NCBI RefSeq assembly: GCF_001941845.1
Contig: NZ_CP018870.1
Location: 682,001 to 746,000 of the forward strand
DNA length: 64,000 bases
DNA from: Streptomyces sp. TN58
GTDB lineage: Bacteria; Actinomycetota; Actinomycetes; Streptomycetales; Streptomycetaceae
Direction: 5' to 3'
Shown here in pieces: positions 1 through 64,000 of this stretch (the first letter of the stretch is position 1; the number at the start of each line of letters is the position of its first letter). The translations under genes and the position numbers were made by a program. The notes beneath the pieces are model-generated. The model was given only the letters and a program-made list of their open reading frames with translations. It was not told the DNA's origin and ran no database searches.

Positions 1-734
1 CCGTGGGCCTCGATGCGGTGGTCGATGCCGGTGATCCAGGCGGGGCGCTCGCACAGCCGGCGCGCGAGGTCTCCGGCGGCCAGGATCACCGCGGCCGCGC
101 CGTCGCCGACGGGCGGGCAGTCCCCGGTTCGCAGCGGCCGGACCTGGTAGTCGCCCTGCGGGACGTCGCCGCGGAGCTGGGCGTGCGGGTTGGCCGCGGC
201 GTCGGCCCGGCTGCGCGCCGCGATGGCGGCGAGGGCGGGTTCGTCGGTCTCGCCCGCGTCGAGGAGGGCCTGGGCCTGGAGGGCGGCGAGGGCCACCGAG
301 TCGGGCCAGAGCGGGGCGAGGTAGTACGGGTCGAGCTGGCGGGTGAGCACGTCGCGGACGGATCCGGGCGAGGACTTCCCGTACGCGTAGACGAGCGCGG
401 TGTCCGCCTCGCCGGTCTGCAGCTTCACCCAGGCCTCGTGGAGGGCCCAGGCCCCGTCCGTCTCGACGTGGGACTCGGAGATCGGCGGCCAGGCGCCGAC
501 CCCGTCGAGGGTCATGGTGAAGGAGAAGGCGCGGCCGGCCAGGTAGTCGCTGGAGCCGGAGCAGGTGAAGCCGATCTCGCCGGCCTTCAGTCCGGTGGCG
601 GCGAGCACCCGGTGCAGGACCGGCATGACCATTTCGACTTCGCTGAGCTCGTCGGTGCGGCGCCGGTGGTCGCTCTGCGCGAACGCGACGACGGCCACGT
701 CGCGTGCGTACCTGCTCGTCCTGGGCCCGGTCAT
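1..734 (-). CDS. SCP-x/lipid-transfer type thiolase (N-terminal part, cut by window start)
   Basis: Reading the minus strand from an ATG at 734 gives about 244 residues of a thiolase-fold protein with no stop before the window edge. The segment TCSGSSDYLAGRAF carries the nucleophile-loop region of the non-condensing lipid-transfer subgroup, and GDGAAAVILA near the cut end is a conserved thiolase core strand. The start overlaps the stop of the DUF35 gene (TGATG), so the two are translationally coupled. Paired thiolase and DUF35 proteins act as acyl-CoA thiolases or retro-aldolases in side-chain degradation (family knowledge). The substrate here is unknown. The catalytic C-terminal half is outside the window. 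Confidence 0.85.
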   Translation of the reverse strand, partial: MTGPRTSRYARDVAVVAFAQSDHRRRTDELSEVEMVMPVLHRVLAATGLKAGEIGFTCSGSSDYLAGRAFSFTMTLDGVGAWPPISESHVETDGAWALHEAWVKLQTGEADTALVYAYGKSSPGSVRDVLTRQLDPYYLAPLWPDSVALAALQAQALLDAGETDEPALAAIAARSRADAAANPHAQLRGDVPQGDYQVRPLRTGDCPPVGDGAAAVILAAGDLARRLCERPAWITGIDHRIEAH

Positions 735-1696
735 CAGATGAGCTCCTTGTACGCGTCGTAGTCCGCGTCCGGTTCGCCGGTGGGGCGGTAGTGGTCGGGG
801 TGGCGGCCGCCTTCCGTCCAGACGGGCTCGACGCGCAGGCCCATGCGGACCTGGTCGTACGGGATGCCCCCGATCCTGCCGTGGAGGGCGAGGCCGGCGC
901 CGTCGAGGGCGATGTGTGCGTAGACGTAGGGGACTTCGATGTCGAGGTTCCTGGCTTTGATGTTGACGATGCAGAAGGTGGTGACGGTGCCGGCCGGGCC
1001 GACCTCCACCTGGTCGGTGGTGGCGACCCCGCAGGTGGGGCAGGCGCCGCGCGGTGGGACGTACACCTTGTGGCAGGAGGGGCAGCGCTCGCCGACGGTC
1101 CGCTGTTCGGAGAGGGCGTTGATGTAGGCGGTCTGGGCGCGGCCGGGGCTGTAGGTGTAGTCCAGGCGGGCCTCGGCGACGATGCCGGTGACGGGGTCCT
1201 GGAAGACGCCGTCGTGCGGGGCGGGCGCGGCTGCGGCGGCGGGGCCGTCGTACGGTTCGAAGCAGGCGATGTCGGTGATGGCGCCGGTGCGTTCGGCGGC
1301 CCAGCGGACGCGTACGCGCATGCCGGTGCTCACGGCTTCGGGGCCGGGGGCGTCGAGGGCGTGCAGGAGGGCGGTGTCGGCGCCGTCGAGCTTGACCAGG
1401 ACCCAGGCGAAGGGGGTGTCCAGGGGCTGGTGGGGCCGGGGCCGTTCGTTCCAGGCCCAGGTGGTGACGGTGCCGGTGGCGGCGACCTCGACGAGGTCGC
1501 GTATCTCCTCGGAGGTGACGGGGTCGTATTCGACGGGCGGGACCAGCACCCTGCCGTCCGCGGTCTTCACGCCGAGGACGACGCTGTCGCGCAGGCCGGT
1601 GAGAAAGGCGCTCTGCACGGGCCCGAGGGAGCGGGTGAAGGGGAACTCGACGACGAGAGGCGCGCGGAGCACCTCAGGTGGGGAGGCAGCTGTCAT
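734..1696 (-). CDS. Zn-ribbon/OB-fold (DUF35) protein, double domain
   Basis: 320 residues. The N-terminal half (about 40-150) and C-terminal half (about 190-305) both look like DUF35 OB-folds. Only the second is preceded by a zinc ribbon, C-P-S-C then C-P-T-C at about 206-222. Single DUF35 proteins are usually about 130-150 residues, so this is a tandem or fused form. Such proteins bind acyl-CoA and partner thiolases of the SCP-x/Ltp class; the thiolase gene overlapping its stop fits that role. Start is ATG at 1696; the frame continues upstream only into repeat-rich spacer. No regulator binding site is obvious just upstream. Confidence 0.85.
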   Translation of the reverse strand: MTAASPPEVLRAPLVVEFPFTRSLGPVQSAFLTGLRDSVVLGVKTADGRVLVPPVEYDPVTSEEIRDLVEVAATGTVTTWAWNERPRPHQPLDTPFAWVLVKLDGADTALLHALDAPGPEAVSTGMRVRVRWAAERTGAITDIACFEPYDGPAAAAAPAPHDGVFQDPVTGIVAEARLDYTYSPGRAQTAYINALSEQRTVGERCPSCHKVYVPPRGACPTCGVATTDQVEVGPAGTVTTFCIVNIKARNLDIEVPYVYAHIALDGAGLALHGRIGGIPYDQVRMGLRVEPVWTEGGRHPDHYRPTGEPDADYDAYKELI

Positions 1697-1941
1697 GGTG
1701 GCTCTCCGTTTGCGGTTGATTCCGGGGACGGGCGGGGTTCGGCGACCGGGCCCCTGGCCGCTCTTTCAGTCCCGCCGGCGTTTGAGGCGCGGGGGCCGGG
1801 GCGGAGCCCCGCTCTTTTCAGCCCCGCCGGCGTTTGAGGCGCGGGCGCGGGGTCCGGGGCGGAGCACCCGGCAGCTGCGCCGCACCCGGGTGTGGACAGG
1901 GCCACCGCTCGGCCACGGGTTCGGGCCCGGTCAGGCCCGAG
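1697..1941. other. Intergenic spacer with Streptomyces-type GC repeats
   Basis: A 245-base gene-free stretch between the enoyl-CoA hydratase stop and the DUF35 start. It holds two copies of a GC-rich repeat (see repeat entry) and no convincing open frame. The distance weakens the case that echA and the DUF35/thiolase pair share a transcript, although all three point the same way. Confidence 0.6.
1767..1867. repeat. Two direct copies of a GC-rich intergenic repeat
   Basis: Copy 1 (1767-1810) and copy 2 (1819-1867) both contain CCCGCCGGCGTTTGAGGCGC followed by GGGG..CCGGGGCGGAGC. The core matches what I recall as a common dispersed Streptomyces intergenic repeat, often found next to 3' ends. 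Each copy can form a GC stem. Role unknown; it may act as a terminator or mRNA-stability element between the two minus-strand units. Confidence 0.6.
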
Positions 1942-2742
1942 CTACTCCCTCCGGTACACCGCCGGCCGCTTCTCGGCGAAGGCCCGCGCCCCCTCCTTGG
2001 CGTCCGCGGTGTCGAAGACCGGCCAGCCGCGCAGGAGTTCGGAGGCCAGGCCCTCCGCCTCCGTCAGCCCGGCGGTCTCGTAGACCGACGCCTTGACCGC
2101 CTCGACCGCGAGCGGCCCGCACGCGTTGACCTGTTCGGCGATCTCCAGGGCCGCGTCGAGCGCCGTGCCGTCCGGGACGACCCGTCCGACGAGCCCGATC
2201 CGTGCGGCCTCCTGCGCGGAGTACGGGCGTCCGGTCAGCAGCATCTCCAGGGCGTGCGTACGCGGGATCTGCCGGGGCAGCCGTACGGTGGAGCCGCCGA
2301 TCGGGAAGAGCCCGCGCCGGACCTCGAAGAGTCCGAAGGTGGCGCTTTCGGCCGCCACCCGGATGTCGGTGCCCTGGAGAATTTCGGTGCCGCCGGCCAC
2401 GCAGTGGCCCTCCACCGCCGCGATCACCGGCTTGCGCGGACGGTGGTGGCGGAGCATGGCCTTCCAGTGCAGGTCGGGGTCGGCCTTGAGGCGGTCCCGG
2501 TACTGGTCGCCCGCCATTCCCTTGCCGGCCAGGGCCTTGAGGTCCATGCCGGCGCAGAAGTCGCCGCCCGCGCCGGTCAGCACCACGGAGCGGATCCCGT
2601 GGTCGGCGTCCGCCTCCAGCCAGCCGTCGTACAGCCCCACCAGCAGCGGCAGCGAGAGCGCGTTCTTCGCCTCGGGCCTGTTCATGGTGAGCACCAGCGT
2701 GGCGCCGCGGCGTTCCACGGTCAGGTGTTCCGTCCCACCCAT
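1942..2742 (-). CDS. Enoyl-CoA hydratase/isomerase (crotonase family)
   Basis: 266 residues, the usual crotonase length. Visible motifs are NRPEAKNALS near the N-terminus, the oxyanion-hole segments GAGGDFCAGMDL (about 59-70) and EGHCVAGGTEILQG (about 110-123), and the FGLFEVRRGLFP segment that supplies the usual catalytic Glu. It hydrates or isomerises an enoyl-CoA during beta-oxidation-like degradation. It is divergent from an acyl-CoA synthetase gene across a promoter with a KstR-type palindrome 24 bases from this start. The substrate cannot be told from sequence. Confidence 0.88.
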   Translation of the reverse strand: MGGTEHLTVERRGATLVLTMNRPEAKNALSLPLLVGLYDGWLEADADHGIRSVVLTGAGGDFCAGMDLKALAGKGMAGDQYRDRLKADPDLHWKAMLRHHRPRKPVIAAVEGHCVAGGTEILQGTDIRVAAESATFGLFEVRRGLFPIGGSTVRLPRQIPRTHALEMLLTGRPYSAQEAARIGLVGRVVPDGTALDAALEIAEQVNACGPLAVEAVKASVYETAGLTEAEGLASELLRGWPVFDTADAKEGARAFAEKRPAVYRRE

Positions 2743-2765
2743 TGCCGTCCTCCCGTCTCAAGACC

Positions 2766-2779
2766 TAGAACAGGTTGCA
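2766..2779. promoter_or_regulatory. KstR-type operator candidate
   Basis: TAGAACAGGTTGCA fits the 14-base palindromic consensus TnnAACnnGTTnnA described for KstR, the TetR-family repressor of sterol/lipid catabolism. It lies in the divergent echA/fadD promoter. A near-identical site (TAGAACCTGTTGCA) occurs upstream of the acyl-CoA dehydrogenase at 45329-45342. No kstR homologue is visible in the window. Confidence 0.6.
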
Positions 2780-2806
2780 GTAGGGGAGGGTGCAGTTCAA
2801 TAGTTT

Positions 2807-2823
2807 TCTGACACTCAGTCAGA
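2807..2823. promoter_or_regulatory. Palindromic operator candidate TCTGAC-N5-GTCAGA
   Basis: TCTGACACTCAGTCAGA has perfect 6-base arms with a 5-base spacer. A related 17-mer, TCTGACACTGCATCAGG, occurs on the opposite strand at 12626-12642 upstream of the nitronate monooxygenase. The site sits between the KstR-like palindrome and the acyl-CoA synthetase start, so it is probably a second regulator's site or part of the core promoter. Confidence 0.45.
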
Positions 2824-2928
2824 TTTCCTCAGTGGCGCCCCTTCCCACTTGCCGGCCACGGCGCTCTAATGACCGCCGAGCAGCCGGCCGCGGAGCCGCC
2901 ATCGGAAACAACGGGGTCAGGAGGAACG

Positions 2929-4593
2929 GTGGAGTACAACCTTGCCGACCTGTTCGAGTCGGTCGTGGACGTGGTCCCGGACCGCGAGGCCCTGGTGTAC
3001 GTGGACCACCCCGGTACGGGCGCCGAGCGCCGCCTCACCTACGCGGAACTGGACACGGCGGCGAACCGGATCGCACACCACCTGCTGGACAGCGGCCTGA
3101 CGGCCGGCGAGCACCTGGGGCTGCACCTCTACAACGGGATCGAGTACCTCCAGACGGTACTGGCCTGCCTGAAGGCCCGGCTGGTACCGGTGAACGTCAA
3201 CTACCGCTATGTGGAGGAGGAGCTGGTCTACCTCTACAACGACGCCGACCTCGCCGCCCTCGTCTTCGAGGGCGAGTTCACCGGGCGGGTGGCGGCCGCG
3301 CTGCCGAAGGCTCCGAAGCTGCGTGACCTCGTCCGGGTCGGTGAGGCGCCCGAGGGGGCTGCGGAGCCTGCGATCACGCCGGTCCCGTACGCGGACGCGG
3401 AGGCGGCCGGGGCGCCCGGGCGCGGGTTTCCGCCGCGCAGTGCCGACGACCTGTTCATCATCTACACCGGCGGGACGACGGGCATGCCCAAGGGTGTGAT
3501 GTGGCGGGCCGAGGACCTCTTCTTCGCGGGGCTCTTCGGCGGTGAGCCCTCGGGCGAGCCGGTGAAGCGGCCGGAGGAGCTGGCGGAGCGGGTGGCGGCG
3601 CGCGGCTCCGGCCTGACGTTCTTCCCCGCTCCCCCGCTGATGCACGGGACGTCGACGCTGACGTCGTTCATCGCCTTCAACTACGGCCAGCGGGTGGTCA
3701 TCCACCGCAAGTACGTGCCCGAGGAGGTGCTGCGCACGATCGAGAAGGAGAGGGTGTCAAGCGTGTCGCTGGTGGGCGACGCGATGCTCCGGCCGCTCGT
3801 CGACGCGCTGAACGGCCCGCTGCGGGGGACGGACCTGTCGTCGCTGTTCAGCGTCTCCTCGTCCGGGGCGATCATGTCCGAGACGGTGCGCGCCGAGTTT
3901 CAGAGGCTGGTCCCGAACGTTCTGCTCCTGAACAACTTCGGCTCCTCCGAGTCCGGCTCCAACGGCCGGGCCACGGACGACTCGGGCCCCGAGAGGGGAT
4001 TCCGGCTGGAGGTCAACGACCGTACGCGGGTGGTGGATCCGGTGACGCACGAGCCGGTGGCGGTCGGCGAGCCGGGGCGCCTCGCGCAGCGCGGCCATGT
4101 GCCGCTCGGCTACTACAACGACCCGGAGAAGACCGCCGAGACCTTCTTCCGGAAGGACGGGGAGCGCTGGGTGCTCCTCGGCGACATGGCGACGGTCGAC
4201 GAGCAGGGCATCGTCACGGTGCTGGGCCGGGGCTCGCAGTGCATCAACACGGGCGGCGAGAAGGTCTATCCGGAGGAGGTCGAACAGGCGCTGAAGTCGC
4301 ATCCCGACGTGTACGACGCCCTGGTGGCCGGGGTCCCGGACCCGACCTGGGGGAACCACGTGGCGGCGGTGGTACAGGTGCGGCCGGGCGCCGAGACGCC
4401 GACGCTGGAGGGGATCCAGATCCACTGCCGGACGAGACTGGCGGGCTACAAGATCCCGCGGCAGCTGGTCGTCACACCGGCCATACAGCGCTCCCCGAGC
4501 GGCAAGGCGGACTACCGCTGGGCGAAGGCGGTCGCGACGGAAGCGGACGCCGGCGGCGCGGGCACCGGCGGGGGCGCGGGCACCGCGCCCTGA
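2929..4593 (+). CDS. Acyl-CoA synthetase (AMP-forming, FadD-like)
   Basis: 554 residues from the GTG at 2929, chosen because AGGAGG (2919-2924) lies just upstream and the protein then begins with the family-typical EYNLADLFE. An in-frame ATG at 2869 would add 20 low-complexity residues. The P-loop YTGGTTGMPKGV lies near residue 184; LGDMATVDEQG and a C-terminal lysine in SPSGKADYRW complete the ANL fold. It activates a carboxylic acid to acyl-CoA via an acyl-adenylate, in the cytosol. It is divergent from echA under a promoter with two operator-like palindromes, suggesting catabolic induction by an acyl-CoA or sterol-like compound. Confidence 0.9.
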   Translation: MEYNLADLFESVVDVVPDREALVYVDHPGTGAERRLTYAELDTAANRIAHHLLDSGLTAGEHLGLHLYNGIEYLQTVLACLKARLVPVNVNYRYVEEELVYLYNDADLAALVFEGEFTGRVAAALPKAPKLRDLVRVGEAPEGAAEPAITPVPYADAEAAGAPGRGFPPRSADDLFIIYTGGTTGMPKGVMWRAEDLFFAGLFGGEPSGEPVKRPEELAERVAARGSGLTFFPAPPLMHGTSTLTSFIAFNYGQRVVIHRKYVPEEVLRTIEKERVSSVSLVGDAMLRPLVDALNGPLRGTDLSSLFSVSSSGAIMSETVRAEFQRLVPNVLLLNNFGSSESGSNGRATDDSGPERGFRLEVNDRTRVVDPVTHEPVAVGEPGRLAQRGHVPLGYYNDPEKTAETFFRKDGERWVLLGDMATVDEQGIVTVLGRGSQCINTGGEKVYPEEVEQALKSHPDVYDALVAGVPDPTWGNHVAAVVQVRPGAETPTLEGIQIHCRTRLAGYKIPRQLVVTPAIQRSPSGKADYRWAKAVATEADAGGAGTGGGAGTAP

Positions 4594-4652
4594 ACGAGGC
4601 CGTGGTTCGACGCCGCAGTGCGCGGGGCGTCGTACCGGACCCCTCGCCTTCG

Positions 4653-5510
4653 TCAGGTCCCGGTGGCCAGGAAGCGCTCGACGCGCCCGGCGAAGCGGGC
4701 GGGGTCGTCCAGCCACGGGTAGTGCACGGAATCCGGCTGGACGTCGAGGAGCCCGGCGGGCAGCGCGGCCGCGATCCGCTCCGCGAGGCCGGGGAACGGG
4801 TTGCCGTCCAGTTCACCCGCCAGCACCAGCACCTCCCCCGCCAGCCGGCGCAGGGCCGCGCGGGTGGCGAGCGGGTCGCAGGCCCCCGGATCCACGTATG
4901 CCTCGGCCGCCTTCTCGTTCTGCTCGTGCTCGCCGGCGGCGTAGTGGGCCCGGGCGGCGCCGTCCCAGCGCCGGTAGAAGAGGGGCGCAGCCCGATCCCA
5001 CTCCTCGTCCGTGTCGGCGCCGCCGAGGATGCGCCCGTAGGCCTCGACGGCGCTGTCGTACGGCTCGGCGCCCGCCCGGAGGCGGGCCGCGGCCAGCCGG
5101 TCGGCCGCGGTGCTCGCGAGGTCGAGCACCCAGGCGGTCGGGGTGACCAGGACGGTCCGGCCCAGCCGCTGCGGATGCGCGGCCGCGTACAGCAGGGCGA
5201 GGTTGCCGCCGGCCGAGTGGGCCAGCAGGTCCATGCGCTCCAGGCCCAGGTGGACGCGGAGCGCCTCGACGTCGGCGACCTGGCGGTCCACGCGGTACGT
5301 CGCCTCGTCGGCCGGAACCGCGGAGTCGCCGGTGCCGCGCAGGTCGAGGAGGATCAGAGTGCGGCCGGCGGCCAGTCCCCCCAGATCGCCCAGGTAGCGC
5401 GAGGCGCGCATGGCACCGCCGGGGAGGCAGACCAGCGGCGGCCCCTCCCCCAGGGTGCGGTAGGCGAGTTCGGTCCCGTCGTACGTGGAGAAAGTCGGCA
5501 TGGAGGCCAT
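4653..5510 (-). CDS. Alpha/beta-fold hydrolase (proline-iminopeptidase-like)
   Basis: 285 residues. The nucleophile elbow is HSAGGN (Ser near residue 98), the oxyanion-side segment is CLPGGAM, and the C-terminal DSVHYPW supplies the likely catalytic His, with an Asp in AGELDGNPF. The order fits alpha/beta hydrolases of the S33/haloperoxidase class. Substrate unknown. It faces the upstream fadD (convergent) and is divergent from paaK. Start could also be ATG at 5501 (MPTFS). Confidence 0.85.
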   Translation of the reverse strand: MASMPTFSTYDGTELAYRTLGEGPPLVCLPGGAMRASRYLGDLGGLAAGRTLILLDLRGTGDSAVPADEATYRVDRQVADVEALRVHLGLERMDLLAHSAGGNLALLYAAAHPQRLGRTVLVTPTAWVLDLASTAADRLAAARLRAGAEPYDSAVEAYGRILGGADTDEEWDRAAPLFYRRWDGAARAHYAAGEHEQNEKAAEAYVDPGACDPLATRAALRRLAGEVLVLAGELDGNPFPGLAERIAAALPAGLLDVQPDSVHYPWLDDPARFAGRVERFLATGT

Positions 5511-5524
5511 CAGATCAGACGATC

Positions 5525-5536
5525 ACTCGTTCGAGT
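5525..5536. promoter_or_regulatory. Palindrome ACTCGTTCGAGT, possible operator
   Basis: A perfect 12-base inverted repeat 15 bases upstream of the hydrolase start and 80 bases upstream of paaK. The sequence around it is locally AT-rich. It could be the binding site of a regulator of the hydrolase. No matching regulator gene is adjacent. Confidence 0.35.
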
Positions 5537-5568
5537 CATTGATTTAACCTGCGAAGCCCTGGCAATCT

Positions 5569-5582
5569 ACCGAATGATCGGT
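5569..5582. promoter_or_regulatory. PaaR-like operator upstream of paaK
   Basis: ACCGAATGATCGGT is a 14-base palindrome with ACCG/CGGT ends, followed directly by another CGGT. It resembles the ACCGnnCGnnCGGT core reported for TetR-type PaaR regulators of phenylacetate catabolism in actinobacteria; the central CG is TG here. It lies 34 bases upstream of paaK. Confidence 0.5.
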
Positions 5583-5615
5583 CGGTTTCCAGGGCACTCA
5601 CGATGAGGTGGCGAC

Positions 5616-6932
5616 ATGGCGGCGCAGGCGGGGTTCCAGGACGACGGCGAGCGGCTGAGCCGTGACGAGTTGGCGGCTCTGCAGCTCACCCGGCTGCGGG
5701 CGACCCTGCACCGCGCGTACGAGCGGGTGCCCTTCTACCGGAAGGCCTTCGACCAGGCCGGGGTGCACCCCGACGACTGCCGCTCCCTGGCCGATCTCCC
5801 CCTTTTCCCCCTCACCACCAAGGCCGATCTACGCGACCAGTACCCCTTCGGGATGTTCGCGGTGCCCCGTTCCGAGGTGCGCCGCATCCATGCCTCCAGC
5901 GGCACCACCGGGCGTCCGACCGTCGTCGGCTACACCGACGGGGACCTCTCCACCTGGTCCGACGTCGTGGCCCGTTCGATACGCGCGGCCGGCGGCAGAC
6001 CGGGGCAGATCGTCCACATCGCCTACGGCTACGGCCTCTTCACGGGTGGCCTGGGCGCGCACTACGGAGCCGAGCGCCTCGGCTGTACGGTCGTGCCCGC
6101 GTCGGGCGGTATGACGGACCGCCAGGTCCGCCTCATCGAGGACTTCCGGCCGGAGGTCATCATGGTGACGCCCTCCTACATGCTGACCCTGCTGGACGAG
6201 ATGGAGCGCCAGGGCATCGACCCGCGCACCACCTCGCTGAGGACGGGGATCTTCGGTGCGGAACCGTGGACGGAGGAGATGCGCCGGGAGATCGAGGAGC
6301 GCCTCGGCATGGACGCGGTGGACATCTACGGCCTGTCCGAGGTCATCGGGCCCGGCGTGGCACAGGAGTGCGTCGAGACCAAGGACGGCCTGCACATCTG
6401 GGAGGACCACTTCTATCCCGAGGTGATCGATCCCCTGACGGGCGCGGTGCTGCCGGAGGGCGAGCTCGGGGAGCTGGTCTTCACCTCTCTCACGAAGGAG
6501 GCCATGCCGGTCGTCCGCTACCGCACCCGGGACCTGACCCGGCTGCTGCCGGGCACGGCACGGCCGGCCTTCCGCCGGATGGAGAAGATCACCGGTCGCA
6601 GCGACGACATGATCATCCTGCGCGGGGTGAACCTGTACCCGACACAGATCGAGGAGATCCTCCTGCGGATACCCGGGCTGGCCCCCCACTTCCAGCTCAG
6701 GCTGACCCGGGAGGGCCGAATGGACACCTTGACGGTCCGGGTGGAGGCCCGCCGGGAGTCGGACGCCGCCGTGCGGGAGGCAGCGGCGGCCGACGTGGTC
6801 CAGGCGGTGAAGGCGGGGATCGGCGTCTCCGTCCGGGTCGAGGTGGTGGACCCGGAGACCCTGGAACGCTCCGTTGGCAAGATCAAAAGGCTCGTCGACC
6901 TCCGCGGCGTGGACCGGCCCCCGACCCGCTGA
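5616..6932 (+). CDS. paaK: Phenylacetate-CoA ligase
   Basis: 438 residues, typical for PaaK. The ATP-binding loop HASSGTTGRPTVVGYT (SSGTTG at 94-99), IYGLSEVIGPGVAQEC and the C-terminal GRSDDMIILRGVNLYPTQIEE are diagnostic of this branch of the adenylate-forming family. It makes phenylacetyl-CoA from phenylacetate, the entry step of the paa pathway. The other paa genes are not in this window, so it may be an orphan or a paralogue for another aryl acid. A PaaR-like palindrome lies in its promoter. RBS is GAGGTGG upstream of the ATG. Confidence 0.92.
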   Translation: MAAQAGFQDDGERLSRDELAALQLTRLRATLHRAYERVPFYRKAFDQAGVHPDDCRSLADLPLFPLTTKADLRDQYPFGMFAVPRSEVRRIHASSGTTGRPTVVGYTDGDLSTWSDVVARSIRAAGGRPGQIVHIAYGYGLFTGGLGAHYGAERLGCTVVPASGGMTDRQVRLIEDFRPEVIMVTPSYMLTLLDEMERQGIDPRTTSLRTGIFGAEPWTEEMRREIEERLGMDAVDIYGLSEVIGPGVAQECVETKDGLHIWEDHFYPEVIDPLTGAVLPEGELGELVFTSLTKEAMPVVRYRTRDLTRLLPGTARPAFRRMEKITGRSDDMIILRGVNLYPTQIEEILLRIPGLAPHFQLRLTREGRMDTLTVRVEARRESDAAVREAAAADVVQAVKAGIGVSVRVEVVDPETLERSVGKIKRLVDLRGVDRPPTR

Positions 6933-7108
6933 CGACCGCCCCGCTGCCCGGGTGCCCCTGCGGGCCGGCCGCACGGCCCTGCCCCCTCGGCACGAGTCGG
7001 GTCGACGCCGGGACGGTGCAAGGCCTGGGCTGACCGCTACCGGCTCCGCTCAGCCGGCGGGCGGGCAGGGCCGGGCGGGCGAAACCACCCCTTCGGACCC
7101 ACTTCGGT

Positions 7109-7126
7109 CCGGCTCCCGGGAGCCGG
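7109..7126. terminator. 18-base perfect palindrome after paaK
   Basis: CCGGCTCCCGGGAGCCGG lies in the gap between paaK and the BrkB-like gene. There is no T-tract, so it is either a Streptomyces-style GC stem terminator for paaK or a leader structure of the next gene. Confidence 0.35.
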
Positions 7127-7153
7127 CGGGCCTGCCCGGGTAGTGCATGAGGC

Positions 7154-8020
7154 GTGACCTCGACCCTCCGGCAGCTCCACGACCGGCTCCTGGGCTCCTA
7201 CGTCGGGCTCGCCTGGAGCCGCGGCCGGGAGATGGAGCTGATGCACCGGGCGATGGGCTTCGCGGCCCTCGGGTTCCTCACGCTGGTGCCGCTGCTGGTG
7301 GTCGTGGCGGCCGCGGTGCCCGGGAGCGGTTCCGGCTTCGGCCGCTGGCTCGGCCAGGCCCTCGGGGTCACGGAGGCCTCGCGCACCAGGATCGAGATGG
7401 TCTTCGGCGCTGCCGACCTGGCGCTGGAGCGGACGACGGCCTTCGGGCTGGCCGCCCTCGCCGTGTTCGGCCTGACCTTCGGCTCGGCCGTGCAGACCGG
7501 CTACGAGAAGGTGTGGGACCTGCCGACCGCGCGCTGGCACACCATGTGGCGGCACGTGGTCTGGCTCGCCCTCCTGGTCTGCTACCTCGCACTGCTGGTG
7601 GAGATCCCCGCGCCGTCCGACGACACCCTCGGCTCGGTCCTCGGCACGCTGGGCGACCTCTTCGGCACCTGTCTCTTCTTCGTCGGCTCGCAGCGTCTCC
7701 TGCTCGGCGGCCGGGTCCGCTGGCGGGCCCTGGTACCGGGAGCTGTCACCACCAGCATCGGGCTGCTCGGGCTGCGGGTCTTCTCGCAGCTGGTGTTCTC
7801 GCCGCTCATCGCGTCCAACGCCGTGACGTACGGCCCCTTCGGGACTCTGCTCGTCGTCCAGTCCTGGCTCGTCGGCGTCGGGTTCGTCGTCTACGGCGGC
7901 GCGCTCGTCGGCCGCCTCGTGCACGAGCACCTCACCCTGCGGCGCCTGCGGCGAAACGGCCTCCTGCCCGAGCACGACTCCCGTCACCCTCCGGATCGCG
8001 GGAGTCCGCCTCAGCTGTGA
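7154..8020 (+). CDS. YihY/BrkB family inner-membrane protein
   Basis: 288 residues from a GTG start. Six hydrophobic segments (for example ALGFLTLVPLLVVVAAAVPG, WLALLVCYLALLVEIPA and LLVVQSWLVGVGFVVYGGAL) and the YEKVWDLP region fit the YihY/BrkB family, once called RNase BN but now regarded as membrane proteins of unclear function. No signal peptide beyond the first membrane segment. It appears monocistronic: paaK ends 220 bases upstream and the next frame is convergent. Confidence 0.8.
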   Translation: MTSTLRQLHDRLLGSYVGLAWSRGREMELMHRAMGFAALGFLTLVPLLVVVAAAVPGSGSGFGRWLGQALGVTEASRTRIEMVFGAADLALERTTAFGLAALAVFGLTFGSAVQTGYEKVWDLPTARWHTMWRHVVWLALLVCYLALLVEIPAPSDDTLGSVLGTLGDLFGTCLFFVGSQRLLLGGRVRWRALVPGAVTTSIGLLGLRVFSQLVFSPLIASNAVTYGPFGTLLVVQSWLVGVGFVVYGGALVGRLVHEHLTLRRLRRNGLLPEHDSRHPPDRGSPPQL

Positions 8021-8268
8021 CCGCGGCCGTGGTGGTCGGTGTGTCCGCCGTCGAACCAGTAGTCGCCGGCCGCCAGGTAGCGGAAGGGATGCGCGTTGTG
8101 GGCGGGCTGGGACACCTGGCCGGCGCGGGCGCGGTCACCGCGGGCTCCGCAGGGGTGCGCGGCGGGGCTGTCCCCGGGCAGGACGAAGGGGACGTGGGGC
8201 CGGCCCGTGAGCCGCTTGCGTTCGAGCACGATGATCTCCAGCCTTGGATGTCGGTGGGGGCCGGGCAC
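8011..8268 (-). CDS. Hypothetical small protein with His-rich C-terminus
   Basis: About 85 residues from a GTG at 8268. The frame ends in HPFRYLAAGDYWFDGG followed by a His-rich tail, and overlaps the last 10 bases of the BrkB-like gene tail to tail. It has no recognisable domain. The composition of its C-terminal half (Tyr, Trp, Phe, Asp) is unlike the Arg/Pro/Ala-rich shadows nearby, which is why I keep it. No good ribosome site is visible and the start is uncertain; the frame stays open to 8490. Confidence 0.35.
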   Translation of the reverse strand: MPGPHRHPRLEIIVLERKRLTGRPHVPFVLPGDSPAAHPCGARGDRARAGQVSQPAHNAHPFRYLAAGDYWFDGGHTDHHGRGHS

Positions 8269-8583
8269 GGTCGCCTGTACGGCGTCAGACGCCGGCGTGA
8301 CACGCCCGCGAGCCCGGCCGTCGGCCGCCCGGTCGGTCTCCCGCGACGGCCGCACGGGCGGACAGCTGCCTGCGACCGGCGAGAGGGGCGACGGGGCCCG
8401 GCCGGGGATTTCGCCGACCGGCCGGGCCCGCTTCCGTGGACCTTCTCGCCGCCCTGCCACCGTGACACGGCCCGGCCCGGCCCGCCCCACCGGAGCCTGC
8501 GGGAGTAGGCCGGTCGGGCGACCCCGGCGGTTCGGCGCCGGCGGGATCCGCGTACCCGACAGGGCGTTTGGGCCACCCGCCCG
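8269..8583. other. Gene-poor spacer with a strong GC hairpin
   Basis: Between the small hypothetical gene and the antiporter stop I see no convincing gene. It contains a 12-bp perfect stem, GGGCCCGGCCGG (8394-8405) pairing with CCGGCCGGGCCC (8418-8429) around a 12-base loop. That is probably a terminator-like structure for the minus-strand unit. Confidence 0.5.
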
Positions 8584-9723
8584 TCACGGGCTGACGGCCA
8601 GGAAGAGGTAGGCGGCGAGTACGACGATGTGCACCCCGCCCTGGAGCAGGGTGGCGCGGCCGGGGGCGAGAGTGAGTGCGCTGACGACGACGGTCAGGGC
8701 GAGCAGCACCATGTGGACCGGGCCGAGACCGAGCAGGAGGGGGCCGGAGAGCCAGATCGAGGCCAGTGCGATCGCCGGAATGGTCAGCCCGATGCTGGCG
8801 ATGGCGGATCCGTAGGCGAGGTTGAGGCTGGTCTGCACACGGTGTCGGCGGGCGGCGCGGACGGCGGCGAGGGTCTCGGGCAGCAGGACGAGCAGGGCGA
8901 TGATCACACCGACGACGGCCTGGGGCAGGCCGGCCTTGGCCACCGCCGCCTCGATGGTCGGGGAGACGGCCTTGGCGTCGCCGACCACCGCGACGAGGGC
9001 GACCAGCAGCAGGCCGAGGCTGGTCAGGGCGGCGCGGGCGGTGGGCGGCGCCGCGTGGTCCTCCTGCCGGTCCGGGTCCGCGCTGGGACCCGCGCCGCGG
9101 CCCGTGGCCGGGTCCGGCTCGATGCCCACGGGCAGGAAGTAGTCGCGGTGGCGGACCGTCTGGACGGCGATGAACAGGCCGTAGAGGGCGAGCGACGCCA
9201 CTGCGGCGAAGGTCAGCTGTGCGGTGGAGAACTCCGGGCCGGGCTTGCTCGTGGTGAAGGTCGGCAGGACCAGGCTGAGGGTGGCCAGGGTGGCGACGGT
9301 GGCCAGTGCCGCGCCGGACCCCTCGGGGTTGAAGACGGCCACCCGGTTGCGCAGGGCGCCGACGAGCAGGGACACACCGACGATGCCGTTGCAGGTGATC
9401 ATGACGGCGGCGAAGACGGTGTCCCGGGCGAGAGAGGCGGTCTTGTCGCCGCCGTCGGCCATCAGGGTGACGATGAGGGCCACTTCGATGACGGTGACCG
9501 CGACCGCGAGGATGAGGGAGCCGAAGGGTTCGCCCACGCGGTGGGCGACGACCTCCGCGTGGTGGACGGCCGCCAGCACCGCGCCGGCCAGGCACAGGGC
9601 GACGAGCACCACCACGGGGCCCGGTAGGTCCCTGCCCCAGCTGAAGACCAGCGCGACCAGCGCCACCACGGGGACCAGGACGGTCCAGTCGACCAGAGGG
9701 GATCTGCGCGTCTTCGTACCCAT
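8584..9723 (-). CDS. chaA: Calcium:proton antiporter (ChaA type)
   Basis: 379 residues from the ATG at 9723 (MGTKTRRSP). About eleven hydrophobic helices form two halves. Each half carries an acidic alpha-repeat segment, AVTVIEVALIVTLM early and VLLPETLAAVRAA late, as in the cation/Ca2+ exchanger superfamily. NPEGSG and a charged central loop (about 195-225) separate the halves. It exports Ca2+ or Na+ in exchange for protons at the cell membrane. No regulatory element is evident upstream; the acyl-CoA synthetase ends 155 bases away on the same strand. Confidence 0.85.
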   Translation of the reverse strand: MGTKTRRSPLVDWTVLVPVVALVALVFSWGRDLPGPVVVLVALCLAGAVLAAVHHAEVVAHRVGEPFGSLILAVAVTVIEVALIVTLMADGGDKTASLARDTVFAAVMITCNGIVGVSLLVGALRNRVAVFNPEGSGAALATVATLATLSLVLPTFTTSKPGPEFSTAQLTFAAVASLALYGLFIAVQTVRHRDYFLPVGIEPDPATGRGAGPSADPDRQEDHAAPPTARAALTSLGLLLVALVAVVGDAKAVSPTIEAAVAKAGLPQAVVGVIIALLVLLPETLAAVRAARRHRVQTSLNLAYGSAIASIGLTIPAIALASIWLSGPLLLGLGPVHMVLLALTVVVSALTLAPGRATLLQGGVHIVVLAAYLFLAVSP

Positions 9724-9877
9724 ATCGGCCAACTTGCCAGACGTACCCCTTCGGTGCGTCGCACGGCGCGCCCCCGCCTCGGCCGGTGCTCGGCGGGTCC
9801 CTGCCGGTCGGCCCGGCACCGCACGGCCGTACGGGACCCGGCGGGTGGCGCGGGCGGGGCGCGCAGACGCCCGTGAG

Positions 9878-11461
9878 CTACATGGCGCGCTCGTGGCCCT
9901 CCCAGTACGGGTCGCGCAGCCGCCGCTTGTAGAGCTTGCCGTTCGGATCGCGCGGCATGGTCTCGATGAAGTCGACCGTCTTGGGCCGCTTGTACCCGGC
10001 GAGGTGCCGCTCGCAGTGGTGCAGGATCTCCGCGGCCAGGGCGTCGCCCGCCGCGAAGCCCTCCGCCGGTTCGACGACGGCCTTGACCTCCTCGCCCCAG
10101 TCGGCGTGCGGGATGCCGAAGGCTGCGGCGTCCGCGACGGCCGGGTGGGTGAGCAGCGCCGACTCGATCTCGGCCGGGTAGATGTTGACCCCGCCGGAGA
10201 TGATCATGTCGATCTTGCGGTCGCGGAGGAAGAGGTAGCCCTCCTCGTCCATCAGCCCGAGGTCGCCGACGGTGAAGTAGTCCCCGATGCGGTTCTTCTT
10301 CGTCTTGCCCTCGTCCTTGTGGTAGCTGAAGCCGCCGGTGTTCATCTTCATGTAGACGGTGCCCAGTTCGCCCGGGGGCAGCCGGTTGCCGTCGTCGTCG
10401 AAGACGGCCAGTTCGCTGATCGGCCAGGCCCTGCCCACGGTTCCCGGTTTCTTCAGCCAGTCCTCGGCGGTCGCGAAGGCGCCGCCGCCCTCGCTCGCCG
10501 CGTAGTACTCCTCCACGCAGCCGCCCCACCAGTCGATCATCGCCCGCTTGACGTGGTCGGGGCAGGGCGCGGCGCCGTGGATGGCGTGCCGCATCGAGGA
10601 GACGTCGTAGGCGTCCTTCGTCTCCTGCGGGAGGGCGAGGAGCCGGTGGAACTGGGTCGGCACCATGTGGGTGTGGGTGCAGCCGTGGCCGTCGATCAGG
10701 CGCAGCATCTCCTGGGGCGTCCACTTGTCCATGAGGACGAGGGGGTGCCCGATGTGCAGGGCGGCGCCCGCGAACTGCAGGACGGCCGTGTGGTAGAGCG
10801 GCGAGCAGACCAGGTGGACGTTGCCGTCGAAGGGCCGGATCCCGAAGATGCCGAGGAAGCCGCCGAGGTACGTCTCCTCCGGGAGCTTGCCGGGCAGGGG
10901 GCGGCGGATGCCGCGCGGCCGGCCGGTGGTGCCGGAGGTGTAGTTCATGACCCAGCCGAGGGTGCGCCCCGCCGGGGGTGTCGGCGGCTGCCCGCGGAGG
11001 AGTTCGCCGTACGGCCGGAAGCCCGGGACCGCTCCGACCGCGTAGCGGTGGCTCGCGGGCAGGGCGGCCTCGTCGGCCGCGGCGGTGGCGGCGTCGGCGA
11101 AGCGCTCGTGGGCGATCAGGACCTTGGCGCCGGAGTCGGAGACGATCCACGCGATCTCGGGGCCCACGAGGTGGTGGTTGACGGGGACGAGGTAGAAGCC
11201 GGCCTGGGAGGCGGCGAGGTAGGCGGTGAGGAACTCGACGCCGTTGGGGAGGACGACGGCGAAGACGTCGCCCTTCTCCATTCCGGCGGCGCGCAGCCCG
11301 TGGACGAGCCGGTTGGCGTCGGCGTGCAGCCGGCCGGCGCTCCACTCCTCGCCGCCGGGGGTGGTCAGGACGGTGCGGCCGGGGTCGGCGGCGGCCTGGG
11401 CCCAGAAGCCGTTGGGGGGCTGCTGGCCGGCGGCGGGGGGCGTGGAGGTGGTGGCGGTCAT
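9878..11461 (-). CDS. Acyl-CoA synthetase (AMP-forming)
   Basis: 527 residues from ATG 11461. The P-loop MNYTSGTTGRPRGI (about 170), the aromatic region YYAASEGGG, the hinge VGDLGLMDEEGYL and the C-terminal PRDPNGKLYKRRL with catalytic Lys define the ANL family. It is five bases downstream of the nitronate monooxygenase stop and clearly in the same operon. A GTG overlapping that stop (GTGA) is an alternative start. It probably shares the induction signal of the operon. Substrate unknown; it is distinct from the synthetase at 2929. Confidence 0.9.
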   Translation of the reverse strand: MTATTSTPPAAGQQPPNGFWAQAAADPGRTVLTTPGGEEWSAGRLHADANRLVHGLRAAGMEKGDVFAVVLPNGVEFLTAYLAASQAGFYLVPVNHHLVGPEIAWIVSDSGAKVLIAHERFADAATAAADEAALPASHRYAVGAVPGFRPYGELLRGQPPTPPAGRTLGWVMNYTSGTTGRPRGIRRPLPGKLPEETYLGGFLGIFGIRPFDGNVHLVCSPLYHTAVLQFAGAALHIGHPLVLMDKWTPQEMLRLIDGHGCTHTHMVPTQFHRLLALPQETKDAYDVSSMRHAIHGAAPCPDHVKRAMIDWWGGCVEEYYAASEGGGAFATAEDWLKKPGTVGRAWPISELAVFDDDGNRLPPGELGTVYMKMNTGGFSYHKDEGKTKKNRIGDYFTVGDLGLMDEEGYLFLRDRKIDMIISGGVNIYPAEIESALLTHPAVADAAAFGIPHADWGEEVKAVVEPAEGFAAGDALAAEILHHCERHLAGYKRPKTVDFIETMPRDPNGKLYKRRLRDPYWEGHERAM

Positions 11462-11466
11462 GGCGG

Positions 11467-12582
11467 TCACGCCTCTCGGACTCGGCCGGCGATGCGGTTG
11501 ATGCGGTCGATGGCCTTCTCGAAGCCGCCGGTGAGGTCGTCGAAGACGGCCTGGACGCTGCGTTCGGTGTTCATCCGGCCGACGATCTGGCCTACGGGGG
11601 TACCGAGCAGCGGCTGGACCTCGTACTTCTGGATGCGGGAGACGGCGTCTGCGACGAGGAGGCCCTGGAGCGGCATGGGCAGTGGGCCGGGGCCCGCCGG
11701 GTCGTCCCAGGCGTCGGTCCACTCGGTGCGCAGCTGGCGGGCGGGCTTGCCGGTGAGCGCGCGGGAGCGGACGGTGTCGCCGGAGCCGGCGGCGAGGAGT
11801 TTTTCGGTGAGGGCGCGCGAGTGGAGTTCGGCCTCGGTGGTGGTGAGCCAGAGCGAGCCGAGCCAGGCGCCCTGGGCGCCGAGGGCGAGGCCGGCGGCGA
11901 TCTGCTCGCCGCTGCCGATGCCGCCGGCGGCGAGGACCGGAAGCGGTGCGACGGCCTCCGTGATCTCCGGGACCAGGACCATGGTGGCGATGTCACCGGT
12001 GTGGCCGCCCGCCTCGTAGCCCTGGGCGACGACGACGTCGATGCCGGCTTCGGCGTGGCGGCGTGCGTGCTTGGCGCTGCCTGCGAGGGCGGCGACGAGG
12101 ATGCCGTGGTCGTGGGCGCGGGCGATGACGTCGGGCGGGGGGGAACCAAGGGCGTTCGCCAGGAGTTTGATGGGGTAGTCGAAGGCGACGTCGAGCTGGT
12201 TGCGGGCGACCTGCTCCAGCCAGCCGGTGATGCGCCAGCCGGACGCCTCGCCCTCGGGGAGCTCGGGGACGTGGTGCTTGGCGAGGGTGTCCCGGACGAA
12301 GGCGCGGTGCCCGGCCGGGATCATCGCCTCGATGTCGGCTTCGCTGATGCCGTCGACGGCCTTCTTGGCGGGCATGACGACGTCCAGGCCGTAGGGCTTG
12401 CCGCCGGTGTGCGCCTGCATCCAGTCGAGGTCGCGCCCCAGGTCGTCGGGCGCGGTGTAGCGGACCGCGCCGAGTACGCCGAAACCACCCGCCCGGGTGA
12501 TCGCGGCGGCGACCGCCGGGAAGGGCGTGAAGCCGAAGATGGCGTGCTCGATGCCCAGTTTCCTGCTCAGCTCCGTCTCCAT
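11467..12582 (-). CDS. Nitronate monooxygenase / 2-nitropropane dioxygenase family flavoprotein
   Basis: 371 residues from ATG 12582 (METELSRKLG). A TIM-barrel FMN protein: VVAQGYEAGGHTGD (about 195-208) and LAAGGIGSGEQIAAGLALGAQGAWLGS (split FMN-phosphate loop) are the family signature. Relatives include nitronate monooxygenases and the IpdC-type flavoproteins of actinobacterial steroid catabolism. The operon partner, an acyl-CoA synthetase, makes the second role attractive, but that is inference. The promoter shares a 17-base motif with the echA/fadD promoter. Confidence 0.85.
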   Translation of the reverse strand: METELSRKLGIEHAIFGFTPFPAVAAAITRAGGFGVLGAVRYTAPDDLGRDLDWMQAHTGGKPYGLDVVMPAKKAVDGISEADIEAMIPAGHRAFVRDTLAKHHVPELPEGEASGWRITGWLEQVARNQLDVAFDYPIKLLANALGSPPPDVIARAHDHGILVAALAGSAKHARRHAEAGIDVVVAQGYEAGGHTGDIATMVLVPEITEAVAPLPVLAAGGIGSGEQIAAGLALGAQGAWLGSLWLTTTEAELHSRALTEKLLAAGSGDTVRSRALTGKPARQLRTEWTDAWDDPAGPGPLPMPLQGLLVADAVSRIQKYEVQPLLGTPVGQIVGRMNTERSVQAVFDDLTGGFEKAIDRINRIAGRVREA

Positions 12583-12839
12583 GGGCGGCAGGATGCCGCA
12601 GCCCGGCGGCCGAGGGAAGAGGTTTCCTGATGCAGTGTCAGATTCTTTACGGCCCGGTCGGTGGGGCGGGTGGCCGGGGGACGGGCAGATACCCAATAGC
12701 CTGCGGCACCTCAGCGGATCCGGGAGCCGGGAGGGTCCGGGAGGGCGGGCGGCCGGGAGGGACCGCGGGCGCGAAGTGCGGTCTACGGGTTGCGGATTGT
12801 CGGGTGCGGGTTGCGGGTTGCGGACGAGGAGGGCCGGAC
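12583..12839. other. Divergent promoter region with G/T-rich short repeats
   Basis: A 257-base gap between the divergent nitronate monooxygenase and serine hydrolase genes. It carries the shared operator-like motif (12626-12642), then GGGAG-rich and GGGTTGCG-type imperfect short repeats at about 12720-12825. No open frame of interest. Confidence 0.6.
12626..12642 (-). promoter_or_regulatory. Second copy of the TCTGACACT-N3-TCAG motif
   Basis: On the minus strand the site reads TCTGACACTGCATCAGG, 44 bases upstream of the nitronate monooxygenase ATG. It matches the echA/fadD site (2807-2823) at TCTGACACT and TCAG with a three-base difference between. It supports co-regulation of the two acyl-CoA operons. 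Confidence 0.45.
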
Positions 12840-14750
12840 ATGGCAGTGGACACGGGGGCCGAGGCGGTGGCGGAGGCCGGTACGGCAGCAACGGGCGGCA
12901 CCGGCCGTGGACACCCGCACGCGCACGGGAGCGCCCCGGAGGCCGCACTCCGACAGCTTCGGCGGGGGCTGAGCCGGCGCCGACTCGGGGCGCGGCTGCT
13001 CGCGCTCGGCGGGGTGCTCGTCCTGCACGCCGCGCTGCCGGGGGCGGCGGGGGCGGCCGGCGCGGGGAGTCCGGCCGAGCGGCGCGCCCTGCAGGGGCTG
13101 CGCCTGCGGTACGGGTCCGCGCGCCAGGCCGGGCTGCTGGAGCGGCACCTGGAGGCGGTGGCCGACGAGGCCCGGCGGTTCCTGGGCCCCTCCCCCGAGC
13201 ACCCCTACTACGCGGGGGCGGTGGTCCTCGCCGGGCGGGGCCGGACCGTGGCCCTGCACCGGGCCATGGGCCACGCCGTCCGGTACGCGGACTACGACGG
13301 ACGGACCGACCGGGTCCGGGAGTTCCCCGCGGCCGAGCGGATCGCGATGGCCGAGGACACCGTCTTCGACCTGGCCTCACTCACCAAACTGTTCACGTCG
13401 ATCCTGGCCGTGCAGCAGATGGAGCGGGGCCGCCTGGAGCTGGAGGCCCAGGTGCGCCGCTACCTGCCGGAGTTCACCGGCGGCGGCAAGGAGGCCATCA
13501 CGGTCCGCCAGCTGCTCACGCACACGTCGGGGCTGCGCTCATGGGCGCCGTTCTACCAGGAGTCCACGCGCGAGGGGCGGCTGCGGCTGCTGTGGTCGGT
13601 CAGGCCGCAGGAGCCCCCGGGGTCCGTCTACCGCTACTCCGACCTCAACCTCATCGCCCTGCAACTGCTCCTGGAACGGATCACCGGTCGCACTCTGGAC
13701 GTCCTGCTCCATGACGAGATCACCGCTCCGCTCGGCATGCACCGCACGCGGTACAACCCACCGCTCTCCTGGCGCCGCGTCACCGCCGCCACCGAGGTGC
13801 AGCGACCGCCCTGGTCCGGCCTGGACCGCGGCCTGGTGTGGGGCGAGGTCCACGACGAGAACGCCTACGCGCTCGGCGGCGTCGCGGGCCACGCCGGGGT
13901 GTTCGGCACCGCCTGGGACCTGGCCGTCCTGGCCCGCGCCCTCCTCGACGGCGGCGCCTACGCCGGCCGCCGGATCCTGCGCCCGGCCTCCGTGGAACTG
14001 CTCTTCACCGACTACAACACGGCCTTCCCGGGCGACGACCACGGCCTCGGCTTCGAGCTCTACCAGCACTGGTACATGGGCGCCATGGCCACCCCGCACT
14101 CGGCCGGCCACACCGGCTTCACCGGCACCTCCCTCGTCCTCGACCCCTCCACCGACTCCTTCCTGGTCCTGCTGGGCAACTCCGTCCACCCGGTGCGCAC
14201 CTGGCGGGCCGGCAGCGCCCCGCGGGTCGCCGTCGGCAACCGCTTCGCCCGCGCCGTCCCGGTCCGTACCCGGCACGGCGGCGCGGCCTGGTTCTCCGGG
14301 ACCGATCCCGGCGGCTCGGGCACCCTCACGCTGCCGCCGCTCACCCCGGCCACCGGCGCCGCCCGGCTGCGCTGCGCCGTGTGGTGGGACACCGTGCCCG
14401 GCGCGGGCGCCCTGCACCTGGAGGCGTCGGCGGACGGTGCGGACTGGGCGCCGCTGCCGTTCACCACGGTGCGGTCCACCGGCGGAGCCCCCGAGGAGTG
14501 GCCGCAGGGTTCGGTGGGCGGCTGGTCCGGGCGCATCTGGCACCGCCTGGAGGCCCCGCTGACGGCCGCCTGGGCGGGCCGCGAGGTACGGCTGCGATTC
14601 CGCCACATTGCCACCGGCCGCTATGTCGGCCGCGGGGTGTACGTGGACGTCGTACGCGTGGCGGAACCGGCCGGGCTGCTGTTCGCGGAGGACCGGCCGG
14701 ACGACGCGGCCCGCGTCGAGGCCGTCGGCTGGACCCGGTCGGCGGACTGA
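12840..14750 (+). CDS. Secreted or membrane-anchored serine hydrolase (beta-lactamase/PBP fold) with C-terminal beta-domain
   Basis: 636 residues from ATG 12840, preceded by GAGGAGGG. An Arg-rich start and hydrophobic stretch at about 49-76 form a signal or anchor. The serine hydrolase domain (about 100-430) has the S-x-x-K motif S180-L-T-K183, a Y-S-D segment (VYRYSDLN) for the second motif, and AGHTGFTG in the KTG region. The last 190 residues (about 445-636) look like a beta-sandwich, possibly carbohydrate-binding. Likely a D-amino-acid esterase/peptidase or beta-lactamase-like enzyme outside the membrane; penicillin turnover cannot be claimed. Confidence 0.85.
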   Translation: MAVDTGAEAVAEAGTAATGGTGRGHPHAHGSAPEAALRQLRRGLSRRRLGARLLALGGVLVLHAALPGAAGAAGAGSPAERRALQGLRLRYGSARQAGLLERHLEAVADEARRFLGPSPEHPYYAGAVVLAGRGRTVALHRAMGHAVRYADYDGRTDRVREFPAAERIAMAEDTVFDLASLTKLFTSILAVQQMERGRLELEAQVRRYLPEFTGGGKEAITVRQLLTHTSGLRSWAPFYQESTREGRLRLLWSVRPQEPPGSVYRYSDLNLIALQLLLERITGRTLDVLLHDEITAPLGMHRTRYNPPLSWRRVTAATEVQRPPWSGLDRGLVWGEVHDENAYALGGVAGHAGVFGTAWDLAVLARALLDGGAYAGRRILRPASVELLFTDYNTAFPGDDHGLGFELYQHWYMGAMATPHSAGHTGFTGTSLVLDPSTDSFLVLLGNSVHPVRTWRAGSAPRVAVGNRFARAVPVRTRHGGAAWFSGTDPGGSGTLTLPPLTPATGAARLRCAVWWDTVPGAGALHLEASADGADWAPLPFTTVRSTGGAPEEWPQGSVGGWSGRIWHRLEAPLTAAWAGREVRLRFRHIATGRYVGRGVYVDVVRVAEPAGLLFAEDRPDDAARVEAVGWTRSAD

Positions 14751-14766
14751 AACCGTCCGGCGGGGG

Positions 14767-15168
14767 TCAGTCGCGCACCAGGCAGAAGGGGTGCCCCGCC
14801 GGATCCGCGTAGACCCGCCAGCCGCGCCCTTCTCCGCCGTCCGCCCCGCCCTCGCCGTCCGCTCCGTCCAGCAGGGTCCCGCCGGCCGCGAGCACCTGCT
14901 CCTGTGCGCGGTCCAGGTCCGGGACCGCGAGGTCGAGGTGGAACTGCTGCGGCCGGCTGGGGTCGGGCCAGTTGGGCGGCACGTGGTCCCTCGCGCGCTG
15001 GAAGGCGAGCACCGGTCCCGTCGGCGTGTGCAGCGTCGCCCAGTCCTCGTCGAGCGACCAACGCCGGTCCGGCTGGTCCACGTTGCCGCCCAGCAGCGAC
15101 CGGTAGAACTCGGCGAGCACCCGCGGCTCGGGACAGTCCAGGACCACACACTGCAGTTCAGCGATCAT
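14767..15168 (-). CDS. VOC (glyoxalase-like) family protein
   Basis: 133 residues, one VOC domain. ELQCVVLDCPEP, QFHLDLAVPDLDRAQ and YADPAGHPFCLV are the family's beta-alpha-beta-beta-beta landmarks, typical of the Streptomyces group annotated as glyoxalase or bleomycin-resistance-like. Metal ligands are not clear enough to claim lyase activity. It is convergent with the serine hydrolase gene with only 16 bases between stops. Confidence 0.85.
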   Translation of the reverse strand: MIAELQCVVLDCPEPRVLAEFYRSLLGGNVDQPDRRWSLDEDWATLHTPTGPVLAFQRARDHVPPNWPDPSRPQQFHLDLAVPDLDRAQEQVLAAGGTLLDGADGEGGADGGEGRGWRVYADPAGHPFCLVRD

Positions 15169-15321
15169 GCCGGAATCCTAGGCGCCCGGATCGGACCCGT
15201 CGGCGAACTCCCGTATGGCGGCGGGGTCCAACAGAAAATCGTGCCCCCGGAGGGCGTACGAATCAAGCCGCGCGGAGGGGTGTATTTTCAGCCACGCCGG
15301 GCGTAGCGTGAGCGCACTCCA

Positions 15322-15418
15322 CCAGGAGGAACGCGCCGGCCCTCCCGCCTTGATCCCGCCGGCGCGTACCGATGGAAGAGCCCCGCCGCCACTCCCCCGG
15401 TGCGGCGGGGCTCTTTCG
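15322..15418 (+). ncRNA. Candidate 6C-type small RNA (two C-rich hairpins)
   Basis: Two strong hairpins occur back to back. The first is a perfect 10-bp stem, ACGCGCCGGC (15331-15340) with GCCGGCGCGT (15358-15367), and a 17-base loop rich in C. The second is a perfect 14-bp stem, 15376-15389 with 15402-15415, with a C-rich loop, ending in CTCTTT like an intrinsic terminator. Two adjacent stems with runs of C in the loops fit the actinobacterial 6C RNA. A TAGCGT at 15304-15309 could be its -10 box. No protein frame explains the conservation-like structure. Confidence 0.55.
15376..15415. terminator. Intrinsic terminator hairpin (also hairpin 2 of the 6C-like RNA)
   Basis: AAGAGCCCCGCCGC pairs perfectly with GCGGCGGGGCTCTT. 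The A and T flanks allow it to stop transcription from both sides, serving the small RNA on the plus strand and the TetR gene that ends at 15422 on the minus strand. Confidence 0.75.
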
Positions 15419-15421
15419 CGT

Positions 15422-16057
15422 TCAGGCCGGGTCCGCCAGGGCCGCGGCGAGCATGCGGCGGGCCACGGCGGTCAGTTCGGCGAGGTCCGGGGCCGGGCGG
15501 GAGCGGGCCAGGGCGCCGGCCAGGCGGTCGTAGAGGAGCCCTTCCGTCCAGGCGACGAGCAGTTCGGCGGCCTCCTCCGGCCGGTCGGAGCCGAGCGCGG
15601 CGACGATGCCCGCCGCCCGCGCCCGGGCGCCCCGCCCCGCCCGGTGCAGGTCCGCCTCCAACTCCGGGTTGCGGGCCGCCTCCAGGCTGAGTTCGAAGCG
15701 GGCCAGCTGGCGCTCGCGCCCCACCGTCAGCCAGCGGTACAGCAGCCCGGCCAGCGCCGCCGCGGCCGCCTCCCGGTCCGGCGCCGCGCCCGCGCGGGCC
15801 GGCGGGGCGGCGGCCTGCGGGGGGCTGCCCTCGTCCACGTCCGCGAGGTCCAGCTCGGCCAGGCGCTGGTAGCAGGCTCCGATCAGGGCCGTCCTCGTAC
15901 GGAAGTAGTACGAGGTGCTGCCCGCGGGCAGCACGGCGGCGGCGTCGACCGCGCGGTGGGTCAGGCCCCGGAGGCCGACGGCGGCCACGAGGCCGATCGC
16001 GGTGTCGGCGATCAGCGTTCTGCGATCGGCGGAGGGCGCGGAGGGAGGGGTGGACAT
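15422..16057 (-). CDS. TetR family transcriptional regulator
   Basis: 211 residues. The N-terminal helix-turn-helix (about 12-58) contains LRGLTHRAVDAAAVLPAGSTSYYFRTRTAL, the classic TetR recognition-helix pattern ending in YYF. The rest is a helical ligand-binding domain rich in Ala and Glu. It is divergent from an FAD monooxygenase gene, and two near-identical palindromes lie between them (16064-16081 and 16091-16108). This points to repression of itself and the monooxygenase, relieved by a small molecule. Confidence 0.92.
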   Translation of the reverse strand: MSTPPSAPSADRRTLIADTAIGLVAAVGLRGLTHRAVDAAAVLPAGSTSYYFRTRTALIGACYQRLAELDLADVDEGSPPQAAAPPARAGAAPDREAAAAALAGLLYRWLTVGRERQLARFELSLEAARNPELEADLHRAGRGARARAAGIVAALGSDRPEEAAELLVAWTEGLLYDRLAGALARSRPAPDLAELTAVARRMLAAALADPA

Positions 16058-16063
16058 CGGGCC

Positions 16064-16081
16064 ACTCTACAGCTGTAGAGT
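16064..16081. promoter_or_regulatory. TetR operator 1
   Basis: ACTCTACAGCTGTAGAGT is a perfect 18-base palindrome just upstream of the TetR start (16057). The inner 16 bases recur with one change at operator 2, and the centres are 27 bases apart. Confidence 0.8.
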
Positions 16082-16090
16082 GAACCTCGC

Positions 16091-16108
16091 CCTCTACAGA
16101 TGTAGAGG
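16091..16108. promoter_or_regulatory. TetR operator 2
   Basis: CCTCTACAGATGTAGAGG is palindromic apart from the central pair and shares CTCTACAG-TGTAGAG with operator 1. It lies 25 bases upstream of the monooxygenase ATG, so a bound repressor would block RNA polymerase. Confidence 0.8.
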
Positions 16109-16132
16109 CTGAGGGGAAGGCAGGGATCCGTC

Positions 16133-17305
16133 ATGTCGGCAGTTCAGCTTCACGCGCTCGTCGCGGGCGCGGGGATCGGCGGGCTCACCGCGGCCCTGGC
16201 GCTGCACCGCAAGGGCTGGCGGGTGACCGTGTGCGAGCGGGCGACCGGCCCGGCCGCCGTCGGCGCCGGGATCGTCCTCGCCCCCAATGCCCTGCGCGCC
16301 TTCGACGCCATCGGCTTCGACCCCGCACGCGCCGCGGGCCGCGCCCTGCCGGCGGCCATGGGCCTGCGCCGTCCCGACGGCCGCTGGCTGAGCCGCGCCG
16401 ACACCGCGGCCCTGGTCGCCCGCTATGGCGGCCCGCCGCTCGCCGTGCACCGCTCGGCCCTCGCCGACGCCCTCGCCGACGCGCTCCCCGGCGGGACGAT
16501 CCGCTACGGCGTCACGGTCACCTCCGTGGACGGCGCCGACGGCTTCCCCGTCGTGCGCACCTCGGCCGGCGACCTCGACGGCTGCGCCGATCTCGTGATC
16601 GCCGCGGACGGGATCCACAGCCCGCTGCGCCGCCGGTACTTCCCGGACCACCCTGGCCTGCGCCACAGCGGGGAGACCGCCTGGCGCACCGTCCTGCCGG
16701 CCGGCGCGATCCCCGCCGGGGCGGCGACGGCCGAGACCTGGGGTCGCGGCGAGCGCTTCGGGGTGGTCCCGCTCGCCGACGGAAGGACGTACGTCTACGC
16801 CACCGCCGTCGCACCCGAGGGATACCGTCCCTCCGACCTCCGCGCCGAACTCCTGCGCCGCTACGGCGACTGGCACGACCCGATCCCGTCCCTGCTGGAG
16901 CGGATCGACCCGGCGGCCGTGCTCCGCCACGACCTCTACGACCTGGCGGCCCCGCTCCCCCGCTTCCACCACGGCCGCCTGGCCTGGCTCGGCGACGCCG
17001 CCCACGCCATGACGCCCAACCTGGGCCAGGGCGGGTGCCAGGCCGTCGAGGACGCGGTGGTCCTCGCCTACCTGCTGGACGGGGCCGGGTCCGCCGGGGT
17101 GCCGGCGGCCCTGGCCGCCTACAGCGCGGCCCGCTGCGCCCGCACCGACGCCATCCGCGTCCGCGCCCGACGCGCGGGCCGGGTCGCCGCCGTCAGCCAT
17201 CCCCTGGCCGTGGCCCTGCGCGACCTCGCCGTGCGCGCCACGCCCGCCCGGGCCGCGCACCGGGCGCTGGACGAAGTCTTCGACGGGTTCGCCCTTCCGG
17301 CCTGA
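16133..17305 (+). CDS. FAD-dependent aromatic-type monooxygenase
   Basis: 390 residues, start ATG with GAGGGGAAGG upstream. The Rossmann motif GAGIGGLTAALALHRKGWRVTVCERA (about 9-35), the DG motif at LVIAADGIHSPLRRR, and GDAAHAMTPNLGQGGCQAVEDA near residue 285 define the single-component flavin hydroxylases (salicylate hydroxylase / 6-hydroxynicotinate 3-monooxygenase class). It probably hydroxylates a small aromatic or modifies a natural product using NAD(P)H and O2. It is controlled by the divergent TetR via two palindromes, so the inducer may be its substrate. Confidence 0.9.
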   Translation: MSAVQLHALVAGAGIGGLTAALALHRKGWRVTVCERATGPAAVGAGIVLAPNALRAFDAIGFDPARAAGRALPAAMGLRRPDGRWLSRADTAALVARYGGPPLAVHRSALADALADALPGGTIRYGVTVTSVDGADGFPVVRTSAGDLDGCADLVIAADGIHSPLRRRYFPDHPGLRHSGETAWRTVLPAGAIPAGAATAETWGRGERFGVVPLADGRTYVYATAVAPEGYRPSDLRAELLRRYGDWHDPIPSLLERIDPAAVLRHDLYDLAAPLPRFHHGRLAWLGDAAHAMTPNLGQGGCQAVEDAVVLAYLLDGAGSAGVPAALAAYSAARCARTDAIRVRARRAGRVAAVSHPLAVALRDLAVRATPARAAHRALDEVFDGFALPA

Positions 17306-17377
17306 ACGGGCGGCCCGCCCGGCGGCGTCGACCCTCTCGGGGCGGCGGGGCCGCTCTCGGGGCGGCGGGGGCGTCGC

Positions 17378-18391
17378 TCAGCGGCAGGTGCGCGCCACGC
17401 GCTCCAGCTCGTCCGCCCACACGGCCGGATCCAGCGGGCCGACGTGCGGTGCGGCCAGCGCCCGTACGCGGAAGCGGTTGCGCGGGGTCACCTCGTCCGC
17501 CTCACGGATCATCAGGTCCTGGAGGGCGGGCGGGATGGCCCGGTCCTCGCCGAACCGCAGGAAGGTGCGGGGCACCCGCCCCCACCGGTCGGGCAGGCCG
17601 CGGGCGTCGGCGGCCCCGATGGCCGCGGACTCGTCCGGTTCGAGGATGTTCAGCAGGGCCCGGACCTGCGTGTCGGGCCAGTCGGCCGCCAGCGCGTCCT
17701 TGGCCGCCGCGAAGAAGGCCGGGTCGGCGGACCGCCAGTTGAGCCGGTTGACGCCGAGCTCGGGAGGCGTCTTGACGGAGGGGATCCGGAACAGGGCGCT
17801 GGTGGCGGCTTCCGGGGTCGTCATCAGCTCCAGCACCGAGCGGTGCCGCGTCGGGCAGAACGCCGACGCGTACACCAGGTGGGAGATCAGCTCGGGAACC
17901 TGGTTGGCGACCGCGTTCAGCGTGGCGCCGCCCAGGCTCTGGCCGACCAGGACCACCGGCCCGTTGCGGTGCGCCTTGCGCACGGCCTCGACGACGTGGG
18001 CGGCGAAGTCCGCCAGCGTGACCGACCCGATCGGTGAGGGCTCCACGGCCAGCCGCTCCAGGTCCTGCGGGGCCTGGTAGGAGACGGGGAAGTAGGCGTC
18101 CGGCCCGTGTCCCGGCAGGTCCACCGCGATGGCCCGGTGGCCGCGCAGGCCCAGCTCCCGCAGGACCGGCACCCAGCCGTAGGAGTTGCTTCCGGAGCCG
18201 TGGACGAGGACGAAGACGGGTGCGCCGCGCCTGCGTGTCTCCGCGTGCGCGGCAGAGGTTCCCGCCCCCGCCGCCGCCACCGCTCCGGCTCCGGCCACGG
18301 CCGCCTTCAGCACACCGCGCCTGGTGCGCCCGGCGGGACGCCGCGTGCCGCCGATGTCACTCGTGCCGCTCACATCACTCGCGTTACTCAT
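17378..18391 (-). CDS. Tat-exported alpha/beta hydrolase
   Basis: 337 residues from ATG 18391; a GTG three codons upstream (18400) is possible. Residues about 20-50 form a twin-arginine signal (RTRRGVLK then an Ala-rich core ending AHAE). The mature part has VLVHGSGSNSYGW (oxyanion region), VGQSLGGATLN (nucleophile elbow with Gly-x-Ser-x-Gly) and LAAPHVGPLDP with the likely catalytic His. This matches secreted esterases related to hydroxynitrile-lyase/methylesterase-like alpha/beta hydrolases. Substrate unknown. An inverted repeat upstream (18420-18439) may be its operator. Confidence 0.85.
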   Translation of the reverse strand: MSNASDVSGTSDIGGTRRPAGRTRRGVLKAAVAGAGAVAAAGAGTSAAHAETRRRGAPVFVLVHGSGSNSYGWVPVLRELGLRGHRAIAVDLPGHGPDAYFPVSYQAPQDLERLAVEPSPIGSVTLADFAAHVVEAVRKAHRNGPVVLVGQSLGGATLNAVANQVPELISHLVYASAFCPTRHRSVLELMTTPEAATSALFRIPSVKTPPELGVNRLNWRSADPAFFAAAKDALAADWPDTQVRALLNILEPDESAAIGAADARGLPDRWGRVPRTFLRFGEDRAIPPALQDLMIREADEVTPRNRFRVRALAAPHVGPLDPAVWADELERVARTCR

Positions 18392-18419
18392 GGGTAACAC
18401 CCTAGACCAGGGCGCCAGT

Positions 18420-18439
18420 TGACCGACCGGTTCCGGTCA
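18420..18439. promoter_or_regulatory. Inverted repeat TGACCG-N8-CGGTCA
   Basis: Perfect 6-base arms around an ACCGGT-containing spacer, 29 bases upstream of the Tat-exported hydrolase. Typical size for a TetR/MarR site, but no regulator is adjacent. Confidence 0.4.
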
Positions 18440-18480
18440 GCCGCCCGTACCGGCCGCCCGTCCGGACGCCGCCCCGCGCC

Positions 18481-18570
18481 TAGCGGGTGTCGTCGAAGTC
18501 CCGTCTGGGTGGCGAGGTCCGGCACGCACGCCCTCACGGGCGGCCGACGCCGCTTTGGCAACACCCCCTA
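18481..18570. mobile_element. Short MITE-like element (deleted copy)
   Basis: About 90 bases with imperfect terminal inverted repeats: left TAGCGGGTGTCGTCGAAGT, right (reverse complement) TAGGGGGTGTTGCCAAAGC. It is flanked by CTAG on both sides. Internal sequence TCCCGTCTGGGTGGCGAGG and CCGGCACGCAC resembles that of the longer element at 43860-44038, so both belong to one family. Its right end supplies the TAG stop codon of the FAD oxidoreductase gene (18568-18570). Confidence 0.6.
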
Positions 18571-20139
18571 GCGGCCCAGTACCGCCATCGCCGCGTTGTG
18601 CCCGGGGATCCCGCTGACGCCGCCGCCGCGGACCGCGCCCGCGCCGCACAGCAGGACGTTGCGGTGGGCGGTCTCCACGCCCCACCGCCCGCCGTCGGGG
18701 TCCGCGTACGGCCAGGAGAGGTCGCGGTGGAAGATGTGGCCGCCGGGCAGCCGCAGTTCGCGTTCCAGGTCCAGCGGGGTCTTCGCCTCGATGCACGGGC
18801 GCCCGTCCGCGTCGAAGGCCAGGCAGTCGGTGAGCGGTTCGGCCAGGTGCGCGTCGAGCTGCGCGAGGGTGGCGGTCAGCAGCACCTCGCGGGCCTGCTG
18901 GTTGTCGTGCCCGAACAGGCGGGCCGGGGCGTGCAGCCCGAAGAGGGTGAGCGTCTGGTAGCCCTGCTCGACCAGTTCGGGTCCCAGGATCGTCGGGTCG
19001 GCCAGCGAGTGGCAGTAGATCTCCGAGGGCGGTACGGACGGCAGTTCCCCGGCCGCCGCCTCCGCGTAGGCCCGGGCGAGCTGGGCGTACCCCTCGGCGA
19101 TGTGGAAGGTCCCTCCGAAGGCCTCACGGGGGTCGACGCCGGTGTCCCGCAGCCGGGGCAGCCTGCGCAGCAGCATGTTGACCTTGAGCTGGGCGCCCTC
19201 GGGCGCCGTCGCCGGGCCCTGGGGCGCCTCCTCGCCGAGGAGTTCGGCCAGCGCCCGCGGCGATGCGTTGACCAGCACCGTACGGCCGACGACGCGGCCC
19301 TCGCCCGCCGCGGTACGGAACACCACCTCGGCCGGAGCGACCCCGTCCGTGTCGATCCGCAGCACCTCGTGGCCGGTGGCGATCTCAGCGCCGGCCTTGG
19401 TGGCCGCTGCGGCGAGGGCGTCCGTGAGGGCGCCCATGCCGCCGACGGGGACGTCCCAGTCGCCGGTCCCGCCCCCGATGACGTGGTACAGGAAGCACCG
19501 GTTCTGGGCGAGTGAGGGGTCGTGGGCATCCGCGAAGGTGCCGATGAGGCCGTCCGTCAGGACCACCCCGCGGACCAGGTCGTCGGTGAAGTGCCGTTCC
19601 ACCGCCTGCCCCAGGGGCTCTTCGAACAGCATCCGCCACGCGGCCTCGTCGTCGATCCGGGCCCGCAGCTCCGCCCGGGTGGGCAGCGGCTCGGTCAGCG
19701 TCGGGAACACCCTGCGGGCCATCCGCCCGGTGGTCGCGTAGAAGGCGCGCCAGCTGTCGTACTCCCGGTCCGAGCCGGTCAGCCGGGCGAAGGACTCCCG
19801 GGTGCGCTCCTCGCCCCCGCCGACGAGCAGTCCGCCGGGCCGCCCTTCGCGTTCGGTCGGGGTGTACGAGGAGACCGTGCGCCGGCGTACGGCGAAGCTC
19901 AGTTCCAGGTCGCGCACGATCTTGTCGGGCAGCAGGGAGACCAGGTACGAGTAACGCGAGAGACGGGCGTCGACGCCCGCGAAGGGTCTGCTGGAGATCG
20001 CCGCCCCGCCGGTGTTGCCGAGCCGCTCCAGGACCAGCACCGAGCGGCCCGCCCGGGCCAGATAGGCGGCGGCCACCAGCCCGTTGTGCCCGCCGCCCAC
20101 GATCACGTCGTCGTACACGTCCCGCCCGAAGGTCGTCAT
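18568..20139 (-). CDS. Phytoene-desaturase-like NAD(P)/FAD-dependent oxidoreductase
   Basis: 523 residues from ATG 20139, which overlaps the kinase stop (ATGA). The dinucleotide fold DDVIVGGGHNGLVAAAYLARAGRSVLVLERL (about 10-40) and the C-terminal LLCGAGAVRGGGVSGIPGHNAAM fit the carotenoid-desaturase/amine-oxidase superfamily, close to the retinol-saturase-like COG1233 group. A redox or isomerisation reaction on a hydrophobic polyene is possible, but there are no carotenoid genes nearby. Its operon partners are an MpaB-type oxygenase and a Ser/Thr kinase. Its stop codon coincides with the end of a MITE-like element. Confidence 0.85.
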   Translation of the reverse strand: MTTFGRDVYDDVIVGGGHNGLVAAAYLARAGRSVLVLERLGNTGGAAISSRPFAGVDARLSRYSYLVSLLPDKIVRDLELSFAVRRRTVSSYTPTEREGRPGGLLVGGGEERTRESFARLTGSDREYDSWRAFYATTGRMARRVFPTLTEPLPTRAELRARIDDEAAWRMLFEEPLGQAVERHFTDDLVRGVVLTDGLIGTFADAHDPSLAQNRCFLYHVIGGGTGDWDVPVGGMGALTDALAAAATKAGAEIATGHEVLRIDTDGVAPAEVVFRTAAGEGRVVGRTVLVNASPRALAELLGEEAPQGPATAPEGAQLKVNMLLRRLPRLRDTGVDPREAFGGTFHIAEGYAQLARAYAEAAAGELPSVPPSEIYCHSLADPTILGPELVEQGYQTLTLFGLHAPARLFGHDNQQAREVLLTATLAQLDAHLAEPLTDCLAFDADGRPCIEAKTPLDLERELRLPGGHIFHRDLSWPYADPDGGRWGVETAHRNVLLCGAGAVRGGGVSGIPGHNAAMAVLGR

Positions 20140-22244
20140 GGCTCTTGGTAGCACACCTGGCCGAGCCGCTCCAGACAGTGGGCCTCGTCGGCGTGGGCCA
20201 GCACCGTCTCGGGATGCTCGTCGCCCAGGGACCGTTCGCGGATGCCGGACAGGTCGCGGTAGATCGGCAGGGCCTCGTCCCAGCGGCCCAGCCGGCCCAG
20301 CCCGACGGCCAGTTCGCGGCGGCTGACCAGGGTGTCCGCGTGCTCGGCGCCGAGCGTCCGGGCCCGGGCCGCGGCAACCTGGCGGGCCTCGGCCACCGCC
20401 TCCTCCCACCGCTCCAGGCGGCCCAGGTTGACGCCGAGGACGTGCCGGGCGCGCAGGGTCTCGGGGTCGGCTGCCCCGTAGGCGCGGGTGCGGTCGCGGA
20501 CCAGGGCGCGGAAGAGGTCGAGGGCTTGGGCGCTGCTGCCGGTGCGGCCGAGGGCGATGCCGACCTCGTAGCGGGCGGCCAGGGTGTCGGGGTGGTCGTG
20601 GCCGAGGACGCGTTCGCGTGCGGCGGCGACCTCGCGGAAGCCGGCCAGGGCCTCCCGCCAGCGGTCGAGGCGGCCGAGTACGTACGCCGCCTCGTAGCGG
20701 GTCAGCAGCGTGTCGGCGTGCTCGGCGCCGAGGACGGCCGCCCGGTCCGCGGCGACCGCGACGGCGGTGGTGTGGGCCTCGGCGTACCGGCCCAGGGCCC
20801 GCAGTGCGCAGGCCAGGTTGTGGCGGCAGCGCAGGGTGTCGGGGTGGAGCTGTCCCATGGTCCGCTCGCGGGCGGCGAGGACGGCGCGGTAGACGTCGTG
20901 CGCTTCCTGGTGGCGGCCGAGCCGGCCCATCTCGTACGCCGCCTCCTGGCGTGCGGCGAGGGTGTCGGGGTGGTCCGGGCCGAGAACCCGGGCGCGCCCG
21001 TCGGCCACGGCGGCGTACACGGACAGCGCCTCCTCGCTGCGACCCGCACGGCTGAGGGCGTAGGCGCGGGCGTGGCCGGCCGCGAGGGCGTCGGGGCCGG
21101 TCTCGCGCGGACCGGCGGGGCGCGGGAAGCCGTAGGCGGCGGTGAGGCGGGGGTCCTCGGCCGGCGCGGGCCGCACGATGGTTCCGCCCGGGCGGACCGC
21201 GTACGGCGTGCCGCCCGGGCGCGGGACCGGCTGTTCCCCGCTCGGGCGCACGGCCGTCCAGGAGCCGGTGAGCACGGCCCAGGCGCCGCTCGCGGGACGC
21301 GCGTCGACGCCTGCCATGCGGCCGGCGGTCATACCGCGGGCCCAGGCCGGGAGCGGGGCGGGGCCGCCGGCCGGGCCTCCGTGGCCGAGCCGGGAGCCGA
21401 CGAGGCCGCGGTGCACGTCGCGGGCGTCCTGGGGACGGTCGTCGGGGCACTTGGCGAGCAGGTGCAGGACGACCTGCTCGAAGTAGCCGGGCAGCTCGGG
21501 GCGGTGCTCGCGCAGCGGCACGGGCGGGGTGTCGCGGTGGCCGATCAGGACCGACCAGGAGTCGCCGAGGTCGAAGGGCGGGGCACCGGTGGCGATCTCG
21601 TACAGGACGCAGCCGAGGGAGTACAGGTCGCTGCGGTGGTCGACCTCGCCGCCCGCGATCTGCTCCGGCGACATGTAGTGCGGGGTGCCCATGGCCATGC
21701 CGCCGCCGGTGAGCTTGGCGGTGAAGCCGATGTCGTGCGCGAGCCGGGCGATGCCGAAGTCGCAGATCTTCACGGTGCCGTCGACGAGCCGCATGATGTT
21801 GGCCGGCTTCAGGTCGCGGTGGACGACGCCCTGGTCGTGGGTGTAGCCGAGGGCGGCGGCCATCTGCTCGGCGATGTCGACGACCACGTCCACGGGCAGC
21901 GGACGGGTCTGGTTGTCCTCCATGAGCTGGCTGAGGTTGCGGCCTTCGAGCAGCTCCATCACGAGGTAGAGGGGGCCGCCGGCCGCGCTGTCGTCGCCGA
22001 AGTCGTGGACGACGGTGACGCCGCGGTGCTGGAGGGACGCGGCCACGCGCGCCTCGCGCCGGAAGCGCTCGCGCAGTACCTGCGTGAAGTGGGCGTCCTG
22101 TTCGGCGCCGAGGGGTTTCAGGCATTTGACGGCGACGTGCCGGCCCAGCGATTCGTCCCGGGCGCGCCATACCTCGCCCATGCCGCCGCGCCCGATCAGA
22201 TCGAGCGACCGGTACCGGCCCTGGATCAGTCTGGACTCCGCCAT
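20136..22244 (-). CDS. Ser/Thr protein kinase (Hanks type) fused to tetratricopeptide repeats
   Basis: 702 residues from ATG 22244. Kinase domain at about 10-275: glycine loop IGRGGMGEVWRARD, VAVK with Lys40, HRDLKPAN with Asp144, DFG at 162-164, and a GTPHYMSPEQ activation segment. A Pro-rich linker without a membrane helix follows. From about 400 to the end there are six to seven repeats of about 42 residues with LG-x-DHPDTL and LGRLGR-W-EAL patterns, a TPR array of the kinesin-light-chain/Fis1 kind. Most PASTA-type kinases are membrane bound, so this one is probably cytosolic, with TPRs recruiting substrates. Confidence 0.92.
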   Translation of the reverse strand: MAESRLIQGRYRSLDLIGRGGMGEVWRARDESLGRHVAVKCLKPLGAEQDAHFTQVLRERFRREARVAASLQHRGVTVVHDFGDDSAAGGPLYLVMELLEGRNLSQLMEDNQTRPLPVDVVVDIAEQMAAALGYTHDQGVVHRDLKPANIMRLVDGTVKICDFGIARLAHDIGFTAKLTGGGMAMGTPHYMSPEQIAGGEVDHRSDLYSLGCVLYEIATGAPPFDLGDSWSVLIGHRDTPPVPLREHRPELPGYFEQVVLHLLAKCPDDRPQDARDVHRGLVGSRLGHGGPAGGPAPLPAWARGMTAGRMAGVDARPASGAWAVLTGSWTAVRPSGEQPVPRPGGTPYAVRPGGTIVRPAPAEDPRLTAAYGFPRPAGPRETGPDALAAGHARAYALSRAGRSEEALSVYAAVADGRARVLGPDHPDTLAARQEAAYEMGRLGRHQEAHDVYRAVLAARERTMGQLHPDTLRCRHNLACALRALGRYAEAHTTAVAVAADRAAVLGAEHADTLLTRYEAAYVLGRLDRWREALAGFREVAAARERVLGHDHPDTLAARYEVGIALGRTGSSAQALDLFRALVRDRTRAYGAADPETLRARHVLGVNLGRLERWEEAVAEARQVAAARARTLGAEHADTLVSRRELAVGLGRLGRWDEALPIYRDLSGIRERSLGDEHPETVLAHADEAHCLERLGQVCYQEP

Positions 22245-22270
22245 GTCTTGAAATCGCCCCCGTCGTCGCG

Positions 22271-23236
22271 CTACGCCCTCCCCGGCCGGTCCAGTATGGC
22301 CGCTGATGTACGCAGTGTGTACGGGGAGGGGCGGCTCGCGGGGCCCATGCGGCGCATCGCTTTCAAGATGTGACCTGGCGGCAGCTGCCACCGCAGACCT
22401 GCGGGAATGCTGCGCAGCACGCGTCCGGTGAGGCGCAGGCGCCGGGTGACGCTGAGGGGGGAGGGAGCGGGCCGGCCGTACAGCTGGTGCGCCCATCCGG
22501 GGAGGGAGCCGTACGCGAGGCCGGCGAGCGGGCGCCACAGCAGGTTTCGGCCAGGCACCAGGAGGGGATGGACGGGCGGGCCGCGCAGGAAGTCGTCCAC
22601 GGCGAGGGCGTCGGGCCCGGCGGCGAGCTCGGGGCGGACGGTGTCGAAGTAGGCGGCGAGCTGGGCGGTGGTGGCGGGGACTCCGGCCGGGTCGAGGCCG
22701 ACGAGGCGGGCGTTGACGCGGTTCTCGTCGACGTATCGGTCGGCCTGGGCGGCGGTGAGGACGACGCCCGAGCGGCGCAGGACGTGCAGGAAGCTGTCGA
22801 TCTGCGCGCAGTGGATCCACAGCAGCAGCGCGGGGTCGTCCACGGGGAAGGTACGGCCGGTGGCCGGGTCGGTGGCGGAGAGCCTGCGGTGGATGGCGCG
22901 GACCCGGCCGCCGGCGCGCTCCGCGGCCTCGGTGGTGCCGTAGGTGAGGGTGCCGACGAAGTCGGCGGTGCGCATCAGCCGGCCCCACGCGTCGCGCCGG
23001 AAGTCGGAATTCTCCATGACCCCGCGGACGGCGCGCGGGTGGAGGGCCTGGAGGTAGAGGGCGCGGACCCCGGCGATCCACATCATCGGGTCGCCGTGGC
23101 ACTGCCAGGTGACGGACGCGGGGCCGTAGAGGCCCGGGTCGGGGCCTGGCGGCGTGGCAGCAGCGGGCCCGGGTCCGTGGTCCTGCCCCTGCCCCCTTCC
23201 GGGCCGGGGCTCCGGTCCGGTCGCGGTGTTCCCCAT
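22271..23236 (-). CDS. MpaB/rubber-oxygenase-like protein (DUF2236)
   Basis: 321 residues. GDPMMWIAGVRALYLQALHPRAVRGVMENSDFRRDAWGRL-type N-terminal helices and a central LLWIHCAQIDSFL with ENRVNARLVGLDP fit the oxygenase MpaB family, b-type-haem proteins including latex-clearing protein relatives. It is the first gene of a minus-strand operon, 26 bases before the kinase gene. With the FAD oxidoreductase downstream it suggests oxidation of a lipid or polyisoprenoid, but that is inference. Confidence 0.85.
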   Translation of the reverse strand: MGNTATGPEPRPGRGQGQDHGPGPAAATPPGPDPGLYGPASVTWQCHGDPMMWIAGVRALYLQALHPRAVRGVMENSDFRRDAWGRLMRTADFVGTLTYGTTEAAERAGGRVRAIHRRLSATDPATGRTFPVDDPALLLWIHCAQIDSFLHVLRRSGVVLTAAQADRYVDENRVNARLVGLDPAGVPATTAQLAAYFDTVRPELAAGPDALAVDDFLRGPPVHPLLVPGRNLLWRPLAGLAYGSLPGWAHQLYGRPAPSPLSVTRRLRLTGRVLRSIPAGLRWQLPPGHILKAMRRMGPASRPSPYTLRTSAAILDRPGRA

Positions 23237-23331
23237 CCCGTACCTCCCGTAGCAGGCGCCCGGCGCCTCCAGCCTAGGGGGTGTCCGGTACCCCCGGGTG
23301 TCCCCCGCCCCGGAGCGGGCAGGTGCCTGGC

Positions 23332-23526
23332 GTGAAGGTCATACCCGGGCGGTACGGACGCAAGCGGCGGCGCCGTCGGGCGCTCGCCCGTCTGCGGCCC
23401 CGCGCCGTCCTCCTGCGGATCGGCCGGCGGCTGACGGTGTGGAGTCTGCGCCTCGCGGTATGGGGTGCGCGCAAGGCACTGCGCCGCATGCTGCGTGTCC
23501 TGCTTCCCGGTCTCGCGGCCGTGTGA
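23332..23526 (+). CDS. Possible small, highly basic protein
   Basis: A 64-residue frame from GTG 23332. The protein is Arg-rich, with an amphipathic pattern (RKRRRRRALARL, then WSLRLAVWGARKALRRML) ending in LLPGLAAV. There is no recognised domain. It could be a membrane-active or nucleic-acid-binding peptide, or chance coding in GC-rich DNA. The ribosome site is weak. Confidence 0.3.
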   Translation: MKVIPGRYGRKRRRRRALARLRPRAVLLRIGRRLTVWSLRLAVWGARKALRRMLRVLLPGLAAV

Positions 23527-23623
23527 CGGGCCCGACGGGACGGCACGGTGCACTCGTGGGCGGCGTCCCGGTCCGATCGGCGAGCCGCCCCCCGGAGCAG
23601 GGGCCGGGCGGCATAGTGGTGGG

Positions 23624-24958
23624 GTGAGCACCGAACACGACGACGGCGGCGACGGCGCCCCTGCCACCCGTTCTCCGGAGCCGGGAGGCGGGGAGGGCGA
23701 AGAGGCGCACGTCATCGTGGTGGGGGCCGGACCGGCCGGTTCCGCCGCGGCGGTCCACCTGGCCCGGGCGGGCCTGGAGGTGCTGCTGCTGGAGAAGAGC
23801 GGCTTCCCCCGGGAGAAGGTGTGCGGCGACGGCCTGACACCGCGGGCCGTTCACCAGCTCGTACGCCTCGGCGTCGACGTCAACGCTGCGGGCTGGATGC
23901 GCAACAGGGGCATGCGGTGGGTGTGTGAGGGAAACCAGGTCGAGCTGGACTGGCCGCTGCTGGGCAGCCTCCCCGATTTCGGTCTGACCCGCAGCCGCCA
24001 CGACTTCGACGATCTCCTCGCCGCCCATGCCCGGGCGGCCGGTGCCCGACTGCGGACCCATGTGAAGGTGACGGGCCCCCTCACCGACCGGTCCGGGCGC
24101 ATCACCGGGGTGGCGGCCATTCGCGGCCCGGAGAAGCAGCCCGTCACCTACCGGGCGCCGCTGGTCGTCGCCGCCGACGGCGCGTCCGCGCGGATCGCGG
24201 TCGCCCTGGGCCTCGCGCGCGACGCGGGCCGCCCGGTCGCCGCGGCGGCCCGCCGCTACTACCGCAGCGAAGCCCGCACCCATGACCCGTACCTCGAACT
24301 CTGGGCCGATCTGCGCTGTCCGCAGACGGGGCTGGACCTCCCCGGCTACGGCTGGGTGTTCCCCCTCGGTGACGGACGCGTCAACGTCGGCCTCGGCGCC
24401 CTGCCGCAGCGGCGCAGCCGGCCTGTGGACCTTCGAGCCGCCATGGAGCACTGGCTCCCCCGCCTCCCCTCGGGCTGGGGCGTACGCGAGGACAACGCGG
24501 CGTCGCCGCTGCGCAGCTCGCCCCTGCCGATGGGGATGAACCGGCGGCCGCAGTACCGCCGCGGTCTGCTGCTGGTCGGCGACAGCGCGGGCATGGTCAG
24601 CCCGTGGAGCGGCGAGGGCATCGGCCAGGCCATGGAGGCCGCGGAGGTGGCGGCGGAGACCTGCGCACTGGCCTTGGCCCGGCCGGCCGGGCCGAGGCGC
24701 GAGCACGCACTGCACCAGTACCCCGCGGAGATCCACCGCCGATGGGGACGCTATTACCGGCTGGGCAACCTCGCCAGTGACCTCGTCTTCTCCCGCTACG
24801 GCTTCCGGGCGCTCCTGCACCCTCGCGTCATGGCCTCGCCGGTACTCGTACGGACCCTGGCCCGGCTGCTCACCGACGTGAGCGCCGATCCGGGTCGGGA
24901 CACCATCGACGCCGTCCTGCACACGCTCCTGCGTCTCGTTCCGGCGCCTCGGCCCTGA
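23624..24958 (+). CDS. Geranylgeranyl reductase family flavoprotein
   Basis: 444 residues from GTG 23624. After about 28 acidic, disordered residues comes IVVGAGPAGSAAAVHLARAGLEVLLLEKS (FAD fold), KVCGDGLTPRAVHQL and the second FAD site LLVGDSAGMVSPWSGEGIGQAMEAAE. These identify the geranylgeranyl-reductase/menaquinone-reductase family, which saturates isoprenoid double bonds (menaquinone side chain or lipids in actinobacteria). TAGTGG at 23614-23619, five bases before the GTG, could be a -10 box, in which case the mRNA would be near leaderless. Confidence 0.88.
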   Translation: MSTEHDDGGDGAPATRSPEPGGGEGEEAHVIVVGAGPAGSAAAVHLARAGLEVLLLEKSGFPREKVCGDGLTPRAVHQLVRLGVDVNAAGWMRNRGMRWVCEGNQVELDWPLLGSLPDFGLTRSRHDFDDLLAAHARAAGARLRTHVKVTGPLTDRSGRITGVAAIRGPEKQPVTYRAPLVVAADGASARIAVALGLARDAGRPVAAAARRYYRSEARTHDPYLELWADLRCPQTGLDLPGYGWVFPLGDGRVNVGLGALPQRRSRPVDLRAAMEHWLPRLPSGWGVREDNAASPLRSSPLPMGMNRRPQYRRGLLLVGDSAGMVSPWSGEGIGQAMEAAEVAAETCALALARPAGPRREHALHQYPAEIHRRWGRYYRLGNLASDLVFSRYGFRALLHPRVMASPVLVRTLARLLTDVSADPGRDTIDAVLHTLLRLVPAPRP

Positions 24959-24975
24959 CGGGTGCCGGACCGTCC

Positions 24976-25011
24976 GGATCGGGCGGATCGGGCGGATCGG
25001 GCGGATCGGGC
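24976..25011. repeat. Four tandem 9-base repeats (GGATCGGGC)
   Basis: Exact four-fold tandem repeat between the flavoprotein stop and the CsbD gene. Probably slippage-generated and of no clear function; it could vary between strains. Confidence 0.85.
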
Positions 25012-25106
25012 GGGGCCGGTAGAGGTGTGCGCGCTGCCGGAACGGGCACCCGCTGAGTGGCGGGATGCGACCCCGTCTTCGAAGGCAGGTTCTGGAGGTG
25101 TCGAGG

Positions 25107-25280
25107 ATGGCCGCAGGGAAGAAGGCCAAGAACATCGGCAAGTCCGTCAAGGGAAAGACGAAGGAGGTCACCGGCAAGGCCGTCGGCAACGAGAGCCTGG
25201 AGATGAAGGGGCGTGCCGAGCAGGCGGCGGGTGATGCGAAGCAGGCCGCGCAGAAGGCGAAGGACGCCCTCAAGCACTGA
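25107..25280 (+). CDS. CsbD-like small stress protein
   Basis: 57 residues from ATG 25107, with GGAGGTG upstream. Lys/Ala/Gly-rich with KAKNIGKSVKGKTKEVTGKAVGNE and GRAEQAAGDAKQAAQKAKDALK, the classic CsbD pattern. CsbD proteins are small, disordered and induced by general stress regulons. It lies convergent to the SRPBCC gene at the edge of the gas-vesicle locus, which in streptomycetes is also linked to stress sigma factors. Confidence 0.85.
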   Translation: MAAGKKAKNIGKSVKGKTKEVTGKAVGNESLEMKGRAEQAAGDAKQAAQKAKDALKH

Positions 25281-25355
25281 CGAACGCGCGGCAGGCACAG
25301 GACGAGAGGCCGACGGCCGAGCCGCCGGCCTCTCACCGGTCCGGATGCGCCGCTC

Positions 25356-26465
25356 TCAGCGCCGCCGGGACCGCCGGGGCGGTGCTTCCTCCTCCGGTTC
25401 CTCCTCCTCGCCCTCGTCGTCTGCGTCGTCCTCGTAGTCGGCTTCGTCGTCGTACTCCTCGCCGCCGTCGTCGGGCTCGTCACCCGCCCCTTCCTCGTCC
25501 TCCTCGTCCTCGTACTCCTCGTCGTCGGCGTAGCCGTCCTCGTCCCGGTCGGCTTCCCCCTCGCCCTCGTCGTCCTCGGAGTCCTCGTCGGCGCCCTCCT
25601 GGCCCTCCCCGCCCTCTTCCGGCTCCTCCTCGGACGCCGCCTCCTCCTCTTCCATGGCCTCTTCGTGCGTGACGACGACCTCGCCGTCCTGGATCTCTCC
25701 GCGCCAGCCCTCCGGCTCCTCGTTGGAGAGGGTGACGAAGCGGTTGAAGTTCTTCAGGTCGAGCCGCATGCGCCGGCCCTGGGCCCGCCAGATGTTCCCG
25801 GTCTTCTCGAAGAAGCCGGCGGGGTAGTACTCGACGACGAGGACGATCCGGGTGAGCGACGGGGCCAGCTCGTGGAAGCTCACGCAGCCGCGCGTGGTTC
25901 CCTTGGCGCCCTCCGAGGACCAGACGATCCTGTCGTCCGGCACCTGTTCCTGGATCGTGGCCTTCCAACTGCGGGTGGACGGTCCGACCTTGACCTTCCA
26001 GTCCGTGGTCGTGTCGTCGTTCTGCGAGACGCTGCGCACACCTTTGGCGAAGCTGCTGAAGTTCTCGTACTGGGTCCAGTGGTCGTAGACGGTGCGCAGC
26101 GGCAGTCCCACGTCCATGGTCTCCATGATGTGCATGGCCTTGGTGCCGCCCTTGCGCCCCTTGCCCTTGCTCTTGCCTCCGAACAGGCTGCCGGCCGTTT
26201 CACCGACCTTGTCCTTCAGCCCGCTCACCGTCTGCCCGAGCACGGCTTTCACCGGTGAGTCGCCCTGGAGGATCTTGCCGCCGATGCCGGCGAGGGAGCC
26301 TCCGTTCTCCGCGACGTCGGAGAGGCGGTCGGTGAGGTCTCCGACCTTGTCCACGGCCTTGTCCGCCAGGTCCTCGGCCTGGGCGGAGACGTAGGCACCG
26401 AGTTCTCCGAGCAGCTTGTCGAAACCGGACTGTCCGTCCTTGGAGCCCTGCTGTGTGGTGGCCAT
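25356..26465 (-). CDS. Gas-vesicle-locus SRPBCC protein with long acidic tail
   Basis: 369 residues. N-terminal helical part (1-110) with Lys/Gly-rich linker GKSKGKGRKGG; SRPBCC (polyketide-cyclase/START) domain at about 112-255 (METMDVGLPLRTVYDHWTQYENF, then VVEYYPAGFFEKTGN). An extremely acidic tail (about 275-355) ends in PPRRSRRR. SRPBCC proteins bind hydrophobic ligands in a deep pocket. Such proteins accompany actinobacterial gvp clusters and may correspond to the GvpY/GvpZ-type accessory products, though I cannot assign which. It lies three bases downstream of the H1-like gene (same operon), with AGGTGAACC as RBS. Confidence 0.85.
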   Translation of the reverse strand: MATTQQGSKDGQSGFDKLLGELGAYVSAQAEDLADKAVDKVGDLTDRLSDVAENGGSLAGIGGKILQGDSPVKAVLGQTVSGLKDKVGETAGSLFGGKSKGKGRKGGTKAMHIMETMDVGLPLRTVYDHWTQYENFSSFAKGVRSVSQNDDTTTDWKVKVGPSTRSWKATIQEQVPDDRIVWSSEGAKGTTRGCVSFHELAPSLTRIVLVVEYYPAGFFEKTGNIWRAQGRRMRLDLKNFNRFVTLSNEEPEGWRGEIQDGEVVVTHEEAMEEEEAASEEEPEEGGEGQEGADEDSEDDEGEGEADRDEDGYADDEEYEDEEDEEGAGDEPDDGGEEYDDEADYEDDADDEGEEEEPEEEAPPRRSRRR

Positions 26466-26468
26466 GGT

Positions 26469-27623
26469 TCACCTCCGCGCCGTCGGCTTGCGGCCGGACG
26501 TCTTCTTCGCCGCGGTGGTCTTGGCGGCACTCTTGGACGCGGCCTGGCGGCCGGGGGTCTTCTTCGCCGTGGTCTTCCTCGCGGGGGCCTTCTTCGCGGC
26601 GGGCCTGCTCGCCGGCTTCTTCGCCGCCGCCTTCTTTGCCGGTGCCCTGGGTGCCGAGCGTCCGCCCGCGGACTTCTTGGCCGTTGCCTTCTTGGCCGGG
26701 GCGGACTTCTTCGCGGAAGCCGCCTTCTTGGCCGGAGCCGGCTTCCCGGCGGGCGCGGCCTTCTTGGCTGGAGCCGGCTTCTTGGCGGGCGCGGCCTTCT
26801 TGGCCGGAGCCGGCTTCTTCGCCGGGGCGGACTTCCGGGCGGGAGTCGACTTCTTCGCCGGAGCGGACGACTTCCCGGCTGCGCGCTTGCCGGCGGGTGC
26901 GCTGCGCCGTCCCGCCTCGGCCGTACGGCCGGACGCCGGGCGGCGGCGGGAGGGACGCCGGCGGGCCTCGGGCTCTTCCTCGCCCTCTTCGCCCTCTTCA
27001 CCCTCTTCTTCAGGCTCGTCCTCGTCCTCCGGCTCACGGGCGGACGCCGCGCGGCGGCGGGCCGACCGCCGGCGGGGAGCGGGCTCCTCCTCTTCCGGCT
27101 CCTCCTCTTCCGCCTCCTCCTCAGACGCCTCGTCGTCCTGCTCGGCCTCCTCGTCCTCTTCCTCGTACTCCCCTTCCGGTTCCTGCTCCTCGTCGCCTTC
27201 GGCGTCCTGGTAGGGCTCCTCGTCGTAGCCCTCCTCGCCTTCGCCCTCGCCCTCGTCCTCGTCCTCGTAGGCGTCCTCGTACTCCTCCTCGTCGGCGTCC
27301 TCGTCGTCCCCCCTGCCGACGGCGAGCGTCCGCTGGTGCAGCGAGTCGGCGAGCTGGGACAGCTGACGGTTGGCAGCGGCCGTCAGCGCCTTGCGGCCGG
27401 CGTCCAGGGCCTCGCCCCTGATTTGCTCACTGAGCTCGGCGACCTGTGGCATCTCGCCCAGCTTCTTCAGGCCTTGCGCCGCAAGTTCCTTCGGTTCCAG
27501 GCCGAGGCGGCGGCCGGCGACGAACGTCGCCAGGCTGAGGGCCATACGACCCTTTTTCGCCCGCCCCAGCACGTAGCCGCCGACGATGGCGGCTCCCAGG
27601 GCGATCTTGGTCGTGTCGTCCAT
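26469..27623 (-). CDS. Gas-vesicle-locus protein with acidic block and histone-H1-like tail
   Basis: 384 residues in three sections. Residues 1-115 are a folded-looking start with a glycine-rich hydrophobic segment (IALGAAIVGGYVLGRAKKGR). Residues about 117-235 are almost all Glu/Asp, interrupted by two Arg-rich patches. Residues about 236-384 are a Lys/Ala/Pro tail of repeated APAKK units like histone H1 or HupS tails. The DNA of the tail shows matching near-exact repeats. The tail could bind nucleic acid, RNA or the acidic tails of the neighbouring proteins. Divergent from gvpO across 249 bases. Function unknown. Confidence 0.8.
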   Translation of the reverse strand: MDDTTKIALGAAIVGGYVLGRAKKGRMALSLATFVAGRRLGLEPKELAAQGLKKLGEMPQVAELSEQIRGEALDAGRKALTAAANRQLSQLADSLHQRTLAVGRGDDEDADEEEYEDAYEDEDEGEGEGEEGYDEEPYQDAEGDEEQEPEGEYEEEDEEAEQDDEASEEEAEEEEPEEEEPAPRRRSARRRAASAREPEDEDEPEEEGEEGEEGEEEPEARRRPSRRRPASGRTAEAGRRSAPAGKRAAGKSSAPAKKSTPARKSAPAKKPAPAKKAAPAKKPAPAKKAAPAGKPAPAKKAASAKKSAPAKKATAKKSAGGRSAPRAPAKKAAAKKPASRPAAKKAPARKTTAKKTPGRQAASKSAAKTTAAKKTSGRKPTARR

Positions 27624-27872
27624 GAGCCCTTTCCCTTCACCAGGTGCGCCCGGGGCCTCCGCCTACGCACTCCACGTGCCGCCGCTGTCGCTGCCGCGGG
27701 TGCACGCCGGGGTGACGGGGCGCGCTGATCGCTCGGTTACTAAGTGGCTGCCCCGCTGGTGTCAGATATGCCTGGTATGCCACGGAAATATGGGTTTGCC
27801 GCGATCTGATGTGTTTGATCTTCATATGAGCGGGCAGCCCTAGAGGCGGCAGTTCGCGAGGAGAGTGGGTTT
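27624..27872. promoter_or_regulatory. Divergent promoter region of the gas-vesicle locus
   Basis: 249 bases, with an AT-richer core at about 27733-27830 that stands out from the GC background and includes TATGCCTGGTATGCCA (a direct TATGCC repeat) and CATATGAG. I cannot place -35/-10 boxes with confidence. Divergent control of gvpO-K and the accessory pair is implied by position. Confidence 0.5.
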
Positions 27873-28256
27873 ATGGCCCCAGCAGAGCCCGCGCGCCGTC
27901 GGCGCTCGCCGGCGGACGACGGTGAACGCGACGACGCCCGTACGACCGGGCCGGCCCGCAAGGCCCCGCCCCGGAAGACGGACGCGCGCCGCGGCACCCC
28001 CGGGGCGGCGGCCGCGATGCGCCTGGCGGCCCAGCAGCTGTCGGAGCTGCTCGGGCGCCCGCCCGAGTCGGTGTCGGCCCTGAAACCCACCGAGGGCGGC
28101 TGGGAGGCCCAGGTCGAGGTCGTGGAGCTGGAACGCATCCCCGACACGACCAGTGTCCTGGCCAGCTACAAGGTCACGATCGACGAGGAAGGGGAGCTGG
28201 TCTCCTACGAGAGGACGCGGCGGTACAGCAGGGGAATGATCGATCGGCCGACGTGA
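27873..28256 (+). CDS. gvpO: Gas vesicle protein GvpO
   Basis: 127 residues; RBS AGGAGAG before the ATG. The first 45 residues are basic and probably disordered. The GvpO domain (about 48-125) shows LAAQQLSELLGRPPESVSALKPTEGGWEAQVEVVELERIPDT, VLASYKVTIDEEGELVSYERTRRYSRG, which is diagnostic. In haloarchaea GvpO is an accessory needed for vesicle formation, possibly regulatory. It is the first gene of the plus-strand gvp operon. Confidence 0.93.
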   Translation: MAPAEPARRRRSPADDGERDDARTTGPARKAPPRKTDARRGTPGAAAAMRLAAQQLSELLGRPPESVSALKPTEGGWEAQVEVVELERIPDTTSVLASYKVTIDEEGELVSYERTRRYSRGMIDRPT

Positions 28257-28289
28257 GGGGTCCGCCGGCACCGGTGAAGGGAAGCGGCC

Positions 28290-28751
28290 ATGACCGTCAT
28301 GCCGCAGGGTGGCAGCAGCATCAGCAGAGGCGGGGGCGGCGGCACGAGCCTCTACGACGTCCTGGAACTGATCCTCGACCGTGGGCTGGTCATCGACGTG
28401 TTCGTCCGGGTCTCCCTGGTCGGGATCGAGATCCTGAAGATCGACGCGCGGATCGTCGTGGCCAGCGTCGACACCTACTTGCGCTTCGCCGAGGCGTGCA
28501 ACCGGCTCGACCTGGAAGCCGGACGCAAGGCGCCGGCGCAGCTGACGGACGTCGTCGGCGACATGGTCGAGAGCGGCGCGCACGGCAAGTCCAAGGGCGC
28601 GCTCGGCGGGGCGGTGGACGCGGTGACGCAGTCCCTGACCGGCAAGTCCGGAGCCTCCGAGAAGGAGGAGCCGGAGGAGGAAGCCGAGGAGGAAGAGGCC
28701 CCGCGGCGCCGTCGGCCCGCACGCCGCCCGGTGCGCCGTGAGAGGGAGTAG
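28290..28751 (+). CDS. gvpA: Gas vesicle structural protein GvpA family, with charged tail
   Basis: 153 residues, roughly twice a normal GvpA (about 70). The core (about 19-80) is [50 protein letters not shown], the amphipathic shell-forming sequence. After a linker the protein ends in an acidic run then [14 protein letters not shown]. The tail closely matches those of the SRPBCC and H1-like proteins at this locus. RBS is AAGGGAAG; the gap from gvpO is 33 bases. Confidence 0.92.
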
Positions 28752-28762
28752 GGGGTCAGGCG

Positions 28763-29473
28763 ATGGCTCTGTACGTGTATGCGATCACAGGGGCCGGGCA
28801 CCCTTGCCGCCTGGAGGGCCTGACCGGCGTCGGCGCGCAGCCCGGGGCGCTGCGAAGCGTCACCGCTGACCAGCTGTGCGCGGTCGTCAGCGACGTGGAC
28901 GAGGAGGTCCGGCCCAAGCGCCGGGACCTGACCGCCCACCAGGAGGTCCAGACGAGCCTGATGGCGGACGGCGCGGTCCTGCCCCTGCAGTTCGGGTACA
29001 TCGCCGCCGACGAGCAGACCGTACGGGAAGCGCTGCTGCAGCGCGCGGACCTCTACCTCGATTCCCTGGAGCGGGTCGACGGCTGCGCCGAGTACAACAT
29101 CAAAGCCTCCCAGGACGAGGAGGCGCTGCTGCGCGAGATCCTGGCGGAGTTCCCCGACGCACGGAAGCTCAACGACCGGATCCGGGAGGGCGACACCGAC
29201 CCGCGGCTGCCCCTCCAGCTGGGAGAACTCGTCGCCACGGAGGTGCGCGGACGACAGGAGGCGCTGGCTTCCGGCCTCGTCCAGGCGCTGGTCGGGTTCG
29301 CCCGCGACCACGCCGTCCGGGCCCCGGTCGACGGCGACGTGCTCAACCTCTCGCTCCTGGTCCACGGCGACCGGAAGGACGAGTTCCTTGACGCGGCGGC
29401 GGGGCTCGCCGAGCAGGTCGACGGCGTCGAGTTCCGTATCGGTGGGCCGCTGCCGCCGTACAGCTTCGTCTAG
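28763..29473 (+). CDS. gvpF: Gas vesicle protein GvpF/GvpL family
   Basis: 236 residues. YVYAITGAGHP at the start, LPLQFGYIAADEQTVREALLQ and the C-terminal GVEFRIGGPLPPYSFV are hallmarks of the GvpF/L fold (two alpha/beta subdomains). GvpF caps or seeds growing GvpA ribs in other systems. Eleven bases after gvpA; co-transcribed. Shorter than the second GvpF/L paralogue at 30213, which has an extra linker. Confidence 0.93.
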   Translation: MALYVYAITGAGHPCRLEGLTGVGAQPGALRSVTADQLCAVVSDVDEEVRPKRRDLTAHQEVQTSLMADGAVLPLQFGYIAADEQTVREALLQRADLYLDSLERVDGCAEYNIKASQDEEALLREILAEFPDARKLNDRIREGDTDPRLPLQLGELVATEVRGRQEALASGLVQALVGFARDHAVRAPVDGDVLNLSLLVHGDRKDEFLDAAAGLAEQVDGVEFRIGGPLPPYSFV

Positions 29474-29493
29474 GGCGCTCAGGAGGAGGAGAC

Positions 29494-29745
29494 ATGGGGC
29501 TGCTGACCGGACTGCTGACCTCGCCGCTGGCGCCTGTGCGGGGCGTGGTGTGGGTGGCGCAGCGCGTCGCCGACAAGGCGAACGAGGAGTACTACGACCC
29601 GGCACCCGTCTGGGCGGCCCTCGCCGATCTGGAGGGCAGGCTCCAGCGGGGCGAGATCGATGCCGACACCTTCGAGGCCATGGAGGACGAACTCCTGGAC
29701 CGGCTGGACGAGATCACGAGATACCGGCAGCAGGGCCTGCCGTGA
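29494..29745 (+). CDS. gvpG: Gas vesicle protein GvpG
   Basis: 83 residues with a very strong ribosome site (AGGAGGAGGAG). Hydrophobic start MGLLTGLLTSPLAPVRGVVWVAQRV followed by a coiled-coil-prone acidic part (ALADLEGRLQRGEIDADTFEAMEDELLDRLDEI). This is the standard GvpG pattern, a small accessory of the vesicle assembly complex. Confidence 0.92.
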   Translation: MGLLTGLLTSPLAPVRGVVWVAQRVADKANEEYYDPAPVWAALADLEGRLQRGEIDADTFEAMEDELLDRLDEITRYRQQGLP

Positions 29746-29763
29746 CCTGGGAGGTCGGGGACC

Positions 29764-30216
29764 GTGACTGACCCGCTCGCCAACCGGCTGGGCCCCTTGC
29801 CGTCCCGCGCGACGCCGATGTCCTATCCCCCCGGTTCTTCTTCCGCCAGCCTGGCCGACATCCTCGAACGCGTGCTGGACAAGGGCATCGTCATCGCCGG
29901 CGACATCCGCATCAACCTTCTCGACATCGAGCTGCTGACCATCAAGCTGCGGATCCTGATCGCCTCGGTGGACAAGGCCAAGGAGATGGGCATCGACTGG
30001 TGGGAGTACGACCCGTCGCTCTCCTCCCGGCACAGCGGCAGTCCGCTGGCCGAGGAGAACCGCCGCCTGCGGGCCGAGGTGGAGGCACTGCGGCGCGAGC
30101 GGCTGGGCACCGGGGAGCCCGGTGCGCGGTACGCGGGCGAGGCGGAGGGCGAGACCGCCCGGGAAGAGGACCGGCCGGCTCGAAGCGCCGCCGAGCGGAA
30201 CAGGCCCGCGCCATGA
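29764..30216 (+). CDS. gvpJ: Gas vesicle protein GvpJ (GvpA-like minor protein)
   Basis: 150 residues from GTG 29764. A GvpA-like domain at about 27-90 (SLADILERVLDKGIVIAGDIRINLLDIELLTIKLRILIASVDKAKEMG) ends with WWEYDP, typical for GvpJ. It is followed by a coiled-coil (ENRRLRAEVEALRRERL) and a charged tail. GvpJ and relatives are minor shell or cap components. Its stop overlaps the next start by four bases (ATGA). Confidence 0.88.
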   Translation: MTDPLANRLGPLPSRATPMSYPPGSSSASLADILERVLDKGIVIAGDIRINLLDIELLTIKLRILIASVDKAKEMGIDWWEYDPSLSSRHSGSPLAEENRRLRAEVEALRRERLGTGEPGARYAGEAEGETAREEDRPARSAAERNRPAP

Positions 30217-31100
30217 CCTGGGAGGCGACCCTCACCTACGTGTACGCGGTCGCCGTGCCCACGCCTGATCTCGCCCGGGCAGCGGCTTCCCTGCGGGGGG
30301 TGGGCGGCGCCGCGCTGTCCTTTCTGCCGCCCCTCGACGAGGCCGATCCGGCGGCCCCCGCGTTCGTCACCAGCCAGGTGCCCCAGGGCGACTGGCGGGA
30401 GGAGGCGCTTCGGGCGCACTTCGAGGACCTGGGCTGGCTGGAGAGCACCGCCCGGGCCCACCACCGGGTCATCCAGGCCCTCGGGGACCGGGCGACCGTG
30501 CTGCCCCTGCGGATGGCGACGCTGTACCAGGACGAGGAGCGGGCGCTGGCGGCGCTGCGCGAGCAGCGGCCCGCTTTCGCCGAACGCCTGGCCCTCCTGG
30601 CCCACCACGCCGAGTACGGTGTGAAGGTCTACGTACGCCCCGGCGCAGGCGGCGACACGGGGCCGGACGCGCCCGGTGCGGAGCCCGCGGCCGTTGTACG
30701 CGCTCCCGCGGCCGGCAGTCCGGGGAAGGCCTACCTTCAGGCCCGCAAGCGCCAGCACCACGCCCGGGAGGACCGCTACCAGCAGGCCTCGGCGGCGGCG
30801 GAGCGCATCGCCGCGGCGGCGGCTCCGCATGCGACCCACGCGGTGCGCCACCCCGCCCAGTCGGGCCCGCTGACCCGCGGTGAGGCGGGCGGAGACGGTG
30901 AGAACGTCCTCAACGACGCGTACCTCGTACCCGAGGAGCGGGCCGAGGCCTTTCGCAGGGCCGTCGAGCGGGCGGGCGAGGGCCTGCCCGGTGTACGTGT
31001 CGAGGTCACCGGCCCCTGGGCCCCCTACTCCTTCGCCATGCCGCCCCCGCCGACCGGGGGCTCAGGTACCGGCGGCGCGGCCTCCGGTGGCGCGCCATGA
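30213..31100 (+). CDS. gvpL: Gas vesicle protein GvpL/GvpF family (long paralogue)
   Basis: 295 residues from ATG 30213. Starts with LTYVYAVAVPTPDL, has VLPLRMATLYQDEERALAAL and ends with VEVTGPWAPYSFAMP, so it is a complete GvpF/L. Residues about 145-230 form an Ala/Arg-rich helical insertion not found in the neighbour gvpF. The Pro/Gly tail (PPPPTGGSGTGG) is probably flexible. The usual gvpF plus gvpL pairing suggests both are assembly factors. Confidence 0.9.
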   Translation: MTWEATLTYVYAVAVPTPDLARAAASLRGVGGAALSFLPPLDEADPAAPAFVTSQVPQGDWREEALRAHFEDLGWLESTARAHHRVIQALGDRATVLPLRMATLYQDEERALAALREQRPAFAERLALLAHHAEYGVKVYVRPGAGGDTGPDAPGAEPAAVVRAPAAGSPGKAYLQARKRQHHAREDRYQQASAAAERIAAAAAPHATHAVRHPAQSGPLTRGEAGGDGENVLNDAYLVPEERAEAFRRAVERAGEGLPGVRVEVTGPWAPYSFAMPPPPTGGSGTGGAASGGAP

Positions 31101-31312
31101 CGATCGGCCCGCGAGACGAGTCACTGCCGGGCCGGCAGGTCGCCCTCGTCGACCTCCTCGACCGGCTGCTGGCCGGCGGCGTCGTGATCACCGGGGACGT
31201 CGTCCTGTCCATCGCGGACATCGACCTGGTACGGATCTCCCTGCGCGCCCTCGTCACCTCGGTGGCCGGCGGCCCCGATGCGCCCTCGGTCGGCGGCGGT
31301 GAGCGGCCGTGA
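31097..31312 (+). CDS. gvpS: Gas vesicle protein GvpS (GvpA-like)
   Basis: 71 residues, overlapping gvpL by four bases. QVALVDLLDRLLAGGVVITGDVVLSIADIDLVRISLRALVTSV is a GvpA-fold sequence without the longer tails of GvpA and GvpJ here. By position (L-S-K order) it is the GvpS of actinobacterial clusters. Confidence 0.88.
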   Translation: MTIGPRDESLPGRQVALVDLLDRLLAGGVVITGDVVLSIADIDLVRISLRALVTSVAGGPDAPSVGGGERP

Positions 31313-31719
31313 GCGGCGACGTACCGGCCGAGGGCCCCGGCCGGCGCCCGCCGGCTCCGGACCTCCGCGCCGTCGGCGACACCATGGCGGACGCCTTCCG
31401 GCTGCTCCAGGCACCGCCCACCGCACCCGGGGACGGCCCGCCCCGGCCAGCGCGCCGGCTGCACACCGACCCCGACACCGTCGGCGAGGACCTGCTCAAG
31501 CTCGTCCTCACCCTCGTGGAGCTCCTGCGCCAGCTCATCGAGCGCCAGGCCCTGCGCCGCGTCGACGCGGGCGATCTGACCGACGCGCAGGAGGAGGAGC
31601 TGGGGGCGACGCTCCTCGCGCTCCACGACCGGATGGCCGAGCTGTGCGCGGAGCACGGCTACACGCTGGAGGACCTCAATCTCGACCTCGGCCCGCTGGG
31701 GCCGCTCCTTCCGCCGTGA
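31309..31719 (+). CDS. gvpK: Gas vesicle protein GvpK
   Basis: 136 residues from a GTG overlapping the gvpS stop. The GvpK core (about 50-130) is RLHTDPDTVGEDLLKLVLTLVELLRQLIERQALRRVDAGDLTDAQEEELGATLLALHDRMAELCAEHG followed by LEDLNLDLGPLGPLL, which is diagnostic. Last gene of the operon; a strong terminator follows immediately. Confidence 0.93.
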   Translation: MSGDVPAEGPGRRPPAPDLRAVGDTMADAFRLLQAPPTAPGDGPPRPARRLHTDPDTVGEDLLKLVLTLVELLRQLIERQALRRVDAGDLTDAQEEELGATLLALHDRMAELCAEHGYTLEDLNLDLGPLGPLLPP

Positions 31720-31726
31720 CCGACGA

Positions 31727-31763
31727 GAACGGCGCCGCCCTCGCGGGGAGGGCGGCGCCGTTC
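31727..31763 (+). terminator. Terminator of the gas-vesicle operon
   Basis: GAACGGCGCCGCCCTC pairs perfectly over 16 bases with GAGGGCGGCGCCGTTC around a 5-base loop, starting seven bases after the gvpK stop and followed by CGTTCCG. It may also stop readthrough from the convergent GlsB-type gene. Confidence 0.85.
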
Positions 31764-31792
31764 CGTTCCGCGGTTGTCCGGCCTTCGCCCCC

Positions 31793-32056
31793 CTATCGCG
31801 AGGCGCGACTGAACAAGCGGAAGAGGAGCAGGAGGATGAGAGAGCCGACGATGGCGGCGATCCAGGTCGAGAGCTCGAAGAAGCCGTCGACGGAGTCGAC
31901 GCCGAAGATCACCTTGCCCAGCCATCCCCCGAGCAGACCACCGGCGATGCCGATCAGTATGGTGACGATGATGCCACCCGGGTCCTTACCGGGCATCAGC
32001 ATCTTCGCGATGATGCCCGCGAGCAGACCGAGCAGGATCCAAGCAAGTATGCCCAT
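31793..32056 (-). CDS. GlsB/YeaQ/YmgE family small membrane protein
   Basis: 87 residues; RBS GAAGGAAG. Three hydrophobic segments: ILAWILLGLLAGIIAKML, GGIIVTILIGIAGGLLGGWLG and WIAAIVGSLILLLLFRLF. PGKDPGG in the first loop is the family signature. These transglycosylase-associated-like proteins are stress-induced. It lies 39 bases downstream of a CsbD-like gene and probably shares its transcript, forming a stress pair beside the gas-vesicle cluster. Confidence 0.9.
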   Translation of the reverse strand: MGILAWILLGLLAGIIAKMLMPGKDPGGIIVTILIGIAGGLLGGWLGKVIFGVDSVDGFFELSTWIAAIVGSLILLLLFRLFSRASR

Positions 32057-32095
32057 GCTTCCTTCTCGCTTTCAAAATACCCGTGGAAATTCCGG

Positions 32096-32266
32096 TCAGC
32101 GCAGCGTGTCCTTTCCCTTTTCCTTGGCACTCCGCGCCTTGCCCCTGGCCTCAAGGGCCGCACCCTTGGCGGCGAGGGTTTCCTTGCCCATGGCATGGGC
32201 CGCCTTGCGCACGGCCTTGCCGGCGACCTGTTCCATTTCGGCCTTCGCCTTCTCACCGACGCCCAT
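32096..32266 (-). CDS. CsbD-like short lysine/alanine-rich protein
   Basis: 56 residues (MGVGEKAKAEMEQVAG at the start, SAKEKGKDTLR at the end) with a good ribosome site (AAAGGAAC) upstream of ATG 32266. Repeated K-A-A-x patterns and E-Q-V-A-G-K resemble CsbD. It is a second such protein in 7 kb and lies directly upstream of the GlsB-type gene. The product is predicted to be a disordered or helical stress protein. Confidence 0.75.
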   Translation of the reverse strand: MGVGEKAKAEMEQVAGKAVRKAAHAMGKETLAAKGAALEARGKARSAKEKGKDTLR

Positions 32267-32371
32267 GTCGTTCCTTTCGCAGTCCAGCCGTTACGCGTCT
32301 GTCCGGATATTTGACTCCGAAACAAAATTCACCTGCGGTGCGGGAATGACGCGCGCTGCCGCAGCGGGCCG

Positions 32372-33658
32372 TCAGCGGCGGGACACCCGGGTCACGGCCC
32401 GGTCGGTGTTGTCGCCCCGCCGCGGGTCGGGCGTGCGGGCGCGTACGGTGGCGCTCGCCACGACGACGGGCCGCTGGGCGGCGCGGACCGTGACGTGGAA
32501 GACCCGCAGCTGTCCGGCCCCCAGGGCGTCGATCCGCCGGCTCACCCGGTGGGAGCCGGGGTCGGCGGCGGGGGCCGCGCCCGTGACCTGCGCGCCGCGC
32601 GGCAGGTTCAGGGTGACCACCGCGTCCGCCGCGCCGAAGGGCCCCTTGTCGGTCACTGTGACGGTGTAGGTGTACTCCTCGCCTTCGCGTACGGTGGCCG
32701 GCGCGCTCAGGCGCACCGCCAGGTCGGCCTTGGGCCGGCCGGCGCCGACCTCGATGCGTCCGATGCGGTCGCCGGCGATCTCGGTGAACCACATACCGCC
32801 GTCGGGTCCCGCGGTGATACGGGTCGGGAAGCTGTCCGCCACGGGCAGCGGATAGCGCGCGAACTCGCCCTCGGGGGTGATGCGGCCGATGGCGTTTCCG
32901 ATCTGCTCGGTGAACCACAGGTTGCCGTCGGGGCCGGTGGCGATTCCGTCGGGGCCGCTGTCCGCGGCCGGCAGGTCGTATTCGGTGACGACTCCCGCGG
33001 TGGTGATCCTCCCGATCCGGTTGCCGAAGAGCTCCGTGAACCACAGCGCGCCGTCGGGCCCGGTCACGATGCTCTCCGGGCCGCTGTCCGGGTGGGGCAG
33101 GGCGTACTCGGTGACGACTCCCGCGGTGGTGATCCTCCCGATGCGGTCGCCGGGGTCCTCGGTGAACCACAGGTTGCCGTCGGGACCGGTCGTGATGGCG
33201 AAGGGCTGGCGCCCGCCGGGGTCCGGCAGGTCGTACTCGGTGACGGCGCCGGCCGTGGTGATCCGCCCGATCCGGCCGGTGACGTCGGTGAACCACAGGT
33301 TGCCGTCGGGTCCCGCGGTGATCCCGAGCGCGTCGGCGGTGTCGCCGGGCAGCGGGAACTCGGTCAGTTGCCCGGCAGGGGTGATCCGGCCGATCTTCCT
33401 CGTGCCGTTCTCGCTGAACCAGAGGTTGCCGTCCGGTCCCGCGGTGATGCCGCCGGGGGCGCTGCCGGGTGCGGGAAGGGGGTACTCGGTGATCCGCCCG
33501 GTCTCGGCACCCGCAGGGACGGGTACGGGGGCCGGGGCGGCGGCCGAGGGCGGTCCGGCCAGCCCGAGGAGCAGCGCGGCGGCCAGGGGGAGGGTCCAGC
33601 GGGCGCGGCGGCGTCGGGCCGTGGCGGGCGGGGGCCCGCCCGGGGTTCGGGGGGTCAT
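32372..33658 (-). CDS. Secreted streptogramin-lyase-like beta-propeller protein with C-terminal Ig-like domain
   Basis: 428 residues from ATG 33658. An Arg-rich signal with hydrophobic core (WTLPLAAALLLGLAGPPSAAA) is followed by seven repeats of about 42 residues of the type ITAGPDGNLWFTE, IGRIT, TEYPLP (about 52-330), the Vgb/SMP-30-like propeller. The last 100 residues look like a DUF11-type repeat found on secreted actinobacterial proteins. Vgb proteins linearise streptogramin B antibiotics, but most homologues are uncharacterised and the extra domain argues for an extracellular surface role. Two blades share an identical 35-base stretch. Confidence 0.82.
   Translation of the reverse strand: MTPRTPGGPPPATARRRRARWTLPLAAALLLGLAGPPSAAAPAPVPVPAGAETGRITEYPLPAPGSAPGGITAGPDGNLWFSENGTRKIGRITPAGQLTEFPLPGDTADALGITAGPDGNLWFTDVTGRIGRITTAGAVTEYDLPDPGGRQPFAITTGPDGNLWFTEDPGDRIGRITTAGVVTEYALPHPDSGPESIVTGPDGALWFTELFGNRIGRITTAGVVTEYDLPAADSGPDGIATGPDGNLWFTEQIGNAIGRITPEGEFARYPLPVADSFPTRITAGPDGGMWFTEIAGDRIGRIEVGAGRPKADLAVRLSAPATVREGEEYTYTVTVTDKGPFGAADAVVTLNLPRGAQVTGAAPAADPGSHRVSRRIDALGAGQLRVFHVTVRAAQRPVVVASATVRARTPDPRRGDNTDRAVTRVSRR
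32982..33142. repeat. Two identical 35-base blade segments inside the propeller gene
   Basis: Positions 32982-33016 and 33108-33142 are identical over 35 bases and lie exactly 126 bases (42 codons, one blade) apart. This suggests recent blade duplication or gene conversion. Confidence 0.85.
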
Positions 33659-33933
33659 CGGCGGCGGACCTTTCGGTCGGGGTTCGAGGGCGGGCCCCGT
33701 CATCGGGCTCGACCTCTCCGACGGGACCGGCGCTGTCGGGCGGCGCGTGGGGTCGCGACAGCGGCGCGCTCCGGCATGCCGGGGTCGTGCGCGTACTGCA
33801 GCGTAGGACGCCGGGTGACGACGCGTCAGTCCGCGGTGGGCCAAGGGGCTGACGCCCAGGGGAGTGCTCGTGCCGCACACCGGGCGGGCCCTGGCCCGGG
33901 CCGGTGCGCACCGGGCCGGCCCGGCCGGCGCCC

Positions 33934-34890
33934 TCAGACCCGGTCGGGGCGCAGTTCGATGTGGTCCTGTGCCAGGTCGACCGCCACCCGGTGCTCCATG
34001 CCCAGGGCCTCCAGGAACTTCACGGGGAGCTGGACGCGTCCCGAGCGGTCCAGGACGACGTACTCGCGTTCGCTGATCGATTCCTCGCCGTGCTCGTCGG
34101 TGACCAGGCGGCGCAGCACCTCGCTGCTGGTGCGGCCGTCGCGGATCGCCACCGTGCGGCGGACCTCGCCCGCCACCATGGGGTCGTGTGTCACGATGAC
34201 CACGGTCACGCCGAGTTCCTTGTTGACCGTACGGAAGGCCTCGAACACGGCCGCGGCCGTTTCGGAGTCGAGTTCACCGGTGGGTTCGTCGGCCAGCAGG
34301 ACCCGGGGGTCGTTGGCCATCGCCACCGCGATCGCGACGCGCTGCTGCTGACCGCCGGACAGTTCCGCGGGGCGCCGGTGCGCCAGGTCGCCGATTCCGA
34401 GGGCGTCCAGGATCTCCGCGACCCGGGCCGAGCGGCGCGTGGCCGCGCCGCGCCGTGGGCCTCCGCCCTTCAACTGCATCGGCAGGGCCACGTTCTGGGC
34501 GGCCGTCAGGAACGGCAGCAGGTTGCGGGCGGTCTGCTGGAAGACGAACCCGACCGCTTCGCGCCGGTAGCGCAGCCGGTCCCGCGCCGTCAGTTCCAGC
34601 AGGTCGTACCCCGCGACCGCGGCGCTGCCCGCCGTGGGGACGTCCAGTCCCGCGAGGATGTTCAGGAGGGTGGACTTGCCGCTGCCCGAGGCGCCCACGA
34701 GGGCCACCAGGTCGCCTTGCTCGACCGTCAGCTCCAGACCCTGGAGGGCCTGGACCTCTATGCCGTCGGTGCTGAAGATGCGGACCAGGCGGTCGCAGGC
34801 GATGGCGGCGTCCGTCGCCCGGGTGCGGGGTTCCGCGGCGGCCGTCGCCCGGCGGCGCAGCTCCTCGTACGTCGGCTGGTCGCTGTTCAA
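33934..34890 (-). CDS. ABC transporter ATPase (LolD/MacB type) with AbrB-like C-terminal tail
   Basis: 318 residues. Walker A GASGSGKSTLL (about 80-90), Q-loop, signature LSGGQQQRVAIAVAM, and Walker B VLLADEPTG are intact. After the ATPase (ending near residue 250) comes an extra 65-residue segment whose last 43 residues, EYVVLDRSGRVQLPVKFLEALGM and beyond, look like a SpoVT/AbrB swapped-hairpin. It overlaps the stop of the 978-residue permease by four bases, so it is the energiser of that permease. The tail may dimerise or regulate the ATPase. Confidence 0.9.
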   Translation of the reverse strand: MNSDQPTYEELRRRATAAAEPRTRATDAAIACDRLVRIFSTDGIEVQALQGLELTVEQGDLVALVGASGSGKSTLLNILAGLDVPTAGSAAVAGYDLLELTARDRLRYRREAVGFVFQQTARNLLPFLTAAQNVALPMQLKGGGPRRGAATRRSARVAEILDALGIGDLAHRRPAELSGGQQQRVAIAVAMANDPRVLLADEPTGELDSETAAAVFEAFRTVNKELGVTVVIVTHDPMVAGEVRRTVAIRDGRTSSEVLRRLVTDEHGEESISEREYVVLDRSGRVQLPVKFLEALGMEHRVAVDLAQDHIELRPDRV

Positions 34891-37823
34891 CGCTGGTCTC
34901 CCGCTCTCAACTCGGTGGTGATCTGCCGTCGCCCGGATGTCGCCGCCTCGACGAGCACGGCCGCGGCGACCAGGGCGGCCAGGCCCAGGGCCTGGGTCAG
35001 TACGGGACCGGCCGTGACCCGTACGCCGGTCGGCACGGTCGCGCCGACCAGGGTGGACAGGTCCATCGCCGGTCCCAGCAGCGCCACCGCGGCGGCCGCC
35101 ACCAGGGCCCCGCCCAGCGCCGCCGCCAGGGTCTGCGGCAGCGTCTCGGCGAGGATCAGCGCGACGCCCTGCCGGCGGCGGAGCCCCATCGTGCGCAGCC
35201 GGGCCAGCAGCGCCGCGCGTTCGGGGACGCTCCGCATCAGCGTCAGCAGCACGGCCAGCAGTGCGAAGCCGGCCGCTGCGGCCACCGAGGCCCAGAAGAG
35301 GCGCTGCGCGGACTTCTGCAGTGGATCCGAGCCCAGTTCGGCGACCGCGTCGGCGCTGGTGCGTACGGGATACACCTCGTCGGCCGGCTGCGCCCCCGCG
35401 GCCGGGGCCGCGGCCCCGGCGGGGACCGCGGGCGAGGGGGACGCGGAGGCCGGAGCGCTAGGCGTCGCGGAGGCCGACGGGGAGGCGGACTCGGCCGGGA
35501 GTGCGCCGCGGACCAGTGCGCGCAGCCGGTCCTCGTCGACGGGGCCGAGGCCGAACCACCGGTTCGGGCGGTCGGCGCCCGCGATCAGGGCCGCCGCGCG
35601 GCCTGTGGGCAGGACGACGGTCGCGGCGTCCGCGGCCGGGGCCGCCGGAGTGCAGTCGACCACGGCGGCGCCGCGGACCTGCAGCTCGCCGCCGCTGGCG
35701 GGCTGCAGCGTGAGGGGTCCGGAGCCGCCGAGCCGTGCCAGGCCGGAGCTGAACAGTGCGGGGACCGGGGTGTCCGCGGGCTCCCCGCCGGCCGTGGCGA
35801 GCAGGGCCGGGTCGAAGGCGCCGCAGCCGAGGGCACGGGACAGTTCCGCGTAGGCGCGCGGCTCGACGACGATCAGGTTGACGTGGCCGGCGCGCTGGGC
35901 GGTGCCGCGGACGGAGGAGTCGTGGTCGAGCCACAGCGGCACGGAGGTCCGTACGCCCGGGAGTTCTCCCGCTGCCTTCGCGAGGCCGTCCGGGAGCTCG
36001 GCCTTGCCGAGGGCGGAGATCGCCGCGTCGCCCCCGACGGCCAGCCGGGCGACGCCGAGCCGGTTGGATTCGACGGACTGCAGGACGGCGGCGCCGAACC
36101 CCCCGGTGGTGATGGCGAGGAGCAGGGCGACCATCGGCAGGACGGAGGGCCCGGAGCGGCCGGCGCCCCCGCCCCCGCTGCCGCGCGCGGCCCGGGCCAG
36201 TCCGAGGAAGCCGACCAGGCCGGACCGGCGGCCCGCCGCCCGGGCGAACCATCCCGTCACCACCGGCTGGACCCGCGCCAGCAGCAGCGCGCCGCACAGC
36301 GCGAGGAGCAGCGGGGAGGCGACGAGCAGCGGGTCCGGGTCGCCGCCGGCCGGGGCGACCCCGCGGCGGCGGACCTCCAGCACGGCGGCCGCGGTGGCGG
36401 CGAGGGCGAGCAGCTCGGCCACGGGCCGCCGCCAGCGCCCGGCGGGGCGGGGCGGGGTCAGCAGCACGGCCGCCCGTACGGGGAAGGCCAGCAGCGCGAG
36501 CAGGGCGACGGTCGCGGCCGAGATCAGCGCGGGGGCGAGCCGGGGGGTGGGCAGTAGCAGCAGGGCGAGCGCGGTGGCGGCCGCGGCGGCCGGGAGGACC
36601 GTGACGGCGCCCTCGCGCAGGAGCCGGCCGACGATGGCCGAGCGGGAGCCGCCGCGGGCCAGCAGCAGGCGCAGTTCGGCGTCCCGCCGGTCAGCGGCGA
36701 GTGCGCCGGCGAGGCAGAGGACGACGAAGGCGACCCCTGCGACCCCGGCGGGTCCGATCAGCGCGAGGGGCGCCGCCGCCTGTCGGCGGTCGTGGGCCTG
36801 CCCGAGCAGTTCGGGCAGCCACGAGGTGGTCTGTATCCGCTCGCGCCGGGTGTCGAAGGCGATGGCGGCCGCGGTGGGGCCGGCCACGTACGAGGCGATC
36901 TCCTCCCTCGTGGCGTCCAGCCGGTCGGCGCGCAGCCTGTCGACGTCCACCGGGATGCGCCAGAAGTCCTCGGCGTTGTGGCCCCACAGGTCCATCCGGT
37001 CGAGGTCGCCGGCCCCGATGAAGGCGTCGGCCTCCCACAGGTAGCTCTCGCCGACGAAGGTCTTGCAGGCGCGCGGGAGGCAGTCCAGGTTCACCCAGAA
37101 GTCGTCGGCCTCGTCGGAAACCGTGTAGAGGCCGACGACCTCCACGGAGGGGGTGCCTTCGGTCAGGGGCTCGCTTGCGAGGACGGAGCCCACGCCGGCG
37201 CCGATGGTGTCGGCGGCGTTGCGTGACAGGGCGACCTGGAGGGGTGGGTCGTAGGAGGCGGCTCCGGCGGACCGGGGGGTGTCCCCCGGCCAGCGGCCCT
37301 CCACCAGTTTCACGTGGTCCTGTGCCTGCTCGATGTACAGCAGGGACATCTTGGGCGGGAGGCCGTGCGGTCGGGCCAGTTCGGGATTGGCCAGCGGCTG
37401 GCGTTTGGTGGTGCGCGTGCCGTGGACGACCTTGTCGGCGTCGGCGTGGAAGGTGTTCCCGGTATGAGCGAGGAGGCTCTTCAGCGTCCGGTCCAGGGCT
37501 TCGGCGCTCTGTCCGGTCGCCGGTGCCGGCGCGGCCACCTGGAGGGCGGCCCGGGTCGGCCCGCTGTTGTGCAGGAAGGACCGCAGGGCCTGGTCGGCGC
37601 CCCGGTCCTGGGCCCGGGGCAGGGCGGCGGCGAGCAGCACGGCGACGAAGGCCAGCGCTGCGGCGAGCAGGGTGCCGAGCGGGGCCGCGCGCAGCCGGGT
37701 CCGGACCCACGGCGCGGGCCGCGGCCCGGGCTTCGGGGCGGCGGACGGGCGCGGGGCGGACGGGCGCGGGGCGGACGGGCGCGGGGCGGACGGCGGCGGG
37801 GTGGACGGCGGCTGGGTGGTCAC
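34887..37823 (-). CDS. FtsX-like ABC transporter permease, large
   Basis: 978 residues. A cytoplasmic Pro/Ser-rich start (four near-exact RPSAP units) precedes the first membrane helix. A large extracellular part (about 85-320) sits between helix 1 and helices at about 345-475; a second FtsX half lies at about 530-978. The C-terminal three helices (VAAAAGFALLAVLLTLMRSV, VALILAETLPQTLAAALGGAL, QALGLAALVAAAVLVEAAT) are characteristic. Such MacB/LolC-like exporters move lipids, peptides or drugs outward without a rotary channel. Translationally coupled with the ATPase after it and the 1109-residue permease before it. Confidence 0.85.
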   Translation of the reverse strand: MTTQPPSTPPPSAPRPSAPRPSAPRPSAAPKPGPRPAPWVRTRLRAAPLGTLLAAALAFVAVLLAAALPRAQDRGADQALRSFLHNSGPTRAALQVAAPAPATGQSAEALDRTLKSLLAHTGNTFHADADKVVHGTRTTKRQPLANPELARPHGLPPKMSLLYIEQAQDHVKLVEGRWPGDTPRSAGAASYDPPLQVALSRNAADTIGAGVGSVLASEPLTEGTPSVEVVGLYTVSDEADDFWVNLDCLPRACKTFVGESYLWEADAFIGAGDLDRMDLWGHNAEDFWRIPVDVDRLRADRLDATREEIASYVAGPTAAAIAFDTRRERIQTTSWLPELLGQAHDRRQAAAPLALIGPAGVAGVAFVVLCLAGALAADRRDAELRLLLARGGSRSAIVGRLLREGAVTVLPAAAAATALALLLLPTPRLAPALISAATVALLALLAFPVRAAVLLTPPRPAGRWRRPVAELLALAATAAAVLEVRRRGVAPAGGDPDPLLVASPLLLALCGALLLARVQPVVTGWFARAAGRRSGLVGFLGLARAARGSGGGGAGRSGPSVLPMVALLLAITTGGFGAAVLQSVESNRLGVARLAVGGDAAISALGKAELPDGLAKAAGELPGVRTSVPLWLDHDSSVRGTAQRAGHVNLIVVEPRAYAELSRALGCGAFDPALLATAGGEPADTPVPALFSSGLARLGGSGPLTLQPASGGELQVRGAAVVDCTPAAPAADAATVVLPTGRAAALIAGADRPNRWFGLGPVDEDRLRALVRGALPAESASPSASATPSAPASASPSPAVPAGAAAPAAGAQPADEVYPVRTSADAVAELGSDPLQKSAQRLFWASVAAAAGFALLAVLLTLMRSVPERAALLARLRTMGLRRRQGVALILAETLPQTLAAALGGALVAAAAVALLGPAMDLSTLVGATVPTGVRVTAGPVLTQALGLAALVAAAVLVEAATSGRRQITTELRAGDQR
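37741..37800. repeat. 15-base tandem repeat in permease N-terminus
   Basis: GCGGACGGGCGCGGG occurs three times exactly (37741-37785) with a degenerate fourth copy. In frame on the minus strand it encodes the repeated RPSAP units of the permease start, so repeat number can change without a frameshift. Confidence 0.85.
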
Positions 37824-40800
37824 ATCTCCTCCACGGGGCGCAGCCGGGCGGCGATGTCGCGGCCCCGGGGGCCGCTGAAGACGGCCGACAGCAGGGGAAC
37901 GGCGGCGATGGCGGAGGCCGTCAGCAGGATCTGCCAGGACGACATGTCCACCTGTACGGGCGGGAACGGCCGGCCGGCCGAGGGGGTGAGCACGACCAGG
38001 GGCGCCATCAGGTGGACGAGGGCGACGCCGAGCCCCGCTCCGACGGCGGTGCCCACGGCGATCAGGACCCCGCCCTCGGCCGCTGCCGCCAGGGCCAGCG
38101 TCCGGCGCGGTGTGCCGAGCGCGAGCAGGACGGAGAACTCCCGTCCGCGCACCCTTCGTTCGGCGGCTGTGGCGGTCGCGAAGCCGATGGCGGCCAGGAC
38201 CGCGCAGGCGACGGCGAGGGCGGCCAGCGCGCTCTGCGGGCCGGCGCTCAGCGGGTCGTCGAGCAGGCGGTCGGTGATCTCCTCACGGAGTTGGACGCGC
38301 TCGGTCCTGACGCCCGCCCGCAGTTCGGCGGCCGCGCGGGCCGGGACCGGGTCGGCGGCCGAGGCGGCGGGCAGCCACCACTCGGCGGGTACGGGAGGCT
38401 GCCGCCCGGCGGATTCCACCAGGAAGCGGCCGAGGACGCGCAGGTCGGCGGCGATCGCCGTGCGTCCGGCGACGGGGAGGGAGTCCACGGCGGCGGTGAT
38501 CCGCATGGAGACGGTCGTTCCGTCGATCGGGACCGGGACGGTGTCCCCGACGGAGGCGCCCACACCGCTCAGGTAGCGGGTGGTGGCGACCGCCGGGACC
38601 GCGGCCGGGGCCGGCCCGTCGGGTGCGGGGAACAGCACGGTGGTGGCACCGGCGTCGGTACCGAACCCGCCCCAGTAGCGCAGCCGGGTCAGGTCCGAGG
38701 AGCCGGCCGGGGCCGCGGACGCCTCGGGGGCCCGCTGGATCCGCTTCTCCTGTGAGGGCGAGGCCCGCCAGCCGGCTGGGCCGCCGGCGCCGGCTCCCGG
38801 TACGGGGACGGCTGCGGCGGCGCCGTCCACGGTGTCGGAGACGCCGATCCGGCGCAGGGCCAGCTCGCTGCCGTCGCCCGGCGGGCCGCCGTCCCCTGCG
38901 TAGGAGAGGCGGATGCCGGCCAGGGTCAGCGGCGTCGCAGGCGAACCGACCGGGGCGCCGGTCAGGGTGTCCAGGGGGAAGGTGAGGGTGGCGTCGCCTT
39001 GGGCGGGCAGGGTCGCGGACTGCGTGCCGTGGACGGCGCCGAAGCGGTCGCGCAGCAGGACGCTGACGGCTGCCCAGCTCGTACCGGCGGTCCGTACGGT
39101 CACGTCCAGGTCGATCCGGCGGGGGGAGCCGGGCAGGGCGACTCCGGGGGCCCGGGCCCCGGCGTCGGCGAGCGGGGCGAACAGTTCGCCCATGTCCCGG
39201 CCGCCGCGCAGGTCGGCGCGGAGCGGTACCTGGCCGCCCGCTTTCACGGCGTCCAGTGCGAGGACGTCGGCGACGACCCCGCCGGGCAGTTGCTGCTCCC
39301 GGCGCGCCACGGGGTTGAGGCGGTCGCCGCCCGGCAGTGCCCCGTAGCGGCCGCCCTGGCCCATCGCGGTCATGCTGCTCGCGGAGATCCGCAGGCCGCC
39401 GGCGGTCGCGAAGTCCGCCTGGTCGCGCTGGGACGCGGACCACGCGGCGTCCTGGCCGAGGGCCAGGATGCCGCTGGAGACGGCCAGTACGAGGAGCAGT
39501 ACGGGCCCCGTGGCGCGTTCGGGGCGCCGGGCGAGCTGCCAGCCGAACAGGGCGGGGGCCAGGCTCCGGCCGCGTGCGGCGAGCCGTCCCCCGGCGCGCG
39601 CCGCGAAGGGCAGCAGGCGCAGGACGAGCAGGGTGCCTCCGCACAGGGCGAGGGCGGGGGCGGCGACGAGGACGGGGTCCACACCGAGCCCGCCGGAGCC
39701 GGTGGCGGGCGGCGGTGAGTCCGCGGCCGCGTACTGCGACAGCTGCTGGTAGCCGAGGACGGCGAGGGCCACGACGGCCAGGTCCAGGCCGGAGCGGGCG
39801 GCGCCGGCCACCACCGCCTGCCGGCTGCCCGCGCGGCGCAGGACGGCGGCCGAGGCGCCGCGCAGGACGGAGGGCAGCGTCGTCAGCAGGACGCAGGCCA
39901 GGGCGCAGCCGGCCGCCACGGGCCAGACCAGCCAGGTGTCCGGGATCTCCAGGTGGACCCGTTCGAGCGGTCCGAACCGGCTGAACAGGCTCAGTAGGGG
40001 TGGTGTCAGCAGCGGTGCCAGGACGGCGGCGGGCAGGGCCAGCAGCAGGGACTCGGCCGCGCTCAGGGCGCCGAGCCGCCTTCGCGAGGCGCCGCGCGCG
40101 GTGAGCAGGACGCGCTCCGGCTCCTGGCGGGTCGTCACGATGTGGGAGACGAGGAGCAGTGCGGCCGTGGCGAGGACGGCGAGCTGGAGGGCGCCCATCA
40201 TCAGGGTCGAGCGGGCGACGCGCATGCCGGAGTCCAGCTCGGCGAGGACCTTCGGCAGGTCGGTGGCGGCCCTCAGCGAGGTGGTGCGTTCGAGGTCGGC
40301 CGCGGCGGGGGCGGCGGCGCCGCGGACGGCTTCGGCCTCGGGGGTGCGGATGCCGCGCAGGTCCGGGGTGAGGAGGGTGAGGCGGTAGTTCTGCAGGAGC
40401 GTGCCGGTCGTGAAGGCGGTGTCGTCCACGAGCAGCGGGCCGTAGGTGGCCAGGGTGCTGGACTGGACTTCGCGCCCGCCGAGGGGGTCGAGCCGCCAGT
40501 AGCCGGCGTCCGGGTCGGCGGCCCGGTACACGCCGGTGACCAGCACGGTCAGCGGGGGTCCGCCGAAGCGGTCGTCGAGCCGGACCTCTGCGGGCAGTGC
40601 GGACTCGGCGAGGCCGAGCCGGGAGAGCACGGCGCGCGGCACGGCGACCTGGGTCGGCGCCGGGGCGCCGGCAGCGGTACCGGGGGCGGGTGCGGCGGCC
40701 GGGGCGGGTGCGGCGGCCGGGGTGGTCGCGGTGGCGGCGACCGGTCCGGGCCACTGGCCGGCGGTCAGCCGTACGTGTTCCCGGCCGAGGGCGGCCAGCA

Positions 40801-41149
40801 GGGTCAGGTCGGCGTCCTGACCCGAGGCGGCTGCGCCGGGGAGCCCGTACGAGCGGCTGCGGGCCACGCTCTCGGCGGTCACGGGAAGCCGCCCGAAGAC
40901 CTGGTCCGCGTAGGCCCGGACGGCGGCGTCGTCCTTGGCGCGGTCGGTGGCGGGACGGCCGCTGGTGACGACGACGGTGGTCCGGGGCTGTTCCGGGCCG
41001 GTCAGGGCGCGCCGCAGCCCCTCCTCGCCGACGCCACGGGTGAACGCCGTCAGGGCGGTCAGAGCGGTCGCGGTGATGAGTACGGTGAGCAGCACGGCCA
41101 CGGCGAGCGGCCAACGCCCGCGCAACCGGCGCACGACGAAGCCGAGCAC
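37820..41149 (-). CDS. FtsX-like ABC transporter permease, very large
   Basis: 1109 residues, first gene of the minus-strand ABC operon. Helix 1 (WPLAVAVLLTVLITATALTALTAF) follows a short basic start. Other helix clusters are at about 305-440 and 460-560, and the C-terminal FtsX half ends with AALAVACAVLAAIGFATATA, ALAAAAEGGVLIAVGTAVGAGL and WQILLTASAIAAVPLLSAVF. Two long external Ala/Gly/Pro-rich domains lie between. It is probably the partner of the 978-residue protein in a heteromeric exporter. The divergent ATPase at 41353 could also energise it. Substrate unknown. Confidence 0.85.
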   Translation of the reverse strand: MLGFVVRRLRGRWPLAVAVLLTVLITATALTALTAFTRGVGEEGLRRALTGPEQPRTTVVVTSGRPATDRAKDDAAVRAYADQVFGRLPVTAESVARSRSYGLPGAAASGQDADLTLLAALGREHVRLTAGQWPGPVAATATTPAAAPAPAAAPAPGTAAGAPAPTQVAVPRAVLSRLGLAESALPAEVRLDDRFGGPPLTVLVTGVYRAADPDAGYWRLDPLGGREVQSSTLATYGPLLVDDTAFTTGTLLQNYRLTLLTPDLRGIRTPEAEAVRGAAAPAAADLERTTSLRAATDLPKVLAELDSGMRVARSTLMMGALQLAVLATAALLLVSHIVTTRQEPERVLLTARGASRRRLGALSAAESLLLALPAAVLAPLLTPPLLSLFSRFGPLERVHLEIPDTWLVWPVAAGCALACVLLTTLPSVLRGASAAVLRRAGSRQAVVAGAARSGLDLAVVALAVLGYQQLSQYAAADSPPPATGSGGLGVDPVLVAAPALALCGGTLLVLRLLPFAARAGGRLAARGRSLAPALFGWQLARRPERATGPVLLLVLAVSSGILALGQDAAWSASQRDQADFATAGGLRISASSMTAMGQGGRYGALPGGDRLNPVARREQQLPGGVVADVLALDAVKAGGQVPLRADLRGGRDMGELFAPLADAGARAPGVALPGSPRRIDLDVTVRTAGTSWAAVSVLLRDRFGAVHGTQSATLPAQGDATLTFPLDTLTGAPVGSPATPLTLAGIRLSYAGDGGPPGDGSELALRRIGVSDTVDGAAAAVPVPGAGAGGPAGWRASPSQEKRIQRAPEASAAPAGSSDLTRLRYWGGFGTDAGATTVLFPAPDGPAPAAVPAVATTRYLSGVGASVGDTVPVPIDGTTVSMRITAAVDSLPVAGRTAIAADLRVLGRFLVESAGRQPPVPAEWWLPAASAADPVPARAAAELRAGVRTERVQLREEITDRLLDDPLSAGPQSALAALAVACAVLAAIGFATATAAERRVRGREFSVLLALGTPRRTLALAAAAEGGVLIAVGTAVGAGLGVALVHLMAPLVVLTPSAGRPFPPVQVDMSSWQILLTASAIAAVPLLSAVFSGPRGRDIAARLRPVEEM

Positions 41150-41352
41150 GTGGTGAGTTCCTCCCCCATCCGGACCCCAAATACCGGATAGCGGACGATG
41201 TTGTCAGATTCGATCCGAGTACGGAAGGGGCTTGCGTGATTGGTGCGACAGATGCGCAAATGCGATCAGAAAGCTGCAGCGGCAGCGTCCGGCTGCCGCG
41301 ACACACGGAGCCGGACGCTCCACTCGGACGACCCAACGGGGGGGCACAGGCG
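41150..41352. promoter_or_regulatory. Divergent promoter region of the ABC locus
   Basis: 203 bases. A stem GCGGCAGC/GCTGCCGC (41279-41299) in the ATPase leader, and an AT-richer strip around 41175-41225, are the only structures I see. No cognate regulator gene adjoins. Confidence 0.45.
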
Positions 41353-42129
41353 ATGACGGACCACCAGGACGAAACGGCCACCGCGACGACCACGACGACC
41401 ACGACGGCCACGGCGGCGCGGCGGGCCGACGGCACACCGATCGTGGTCGTGGACGACGTACGCCACAGCTTCGGCAGCGGGGCGCAGGCGGTCCACGCCC
41501 TGCGCGGCGTCTCGTTCGAGGTCCGCCGGGGCGAACTGACCGCCCTCAGGGGCCGGTCCGGCTCCGGCAAGACCACCCTGCTGAACCTCGTCGGCGGCCT
41601 CGACACCCCGACCGGCGGCCGGATCGTCGTCGACGGCACCGACCTGGCCACACTGGGCGAGTCCGACCTGCTCGCCCTGCGCCGCGACCGCATCGGCTTC
41701 GTCTTCCAGTCGTTCGGCCTGATACCCGTCCTCACCGCCGCCGAGAACGTCGGCGTACCGATGCGGCTGCGCCGCGTCCCCGCCCGGGAGCGCGAGGAGC
41801 GCGCCCGGACCCTCCTCGCCATGGTCGGCCTCGCCGACCACGCCGAGCAGCGCCCCGGCGAGCTGTCCGGCGGCCAGCAGCAGCGCGTGGCGGTGGCCCG
41901 CGCCCTGGCCAACGACCCCGACCTGATCATCGCCGACGAGCCGACGGGCCAGCTCGACTCGGAGACCGGCCGGTCGATCATGGAGCTGCTGCGGGCGGTG
42001 GTGCGCAGCGAGTCGGTCACCATCCTCGTCGCCACCCACGACCCCAATCTGATCGAACTCGCCGACCGGGTCGTGGAACTGCGCGACGGCCGCATCGTCG
42101 AGCCCGCCGCGACCGCTGCCGAGGCGTAA
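41353..42129 (+). CDS. ABC transporter ATPase (LolD/MacB type)
   Basis: 258 residues from ATG 41353; earlier in-frame starts (to 41236) would add low-quality sequence. A Thr/Ala-rich lead (TATTTTTTTATAARRADG) precedes the domain. Walker A GRSGSGKTTLL, signature LSGGQQQRVAVARAL, Walker B LIIADEPTGQLDSETG and H-loop VATHDP are all present. Unlike the minus-strand ATPase it lacks an AbrB-like tail. Transcribed away from the permeases but in the same locus, it probably provides the second nucleotide-binding subunit of the exporter. Confidence 0.9.
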   Translation: MTDHQDETATATTTTTTTATAARRADGTPIVVVDDVRHSFGSGAQAVHALRGVSFEVRRGELTALRGRSGSGKTTLLNLVGGLDTPTGGRIVVDGTDLATLGESDLLALRRDRIGFVFQSFGLIPVLTAAENVGVPMRLRRVPAREREERARTLLAMVGLADHAEQRPGELSGGQQQRVAVARALANDPDLIIADEPTGQLDSETGRSIMELLRAVVRSESVTILVATHDPNLIELADRVVELRDGRIVEPAATAAEA

Positions 42130-42337
42130 CCGGCGGACCTGTACGCCGGACCGGAGCGGCGGCCCGGAGCGGCGGCCCGGCGGCCCATCCGCGCACCCGG
42201 CCTCAGGCCCCCGCCGGTGAATCCTTTTCCCAGTACGACTGTTCCCCCCGCACGAGTGGTCCGCCCTGCGGCTCGCGGCCCGGCGGTCGGGCGGCACCTC
42301 TATAAACGGGGGTGCCCCCTCCCCCACATCTCGACTG

Positions 42338-43054
42338 ATGGGTCGCCACATCATGCTGAAGGCCGCTCTGCGGGTCCTTGCCGCCACCTTCCTCCTCTCC
42401 GTCGTCGTCACCCCGACCGCCACGGCCGCGCCGGCGGCTGCCGACGACGACACCACCGCGCCCTGCGGCCCGGTCGTCGAGTACCGGGCCGCTGACTGGT
42501 GGCGCACCACCACCGTCGAGCACATCGCCCCCGCGGTGGCCGCGACCGCCTCCGACGAGCGCTGGCAGTGGCGCGAGGACGTCAACACCCTGTGGCGCGG
42601 CGACACGAGGGAGAACGTCGAGGAGATCTTCCGGACCGGCTTCACCCCGCGCGGTGACCAGCTCATCCCCCTCGCCGAGTACATCGTCAAGGGCGGCGGG
42701 CAGCTCAGCGCCCACCTCAGCACCAGTTGCGACCAGTCGGTGGCCAAGAGGTTCGCGACCTACGGCGCGGAGCAGACCGGCTGGGTGTACGAGATCTACG
42801 CGCCCGGCGGCATCGACGTCAACGCGACGGCCCGCGTGAACAACTACCAGTCGCCGTACCTGTGGAACAAGGAGATCGACTTCCCCGGCGGCGTGCGGGG
42901 CAACTTCATCAAGGGCGCGTGCAAGTACCGGCTGACGGGCACCGACCCGGTCACCAACGACAAGACCTGGGAGCAGCTCGGCTGCAAGGACAACGGCGGC
43001 TTCGCCCCCTACCGGACCGCGCCCGCCGCCGCGCTCGCGCCTCTCGCGCACTGA
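42338..43054 (+). CDS. Secreted mono-ADP-ribosyltransferase of the scabin/ScARP/pierisin family
   Basis: 238 residues. Signal peptide at 1-31 (hydrophobic core LRVLAATFLLSVVV). The transferase fold shows LWRGD with Arg87, LSTS with S-T-S at 128-130, and NKEIDFPGG with Glu179. Four cysteines (43, 131, 195, 216) could make two disulfides. Scabin and ScARP modify guanine bases via Q-x-E; here the equivalent is N177-x-E179, a visible change. TATAAA at 42301-42306 suggests a -10 box. Start could also be ATG 42353. It lacks an obvious immunity neighbour. Confidence 0.82.
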   Translation: MGRHIMLKAALRVLAATFLLSVVVTPTATAAPAAADDDTTAPCGPVVEYRAADWWRTTTVEHIAPAVAATASDERWQWREDVNTLWRGDTRENVEEIFRTGFTPRGDQLIPLAEYIVKGGGQLSAHLSTSCDQSVAKRFATYGAEQTGWVYEIYAPGGIDVNATARVNNYQSPYLWNKEIDFPGGVRGNFIKGACKYRLTGTDPVTNDKTWEQLGCKDNGGFAPYRTAPAAALAPLAH

Positions 43055-43111
43055 ACCACGGCGGCGGCGGGGAAGCGCCCTGAGACCGGTCGAAGCCCAC
43101 ACCGACGACGA

Positions 43112-43849
43112 TCACGCGGGGGTGAGCAGGCAGAACTCGTTGCCCTCCGGGTCGGCCAGGATGGTCCAGTGGATCTCGGACTGGTCGATACCGGGGTCGG
43201 TGGCGCCCAGGGCGCGCAGTCGGGCAGCCTCCGCGGCGAGGTCGGCCCCGGGGTAGGGGCGGACGTCGAGGTGGACCCGGTTCCACACGGTCTTGGTGTC
43301 GGGTGTGCGGACGAACTCCAGGTACGGGCCGACGCCCTGGGCGGAGCGCAGGGACGCCTGGTCGCCGGTGACCCCGTGCACCGTCCAGTCCGTCGCCCGG
43401 CCCCAGAACCGGGCCATCTCGCGCGGGTCCGCACAGTCCACCACGACCGCGGCGACCGGCCCGGTGTCCCGGTAGACCGGGCGGGGCTCCAGGACGCAGA
43501 ACTCGTTGCCCTCGGGGTCGGCCATGACCGTCCAGGGGACGTCGCCCTGCCCCACGTCGGCGAGCGTCGCGCCGAGGTCCTTCAACCGCGCCACCAGCTC
43601 CGCCTGATGGGCGGTGGAGGTGGTGGCCAGGTCCAGGTGCACCCGGTTCTTCACCGTCTTGGGCTCCGGGCGGGCGATGATGTCGATGCAGACGGCCACG
43701 GGGTCCGGGTAGGAGAAGCCCACGGGTTCGAGGTTGGTCACGCCCGGCCCCTCGCTGTCGACACCCCAGCCGAGCGCCTCCGCCCAGAACCGGCCGAGCG
43801 CGGAGTCGTCGTGGGCCTTCATGTTGATCTGCACGAGTCGTGTCGCCAT
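43112..43849 (-). CDS. Two-domain VOC family protein
   Basis: 245 residues with two homologous VOC halves, each ending in DPEGNEFC (near 110 and 236), and matching VKNRVHLDL and VWNRVHLDV segments. The duplicated form resembles bleomycin-resistance or glyoxalase-like dimeric folds in one chain. Function unknown; metal-ligand positions are not convincingly conserved in both halves. The MITE-like element at 43860-44038 lies immediately upstream and could carry its promoter or disrupt it. Confidence 0.85.
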   Translation of the reverse strand: MATRLVQINMKAHDDSALGRFWAEALGWGVDSEGPGVTNLEPVGFSYPDPVAVCIDIIARPEPKTVKNRVHLDLATTSTAHQAELVARLKDLGATLADVGQGDVPWTVMADPEGNEFCVLEPRPVYRDTGPVAAVVVDCADPREMARFWGRATDWTVHGVTGDQASLRSAQGVGPYLEFVRTPDTKTVWNRVHLDVRPYPGADLAAEAARLRALGATDPGIDQSEIHWTILADPEGNEFCLLTPA

Positions 43850-43859
43850 GGCCCGATCC

Positions 43860-44038
43860 TAGGCCGTGTCTGACAAATCCCGCCTGGCGCTCGACGCCCG
43901 GCACGCACACTCGCTGCGTTGTCGGAGTCATCCACGTACGCCAGTACAAGGATGATCCTCCGCCTTGCGATCGCACGCACCGGACGCCGCGCGCCCCGCC
44001 CTGCGGGCGGACGGCGCAATTTGTCAGACACCGCCCTA
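43860..44038. mobile_element. MITE-like element with terminal inverted repeats (about 179 bases)
   Basis: The left end TAGGCCGTGTCTGACAAAT and the right end (reverse complement) TAGGGCGGTGTCTGACAAAT match apart from one inserted and one changed base. There is no transposase inside. The central part (TCCCGCCTGGCGCTCGACG, CCGGCACGCACACTCGCTGC) resembles dispersed Streptomyces sequence and the shorter copy at 18481-18570. It sits at a CTA(G/T) target, as for IS5-family related elements. Confidence 0.7.
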
Positions 44039-44080
44039 TGCCCTGGCCACAGGGGTTCGCCAGGTCACGGAACCGCCCTC

Positions 44081-45271
44081 TCAGCGGCGGACGCGGGGCA
44101 TGCCCAGGCCGATCCACGAGATGATCTCGCGCTGGATCTCGTTGTTGCCGCCGCCGAAGGTGAAGATGACCGCGCTGCGGTAGCCGCGTTCGAGCTCGCC
44201 GTGCAGGACCGCGCCGGCGGAGCCGTCCTTGAGCGGGCCGGCCGCGCCGACGACCTCCATCAGCCAGGCGTACGCGTCGCGGCGGGCCTCGGAGCCGTAC
44301 ACCTTGACCGCGGAGGCGTCCTGCGGGGTCAGGGTGCCGGCCTGTACCGCTTTCACCATCTGCCAGTTGAGGAGCTTCATCGCGTCGAGGCGGGCGTGGG
44401 TGCGGGCGAGCCTGCCCCGGACCCAGGACAGGTCGACGACCCGGCGGCCGTCGGCGAGCTTGGTGGACGCGGCCCAGCGCTGGACGTCGTGGAGGGCCCG
44501 GATCGCCATCGTGCCGTGCGCGGCCAGGGTGACGCGCTCGTGGTTGAGCTGGTTGGTGATCAGACGCCAGCCCTGGTTCTCCCGGCCGACGCGGCGGGCG
44601 GCGGGAACCCGGATGTCCTCGTAGTAGCTGGCGGTGGTGTCGTGGGAGGCGAGGGTGTTGATGAGGGTGCAGGAGTAGCCGGGGTCGGAGGTCGGGACGA
44701 GGAGCATGGTGATGCCCTTGTGCGCTGGGGCGTCCGGGTCGGTGCGCACGGCGAGCCAGACCCAGTCGGCGGTGTCGCCGTTGGTGGTCCAGATCTTCTG
44801 CCCGTTGACCACGTAGGTGCCGGTCTCCTCGTCGCCCTCGCGGACCGCCCGGCACTTGAGTGCGGCGAGGTCGGTGCCCGCGTCGGGCTCGCTGTAGCCG
44901 ATGGCGAAGTCGATCTCCCCGGAGAGGATTCCGGGCAGGAAGTACGCCTTCTGCTCGTCGGTGCCGAACTGCATGATGGTCGGCCCTACCGTGTTGAGCG
45001 CCATCAGGGGAAGCGGGACGACCGCCTGCGCGGCCTCGTCGAAGAAGATGAACTGGTCCATCGGGGTCATCCCGCGGCCCCCGTACTCCTTCGGCCAGCC
45101 GACGCCGAGCCAGCCGTCCGCGCCGAGCCTGCGGAGGGTCTCGCGGTAGAACCGCTTCTGGGCCGCCGGGTCCTCGTAGCGGGCGTAGACGTCCGCGGGG
45201 ACCAGCTCGGCGAAGTAGGCGCGCAGCTCGGTGCGCAACTGCTGCTGCTCAGGCGTGTATTCGAGGTGCAC
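44081..45271 (-). CDS. Acyl-CoA dehydrogenase (FadE-like)
   Basis: 396 residues from GTG 45271, chosen because GGAGG lies about six bases upstream; an ATG at 45298 has no ribosome site. HLEYTPEQQQLRTELRAYFAELVP opens the N-terminal helical domain, IGYSEPDAGTDLAALKC is the FAD/substrate strand and FGGGNNEIQREIISWIGLGMPR the C-terminal end, as in FadE enzymes of actinobacterial sterol side-chain degradation that act as heteromers. It oxidises an acyl-CoA to the enoyl-CoA. No second subunit gene is adjacent. A KstR-like palindrome lies 58 bases upstream. Confidence 0.9.
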   Translation of the reverse strand: MHLEYTPEQQQLRTELRAYFAELVPADVYARYEDPAAQKRFYRETLRRLGADGWLGVGWPKEYGGRGMTPMDQFIFFDEAAQAVVPLPLMALNTVGPTIMQFGTDEQKAYFLPGILSGEIDFAIGYSEPDAGTDLAALKCRAVREGDEETGTYVVNGQKIWTTNGDTADWVWLAVRTDPDAPAHKGITMLLVPTSDPGYSCTLINTLASHDTTASYYEDIRVPAARRVGRENQGWRLITNQLNHERVTLAAHGTMAIRALHDVQRWAASTKLADGRRVVDLSWVRGRLARTHARLDAMKLLNWQMVKAVQAGTLTPQDASAVKVYGSEARRDAYAWLMEVVGAAGPLKDGSAGAVLHGELERGYRSAVIFTFGGGNNEIQREIISWIGLGMPRVRR

Positions 45272-45328
45272 GGGCCCCTCCGGGAATCTCGCGGCCACAG
45301 CGGGTCGCTGCGATGGCGGCGGTCAGAT

Positions 45329-45342
45329 TAGAACCTGTTGCA
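45329..45342. promoter_or_regulatory. KstR-type operator candidate upstream of fadE
   Basis: TAGAACCTGTTGCA fits TnnAACnnGTTnnA and differs from the echA/fadD site (2766-2779) only in the two spacer bases. It supports one lipid-catabolism regulon spanning both loci. Confidence 0.6.
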
Positions 45343-45460
45343 AGAATCCGGAAGGACCTTCGCGCCGGCCGTTCGGCTCCGGTGGGCATGTTCGCCACGC
45401 CGGCCTGCTCCGCGAGCGGATCGACGGGGCCGTGGGTATCCGACGCCCGCCCTCCGCCCG

Positions 45461-46036
45461 TCAGGTGTAGAGGTACAAGAGGTCGAAGCGGACCAGGTCC
45501 CGGGCCGGGTCGAAGTGGTACCGGCCCGACGGGTTCCCCTCGGACTGTCCCTTGTTGGCGTGGGCGTCGAAGCGCGGGCTGTGCTGCCAGGCCGCGCCCG
45601 CCGGGGCGTACGGCTCCAGCTCCGCCGGCAGGGCGGACGGCGCGGCGCCGCCGGACGTGAACGCGTACTCCGCCCTGCCCGTGACGGCCGCGGCCCCGCC
45701 GGCCGCCAGGCGGGCGATGCCGACCAGGCGGATCCTGGAGTCGGGGCCCGGGACCGTGCGGCTGCCGCCGGACGGTTCGTCGATGTCGTAGCCGAGCCAG
45801 TGCGCCTCGACGAGGGTCCCCACGTACGGTCCGAAGCGCGCGTTCAGCGGTTCCGGATCGGTCCGCACCCGCACCCGCGGCCCGGACGGGGCCGGTCCGG
45901 GCCATACGGCGTACGCCGTACCCGCGCAGGCGGCCAGCAGCGGGACAGCGGCGAACAGCAGGAAGCGCCTGCGGTCGGCAGGTGCCCGCCGTCCCCGCTG
46001 CTCGCGCTGTCCCGGCTGCTCCCGCCGTACCTCCAC
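45461..46036 (-). CDS. Hypothetical membrane-anchored or exported protein
   Basis: 191 residues from GTG 46036. Basic start (RREQPGQREQRGRRAPADRRR), then one hydrophobic segment (FLLFAAVPLLAACAGTAYAVW, about 25-45) and a Gly/Pro-rich external domain with no motif I recognise; AACAG is too loose for a lipobox call. The C-terminal half has aromatic strands (WLGYDIDEPSGG, FDLLYLYT). It is next to a sugar-phosphate operon but separated by a short gap. Function unknown. Confidence 0.65.
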   Translation of the reverse strand: MEVRREQPGQREQRGRRAPADRRRFLLFAAVPLLAACAGTAYAVWPGPAPSGPRVRVRTDPEPLNARFGPYVGTLVEAHWLGYDIDEPSGGSRTVPGPDSRIRLVGIARLAAGGAAAVTGRAEYAFTSGGAAPSALPAELEPYAPAGAAWQHSPRFDAHANKGQSEGNPSGRYHFDPARDLVRFDLLYLYT

Positions 46037-46055
46037 GACCGCCCCCGATGCCTGC

Positions 46056-46892
46056 TCAGTTGAGGGCGCCGATCATAGCCGTGGCCGTCGCCGCCATCGC
46101 CGTACGGGCCGCCGTCAGATACGGCCGGGGGTCCGCCGGGGTGAGGTGGGTGCGGATGGCCTCCGTCATGGCCAGGTTCAGAGCGGTACCGATGTTGACC
46201 TTGCGGATGCCGCCCGCGACGGCCGCCGCGAGCTCGGAGTCCGGCAGCCCGGAGGAGCCGTGCAGGACGAGCGGTACGTCCACCGCCTTGGCGAGCCTGG
46301 CCAGCAGCACGTGGTCGAGGGCGGCCGTCCGGCTGGTCATCGCGTGGCTGCTGCCGATGGCGACGGCCAGGGCGTCGACCCCGGAGTCGGCGACGAACCG
46401 CCGTGCCTCGTCGGGGTCCGTACGGGCGCCCGGCGCGTGCGGGTCAGGCGGGGCGGCGCCGTTCTTGCCGCCGACCTCGCCGAGTTCGGCCTCGATCCAC
46501 AGCCCGTTGGCGTGCGCCCAGTCGGCGGCCGATCGGGTGGCCTCCAGGTTCTCGGCGTAGGGGAGCTGCGCGGCGTCGTACATCACCGAGCTGTATCCGG
46601 CGTCGCAGGCCTGCCGCAGCAGCTCGGGGCTCTTGACGTGGTCGAGGTGCAGGCCGACCGGGACTCCTGCCGCCTCCGCGCACGCGACCGCGGCGCGGGA
46701 GATCGGCAGCAGCCGCCCGCCGCGGAACCTCACGGCGTTCTCGCTCAGTTGGAGGATGACGGGCCGCCCGGCCGCCTCGGCGCCGGCGACGACGGCTTCG
46801 GCGTGCTCCAGCGTGATGATGTTGAAGGCGGCGACGGCACGGCCCGCCCCGGAGGCCTCGCGGACCAGCGCGCCCGCCTGGACGAGGGTCAT
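46056..46892 (-). CDS. Class II (fructose/tagatose-bisphosphate type) aldolase
   Basis: 278 residues from ATG 46892. VGLHLDHVKSPELLRQACDAGYSSVMYDAA holds the catalytic Asp/zinc His pair; IEAELGEVGG, AIGSSHAMT and LVLHGSSGLPDSEL, then VNIGTALNLAMTEA bind zinc and the phosphate. It splits a ketose bisphosphate into dihydroxyacetone phosphate plus an aldehyde. It overlaps the SIS-isomerase gene by four bases, an AgaS/AgaY-like arrangement for N-acetylgalactosamine or another amino-sugar pathway. A DeoR regulator is encoded divergently. Confidence 0.88.
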   Translation of the reverse strand: MTLVQAGALVREASGAGRAVAAFNIITLEHAEAVVAGAEAAGRPVILQLSENAVRFRGGRLLPISRAAVACAEAAGVPVGLHLDHVKSPELLRQACDAGYSSVMYDAAQLPYAENLEATRSAADWAHANGLWIEAELGEVGGKNGAAPPDPHAPGARTDPDEARRFVADSGVDALAVAIGSSHAMTSRTAALDHVLLARLAKAVDVPLVLHGSSGLPDSELAAAVAGGIRKVNIGTALNLAMTEAIRTHLTPADPRPYLTAARTAMAATATAMIGALN

Positions 46893-47791
46893 CGGACCGC
46901 CTCCTCGCCGGTGGAGAGGACCACCGAGCGGGTCAGGTTGCGGGGCGCGTCGGGGTCCAGGCCGCGGCCGGCCGCGACGGAGAGGGCGAGGCGGTGCACG
47001 CGGACCAGTTCGGCGAGCGGATCGAGCCGCCCGGCCACCCAGTGGCCGCCCGTCCGGCGGACCTGTTCGGCGAGCCCGTCGGGGGCCTCGTCGAGGGACC
47101 AGGTGACGGTGCCGGGCCCGGAGATGCTGACCGGCCCGTGCCGGTACTCCATCGCCGGGTAGGACTCGGCCCAGGACAGCGACGCCTCCCGCATCTTCAG
47201 GGCCGCCTCGTGGGCGAGCCCGACGCTCCAGCCGCGGCCGAGGAAGGTGAACTGGCCCCGGCTCGCGAGCTCCGCGGGGAGCGGCTCGTCGAGGGCGGTG
47301 CGGGCATCGGCGACGGCCTCGGCGCGGTGCAGCCCGACGTGGGCCCTCAGCAGGGTCAGGGCGGTGGTCGCGAAGCGGGTCTGCACGACGGACCGCTCGT
47401 CGGCGAAGTCGAGGACGACGAGCTCGTCCGCCAGTGCCGCCACCGGGGTCGCCGGGTCGCCGACGACGGCGGTCGTGGGCACACCCGCGTCCCGCAGTGC
47501 GGCCAGCAGGTCCAGGACCTCGGTGGTGGTGCCGGAGCGGGTCAGGGCGAGGACCCGGTCGTAGCGGCGGTGGCGCGGGAACTCCGAGGCGGGGAAGGCG
47601 TCGGTCTCGCCCTGCCCGGCCTGCTCCCGCAGCGCGGCCGCCGCCTGGGCCATGTAGTACGAGGTTCCGCACCCGGTGATCGCGGTGCGCTCTCCCGGCT
47701 GCGGCAGCACCGCCCGCCGGGCCGGGGCCAGTTCGGCGGCCCGCTCCCAGCATGCGGGCTGTGTGCCCAACTCGTACGCGACGTGACTCAT
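46889..47791 (-). CDS. SIS-domain sugar isomerase/deaminase (AgaS-like)
   Basis: 300 residues, two SIS domains. ITGCGTSYYMAQAAAALRE (about 40-57) is the first phosphosugar loop; LTRSGTTTEVLDLLAAL and FLGRGWSVGLAHEAALKMREAS, then AMEYRHGPVS are shared with the isomerase half of glucosamine-6-phosphate synthase and with AgaS. It probably converts an amino-sugar phosphate to a keto-sugar phosphate for the aldolase. The intergenic region to the DeoR gene has three GCAAC repeats. Confidence 0.88.
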   Translation of the reverse strand: MSHVAYELGTQPACWERAAELAPARRAVLPQPGERTAITGCGTSYYMAQAAAALREQAGQGETDAFPASEFPRHRRYDRVLALTRSGTTTEVLDLLAALRDAGVPTTAVVGDPATPVAALADELVVLDFADERSVVQTRFATTALTLLRAHVGLHRAEAVADARTALDEPLPAELASRGQFTFLGRGWSVGLAHEAALKMREASLSWAESYPAMEYRHGPVSISGPGTVTWSLDEAPDGLAEQVRRTGGHWVAGRLDPLAELVRVHRLALSVAAGRGLDPDAPRNLTRSVVLSTGEEAVR

Positions 47792-47879
47792 GCAGGCTCC
47801 CTCGTGCGACAGACGGGTCTGAATGCGTTGGACGTGCCGGCCGTGCGTGCGCCTTCCTGCGCCCTTGCTGCGCTTTCCT

Positions 47880-47918
47880 GCAACTTATCGAGCAGTTTCA
47901 CGCAACTTCAAGCAACCA
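47880..47918. promoter_or_regulatory. Direct GCAACTT repeats, probable DeoR-family operator
   Basis: GCAACTT at 47880-47886 and 47902-47908 are spaced exactly 22 bases, about two helical turns, with a third GCAACCA at 47912-47918. They lie in the divergent SIS-isomerase/DeoR promoter. Tandem direct repeats are the usual DeoR-family arrangement. Confidence 0.5.
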
Positions 47919-48017
47919 CGGGCTGATCGACTGGGTTAATGTCGCCGGGCGGCCCGAAGGAAGCGAACCGGACGGCCGCGGGACGGACACGGGACGAGCA
48001 CGGTGAGGGGCCGGTCG

Positions 48018-48797
48018 ATGACCCGCAAGGAGCGCTGGCAGACACTGCTGGACCTGCTGGTGGAACGGGGCGAGCTGGAGGTGGAGCCGGCGGCCGAGGC
48101 CCTCGGGGTGTCCGCCGCGACCGTCCGCCGCGACCTCGACCGGCTCGCCGAGCAGCAGCTGCTGGTCCGCACGCGCGGCGGGGCGGTGGTGCACGGCGTC
48201 TCCTACGAACTCCCGCTGCGCTACCGGACGTCACGGCGCGCGGCCGAGAAGGGCCGGATCAGCAGGGCCGTCGCCGCGCTGGTCGCCCCGGGTGAGGTGG
48301 TCGGTCTGACGGGCGGCACCACGACCACGGAGGTGGCGCGCACCCTGGCCGGCCGGCCGGACCTGGCCCAGGGCTCGCCGGCCCTCACCGTGGTCACCAA
48401 CGCCCTCAACATCGCGAGCGAGCTGGTGATCAGGCCGCAGTTCAAGATCGTGCTGACGGGCGGCGTCGCCCGGCCCCGTTCGTACGAGCTGACGGGACCG
48501 CTCGCCGAACAGGTCCTCGGGCAGCTCGCCGTGGACACGGCGGTGCTCGGTGTGGACGGCTTCGACCCGCAGGACGGTGCGGCGACCCGGCACGAGGACG
48601 AGGCCTCGGTCAACCGCCTGCTGTGCGAACGCGCCCGCCGGGTGGTCGTGGCGGCGGACTCCAGCAAGCTGGGTGTCCGGGCCTTCGCCCGCATCTGCCC
48701 GACCTCGGCCGTGGACCTCCTGGTGACGGACACGGACCTCGCGCCCGCGGTGGCCCGCGCCTTCACCGCGGCGGGCGTCGAGGTGGTCACGGTGTGA
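48018..48797 (+). CDS. DeoR/GlpR family transcriptional regulator
   Basis: 259 residues from ATG 48018; a GTG five codons upstream (48003) is an alternative. Winged helix at about 3-58 (VEPAAEALGVSAATVRRDLDRLAEQQLLVRTRGGAV), then the DeoRC sugar-phosphate-binding domain (GLTGGTTTTEVARTL, DTAVLGVDGFDPQDGAATRHEDEASVNRLL). It is divergent from the SIS-isomerase and aldolase genes and is probably their repressor, sensing a sugar phosphate. Confidence 0.92.
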   Translation: MTRKERWQTLLDLLVERGELEVEPAAEALGVSAATVRRDLDRLAEQQLLVRTRGGAVVHGVSYELPLRYRTSRRAAEKGRISRAVAALVAPGEVVGLTGGTTTTEVARTLAGRPDLAQGSPALTVVTNALNIASELVIRPQFKIVLTGGVARPRSYELTGPLAEQVLGQLAVDTAVLGVDGFDPQDGAATRHEDEASVNRLLCERARRVVVAADSSKLGVRAFARICPTSAVDLLVTDTDLAPAVARAFTAAGVEVVTV

Positions 48798-48826
48798 CCG
48801 GGCGGGCAGCCGGCCGCGGCCGCCGG

Positions 48827-49741
48827 TCAGTGGGCGGGCAGCCGCTCCGACTCCCGGACCAGCGCCGCCAGTACGGGGGCGATCAGCGGGTGCGTCTCGG
48901 CGCCGCGGCGGGTCGCCGCGAAGACGCGGCGGGTGGCGGCCGGCCCGGTGACCGGGCGGACCTGCACTTCCTTGAGGTCCATGCCGCGCAGCGCGGAGCG
49001 CGGTACGAGGGCCACCCCGGCCCCGGCTCCGACCAGCGCCGTCACGGCGCGGAAGTCGTCGGAGGAGTGCGCGAACCGCGGCTGGAACCCGGCCAGTTCG
49101 CACGCGAGCAGGGTCACGTCGTGGCACGGGTTGCCGGGGTACTGGCCCACCCAGTCCGAGTCCGACAGGTCCGCCAGCGACACCGCGGGCAGGTCGGCCA
49201 GCGGGTGCCCCGCGGGCAGCACCGCGTCGAAGGGCTCCGCGTAGAGCGGGAGGACCGAGAGCCGGCCGTCGTCCGCGCCCGGCGCGCCCCGGTACTCGAC
49301 CGCGAGCGCGACGTCCGCCTCGCCGTCAAGGAGCAGCGGCAGGCTCTGGTCGCCCTCCGCGTCCCGCACCCGCAGCCGGATCCCCGGGTGGTCGAGCGCG
49401 AGCCGGGCGATCGCGGGCGCGAGGACCTCGGCGATGCCCGTCGCGAAGGCGGCGACCGTGACCTCGCCGCCGGCGCCTTCCGCGTACGCGGCGAGTTCGG
49501 CCTCCGCCCGCTCCAGCTGCGCGAACACCTCGTGGGCGTGGCCCAACAGGATCTCCCCGGCCGTGGTCAGCCGTACGCCGCGGCCGCTGCGGGTGAGCAG
49601 CACGTGGCCCGTCTCCTGTTCCAGCGCCGCGAGCTGCTGGGAGACGGCGGAGGGGGTGAGGTACAGGGCTGCGGCCGCGGCGGTCACCGTACGGTGGTCC
49701 GCCACGGCCCGCAGGATGCGCAGCCGGCGGGGGTCGATCAC
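48827..49741 (-). CDS. LysR family transcriptional regulator
   Basis: 304 residues. N-terminal helix-turn-helix RRLRILRAVADHRTVTAAAAALYLTPSAVSQQLAALEQETGHVLLTRSGRGVRLTTAGE is the LysR signature. The effector domain shows the usual two-lobe alternation. Its start lies 12 bases after the kbl stop, so it is transcribed with the threonine-degradation genes, unlike the common divergent layout. It may autoregulate tdh-kbl-lysR. Confidence 0.9.
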   Translation of the reverse strand: MIDPRRLRILRAVADHRTVTAAAAALYLTPSAVSQQLAALEQETGHVLLTRSGRGVRLTTAGEILLGHAHEVFAQLERAEAELAAYAEGAGGEVTVAAFATGIAEVLAPAIARLALDHPGIRLRVRDAEGDQSLPLLLDGEADVALAVEYRGAPGADDGRLSVLPLYAEPFDAVLPAGHPLADLPAVSLADLSDSDWVGQYPGNPCHDVTLLACELAGFQPRFAHSSDDFRAVTALVGAGAGVALVPRSALRGMDLKEVQVRPVTGPAATRRVFAATRRGAETHPLIAPVLAALVRESERLPAH

Positions 49742-49753
49742 CCCTCCATGATG

Positions 49754-50971
49754 TCAGCCCTGAGCAGCGGAAAGCGCCGCGCGGGCGTCGGTGAAGGCGG
49801 CCACCGCGCGCTCCACGTCGGCCGTGGAGTGGGCGGCGGAGAGCTGGACGCGGATGCGCGCCGCACCCATCGGCACCACCGGGTAGGAGAAGCCGATCAC
49901 GTAGACGCCGCGCTCCAGGAGCAGCTCGGCCATGCGGCCGGCCTCCGCCGCGTCGCCGATCATCACGGGGGCGATGGCGTGGTCGCCGGGCAGGATCTCG
50001 AAGCCGGCCTCGGTCATCCTGCTGCGGAAGAGCGCGGTGTTGGCGGCGAGGCGTTCGCGCAGGTCGCCGGCCGATTCCAGCAGGTCGAGGACCTTGAGGG
50101 AGGCGGCCGCGATGACCGGGGCGAGGGAGTTGGAGAAGAGGTACGGGCGCGAGCGCTGGCGCAGCAGCTCGACGATCTCGGCACGCGCGGCGACGTAGCC
50201 GCCGGAGGCGCCGCCGAGGGCCTTGCCGAGGGTGCCGGTGATGATGTCGACGCGGTCCATGACACCGTGCAGCTCGGGGGTGCCGCGGCCGCCGGGGCCG
50301 ACGAATCCGACGGCGTGGGAGTCGTCGACCATGACCATGGCGTCGTATCGCTCGGCCAGGTCGCAGATCTCCTGGAGCGGGGCGACGTAGCCGTCCATGG
50401 AGAAGACGCCGTCGGTGACGATCAGCTTGCGGCGGGCGCCGCCCTCGGCGGCCTCCTTCAGGCGCGTCTCCAGCTCGGCCATGTCGCGGTTGGCGTAGCG
50501 GAAGCGGCGGGCCTTGGAGAGGCGGATGCCGTCGATGATGGAGGCGTGGTTGAGGGCGTCGGAGATGACCGCGTCCTCGGCGCCGAGAAGGGTCTCGAAG
50601 ACGCCGCCGTTGGCGTCGAAGCAGGAGGAGTAGAGGATGGTGTCCTCCTGGCCGAGGAAGGCCGAGAGCCGCGCCTCCAGCTCCTTGTGCACCTCCTGGG
50701 TGCCGCAGATGAAGCGGACGGAGGCCATGCCGTAGCCCCAGCGGTCCAGGGCGTCCTTGGCCGCGGCGACGACCTCGGGGTGGTCGGCCAGCCCCAGGTA
50801 GTTGTTGGCGCAGAAGTTGAGCACCTCACCGGCAGCGCTGCCGGCGCCGCCCGAGGTGACGGCGACGGCCGCGCTCTGCGGGGTGCCGATGACGCGCTCG
50901 GGCTTGTGCAGACCGGCGGAGCGGATCTCGTCGAGGGTGGTGCGGAGGTCGTCGCGGACGGTCTCGAACAT
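49754..50971 (-). CDS. kbl: Glycine C-acetyltransferase (2-amino-3-ketobutyrate CoA ligase)
   Basis: 405 residues of the alpha-oxoamine-synthase family. [29 protein letters not shown], the PLP-binding Lys250 in [10 protein letters not shown] and [11 protein letters not shown] are all intact. It uses CoA to cleave 2-amino-3-oxobutanoate to glycine and acetyl-CoA. Directly downstream of tdh with a 99-base gap, completing the threonine-to-glycine pathway. Confidence 0.95.
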
Positions 50972-51070
50972 GCTGCGTTCTCCTTGTGCGGCGGAGGGGC
51001 CGGGCCCCGCGGAGGGGGGAGGGTTTGCGGGGCCCGGCCGGAGGGAGATGGTTCGTGGGGGGTGGGGCGG

Positions 51071-52099
51071 TTACGCCGTCCAGTCCAGGATGATCTTGCC
51101 GCTGCGGGCGGTCGCCGCCTCGTCGAAGGCGGCCTCGAAGTCGCGGTGGGAGTAGCGGCCGGTGATGACGGGGCTGAGGTCGAGCCCGCCCTCCAGGAGC
51201 ACCGTCATCGCGTACCAGGTCTCGAACATCTCACGCCCGTAGATGCCCTTGATCGTGATCATCGAGGTGACGACCTTCGCCCAGTCGACGGGGAACTCCG
51301 TCGCGGGCAGGCCCAGCATGGCGATCCGGCCGCCGTGCGTCATGTTGTCGATCATGTCCCGCATGGCCTCGCCGCGCCCGGACATCTCCAGGCCGATGTC
51401 GAAGCCCTCGCGCAGGCCGAGCTGCGCCTGGGCCTCGGCGATGGAGGACTCGGCGACGTTCACGGCGAGCGTGGCACCCGCCTTGCGGGCGATCTCCAGC
51501 CGCTCGGGGCTCACGTCGGTGATGACGACGTTGCGCGCGCCGGCGTGCCGGGCGACGGCGGCCGCCATGATGCCGATCGGGCCGGCGCCGGTGATCAGCA
51601 CGTCCTCGCCGACCAGCGGGAAGGACAGCGCCGTGTGCACGGCGTTGCCGAAGGGGTCGAAGATCGCGGCGACGTCCAGGTCCACGGCCGTGCGGTGCAC
51701 CCACACGTTCTGCGCGGGCAGGACCACGTACTCGGCGAAGGCGCCGTCCCGGCCCACGCCGAGGCCGATGGTGCTGCGGCACAGGTGGCGGCGGCCGGCG
51801 AGGCAGTTGCGGCACTTGCCGCACACCAGGTGGCCCTCTCCGCTGACCAGTGCGCCGGGCTCGATGTCCGCCACGTCCGCGCCGACCGCCGCGACCTCGC
51901 CGACGAACTCGTGGCCGAGGACGAGGGGCGTCCTGACGGCGCCCTGCGCCCAGCCGTCCCAGGAGCGGATGTGCAGGTCGGTTCCGCAGATGCCGGTGCG
52001 CAGCACCTTGATCAGCACGTCGCCGGGGCCGTACTCGGGCTCCGGGACGTCCATGAGCCACAGGCCGGGTTCGGCTTTGTGCTTGACGAGTGCCTTCAT
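51071..52099 (-). CDS. tdh: L-threonine 3-dehydrogenase
   Basis: 342 residues, the usual Tdh length. Catalytic zinc ligands Cys38 (GICGTD), His63-Glu64 (GHEFVGEV); structural zinc Cys93, 96, 99, 107; Rossmann [22 protein letters not shown]; and [11 protein letters not shown] typical of Tdh. It oxidises threonine to 2-amino-3-oxobutanoate with NAD+. First gene of tdh-kbl-lysR. Confidence 0.95.
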
Positions 52100-52300
52100 G
52101 GGTGGCTCCAGGCATGCGGAAGGGGGCGCCGTGGGCGTGCGGGGCCCGCGTGGCGTCGGTGACGGGCACCAATCTGCCGATCGCCGTGGTGATCAGTCCA
52201 TCTAGACTTTCTTAAACGGGCCGACAGCGCAGCTTCACGAGCGTGTCTTCACCCCTATGCTCCTCCCTTGACGGGGCAGGGAAAAGGGGAGGTGAGGGGC

Positions 52301-53209
52301 GTGCCGAGTCTGCGCAGCAGGGCTTTTTCGGTCGCCATGGTCGCGGCGGGGCGGCGCAGACGGTTCGCGAGCGCCGACGCGGTGCGGGCCCGGGTGGCGT
52401 CGGCGGCCCGCCGGCCCCCCTCGCATCTGCCGCCGCGCCGGGTGGGCCGCGTCGCGGACGTCTCCCGGACCTTCGTCGGCGCGTGGCCGGTGTACGACGT
52501 CTGCCCGCCGGGGGCGGAGCCGTCGGCACAGGTGCTGTACGTGCACGGCGGCGGCTATGTGGGCGAGCTGGAGCGCCGGCACTGGGAGCTGGTGCGGGCC
52601 CTGGTGACGCGGGCCCGGGCCCGCGTCGTCGTGCCCGCGTACATCCTGGCGCCGCGCGGTACCGCGGACCGGACCGTCCCGGTCGCCACCGACCTGCTGA
52701 GCGGGCTGATCGCGGGCGGCGGTGACGGCGGGACGGTGCTCATCGGCGACTCGGCCGGGGCCGGGATGGCGCTGGCGGCGGCGCAGCGCCTGCGCGACCG
52801 TGACGGCGAGCAGCCCTCGCGGATCGTGCTGGTCTCGCCCTGGCTGGACGTGACGATGAGCCATCCGGACCAGGCCGCGATCGAGCCGGCCGATCCGGTG
52901 CTCGCCCGTGCGGGCCTGGCCGAGGCCGGGCGGCTGTACGCGGGGACGCTGGCGGCCGAGGATCCGCTGGTGAGCCCGCTGCGCGGGACGTTCGGGGGCC
53001 TCGCGCCACTGACGGTCTTCAGCGGGACCCGGGACGTGCTCGCGACGGACAGCCGGGAACTGGTGCGGCGGGCGCGTGCCGAGGGGACCGAGGTGGAGTT
53101 CCACGAGGCGGCGGGGCTCCCCCACGGATACCCGCTGCTGCCGGTGCCGGAGGGGCGGGCGGCCCGGGACAGGATCGTCGAGCTGGTCAGGTCGGCGGCC
53201 GAGCTGTGA
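52301..53209 (+). CDS. Alpha/beta hydrolase, HSL/acetyl-esterase family
   Basis: 302 residues from GTG 52301, which has GAGGTGAGGGG upstream; an ATG-like start further upstream has none. YVHGGGYVGE (oxyanion hole), IGDSAGAGMALAAA (nucleophile), SGTRDVLATDS (Asp) and GLPHGYPLLP (His) give a complete triad of the hormone-sensitive-lipase class. Intracellular esterase. Convergent with the methyltransferase gene that follows. Confidence 0.9.
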   Translation: MPSLRSRAFSVAMVAAGRRRRFASADAVRARVASAARRPPSHLPPRRVGRVADVSRTFVGAWPVYDVCPPGAEPSAQVLYVHGGGYVGELERRHWELVRALVTRARARVVVPAYILAPRGTADRTVPVATDLLSGLIAGGGDGGTVLIGDSAGAGMALAAAQRLRDRDGEQPSRIVLVSPWLDVTMSHPDQAAIEPADPVLARAGLAEAGRLYAGTLAAEDPLVSPLRGTFGGLAPLTVFSGTRDVLATDSRELVRRARAEGTEVEFHEAAGLPHGYPLLPVPEGRAARDRIVELVRSAAEL

Positions 53210-53215
53210 GGCCCG

Positions 53216-53953
53216 CTACGCCGTGCAGGTCATGAGGGAGCTGATCGGCCAGGCGCGGTAGGCCGTCCAGAAGGCTTCGTCGCGGACGGTGTCGGCGGGC
53301 GGCGTCCGGTTCGGCTGCCAGCCCACCGTGACGAAGCCCGCCTCGACGGCCGCCTCGGCGAGGTCGGAGTGGGCCCACTCGCGGAACTCGAACGGCACCG
53401 GCGGCTCGGTCAGGAAGTGGGCCTTCAGCAGCGGCGCGTCGCCGTCGCGGACCCGGTCGAGGATGCGGACCCCGTACGGCGACCAGTCCACCCGCGGGAA
53501 CGCTCCGGCGTTGGGGACGATGGCCAGCAGCCGGCCGCCGGCGCGCAGGTTGGCGCGGACGGACCGGAACATCGCGTGCAGGGTCCGGCGGTCGGGCGCG
53601 TAGCTGAACACGTACGCGGCGGTGGCGAGGTCGAAGGGGCCCAGGTCGGGCAGGCCGGCCGCGTCGGCGACGAGGTATTCGACGTCGGGGCGGTCCTTGG
53701 TCGCCTCGTGTTCGCGGGCCAGGCGGATCATCTCCTCGGAGACGTCCACGCCGACGGTGCGCCGGGCTCCGCCGCGGGCCAGCAGCCGGGTGTTGTAGCC
53801 GTATCCGCAGGCCAGGTCGAGGGCGTCGAGGCCGCGCAGTCCGCCGAGCGCGTCGAGGGCCCCGTGCAGGGTGTAGGTGTCGGCCGCGGAGAAGGCGGCC
53901 GTGCTGGTGGACTGCGCGTAGCGCTCGCCGATGGTGTCGTACTGGAACCGCAT
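53216..53953 (-). CDS. Class I SAM-dependent methyltransferase
   Basis: 245 residues from ATG 53953 (MRFQYDTIGERYAQS). The fold starts with LDALDLACGYGYNTRLLARGGARRTVGVDVSEEMIRLA (motif I and Asp for SAM), then YLVADAAGLPDLGPFDLATAAYVFSYAPDRRTL. It resembles the ubiE/phosphoethanolamine-like methyltransferase clan, probably acting on a small molecule. No operon partner. Confidence 0.88.
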   Translation of the reverse strand: MRFQYDTIGERYAQSTSTAAFSAADTYTLHGALDALGGLRGLDALDLACGYGYNTRLLARGGARRTVGVDVSEEMIRLAREHEATKDRPDVEYLVADAAGLPDLGPFDLATAAYVFSYAPDRRTLHAMFRSVRANLRAGGRLLAIVPNAGAFPRVDWSPYGVRILDRVRDGDAPLLKAHFLTEPPVPFEFREWAHSDLAEAAVEAGFVTVGWQPNRTPPADTVRDEAFWTAYRAWPISSLMTCTA

Positions 53954-54179
53954 GCTCTGCCTTCCGGGGGCCGGCCGGGGTGTGGGACGCGTGCGTATCG
54001 CGCCCGTATCGTGCCCCGCGGCGTGGGCGGACGGCCGCCCGCACACCCGTACCTCCCCCGGACGAGGGAAGCGGTCGGCCTATCGCGGCGGCGTCGGGCG
54101 GGGGCCCGCGGGGACACGCCGCCGCGGCTTCGGAGCCGGGATGCCGATGCCGCCGCCGAGGGCGCATGCTGACTGTGTG

Positions 54180-56330
54180 ATGGCGAGAGCGGGCAGCGTC
54201 GGCGCCGCCGCCGACGCCTTGGTCCAGGCACTCGCGCGGGCCGCCGTGAGCGCCGGGGAGGCCGTGGGTGGGTACGCGGCCGGGGTCTACCTGCGCTCGG
54301 GCTCCGGCGATCTGCTGCAGCTGGCCCTGTTCACGGGACTGCCGCTGCCGCTGTTCCGGCCGTGGTGGCGGATGCAGGTCAACCGGCCCTTTCCGGTCGC
54401 CGAGGCCTACCGCTCGGGGCAGGCCGTACACCTGCCCGACGCCGCGTCGGCCATGAGCCGCTTCCCGCAGCTGGTCGCGGGACTGCCCTTCCCCTTCGCC
54501 TCGCTGTACGAGCCGGTGGTCGCGGGCGCGGAGCGGTTCGGCGTGCTGCTGGTGCTGCGGCCCGCCACGCCCGGTGTCCCGGTCGGCGCCCGCGACCGCA
54601 GACGGCTCCGGGAGGCCGCGGAGAGGCTGGCGGGCGAGCTGGCGAAGCTGTCGGCGGCCGGGGAGCCGGTGGCGTGGGAAGGGGACCCGGTCGCGGTGCC
54701 GCCTCCGCCGCCCGGGGCCGGGGCGGTGGCGGCGGACGCCCGCCGCGCCGTGGACCGGCTCGCGCAGGCGGTGCTCTCCCTGGACCGGCAGGGCCGAATC
54801 GGCTTCGTCAACTCCGCGGCGGAGCACCTGCTGGGCACCGGCGCGGGGCAGTTGCAGGGGCGGCTGCTGTGGGAGGCTCTGCCGTGGCTCGGGCACCCCT
54901 CGTACGACGATCACTTCCGGGCCGTCTTCATGTCCTCGGAGCCGGTGCACTTCTCCGCCCGGCGCGGCCGCCATCCGCCGGGCGAGTGGCTGTCGGTGGG
55001 CCTCTATCCGGCCCCGGACGGCGTGACCGTGACGATCGGCACGGCCGACCCGCCCGCCTATCCGGCCTCGGCCGCCGACACCGGCGCGGACGGGGGCTCG
55101 CCCACGGACGGGGCGTCCACGCTGTACCGCCCGGTGGCGCTCGCCATCGCGCTGACCGAGGCGGTCACGGCCCGGCAGGTGTCGGCGGTGGTCACCGAGG
55201 AGCTGCTGCCCGCCTTCGGCGGCCGCCAGCTCGCGATCTACCTGCTCGACGAACGGCATCTGCACCTGGCCTGGGAGACCGGCTTCCCGCGGGGTTTCCT
55301 GAACCGGTTCGACGGGGTGGCCCTCGACGTCCGGCTGCCGGGCGTGGAGACGCTGACGACGGGCCGCCCGCTGTTCTTCGAGTCGATGCAGCGGCTGGCC
55401 GCTGCCTATCCGGGCATTCCGCTGGACGCGGACGTCGGTGCGCGCGCCTTCCTGCCGCTGATCGCGTCCGGCCGTCCGGTCGGCTCGTGCATCCTCGGTT
55501 TCGACGCGCCGCGCGGCTTCAGCCCGGAGGAGCGTACGGTGCTCACCGCGCTGGCCGGCCTGATCGCGCAGGCCCTGGCGCGGGCCCGGCGCTACGACAG
55601 CGAGGCGGCGCTCGCCCACGGGCTCCAGGCGGCGCTGCTGCCGCACCGGCTGCCGGTGCGGCGGCACGTGGAGACGGTCGGCCGCTATCTGCCCGGTTCC
55701 GCCGGCATGGACGTGGGCGGCGACTGGTACGACGTCGTGGAGACCGGCTCGGGCCGACTGGCCCTGGTCATCGGCGACGTCCAGGGGCACGGGGTGGCCG
55801 CCGCCGCGACCATGGGGCAGCTCCGCAGCGCCGTACGGGCCTTCGCGCTCGCCGGGAGCACACCGGAGCAGGTGGTGCGCGGCACCAACCGGCTGCTCAT
55901 CGACCTCGATCCGGGCCAGTTCGCCAGCTGCTGCTACGTGGTGCTCGACCCGGCGTCGGGCTCGGCCCAGGCCGTCCGGGCCGGACACCCGCAGCCGCTG
56001 CTGCGCCGCCCCGACGGCCGGACGGAGGTGCTGGACCTGGCGGGCGGGGTGGTCCTCGGCGTCGACCCGGAGGCGGCGTACCCGGTGACGGAGCTCCGGC
56101 TGGCGCCGGGCGCGGTGCTCGCGCTGTACACGGACGGGCTGGTGGAGCTGCCCGGTGTGGACATCGACGAGGGGGTGGAGCGGCTGCGGGCGGCGCTGGC
56201 GTCGGGGCCGCCGGTTCCGCTGGCCGAGGCCGCCGACCGGCTGATCGGCGACGCCGCCGACCGGCCGGACGACATCGCGCTGCTGCTGGCGTCCCTCACG
56301 GGCGGCGGCGAGCGGCCCGCGCCACGCTGA
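54180..56330 (+). CDS. PP2C-type phosphatase (SpoIIE/RsbU) with GAF and PAS sensor domains
   Basis: 716 residues from ATG 54180; a GTG one codon earlier is possible. GAF-like domain 1 (about 10-160), PAS-like domain (about 190-275; AQAVLSLDRQGRIGFVNSAAEHLLG), GAF-like domain 2 (about 310-475), and a PP2C/SpoIIE domain (about 495-710) with GGDWYDVVETGSGRLALVIGDVQGHG and DDIALLL. In streptomycetes such proteins dephosphorylate anti-anti-sigma factors to release sigma factors. No anti-sigma pair adjoins. The very short leader suggests a near-leaderless message. Confidence 0.93.
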   Translation: MARAGSVGAAADALVQALARAAVSAGEAVGGYAAGVYLRSGSGDLLQLALFTGLPLPLFRPWWRMQVNRPFPVAEAYRSGQAVHLPDAASAMSRFPQLVAGLPFPFASLYEPVVAGAERFGVLLVLRPATPGVPVGARDRRRLREAAERLAGELAKLSAAGEPVAWEGDPVAVPPPPPGAGAVAADARRAVDRLAQAVLSLDRQGRIGFVNSAAEHLLGTGAGQLQGRLLWEALPWLGHPSYDDHFRAVFMSSEPVHFSARRGRHPPGEWLSVGLYPAPDGVTVTIGTADPPAYPASAADTGADGGSPTDGASTLYRPVALAIALTEAVTARQVSAVVTEELLPAFGGRQLAIYLLDERHLHLAWETGFPRGFLNRFDGVALDVRLPGVETLTTGRPLFFESMQRLAAAYPGIPLDADVGARAFLPLIASGRPVGSCILGFDAPRGFSPEERTVLTALAGLIAQALARARRYDSEAALAHGLQAALLPHRLPVRRHVETVGRYLPGSAGMDVGGDWYDVVETGSGRLALVIGDVQGHGVAAAATMGQLRSAVRAFALAGSTPEQVVRGTNRLLIDLDPGQFASCCYVVLDPASGSAQAVRAGHPQPLLRRPDGRTEVLDLAGGVVLGVDPEAAYPVTELRLAPGAVLALYTDGLVELPGVDIDEGVERLRAALASGPPVPLAEAADRLIGDAADRPDDIALLLASLTGGGERPAPR

Positions 56331-56341
56331 CCGGGTGCCCT

Positions 56342-57184
56342 TCACGGCCGTTCGAAGGCCTGGAGGATCCCGCCGGCCGAGAAGCACAGGGCGCCGCACA
56401 GCGTCCCCCAGTTCGCGACTCCGGCGTCGACCGGGCTTCCGGTGGCGGGCCGGGTGAAGGCGGCCAGGGCGGAGACCATGAACAGCACCGATCCGAACTG
56501 GTTCACGGCGACGATCCACCAGCCGAGGCTGCGCGAGCGCAGGCAGGGCCAGGGGCGGTGGCAGAGCTCGACGAACGCCAGGTGTCCGGAGAGCAGGAAG
56601 AGCAGGCAGCCGATCAGGTCGGGGGTCCAGATCAGCCGGTTGGTCTGCTGGGTGGTGAGTCCCTGGAGGAAGGAGTCCAGGAGGTTGATCCCGAACACGA
56701 GCGTCCCGGCGAACAGCACGAACGTGCTCAGCCAGTCCAGGCGCATCGGCTCGTAGCCCCACCACTTCCAGGCGGTGACGACCAGCCGGCCGCCTCCGGG
56801 TGTGTGGCGCGGCCCGTTGAGGACCTGGAGGAGGGAGACGTAGCCGCCGGTGTTGAAGAACAGGCCGCCCGCGAAGTAGATCGCGGCGCTCTCGGCGGTG
56901 TCGCCCCACCCGAACTGGGCCACGGCGGCGCCGAGGGCGAAGAGGGCGCCGCCGATGACGAAGGCGGCCGATGCGATGCCGTTCAGCCGCCGAAGGCGGC
57001 CGAGGGCCTCGGCGTCGGCGGTCGTCGTGCGGGCGGCCGTCCCTCCCGGACCGCTGACCGCGAGCGTGCCGCGCCTGCGGGCGGATCGCGACTCCCAGAC
57101 GACCGTGTCCCCTTCGGGGCGCTGCCAGGTGAGCCGGGTGGTGAAGGGTCCGGCGCCTTCGGCGCGCTGCCGGGGCGGCTCCAC
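56342..57184 (-). CDS. Multi-pass membrane protein of unknown function
   Basis: 280 residues from GTG 57184, five bases after the GH15 stop, so it is co-transcribed. The N-terminus (FTTRLTWQRPEGDTVVWESRSARRRG, about 14-39) is soluble. Six hydrophobic segments follow, for example LNGIASAAFVIGGALFALGAAVAQ, AIYFAGGLFFNTGGYVSLLQVL and PDLIGCLLFLLSGHLAFVELC. The repeated GG-x-N pattern suggests two three-helix halves. Position after a trehalase-like enzyme suggests a link to sugar or cell-envelope stress, but no function can be assigned. Confidence 0.75.
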   Translation of the reverse strand: MEPPRQRAEGAGPFTTRLTWQRPEGDTVVWESRSARRRGTLAVSGPGGTAARTTTADAEALGRLRRLNGIASAAFVIGGALFALGAAVAQFGWGDTAESAAIYFAGGLFFNTGGYVSLLQVLNGPRHTPGGGRLVVTAWKWWGYEPMRLDWLSTFVLFAGTLVFGINLLDSFLQGLTTQQTNRLIWTPDLIGCLLFLLSGHLAFVELCHRPWPCLRSRSLGWWIVAVNQFGSVLFMVSALAAFTRPATGSPVDAGVANWGTLCGALCFSAGGILQAFERP

Positions 57185-57189
57185 GCCGG

Positions 57190-58992
57190 TCAGCCCGCCT
57201 CGGTCGTGCGCTTTTCCAGACCGGCCAGGGTGAGCGCGGTGTTGACCAGGCCTACGTGGCTGAACGCCTGCGGGAAGTTGCCGAGTTGGCGTCCGGAGAC
57301 GGGGTCGTACTCCTCGGCGAGGAGGCCCACGTCGTTGCGGACCGTCAGCAGCCGTTCGAAGAGGGCACGGGCCTCGTCCTCCCGGCCGGTCAGCTGCAGG
57401 GCGTCGGCCAGCCAGAACGAGCAGGCGAGGAAGGCCCCCTCGTCGCCGGGCAGTCCGTCGACGGAGTCGGCGGTGCTGTAGCGGCGTACCAGTCCGCTGC
57501 GGCCGAGTTCCGCGCGTACGGCGTCGACGGTTCCGGTGACGCGGGGGTCGTCGGGCGGGAGGAATCCGACTCTGGGGATGAGCAGGGTCGCCGCGTCGAG
57601 TTCGCGGGAGCCGTAGTACTGGGTGAAGGTCCCCCGCTCGGGGTCGAACCCCTTGTCGCACACGTCGCGGTGGACCTCGTCGCGCATCGCGCGCCATCGG
57701 GCCACCTCGCCGGGCAGTGAGGGGTCGCTCTCCAGGGTCCGCACGGCGCGGTCCGCGGCCACCCAGGCCATCACCTTGGAGTGCACGAAGTGCCGTCGGG
57801 GGCCGCGGACCTCCCACAGGCCCTCGTCGGGGCGGCGCCAGTTCTGCTCCAGGAAGTCCAGGAGTGCGAGCTGGATCCGCCAGGAGTGCGCTTCGGCGGG
57901 GAGGCCGGCGGACCTGGCCAGGTGCAGGGCGTCCATGACCTCTCCGTACACGTCGAGCTGGAGCTGGTCGACGGCCGCGTTGCCGACGCGGACGGGTGCG
58001 GAGGAGGCGTAGCCGGGCAGCCAGGGCAGTTCGGTCTCGGGGATCCGCCGCTCGCCGGCGATGCCGTACATGATCTGCAGGTCGGCGGGGGCTCCGGCGA
58101 CGGCGCGCAGGAGCCATTCGCGCCAGGCCCGGGCCTCGTCGAGGAAGCCGGTGGTGAGGAGGGAGCCGAGGGTGAGGGTGGCGTCGCGCAGCCAGCAGTA
58201 GCGGTAGTCCCAGTTGCGGACGCCGCCGATCTCCTCGGGCAGGGAGGTGGTGGCGGCGGCTGCGATACCGCCGGTGGGGGCGTAGGTGAGGGCTTTGAGG
58301 GTGATCAGGGAGCGGGTGACGGCTTCCTTGTAGGGGCCTTCGTAGCGGCATTGGGAGGCCCACTCGCGCCAGTCGGAGAGGCTGCACTCCAGGGCCTCGA
58401 AGGGGTCGGTGGGTTCGGGGCGCGGCTGGTGCGAGGGGTGCCAGGTCAGGACGAAGGCGACGCGGCGGCCGGCGGTGACGGGGAACTGCGAGCGGGTGCT
58501 GTTGTCCTGGCCCCAGGTGCGGACGGGGGGCTCGCTGCGGAACCAGGCGGAGTCGGGTCCGGCGACGGCGACGCGTTCGCCGTCGCTGCGGCGCACCCAG
58601 GGCACGACGTGGCCGTAGTCGAAGCGCATGCGCAGGGTGCTGAGCATCCGGACGGTGCCGCTGATGCCCTCGACGATGCGGACGACGTCGGGCGCGACGT
58701 CGCGCTGGGGCATGAAGTCGATGACCTTCACGGTGCCGGTGTCGGTCTCCCAGTACGACTCCAGGACCAGTGAGCCGTCGATGTAGGCGCGGCGGGTGCA
58801 GCGCTCGCCGTCGGCGGCGCCGAGGGGTGCGATGCGCCAGTGGCCGTTCTCCTCGTCGCCGAGGAGTTTGGCGAAGCACGCCCCCGAGTCGAAGCGTGGC
58901 AGGCACAGCCAGTCGATGGACCCGTCGCGACCGACGAGTCCGCTGGTCATGAGGTCGCCGATGAGTGCGTAGTCCTCGATGGGTTGTGTCAT
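57190..58992 (-). CDS. Glycoside hydrolase family 15 protein (glucoamylase/trehalase-like)
   Basis: 600 residues from ATG 58992. Opens with IEDYALIGDLMTSGLVGRDGSIDWLCLPRFDSGACFAKLLGDEENGHW, the conserved start of actinobacterial GH15 proteins. EEIGGVRNWDYRYCWLRDATLTLGSL holds the (alpha/alpha)6-barrel general-acid region. There is no signal peptide, so it is cytosolic and could be an alpha,alpha-trehalase or glucodextranase-type enzyme. A hydrophobic membrane protein gene follows in the same operon. Confidence 0.88.
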   Translation of the reverse strand: MTQPIEDYALIGDLMTSGLVGRDGSIDWLCLPRFDSGACFAKLLGDEENGHWRIAPLGAADGERCTRRAYIDGSLVLESYWETDTGTVKVIDFMPQRDVAPDVVRIVEGISGTVRMLSTLRMRFDYGHVVPWVRRSDGERVAVAGPDSAWFRSEPPVRTWGQDNSTRSQFPVTAGRRVAFVLTWHPSHQPRPEPTDPFEALECSLSDWREWASQCRYEGPYKEAVTRSLITLKALTYAPTGGIAAAATTSLPEEIGGVRNWDYRYCWLRDATLTLGSLLTTGFLDEARAWREWLLRAVAGAPADLQIMYGIAGERRIPETELPWLPGYASSAPVRVGNAAVDQLQLDVYGEVMDALHLARSAGLPAEAHSWRIQLALLDFLEQNWRRPDEGLWEVRGPRRHFVHSKVMAWVAADRAVRTLESDPSLPGEVARWRAMRDEVHRDVCDKGFDPERGTFTQYYGSRELDAATLLIPRVGFLPPDDPRVTGTVDAVRAELGRSGLVRRYSTADSVDGLPGDEGAFLACSFWLADALQLTGREDEARALFERLLTVRNDVGLLAEEYDPVSGRQLGNFPQAFSHVGLVNTALTLAGLEKRTTEAG

Positions 58993-59084
58993 TTGAGCGC
59001 TCTTCCCCTGAATGTCCGGGGCCAATCAGGCTGGGCCCCGGACACCCCGGGACGGCGCCTCCGTGGCTGCCCGCGGGTCGGGCG

Positions 59085-59630
59085 TCAGTTGCGTACGAGG
59101 AGCAGTACGGCGGCGAGGACGATGCCGAGGGTGAGGGCCATGGCCCCGTGGGCGAGGCGGTGGGTGCGCAGGACGGGAAGGAGGCGGTCGACGGCGTACC
59201 GGCCGGGGCCGGTGAGGGTGAGGGCCGCGGCGCCGGCGGTCAGCAGGAGCTCGTACTCGATGCCGGCCGGGGCGAAGAAGGAGCCCGTTCCGTGGACGGC
59301 GATGGCGTTGACGAGGGTGCCGACGAGGGCGGCGCCGGCGAGCGGGGTGAGGAGGCCGGCGGCGAGGCCGAGTCCGCCGAGGGTTTCGGTCAGTCCGGCG
59401 AGGACGGCCATGGCGTCGCCGGCTGGGTAGCCGCTCGCGGTGAAGAACCGGCCGGTTCCGTCGATGCCGCCGCCGCCGAACCAGCCGAAGAGCTTCTGGG
59501 TGCCGTGTGCGGCCATGGTGAGGCCGAGGACGATGCGCAGGAGCAGCAGGCCGGCGTCGTGGCCGGGGGTGGAGGGGGTGGACCGGGTGGCGGGCCGGGG
59601 GTGCGGGGCGGTGGCGGAGGGGCTGGTCAT
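59085..59630 (-). CDS. DoxX family membrane protein
   Basis: 181 residues from ATG 59630. A Pro/Ser/Thr-rich start, then four or five hydrophobic helices. RIVLGLTMAAHGTQKLFGWFGGGG and ETLGGLGLAAGLLTPLAG are the DoxX pattern. It is divergent from a MarR gene and the intergenic repeats (59665-59677 and 59703-59715) suggest direct control. DoxX-like proteins are linked to redox and thiol stress in actinobacteria. Confidence 0.88.
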   Translation of the reverse strand: MTSPSATAPHPRPATRSTPSTPGHDAGLLLLRIVLGLTMAAHGTQKLFGWFGGGGIDGTGRFFTASGYPAGDAMAVLAGLTETLGGLGLAAGLLTPLAGAALVGTLVNAIAVHGTGSFFAPAGIEYELLLTAGAAALTLTGPGRYAVDRLLPVLRTHRLAHGAMALTLGIVLAAVLLLVRN

Positions 59631-59664
59631 CGCGTCGCGATTCCTTCCGATGGATTGCGAGTTG

Positions 59665-59715
59665 TTCAAATTCGAACCGTGACCATGGACCCTAACCGGT
59701 GATTCAAATTCGAAC
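59665..59715. promoter_or_regulatory. Two MarR operator candidates
   Basis: TTCAAATTCGAAC occurs at 59665-59677 and again at 59703-59715, 38 bases apart. Site 1 is extended by TTG on its left and site 2 by AA on its right, so each becomes a longer partial palindrome (TTGTTC...GAAC; TTCAAATTCGAACAA). They occupy the DoxX/MarR divergent promoter and are the AT-richest strip nearby. Confidence 0.65.
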
Positions 59716-59735
59716 AACTCGTGTAGGGTGGGGCC

Positions 59736-60200
59736 ATGGCTGAACCGCGATGGCTGGACGAGCGCGAGATGCGCGCCTGGAACGGCTTCCTGGCCGCTTC
59801 GGCCCTGGTGAACCGGCGCCTCGACCAGCAGCTCAAGGACGACGCCGGGCTGTCGCACCCGCAGTACGAGATCCTCGTACGGCTCGCCGCGGCCCCCGGG
59901 CGTGAGCTGCGGATGACCGAGCTCGCCAACGGCCTGATCAACTCCAAGAGCGGGCTGACGTACCAGGTCACCCAGATGGAGAAGGCCGGGCTGGTCCGCC
60001 GCCGCAGCTGCCCCTCGGATGTGCGCGGCGTCTTCGCGGTGCTCACCGACGCCGGCAGCGCCAAGCTGGAGGAGGCCGCGCCGGGCCACGTGGCGACGGT
60101 CCGGGAGGTTCTGGTCGACGTCCTGACCCCGGCGCAGCTCGACGCGCTCGCCGAGGGACTGGGCGAGGTGGGGCGCCGCCTGCGCGGGCAGGGCACCTGA
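59736..60200 (+). CDS. MarR family transcriptional regulator
   Basis: 154 residues. Winged helix with LSHPQYEILVRLAAAPGRELRMTELANGLINSKSGLTYQVTQMEKAGLVRRRSCPSDVRGVFAVLTDAG, the typical MarR recognition helix and basic wing. It is divergent from DoxX with paired operator-like sites, so probably represses both. There is one Cys (in RRRSCPSD, in the wing), which could allow oxidant sensing, a suggestion only. Confidence 0.93.
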   Translation: MAEPRWLDEREMRAWNGFLAASALVNRRLDQQLKDDAGLSHPQYEILVRLAAAPGRELRMTELANGLINSKSGLTYQVTQMEKAGLVRRRSCPSDVRGVFAVLTDAGSAKLEEAAPGHVATVREVLVDVLTPAQLDALAEGLGEVGRRLRGQGT

Positions 60201-60255
60201 GCGGCTTCGGTCGCGGGGCAGGCATCACCGCCCGAAATCGGGGTATAGGGGCGCC

Positions 60256-60567
60256 ATGGACGGAAAGGTCTGGCTCATCGTCGGCACGGTCCTCACGGTG
60301 GGTGTCGCGATCGCCGCGGCCGTGCTGTTCGTACGCGTGCTCAGGGCGCGGCGGCTGCTGGCCGACGCGGGTATCCCGCTGCACGACAAGGCCCTGTTCT
60401 GGGCCGCCCTGATCTACACCGTCTCCCCCGTCGACCTGATCCCGGACCCGGTGTACCTGGACGACATCGGGATCCTCATGCTGGCGCTGCGTTCGCTGCA
60501 CGCGGCGGCGGCGGCCGCACGGCCGTCGAAGGATCCAGGTGTCGACGTGCGGGCGACCCGCGTCTGA
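60256..60567 (+). CDS. DUF1232 (YkvA-like) membrane protein
   Basis: 103 residues. N-terminal membrane helix (VWLIVGTVLTVGVAIAAAVLFVRVL), then the DUF1232 block KALFWAALIYTVSPVDLIPDPVYLDDIGILMLALRSLH with the conserved SPVDLIPD and DD acidic pair. Function of the family is unknown. Confidence 0.88.
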   Translation: MDGKVWLIVGTVLTVGVAIAAAVLFVRVLRARRLLADAGIPLHDKALFWAALIYTVSPVDLIPDPVYLDDIGILMLALRSLHAAAAAARPSKDPGVDVRATRV

Positions 60568-60601
60568 CGCGTGCGGGCGCGGAACGCACCGGTGCCTGAG
60601 G

Positions 60602-61237
60602 TCAGCGCACGCCCGTGGTACGGAACTGGATGCTGATGCGGGGCCCGACGGCCCGCGCCGACTTCGGCACGGCGTGCTCCATGGTGCGCTGGCAGGAGCC
60701 GCCCATGACGACGAGGTCGCCGTGGCCGAGCGGCAGCCGCAGCAGGGTGGGCCCACCGTCGCGGGGGCGGATGGCGAGGTCGCGCGGGTCGCCGACGGAG
60801 ACGATGGCGACCATGGTGTCCTCGGTGGAGGAACGGCCCGTCCGGTCGCCGTGCCAGGCAACGCTGTCCCGGCCGTCGCGGTACAGGCACAGCCCGGCGG
60901 TGGTGAACGGCTCACCCAGCTCGGCGGCGTAGTGGCCGCCCAGCGCATCGCGGGCCTCCACCAGCGAGGGGTGCGGCAGGGCGTCGCCCTCGCCGTAGAA
61001 GGCGAGCAGCCGGGGCACCTCGACCTCCCGCTCGTACATCTGCCGCCGCTCGGCGCGCCAGGGCACGTCGGCGGCCAGCCGCTCGAACAGCTCGTCCGCC
61101 CCGTGCAGCCACCCGGGCAGGTGGTCGACCCACGCCCCGGCACCGAGCTCGGTCCGCCGCAGCCCGCCGAGAGGGCCGAGACCGATCTCGTCACCCTGGT
61201 CGAAAAGGGAGCCCTGCAGACCCCGGACCGCGTGCAT
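60602..61237 (-). CDS. alkB: AlkB-like 2-oxoglutarate/Fe(II) dioxygenase
   Basis: 211 residues. Fe(II) ligands His129 and Asp131 (WHGD) and His188 (MEHAVPK), with 2-oxoglutarate-binding Arg200/Arg206 (PRISIQFR), all present. CLYRDGRDSVAWHGD is the AlkB nucleotide-recognition region. Repairs 1-methyladenine or 3-methylcytosine in DNA or RNA by oxidative demethylation. No Ada-type regulator next to it. Confidence 0.9.
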   Translation of the reverse strand: MHAVRGLQGSLFDQGDEIGLGPLGGLRRTELGAGAWVDHLPGWLHGADELFERLAADVPWRAERRQMYEREVEVPRLLAFYGEGDALPHPSLVEARDALGGHYAAELGEPFTTAGLCLYRDGRDSVAWHGDRTGRSSTEDTMVAIVSVGDPRDLAIRPRDGGPTLLRLPLGHGDLVVMGGSCQRTMEHAVPKSARAVGPRISIQFRTTGVR

Positions 61238-61299
61238 ACCCCCAGCCTAGCCCCCCAACCGAACATGTGCACGATTTACCAGCGCCCCACGCGCCGCTG

Positions 61300-62586
61300 T
61301 CAGAGCGACGGGCCGCCGGACGGGTGGCGTGGTCTGCGGGTGAGGAGGGTGACGGTGAGAGAGGCCGCGGCGGCGAGGGCGATCGCCGGGCCGGGGCCGA
61401 CGCACTGGGCCAGACCGCCGGCGATCGCCGCGCCCAGCCCCTGCCAAGTCATCCGCCCCGCCGACTCGACCCCCTGGACCTGTCCGCGGATCGCCTGCGG
61501 GGACAGGTCCAGCAGCTGTTCCTGGAGGGGCAGCGTGGCGGCGAACCCGGCACTGGCGAGGAACACCGCGACCGCCAGGACGGGCGCGGGCGGGTGGAGC
61601 GCGAAGAGCACAAAGGGGGCGGCGAGCAGCAGCCGCAGGGTGAGGGCGTGGCGGCGGCGGCTCTCGGCGGTGAGCAGCCGGCCGACGGCCAGGTCGCCGA
61701 GGAGCATGCCGGCGGCTCCGGCGGCCAGGAAGGTCCCGGCGTGGCCGGGGTCGTAGGAGATGAAAAGCGCCTCGCAGCCGACGATCAGGCCGTTGGGGAC
61801 CCACAGGGCCAGCAGCAGGACCCGCCGGCCGGGGTGGGAGAACAGCTCGGCGTTGGCCCGCCATGTCTGCCGCAGGCCCGGTCGGCGGGTGAGCCGGACC
61901 GAGTGCTCGCGGACGGTGGCCGCGACCACGGCCGCGCCGAGGGCGGTCAGGCAGGCGGCGACGGCGAAGACGGTCTGCGGGTTCGTGTGGCGCAGCAGTA
62001 CGGCACCCGTCGCGTAGCCGAGGATCGCCGTACCGCCCGAGGTGATGTTCATCAGGGAGCGGGCCCGCGCGTAGGCGGACACCGGCACGACCTCGGACAG
62101 CAGCCCGAGCCGTGCGCCCGTGCCCAGGGACTGGAAGAAGCCGAGGAGCAGCAGCAGTGCGAAGCGTGCGGCCAGCGGCAGTCCCGGGACGGCCTGCGCG
62201 GCGACCCCGGCCAGCGAGGCGAGTTGGAGCAGGACGACGGTGCGGCGCGGGTGGCCCGCGTCCGCGACCGACATCAGCGTCAGCGCGCCGAGGACGGTCG
62301 CGAAGGTGGCGCCGTACATGCTCACGGCCGTCAGGAAGGGGGAACCGGTCTGTGCGTCGACGAGCGTGCCGAGCGCGAAGCCCGACAGGGTGCCCGCCGC
62401 GACGGTCAGGGTGAAGCCGGCGTACAGCCCGGTGAACTCCCGGCTGCGCAGCAGGCCGAGATAGCCGCCGGGGGTGGGCTGGGGGTCGGGGGCGGGAGTC
62501 GTGTCCGGGCGGGAGTCGTGTCCGGGCCGGGGCGAGGGGTGGTGGGAGGGGCTTGAAGAGGAGTGGGGAGAAGGGTCTGAAGGCAT
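61300..62586 (-). CDS. MFS transporter, probable drug exporter
   Basis: 428 residues from ATG 62586; GGAGG (62601-62597) lies eight or nine bases upstream. A Ser/Pro/His-rich cytoplasmic start (about 1-45), then about 12 hydrophobic helices (for example FTGLYAGFTLTVAAGTLSGFALGTLV, SYDPGHAGTFLAAGAAGMLLGDLAVGR). The overall type is a multidrug-like MFS. A terminator-like hairpin with a U6 tract covers its RBS, and an in-frame extension reaches back to GTG 62637 (VLAFGVRAPCMRPEAFF), so translation may also begin there. Confidence 0.85.
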   Translation of the reverse strand: MPSDPSPHSSSSPSHHPSPRPGHDSRPDTTPAPDPQPTPGGYLGLLRSREFTGLYAGFTLTVAAGTLSGFALGTLVDAQTGSPFLTAVSMYGATFATVLGALTLMSVADAGHPRRTVVLLQLASLAGVAAQAVPGLPLAARFALLLLLGFFQSLGTGARLGLLSEVVPVSAYARARSLMNITSGGTAILGYATGAVLLRHTNPQTVFAVAACLTALGAAVVAATVREHSVRLTRRPGLRQTWRANAELFSHPGRRVLLLALWVPNGLIVGCEALFISYDPGHAGTFLAAGAAGMLLGDLAVGRLLTAESRRRHALTLRLLLAAPFVLFALHPPAPVLAVAVFLASAGFAATLPLQEQLLDLSPQAIRGQVQGVESAGRMTWQGLGAAIAGGLAQCVGPGPAIALAAAASLTVTLLTRRPRHPSGGPSL

Positions 62587-62587
62587 G

Positions 62588-62631
62588 AAAAAAGCCTCCG
62601 GACGCATGCACGGGGCACGCACGCCGAAGGC
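62588..62631 (-). terminator. Attenuator hairpin with U6 tract in front of the MFS start
   Basis: On the minus strand GCCTTCGGCGTGCGTGC (62631-62615) pairs with GCATGCGTCCGGAGGC (62609-62594), 16 pairs with one bulge, followed by TTTTTT (62593-62588) and the ATG at 62586. The GGAGG ribosome site is inside the 3' arm. A -10 box TAGAAT (62648-62643) puts a probable start of transcription at about 62637, so the whole leader folds into this terminator. Confidence 0.8.
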
Positions 62632-62642
62632 CAACACCGGGG

Positions 62643-62648
62643 ATTCTA
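62643..62648 (-). promoter_or_regulatory. Probable -10 box of the MFS gene (TAGAAT)
   Basis: TAGAAT reads on the minus strand at 62648-62643, with a GTG codon about seven bases downstream (62637-62635). If transcription starts there the mRNA is leaderless and begins in frame with the exporter. The -35 box is not clear. Confidence 0.5.
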
Positions 62649-62796
62649 GCAGGAGTCCCGGCCCGCTCGCCGCGCACCGCCGGCCCCACGATCGTAGGGA
62701 GAGCGTATTACCGCAGCGTAACTGTGTGATCAGGGACTCACGGTCTTGGCCGCGCGTCCGCCACGCGGTAGCGTCAACGCGACATAAAGACATAGC

Positions 62797-62907
62797 GACG
62801 ACGGCGAGACGGAAGTCCGGTGAGAATCCGGCATGGTCGCGCCACTGTGTGCTGCGGTGACCTCCCCAGGGGGCCCTCGCGGCGAGTCAGACCCGAGGAC
62901 CGTCGTC
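62797..62907 (+). promoter_or_regulatory. Cobalamin (B12) riboswitch
   Basis: A paired element GACGACGG (62797-62804) / CCGTCGTC (62900-62907) closes the domain. Inside are GGTGAGAATCCGG (62819-62831), GCGCCACTGTG (62839-62849) and GAGTCAGACCC (62884-62894), all conserved B12-riboswitch segments. It lies 45 bases upstream of cbtB and should turn the operon off when cobalamin is abundant. Confidence 0.9.
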
Positions 62908-62952
62908 CTGCACCACCGTATGGGACGCGTTGTTCCCCAAGGAGGTTCCATC

Positions 62953-63180
62953 ATGGCCGAGGCCGTCGCTTCCGCTGCCGTTCACACCCCTGCCGTCTCG
63001 CCGTCGGCTCCGCTGCCCGTGCGCGCCGTCCTGCCCTGGGCGCTCTTCGTCGGTCTTCTGATGCTCGTGGCCCTGTACTTCGTCGGAGCCGAGCAGGGCG
63101 CCACCGCCCTGTTCGCCGGTGAGGGCGTGCACGAGTGGGTGCACGACGGCCGCCACCTGCTCGGCTTCCCCTGCCACTGA
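62953..63180 (+). CDS. cbtB: Cobalt transporter subunit CbtB
   Basis: 75 residues; AGGAGG upstream. One membrane helix (ALFVGLLMLVALYFVGAEQG) and the CbtB-type C-terminus HEWVHDGRHLLGFPCH, His- and Cys-containing for metal binding. Downstream of a cobalamin riboswitch, consistent with cobalt supply for B12 synthesis. Confidence 0.92.
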   Translation: MAEAVASAAVHTPAVSPSAPLPVRAVLPWALFVGLLMLVALYFVGAEQGATALFAGEGVHEWVHDGRHLLGFPCH

Positions 63181-63191
63181 GAGGCCGTGCC

Positions 63192-64000
63192 ATGTACGCC
63201 TCTACTGTCAGGGGTCTGCTGGTCCGCGGCATGCTCGCGGGCCTGATCGCCGGGCTGTTCGCCTTCGCGGTCGCCTATGTGGTGGGTGAGCCTCCGGTTC
63301 GGGGTTCCATCGCCGTGGAGGAGGCGGCCGCCGCCCAGGACGCCGCGAGCGCCCCGAGCGGCCACGCCGGCCACGGGGGTGACGCCGCGTCGGGCGGGGC
63401 CGCCGAGGAGGAGGAAGAACTCGTCAGCCGGCCCGTCCAGTCGACCCTCGGACTGGCCACCGGTGTGCTGGTCTACGGGGTCGCGCTGGGCGGTATCGCC
63501 TCGCTCGCGTTCGCGTTCGCCCTCGGCCGTGTCGGCGGGTTCAGCCCGCGGGCGACGGCCGCGCTCACCGGTGCGGGCGCGTTCGCCCTGGTCTACCTGG
63601 TGCCGTTCCTCAAGTACCCGGCCACCCCGCCGGCGGTCGGCAACCCGGACACCATCGGGCAGCGCACCACGCTGTTCTTCCTGATGATCCTGCTGAGCGT
63701 GCTGCTCGGCGTCGGCGCGATCATCCTCGGGCGGCGGCTGGCACCGCGCCTGGGCAACTGGAACGCGACACTGACGGCGGCCGGCGGCTTCGTCGCCGCC
63801 ACCGCCGTGGCGTTCGTGTTCCTGCCGGACAACAGCGACGCGGTGCAGCCCGGGTTCCCCGCGGCCCTGCTGTGGGAGTTCAGGCTCGCCTCGCTGGCCG
63901 TCCAGCTCGTGCTGTGGGCGGTGTTCGCCGTCGTCTTCGGTGTCCTGGCCCAGCGGCTGCTGGCGTCGCGCACCGACGAAACGGAAGTGACGGCCCGGCA
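63192..64000 (+). CDS. cbtA: Cobalt transporter subunit CbtA (cut by window end)
   Basis: 269 residues to the window edge without a stop, so probably almost complete. Five membrane helices are visible (LLVRGMLAGLIAGLFAFAVAYVVG, GLATGVLVYGVALGGIASLAFAF, ALTGAGAFALVYLVPFLKYP and others), with a His/Gly-rich external loop (SGHAGHGG, about 58-64) and the conserved PFLKYPATPPAVG segment of CbtA. Functions with CbtB. Eleven bases separate the two genes. Confidence 0.9.
   Translation, partial: MYASTVRGLLVRGMLAGLIAGLFAFAVAYVVGEPPVRGSIAVEEAAAAQDAASAPSGHAGHGGDAASGGAAEEEEELVSRPVQSTLGLATGVLVYGVALGGIASLAFAFALGRVGGFSPRATAALTGAGAFALVYLVPFLKYPATPPAVGNPDTIGQRTTLFFLMILLSVLLGVGAIILGRRLAPRLGNWNATLTAAGGFVAATAVAFVFLPDNSDAVQPGFPAALLWEFRLASLAVQLVLWAVFAVVFGVLAQRLLASRTDETEVTAR

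Follow-up and report, generated by a model that had tools for sequence, protein, structure and literature searches.

An MFS exporter gene of Streptomyces sp. TN58 is preceded by a compact 5′ leader that probably keeps the gene off by default, combining a promoter-proximal intrinsic terminator with burial of the Shine-Dalgarno (SD) sequence, and that would be opened by a factor or a condition. The leader lies in the window, as we call the whole stretch of 64,000 nucleotides that was analyzed (contig NZ_CP018870.1, positions 682,001 to 746,000, from a genome of 7.59 Mb), and the coordinates of its features are collected in Table 1. Comparison with the leaders of related exporters confirmed the hairpin as a real, conserved element and was decisive over the folding of the single sequence. 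Termination in vivo, the default-off state and opening in trans are what we infer from these sequences, and an always-on weak attenuator would give the same sequence picture.

Table 1. Features of the exporter leader, in window coordinates
Feature	Positions	Strand	Basis
Extended -10 element TGC TAGAAT	62643..62651	-	Sequence; -10 TAGAAT at 62648-62643
Predicted transcription start zone, including GTG	62635..62637	-	-10 spacing and consensus bases
Stem-loop	62593..62632	-	5′ arm 62632-62615, loop 62614-62610, 3′ arm 62609-62593
SD sequence GGAGG, within the 3′ arm of the hairpin	62595..62599	-	Sequence; arm paired in 78 of 78 leaders
T6 tract, putative terminator U-tract and SD-to-ATG spacer	62588..62593	-	Conserved T-run
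Exporter codons 1-5, nucleotide-level constraint	62572..62586	-	Codon 2 bias
MFS transporter gene, 428 aa	61300..62586	-	PF07690

Anatomy and conservation of the exporter leader

The exporter matches Pfam MFS_1 (PF07690) with 61.6 bits (gathering cut-off 33.4, E 7.9e-17), and its match to the NCBIfam H+ antiporter subfamily TIGR00900 scored far under the cut-off of that family. Divergent from it lie the cobalt transporter genes cbtB and cbtA (PF09489, PF09490), with an AdoCbl riboswitch match upstream of them at 62784-62947 on the + strand (40.5 bits, gathering 50, E 2.6e-05). When the region 61000-64000 was searched with the Rfam 15 covariance models, the leader had no match, and only this sub-gathering riboswitch and two likely chance hits were returned.

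A preliminary description of the window had reported a 16-bp stem with one bulge, followed by a U6 that ends two bases before the exporter ATG. RNAfold gives the same 16 pairs (9 + 7) but a 2×1 internal loop in place of the bulge, and a single base separates T6 from the ATG at 62586-62584. The GGAGG within the 3′ arm and the TAGAAT box were read correctly, and TGC stands in front of the latter. Taken singly, the window hairpin (-24.6 kcal/mol, z -1.64) barely beats chance, with 17 of 200 shuffles folding equally well, and it was absent from the output of a simple terminator scan.

Relatives of the exporter were sought in one genome per species across 84,980 species, and the best 80 of 116 were fetched (best-segment identity 62-83%). 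The module, consisting of the extended -10, the hairpin with its SD, the T-run and the start codon, was found in 78 of these best 80, and the other two lack the 5′ end of the gene (L104 begins within the gene, and L106 aligns only from residue 171). The T-run is at least T5 in 77 of the 78 locus leaders and TTTTCT in the remaining one (L054). Only one of the search peptides reaches into the leader, and it occurs in none of the 80 fetched orthologues, so that retrieval was not biased toward the leader. Hosts of the module include Streptomyces (among them S. virginiae NRRL ISP-5094 and S. lavendulae CCM 3239), Kitasatospora, Streptacidiphilus, Streptantibioticus, Microbispora, Kineococcus and others. 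Among 29 distant homologues (30-53% identity), no T5 run was found at a distance of up to 150 nt from the estimated start; in a few cases, where the match is partial, the start is uncertain.

The distance from the -10 to the G of the opening GCCT is nearly fixed: of 76 parsed leaders, 63 have 10 nt, seven have nine and six have 11 (two leaders were not parsed, and the window itself has 11 nt). In agreement with the start predicted earlier directly before the hairpin, with this spacing the putative start site would precede the stem by three or four bases, leaving no room for a classical antiterminator. The consensus at the start site of 35 non-redundant leaders is G at +1 (of GTTGG), T at +2 and T or C at +3. 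Upstream of -16, these 35 leaders contain no strongly conserved base, and neither a conserved -35 nor an operator was found. Promoters activated by WhiB7/WblC have an AT-rich box by a conserved -35, a feature that the same upstream region of the 35 leaders does not present.

For no gene other than the exporter were relatives found in more than seven of the other 76 loci tested. Upstream bases and neighbouring genes are therefore not conserved where the module is kept, which indicates that the leader travels together with the exporter gene. A recombinase-like ORF, recognized by eye, lies upstream of the exporter at L034, L057 and L058, with relatives in six other loci each, and could bear on movement of the exporter cassette. 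On the coding side, 58 of 76 genes have CCT as codon 2, whereas CCT makes up 7.7% of the Pro codons past codon 6 of these genes, so that a nucleotide-level constraint reaches into the coding sequence; the codons directly behind the ATG tend to end in A or T.

The SD arm is paired in all 78 folded leaders (the window and 77 loci), with a mean core MFE of -22.3 and a mean z of -3.6, and the conserved, terminator-like hairpin over the exporter SD that was first noticed in the window alone recurs in this way across the orthologues. In the alignment A1 of 77 distinct leaders, a C-G pair of the lower stem is exchanged for U-A in four sequences, and one stem position is U-G, U-A and C-G in 49, 21 and 7 sequences, respectively. 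Such compensatory exchanges, like the G-U pairs, speak for an RNA stem, and the frequent U-G (49 of 77 at this pair) disfavours the inverted repeat as a DNA operator. The covariation term of RNAalifold is small (-0.38, with changes on both sides in one of seven pairs) since hardly any variation is seen in the SD arm or in its partner. For 21 distinct exporter arms, taken over their lower eight positions, 155 of 168 pairs (92%) form in register, compared with 30-63% when the arms are slid by one or two positions.

Similar modules before acetyltransferase and aldo/keto reductase genes

The exact 14-mer from the end of the hairpin to the start codon has 45 copies in 43 of 295 Streptomyces genomes, and its reversed control has none. 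Thirty of these loci were examined, of which 28 carry the module and two are unrelated. An exporter follows at 16 loci (including the window), a GNAT-like acetyltransferase gene stands directly behind the module at nine, and a short ORF intervenes before two further GNAT genes and one aldo/keto reductase (AKR) gene. L153 and L145 are labelled GNAT on the basis of PF00583, and L142, which has no Pfam match, by similarity; the AKR label rests on PF00248.

A covariance model built from exporter leaders only (R1) matched 59 of 392 genomes at E 0.01; of its matches, 36 score E ≤1e-10 and 25 are weaker. The exporter (68-100% identical) is encoded at each of the 30 strong matches examined. Of the 25 weaker matches, 20 were examined, and a GNAT or AKR gene follows at 17 of them; at L154 and L157 the module is absent, and L143 was left unclassified. 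A second model, R2, built from 26 GNAT/AKR leaders, matched 89 of the 392 genomes and found exporter leaders as well, the window among them at E 0.008, a cross-finding that is not fully independent, as the R2 members had mostly been picked first by R1 or the 14-mer. Among 40 R2 places examined, 18 lie before GNAT genes, six before AKR genes, and 16 are other, unclear or not the module. Similar hairpins also stand at R2 places before genes that were read by eye as coding for a TetR-like regulator, an ArsR-like regulator and a YadS-like membrane protein (L375, L387 and L372).

A strict hairpin-T-run filter was passed by nine of 20 GNAT homologues and five of 30 AKR homologues (11 and 25 failed), and the module is therefore a feature of some members only. 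With exporter and GNAT/AKR arms combined, 332 of 352 pairs form in register versus 43-65% when slid, a value favoured by the pre-filtering of the 65 GNAT/AKR arms for at least seven of eight paired positions, a filter that the exporter-only control did not have. At the AKR loci L144, L148, L151, L156 and L160, the module is followed by a short ORF, a possible second GC-rich hairpin and a separate SD, and the short ORFs have no obvious common sequence.

In 266 genomes of the class, R1 matched 11 and R2 nine at E 0.001. Outside Streptomyces, the module stands before GNAT-like genes in two other actinomycete genera (L404 and L406), and the other out-of-genus hairpins, which precede mraZ-like, LeuA-like and luciferase-like genes as judged by eye, are probably unrelated. 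At L405, L408 and L412, in small actinobacterial genomes, a hairpin with T6 and CATG or CTTG lies about 140-150 nt before a gene judged by eye to be mraZ-like.

The similar hairpins before exporter, GNAT and AKR genes look like a shared off-switch. A conserved leader before three detoxification-type families, with no match in Rfam 15, would point to a new route of gene activation in Streptomyces and its relatives, and it raises the question of how a 5′-terminal terminator is overcome with neither a leader peptide nor an antiterminator. More tentatively, and with considerable doubt, we consider that the module may represent a new class of actinobacterial RNA switch, in which one promoter-proximal hairpin, with no leader ORF and no antiterminator, would be the target of a shared trans-acting sensor (a protein, a small molecule or the state of the polymerase) and would work through either termination or SD burial, and in which exporter, GNAT and AKR would form one detoxification regulon.

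Proposed termination, SD burial and candidate ways of opening

In the mechanism that we propose, transcription would start a few bases before the GC-rich hairpin, and the hairpin with its U-tract would act as a promoter-proximal intrinsic terminator, most transcripts ending as an RNA of ~45-50 nt. In transcripts that read through, the stem would still bury the SD. For the exporter to be expressed, a factor or condition would have to prevent or open the hairpin or render the polymerase resistant to termination; the candidates are binding of the hairpin by a protein or a small molecule, or altered termination by the polymerase, and not translation of a leader peptide.

A GC-rich stem-loop with a U-tract directly behind it has the structure of an intrinsic terminator, and the T-run follows on the stem immediately, as it does in standalone terminators of the genus. 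Ordinary Streptomyces terminators, some of them located behind tRNA genes, often run on into (G)CATG past the T-run (L199, L201, L207 and L220, among others). Of four tRNA-linked terminators, three continue with T5-6 and then (G)CATG and the fourth with CTATG; at GGST6 sites, CATG follows in 14 of about 150 among the matches listed (counted by eye), five of which are members of the module. CATG behind the T-run was therefore discarded as proof of a start-codon fusion, since it also stands behind standalone terminators. Termination is favoured by five AKR genes in which the hairpin and T6 lie upstream of a short ORF and the enzyme gene has an SD of its own. SD burial is favoured by seven of the 18 R2-found GNAT leaders, which keep hairpin, SD and ATG with no run of four T, so that termination would not be the sole function there; these leaders (L367, L370, L377, L378, L379, L381 and L384) offer a natural comparison for control by translation only. 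The most economical reading, as we infer it from these patterns, is that a single hairpin has two outputs and that both operate at the exporter.

Control by translation alone, with the hairpin hiding the SD, the T-run serving as an unstructured spacer and no termination of transcription, would accommodate the invariable pairing of the SD arm, the GNAT leaders with decayed T-runs and the A- or T-ending codons behind the ATG, which suit a structure-free start site. We regard it as unlikely: a run of at least T5 is kept in 77 of 78 exporter locus leaders of GC-rich genomes, the stem meets the T-run as in standalone terminators, and at the five AKR genes burial of the first SD would be irrelevant to the enzyme unless the ORFs were translationally coupled. 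An attenuator that acts constitutively, which would not switch but would only keep down expression of an exporter that may be harmful, would fit the outcome that a switch partner, an antiterminator and a neighbouring regulator were looked for and none was found. A weaker promoter or SD would presumably be a simpler route to the same effect, however, and a double lock kept across long divergence, with similar modules before other gene families, argues for switching, so that we give constitutive attenuation rather a low probability. Sequence analyses of the leaders and loci returned no inducer, binding factor or antiterminator. With three to four nucleotides before the stem, no mutually exclusive antiterminator structure was found, and an antiterminator formed between the 5′ end and the loop was rejected because such pairing equals shuffles (mean longest pairing 4.14 observed and 4.14 shuffled, in 71 distinct leaders).

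Opening by translation had been the mechanism of the preliminary description, in which ribosomes slowed or stalled on a leaderless in-frame leader would block the terminator. The window does have a GTG (62637-62635) where transcription is predicted to begin; it shares the frame of the exporter, with no stop up to the ATG. For lmrC, the available part of the published report documents attenuation mediated by ribosomes in Streptomyces (PMC8546547). Among the 78 leaders, however, an in-frame ATG, GTG or TTG between the -10 and the first dozen stem bases occurs in 18 and any such start in 51, and 18 of 51 is about the one third expected by chance. The hairpin-to-ATG distances fall in all three frames (35/25/18), a spread that is not an independent test since the sequences are related, and 26 of the 78 leaders have TCGG or TCAG where the window has TTGG. 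Many relatives have no start codon at the site. No conserved translated leader ORF was found in this set, and the comparison across homologous exporters that had been suggested returned the hairpin (78 of 80) but no conserved leader peptide. On the start-codon counts and frame statistics, we reject a leaderless leader peptide; the GTG of the window is most likely in frame by coincidence, stalling on it would not be a conserved mechanism, and the stalled-ribosome explanation as a whole is highly improbable.

An RNA acting in trans, with complementarity to the 5′ arm, could in principle open or close the hairpin in the manner of pT181 antisense RNA or synthetic STAR activators. The anatomy is that of a terminator with an embedded RBS, as the accessible part of the pT181 work describes it (PMC5435934), and the 5′ arm is conserved in sequence. 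Complements of this arm with at most three mismatches were found at 51 places in its own genome, including the opposite strand of the leader itself, versus 40 for the reversed control; these counts are near background, and on them a trans-antisense RNA encoded in the same genome is improbable. Conservation of the arm is already explained by its pairing with the SD, and we see very little chance that such an RNA opens or closes the hairpin.

Relation to known leader systems

The vmlR leader of Bacillus subtilis is dependent on a leader peptide. As far as its published account was available, it combines transcription and translation attenuation (PMC9226507), and our module would resemble it in having both types but differ in that no conserved leader peptide occurs in the exporter leaders. 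The lmrC gene of Streptomyces lincolnensis is described, in the part of the source at hand, as controlled by a ribosome-mediated attenuator with uORFs and alternative folds (PMC8546547); a premature terminator in the leader of a Streptomyces resistance gene is the likeness, whereas a conserved uORF and an alternative fold were not found in the exporter leaders. Term-seq of Streptomyces clavuligerus yielded 96 novel, unexplained premature units in 5′ leaders, and the accessible text counts premature ends only when they lie at least 70 bp downstream of the start site (PMC8269248), so that a terminator at about +45 would escape this count. A survey of ncRNAs in 50 Streptomyces genomes presents terminator-stem candidates and SD-containing motifs (PMC11109978), which share with our module a single strong hairpin, then at least five U, and an SD inside the structure; unlike those motifs, the exporter module is not described in the survey text available. 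In the open-licence literature, no description of the module was found at the level of titles and abstract openings.

Among the closest known systems is also the repC attenuator of pT181 with its engineered dual transcription/translation derivatives, in which, according to the part of the source available, AGGAG lies in the 3′ half of the terminator (PMC5435934). In both systems, an SD-type sequence occupies the 3′ half of a terminator hairpin right before the start codon. In pT181 an upstream antiterminator segment and an antisense RNA are described, whereas here the leader begins at the hairpin, judging from the predicted start, and the scan of its own genome gave no signal clearly above background. 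By this analogy, the exporter leader matches a pT181-like terminator/RBS hairpin and would be a variant of it that works without an antiterminator.
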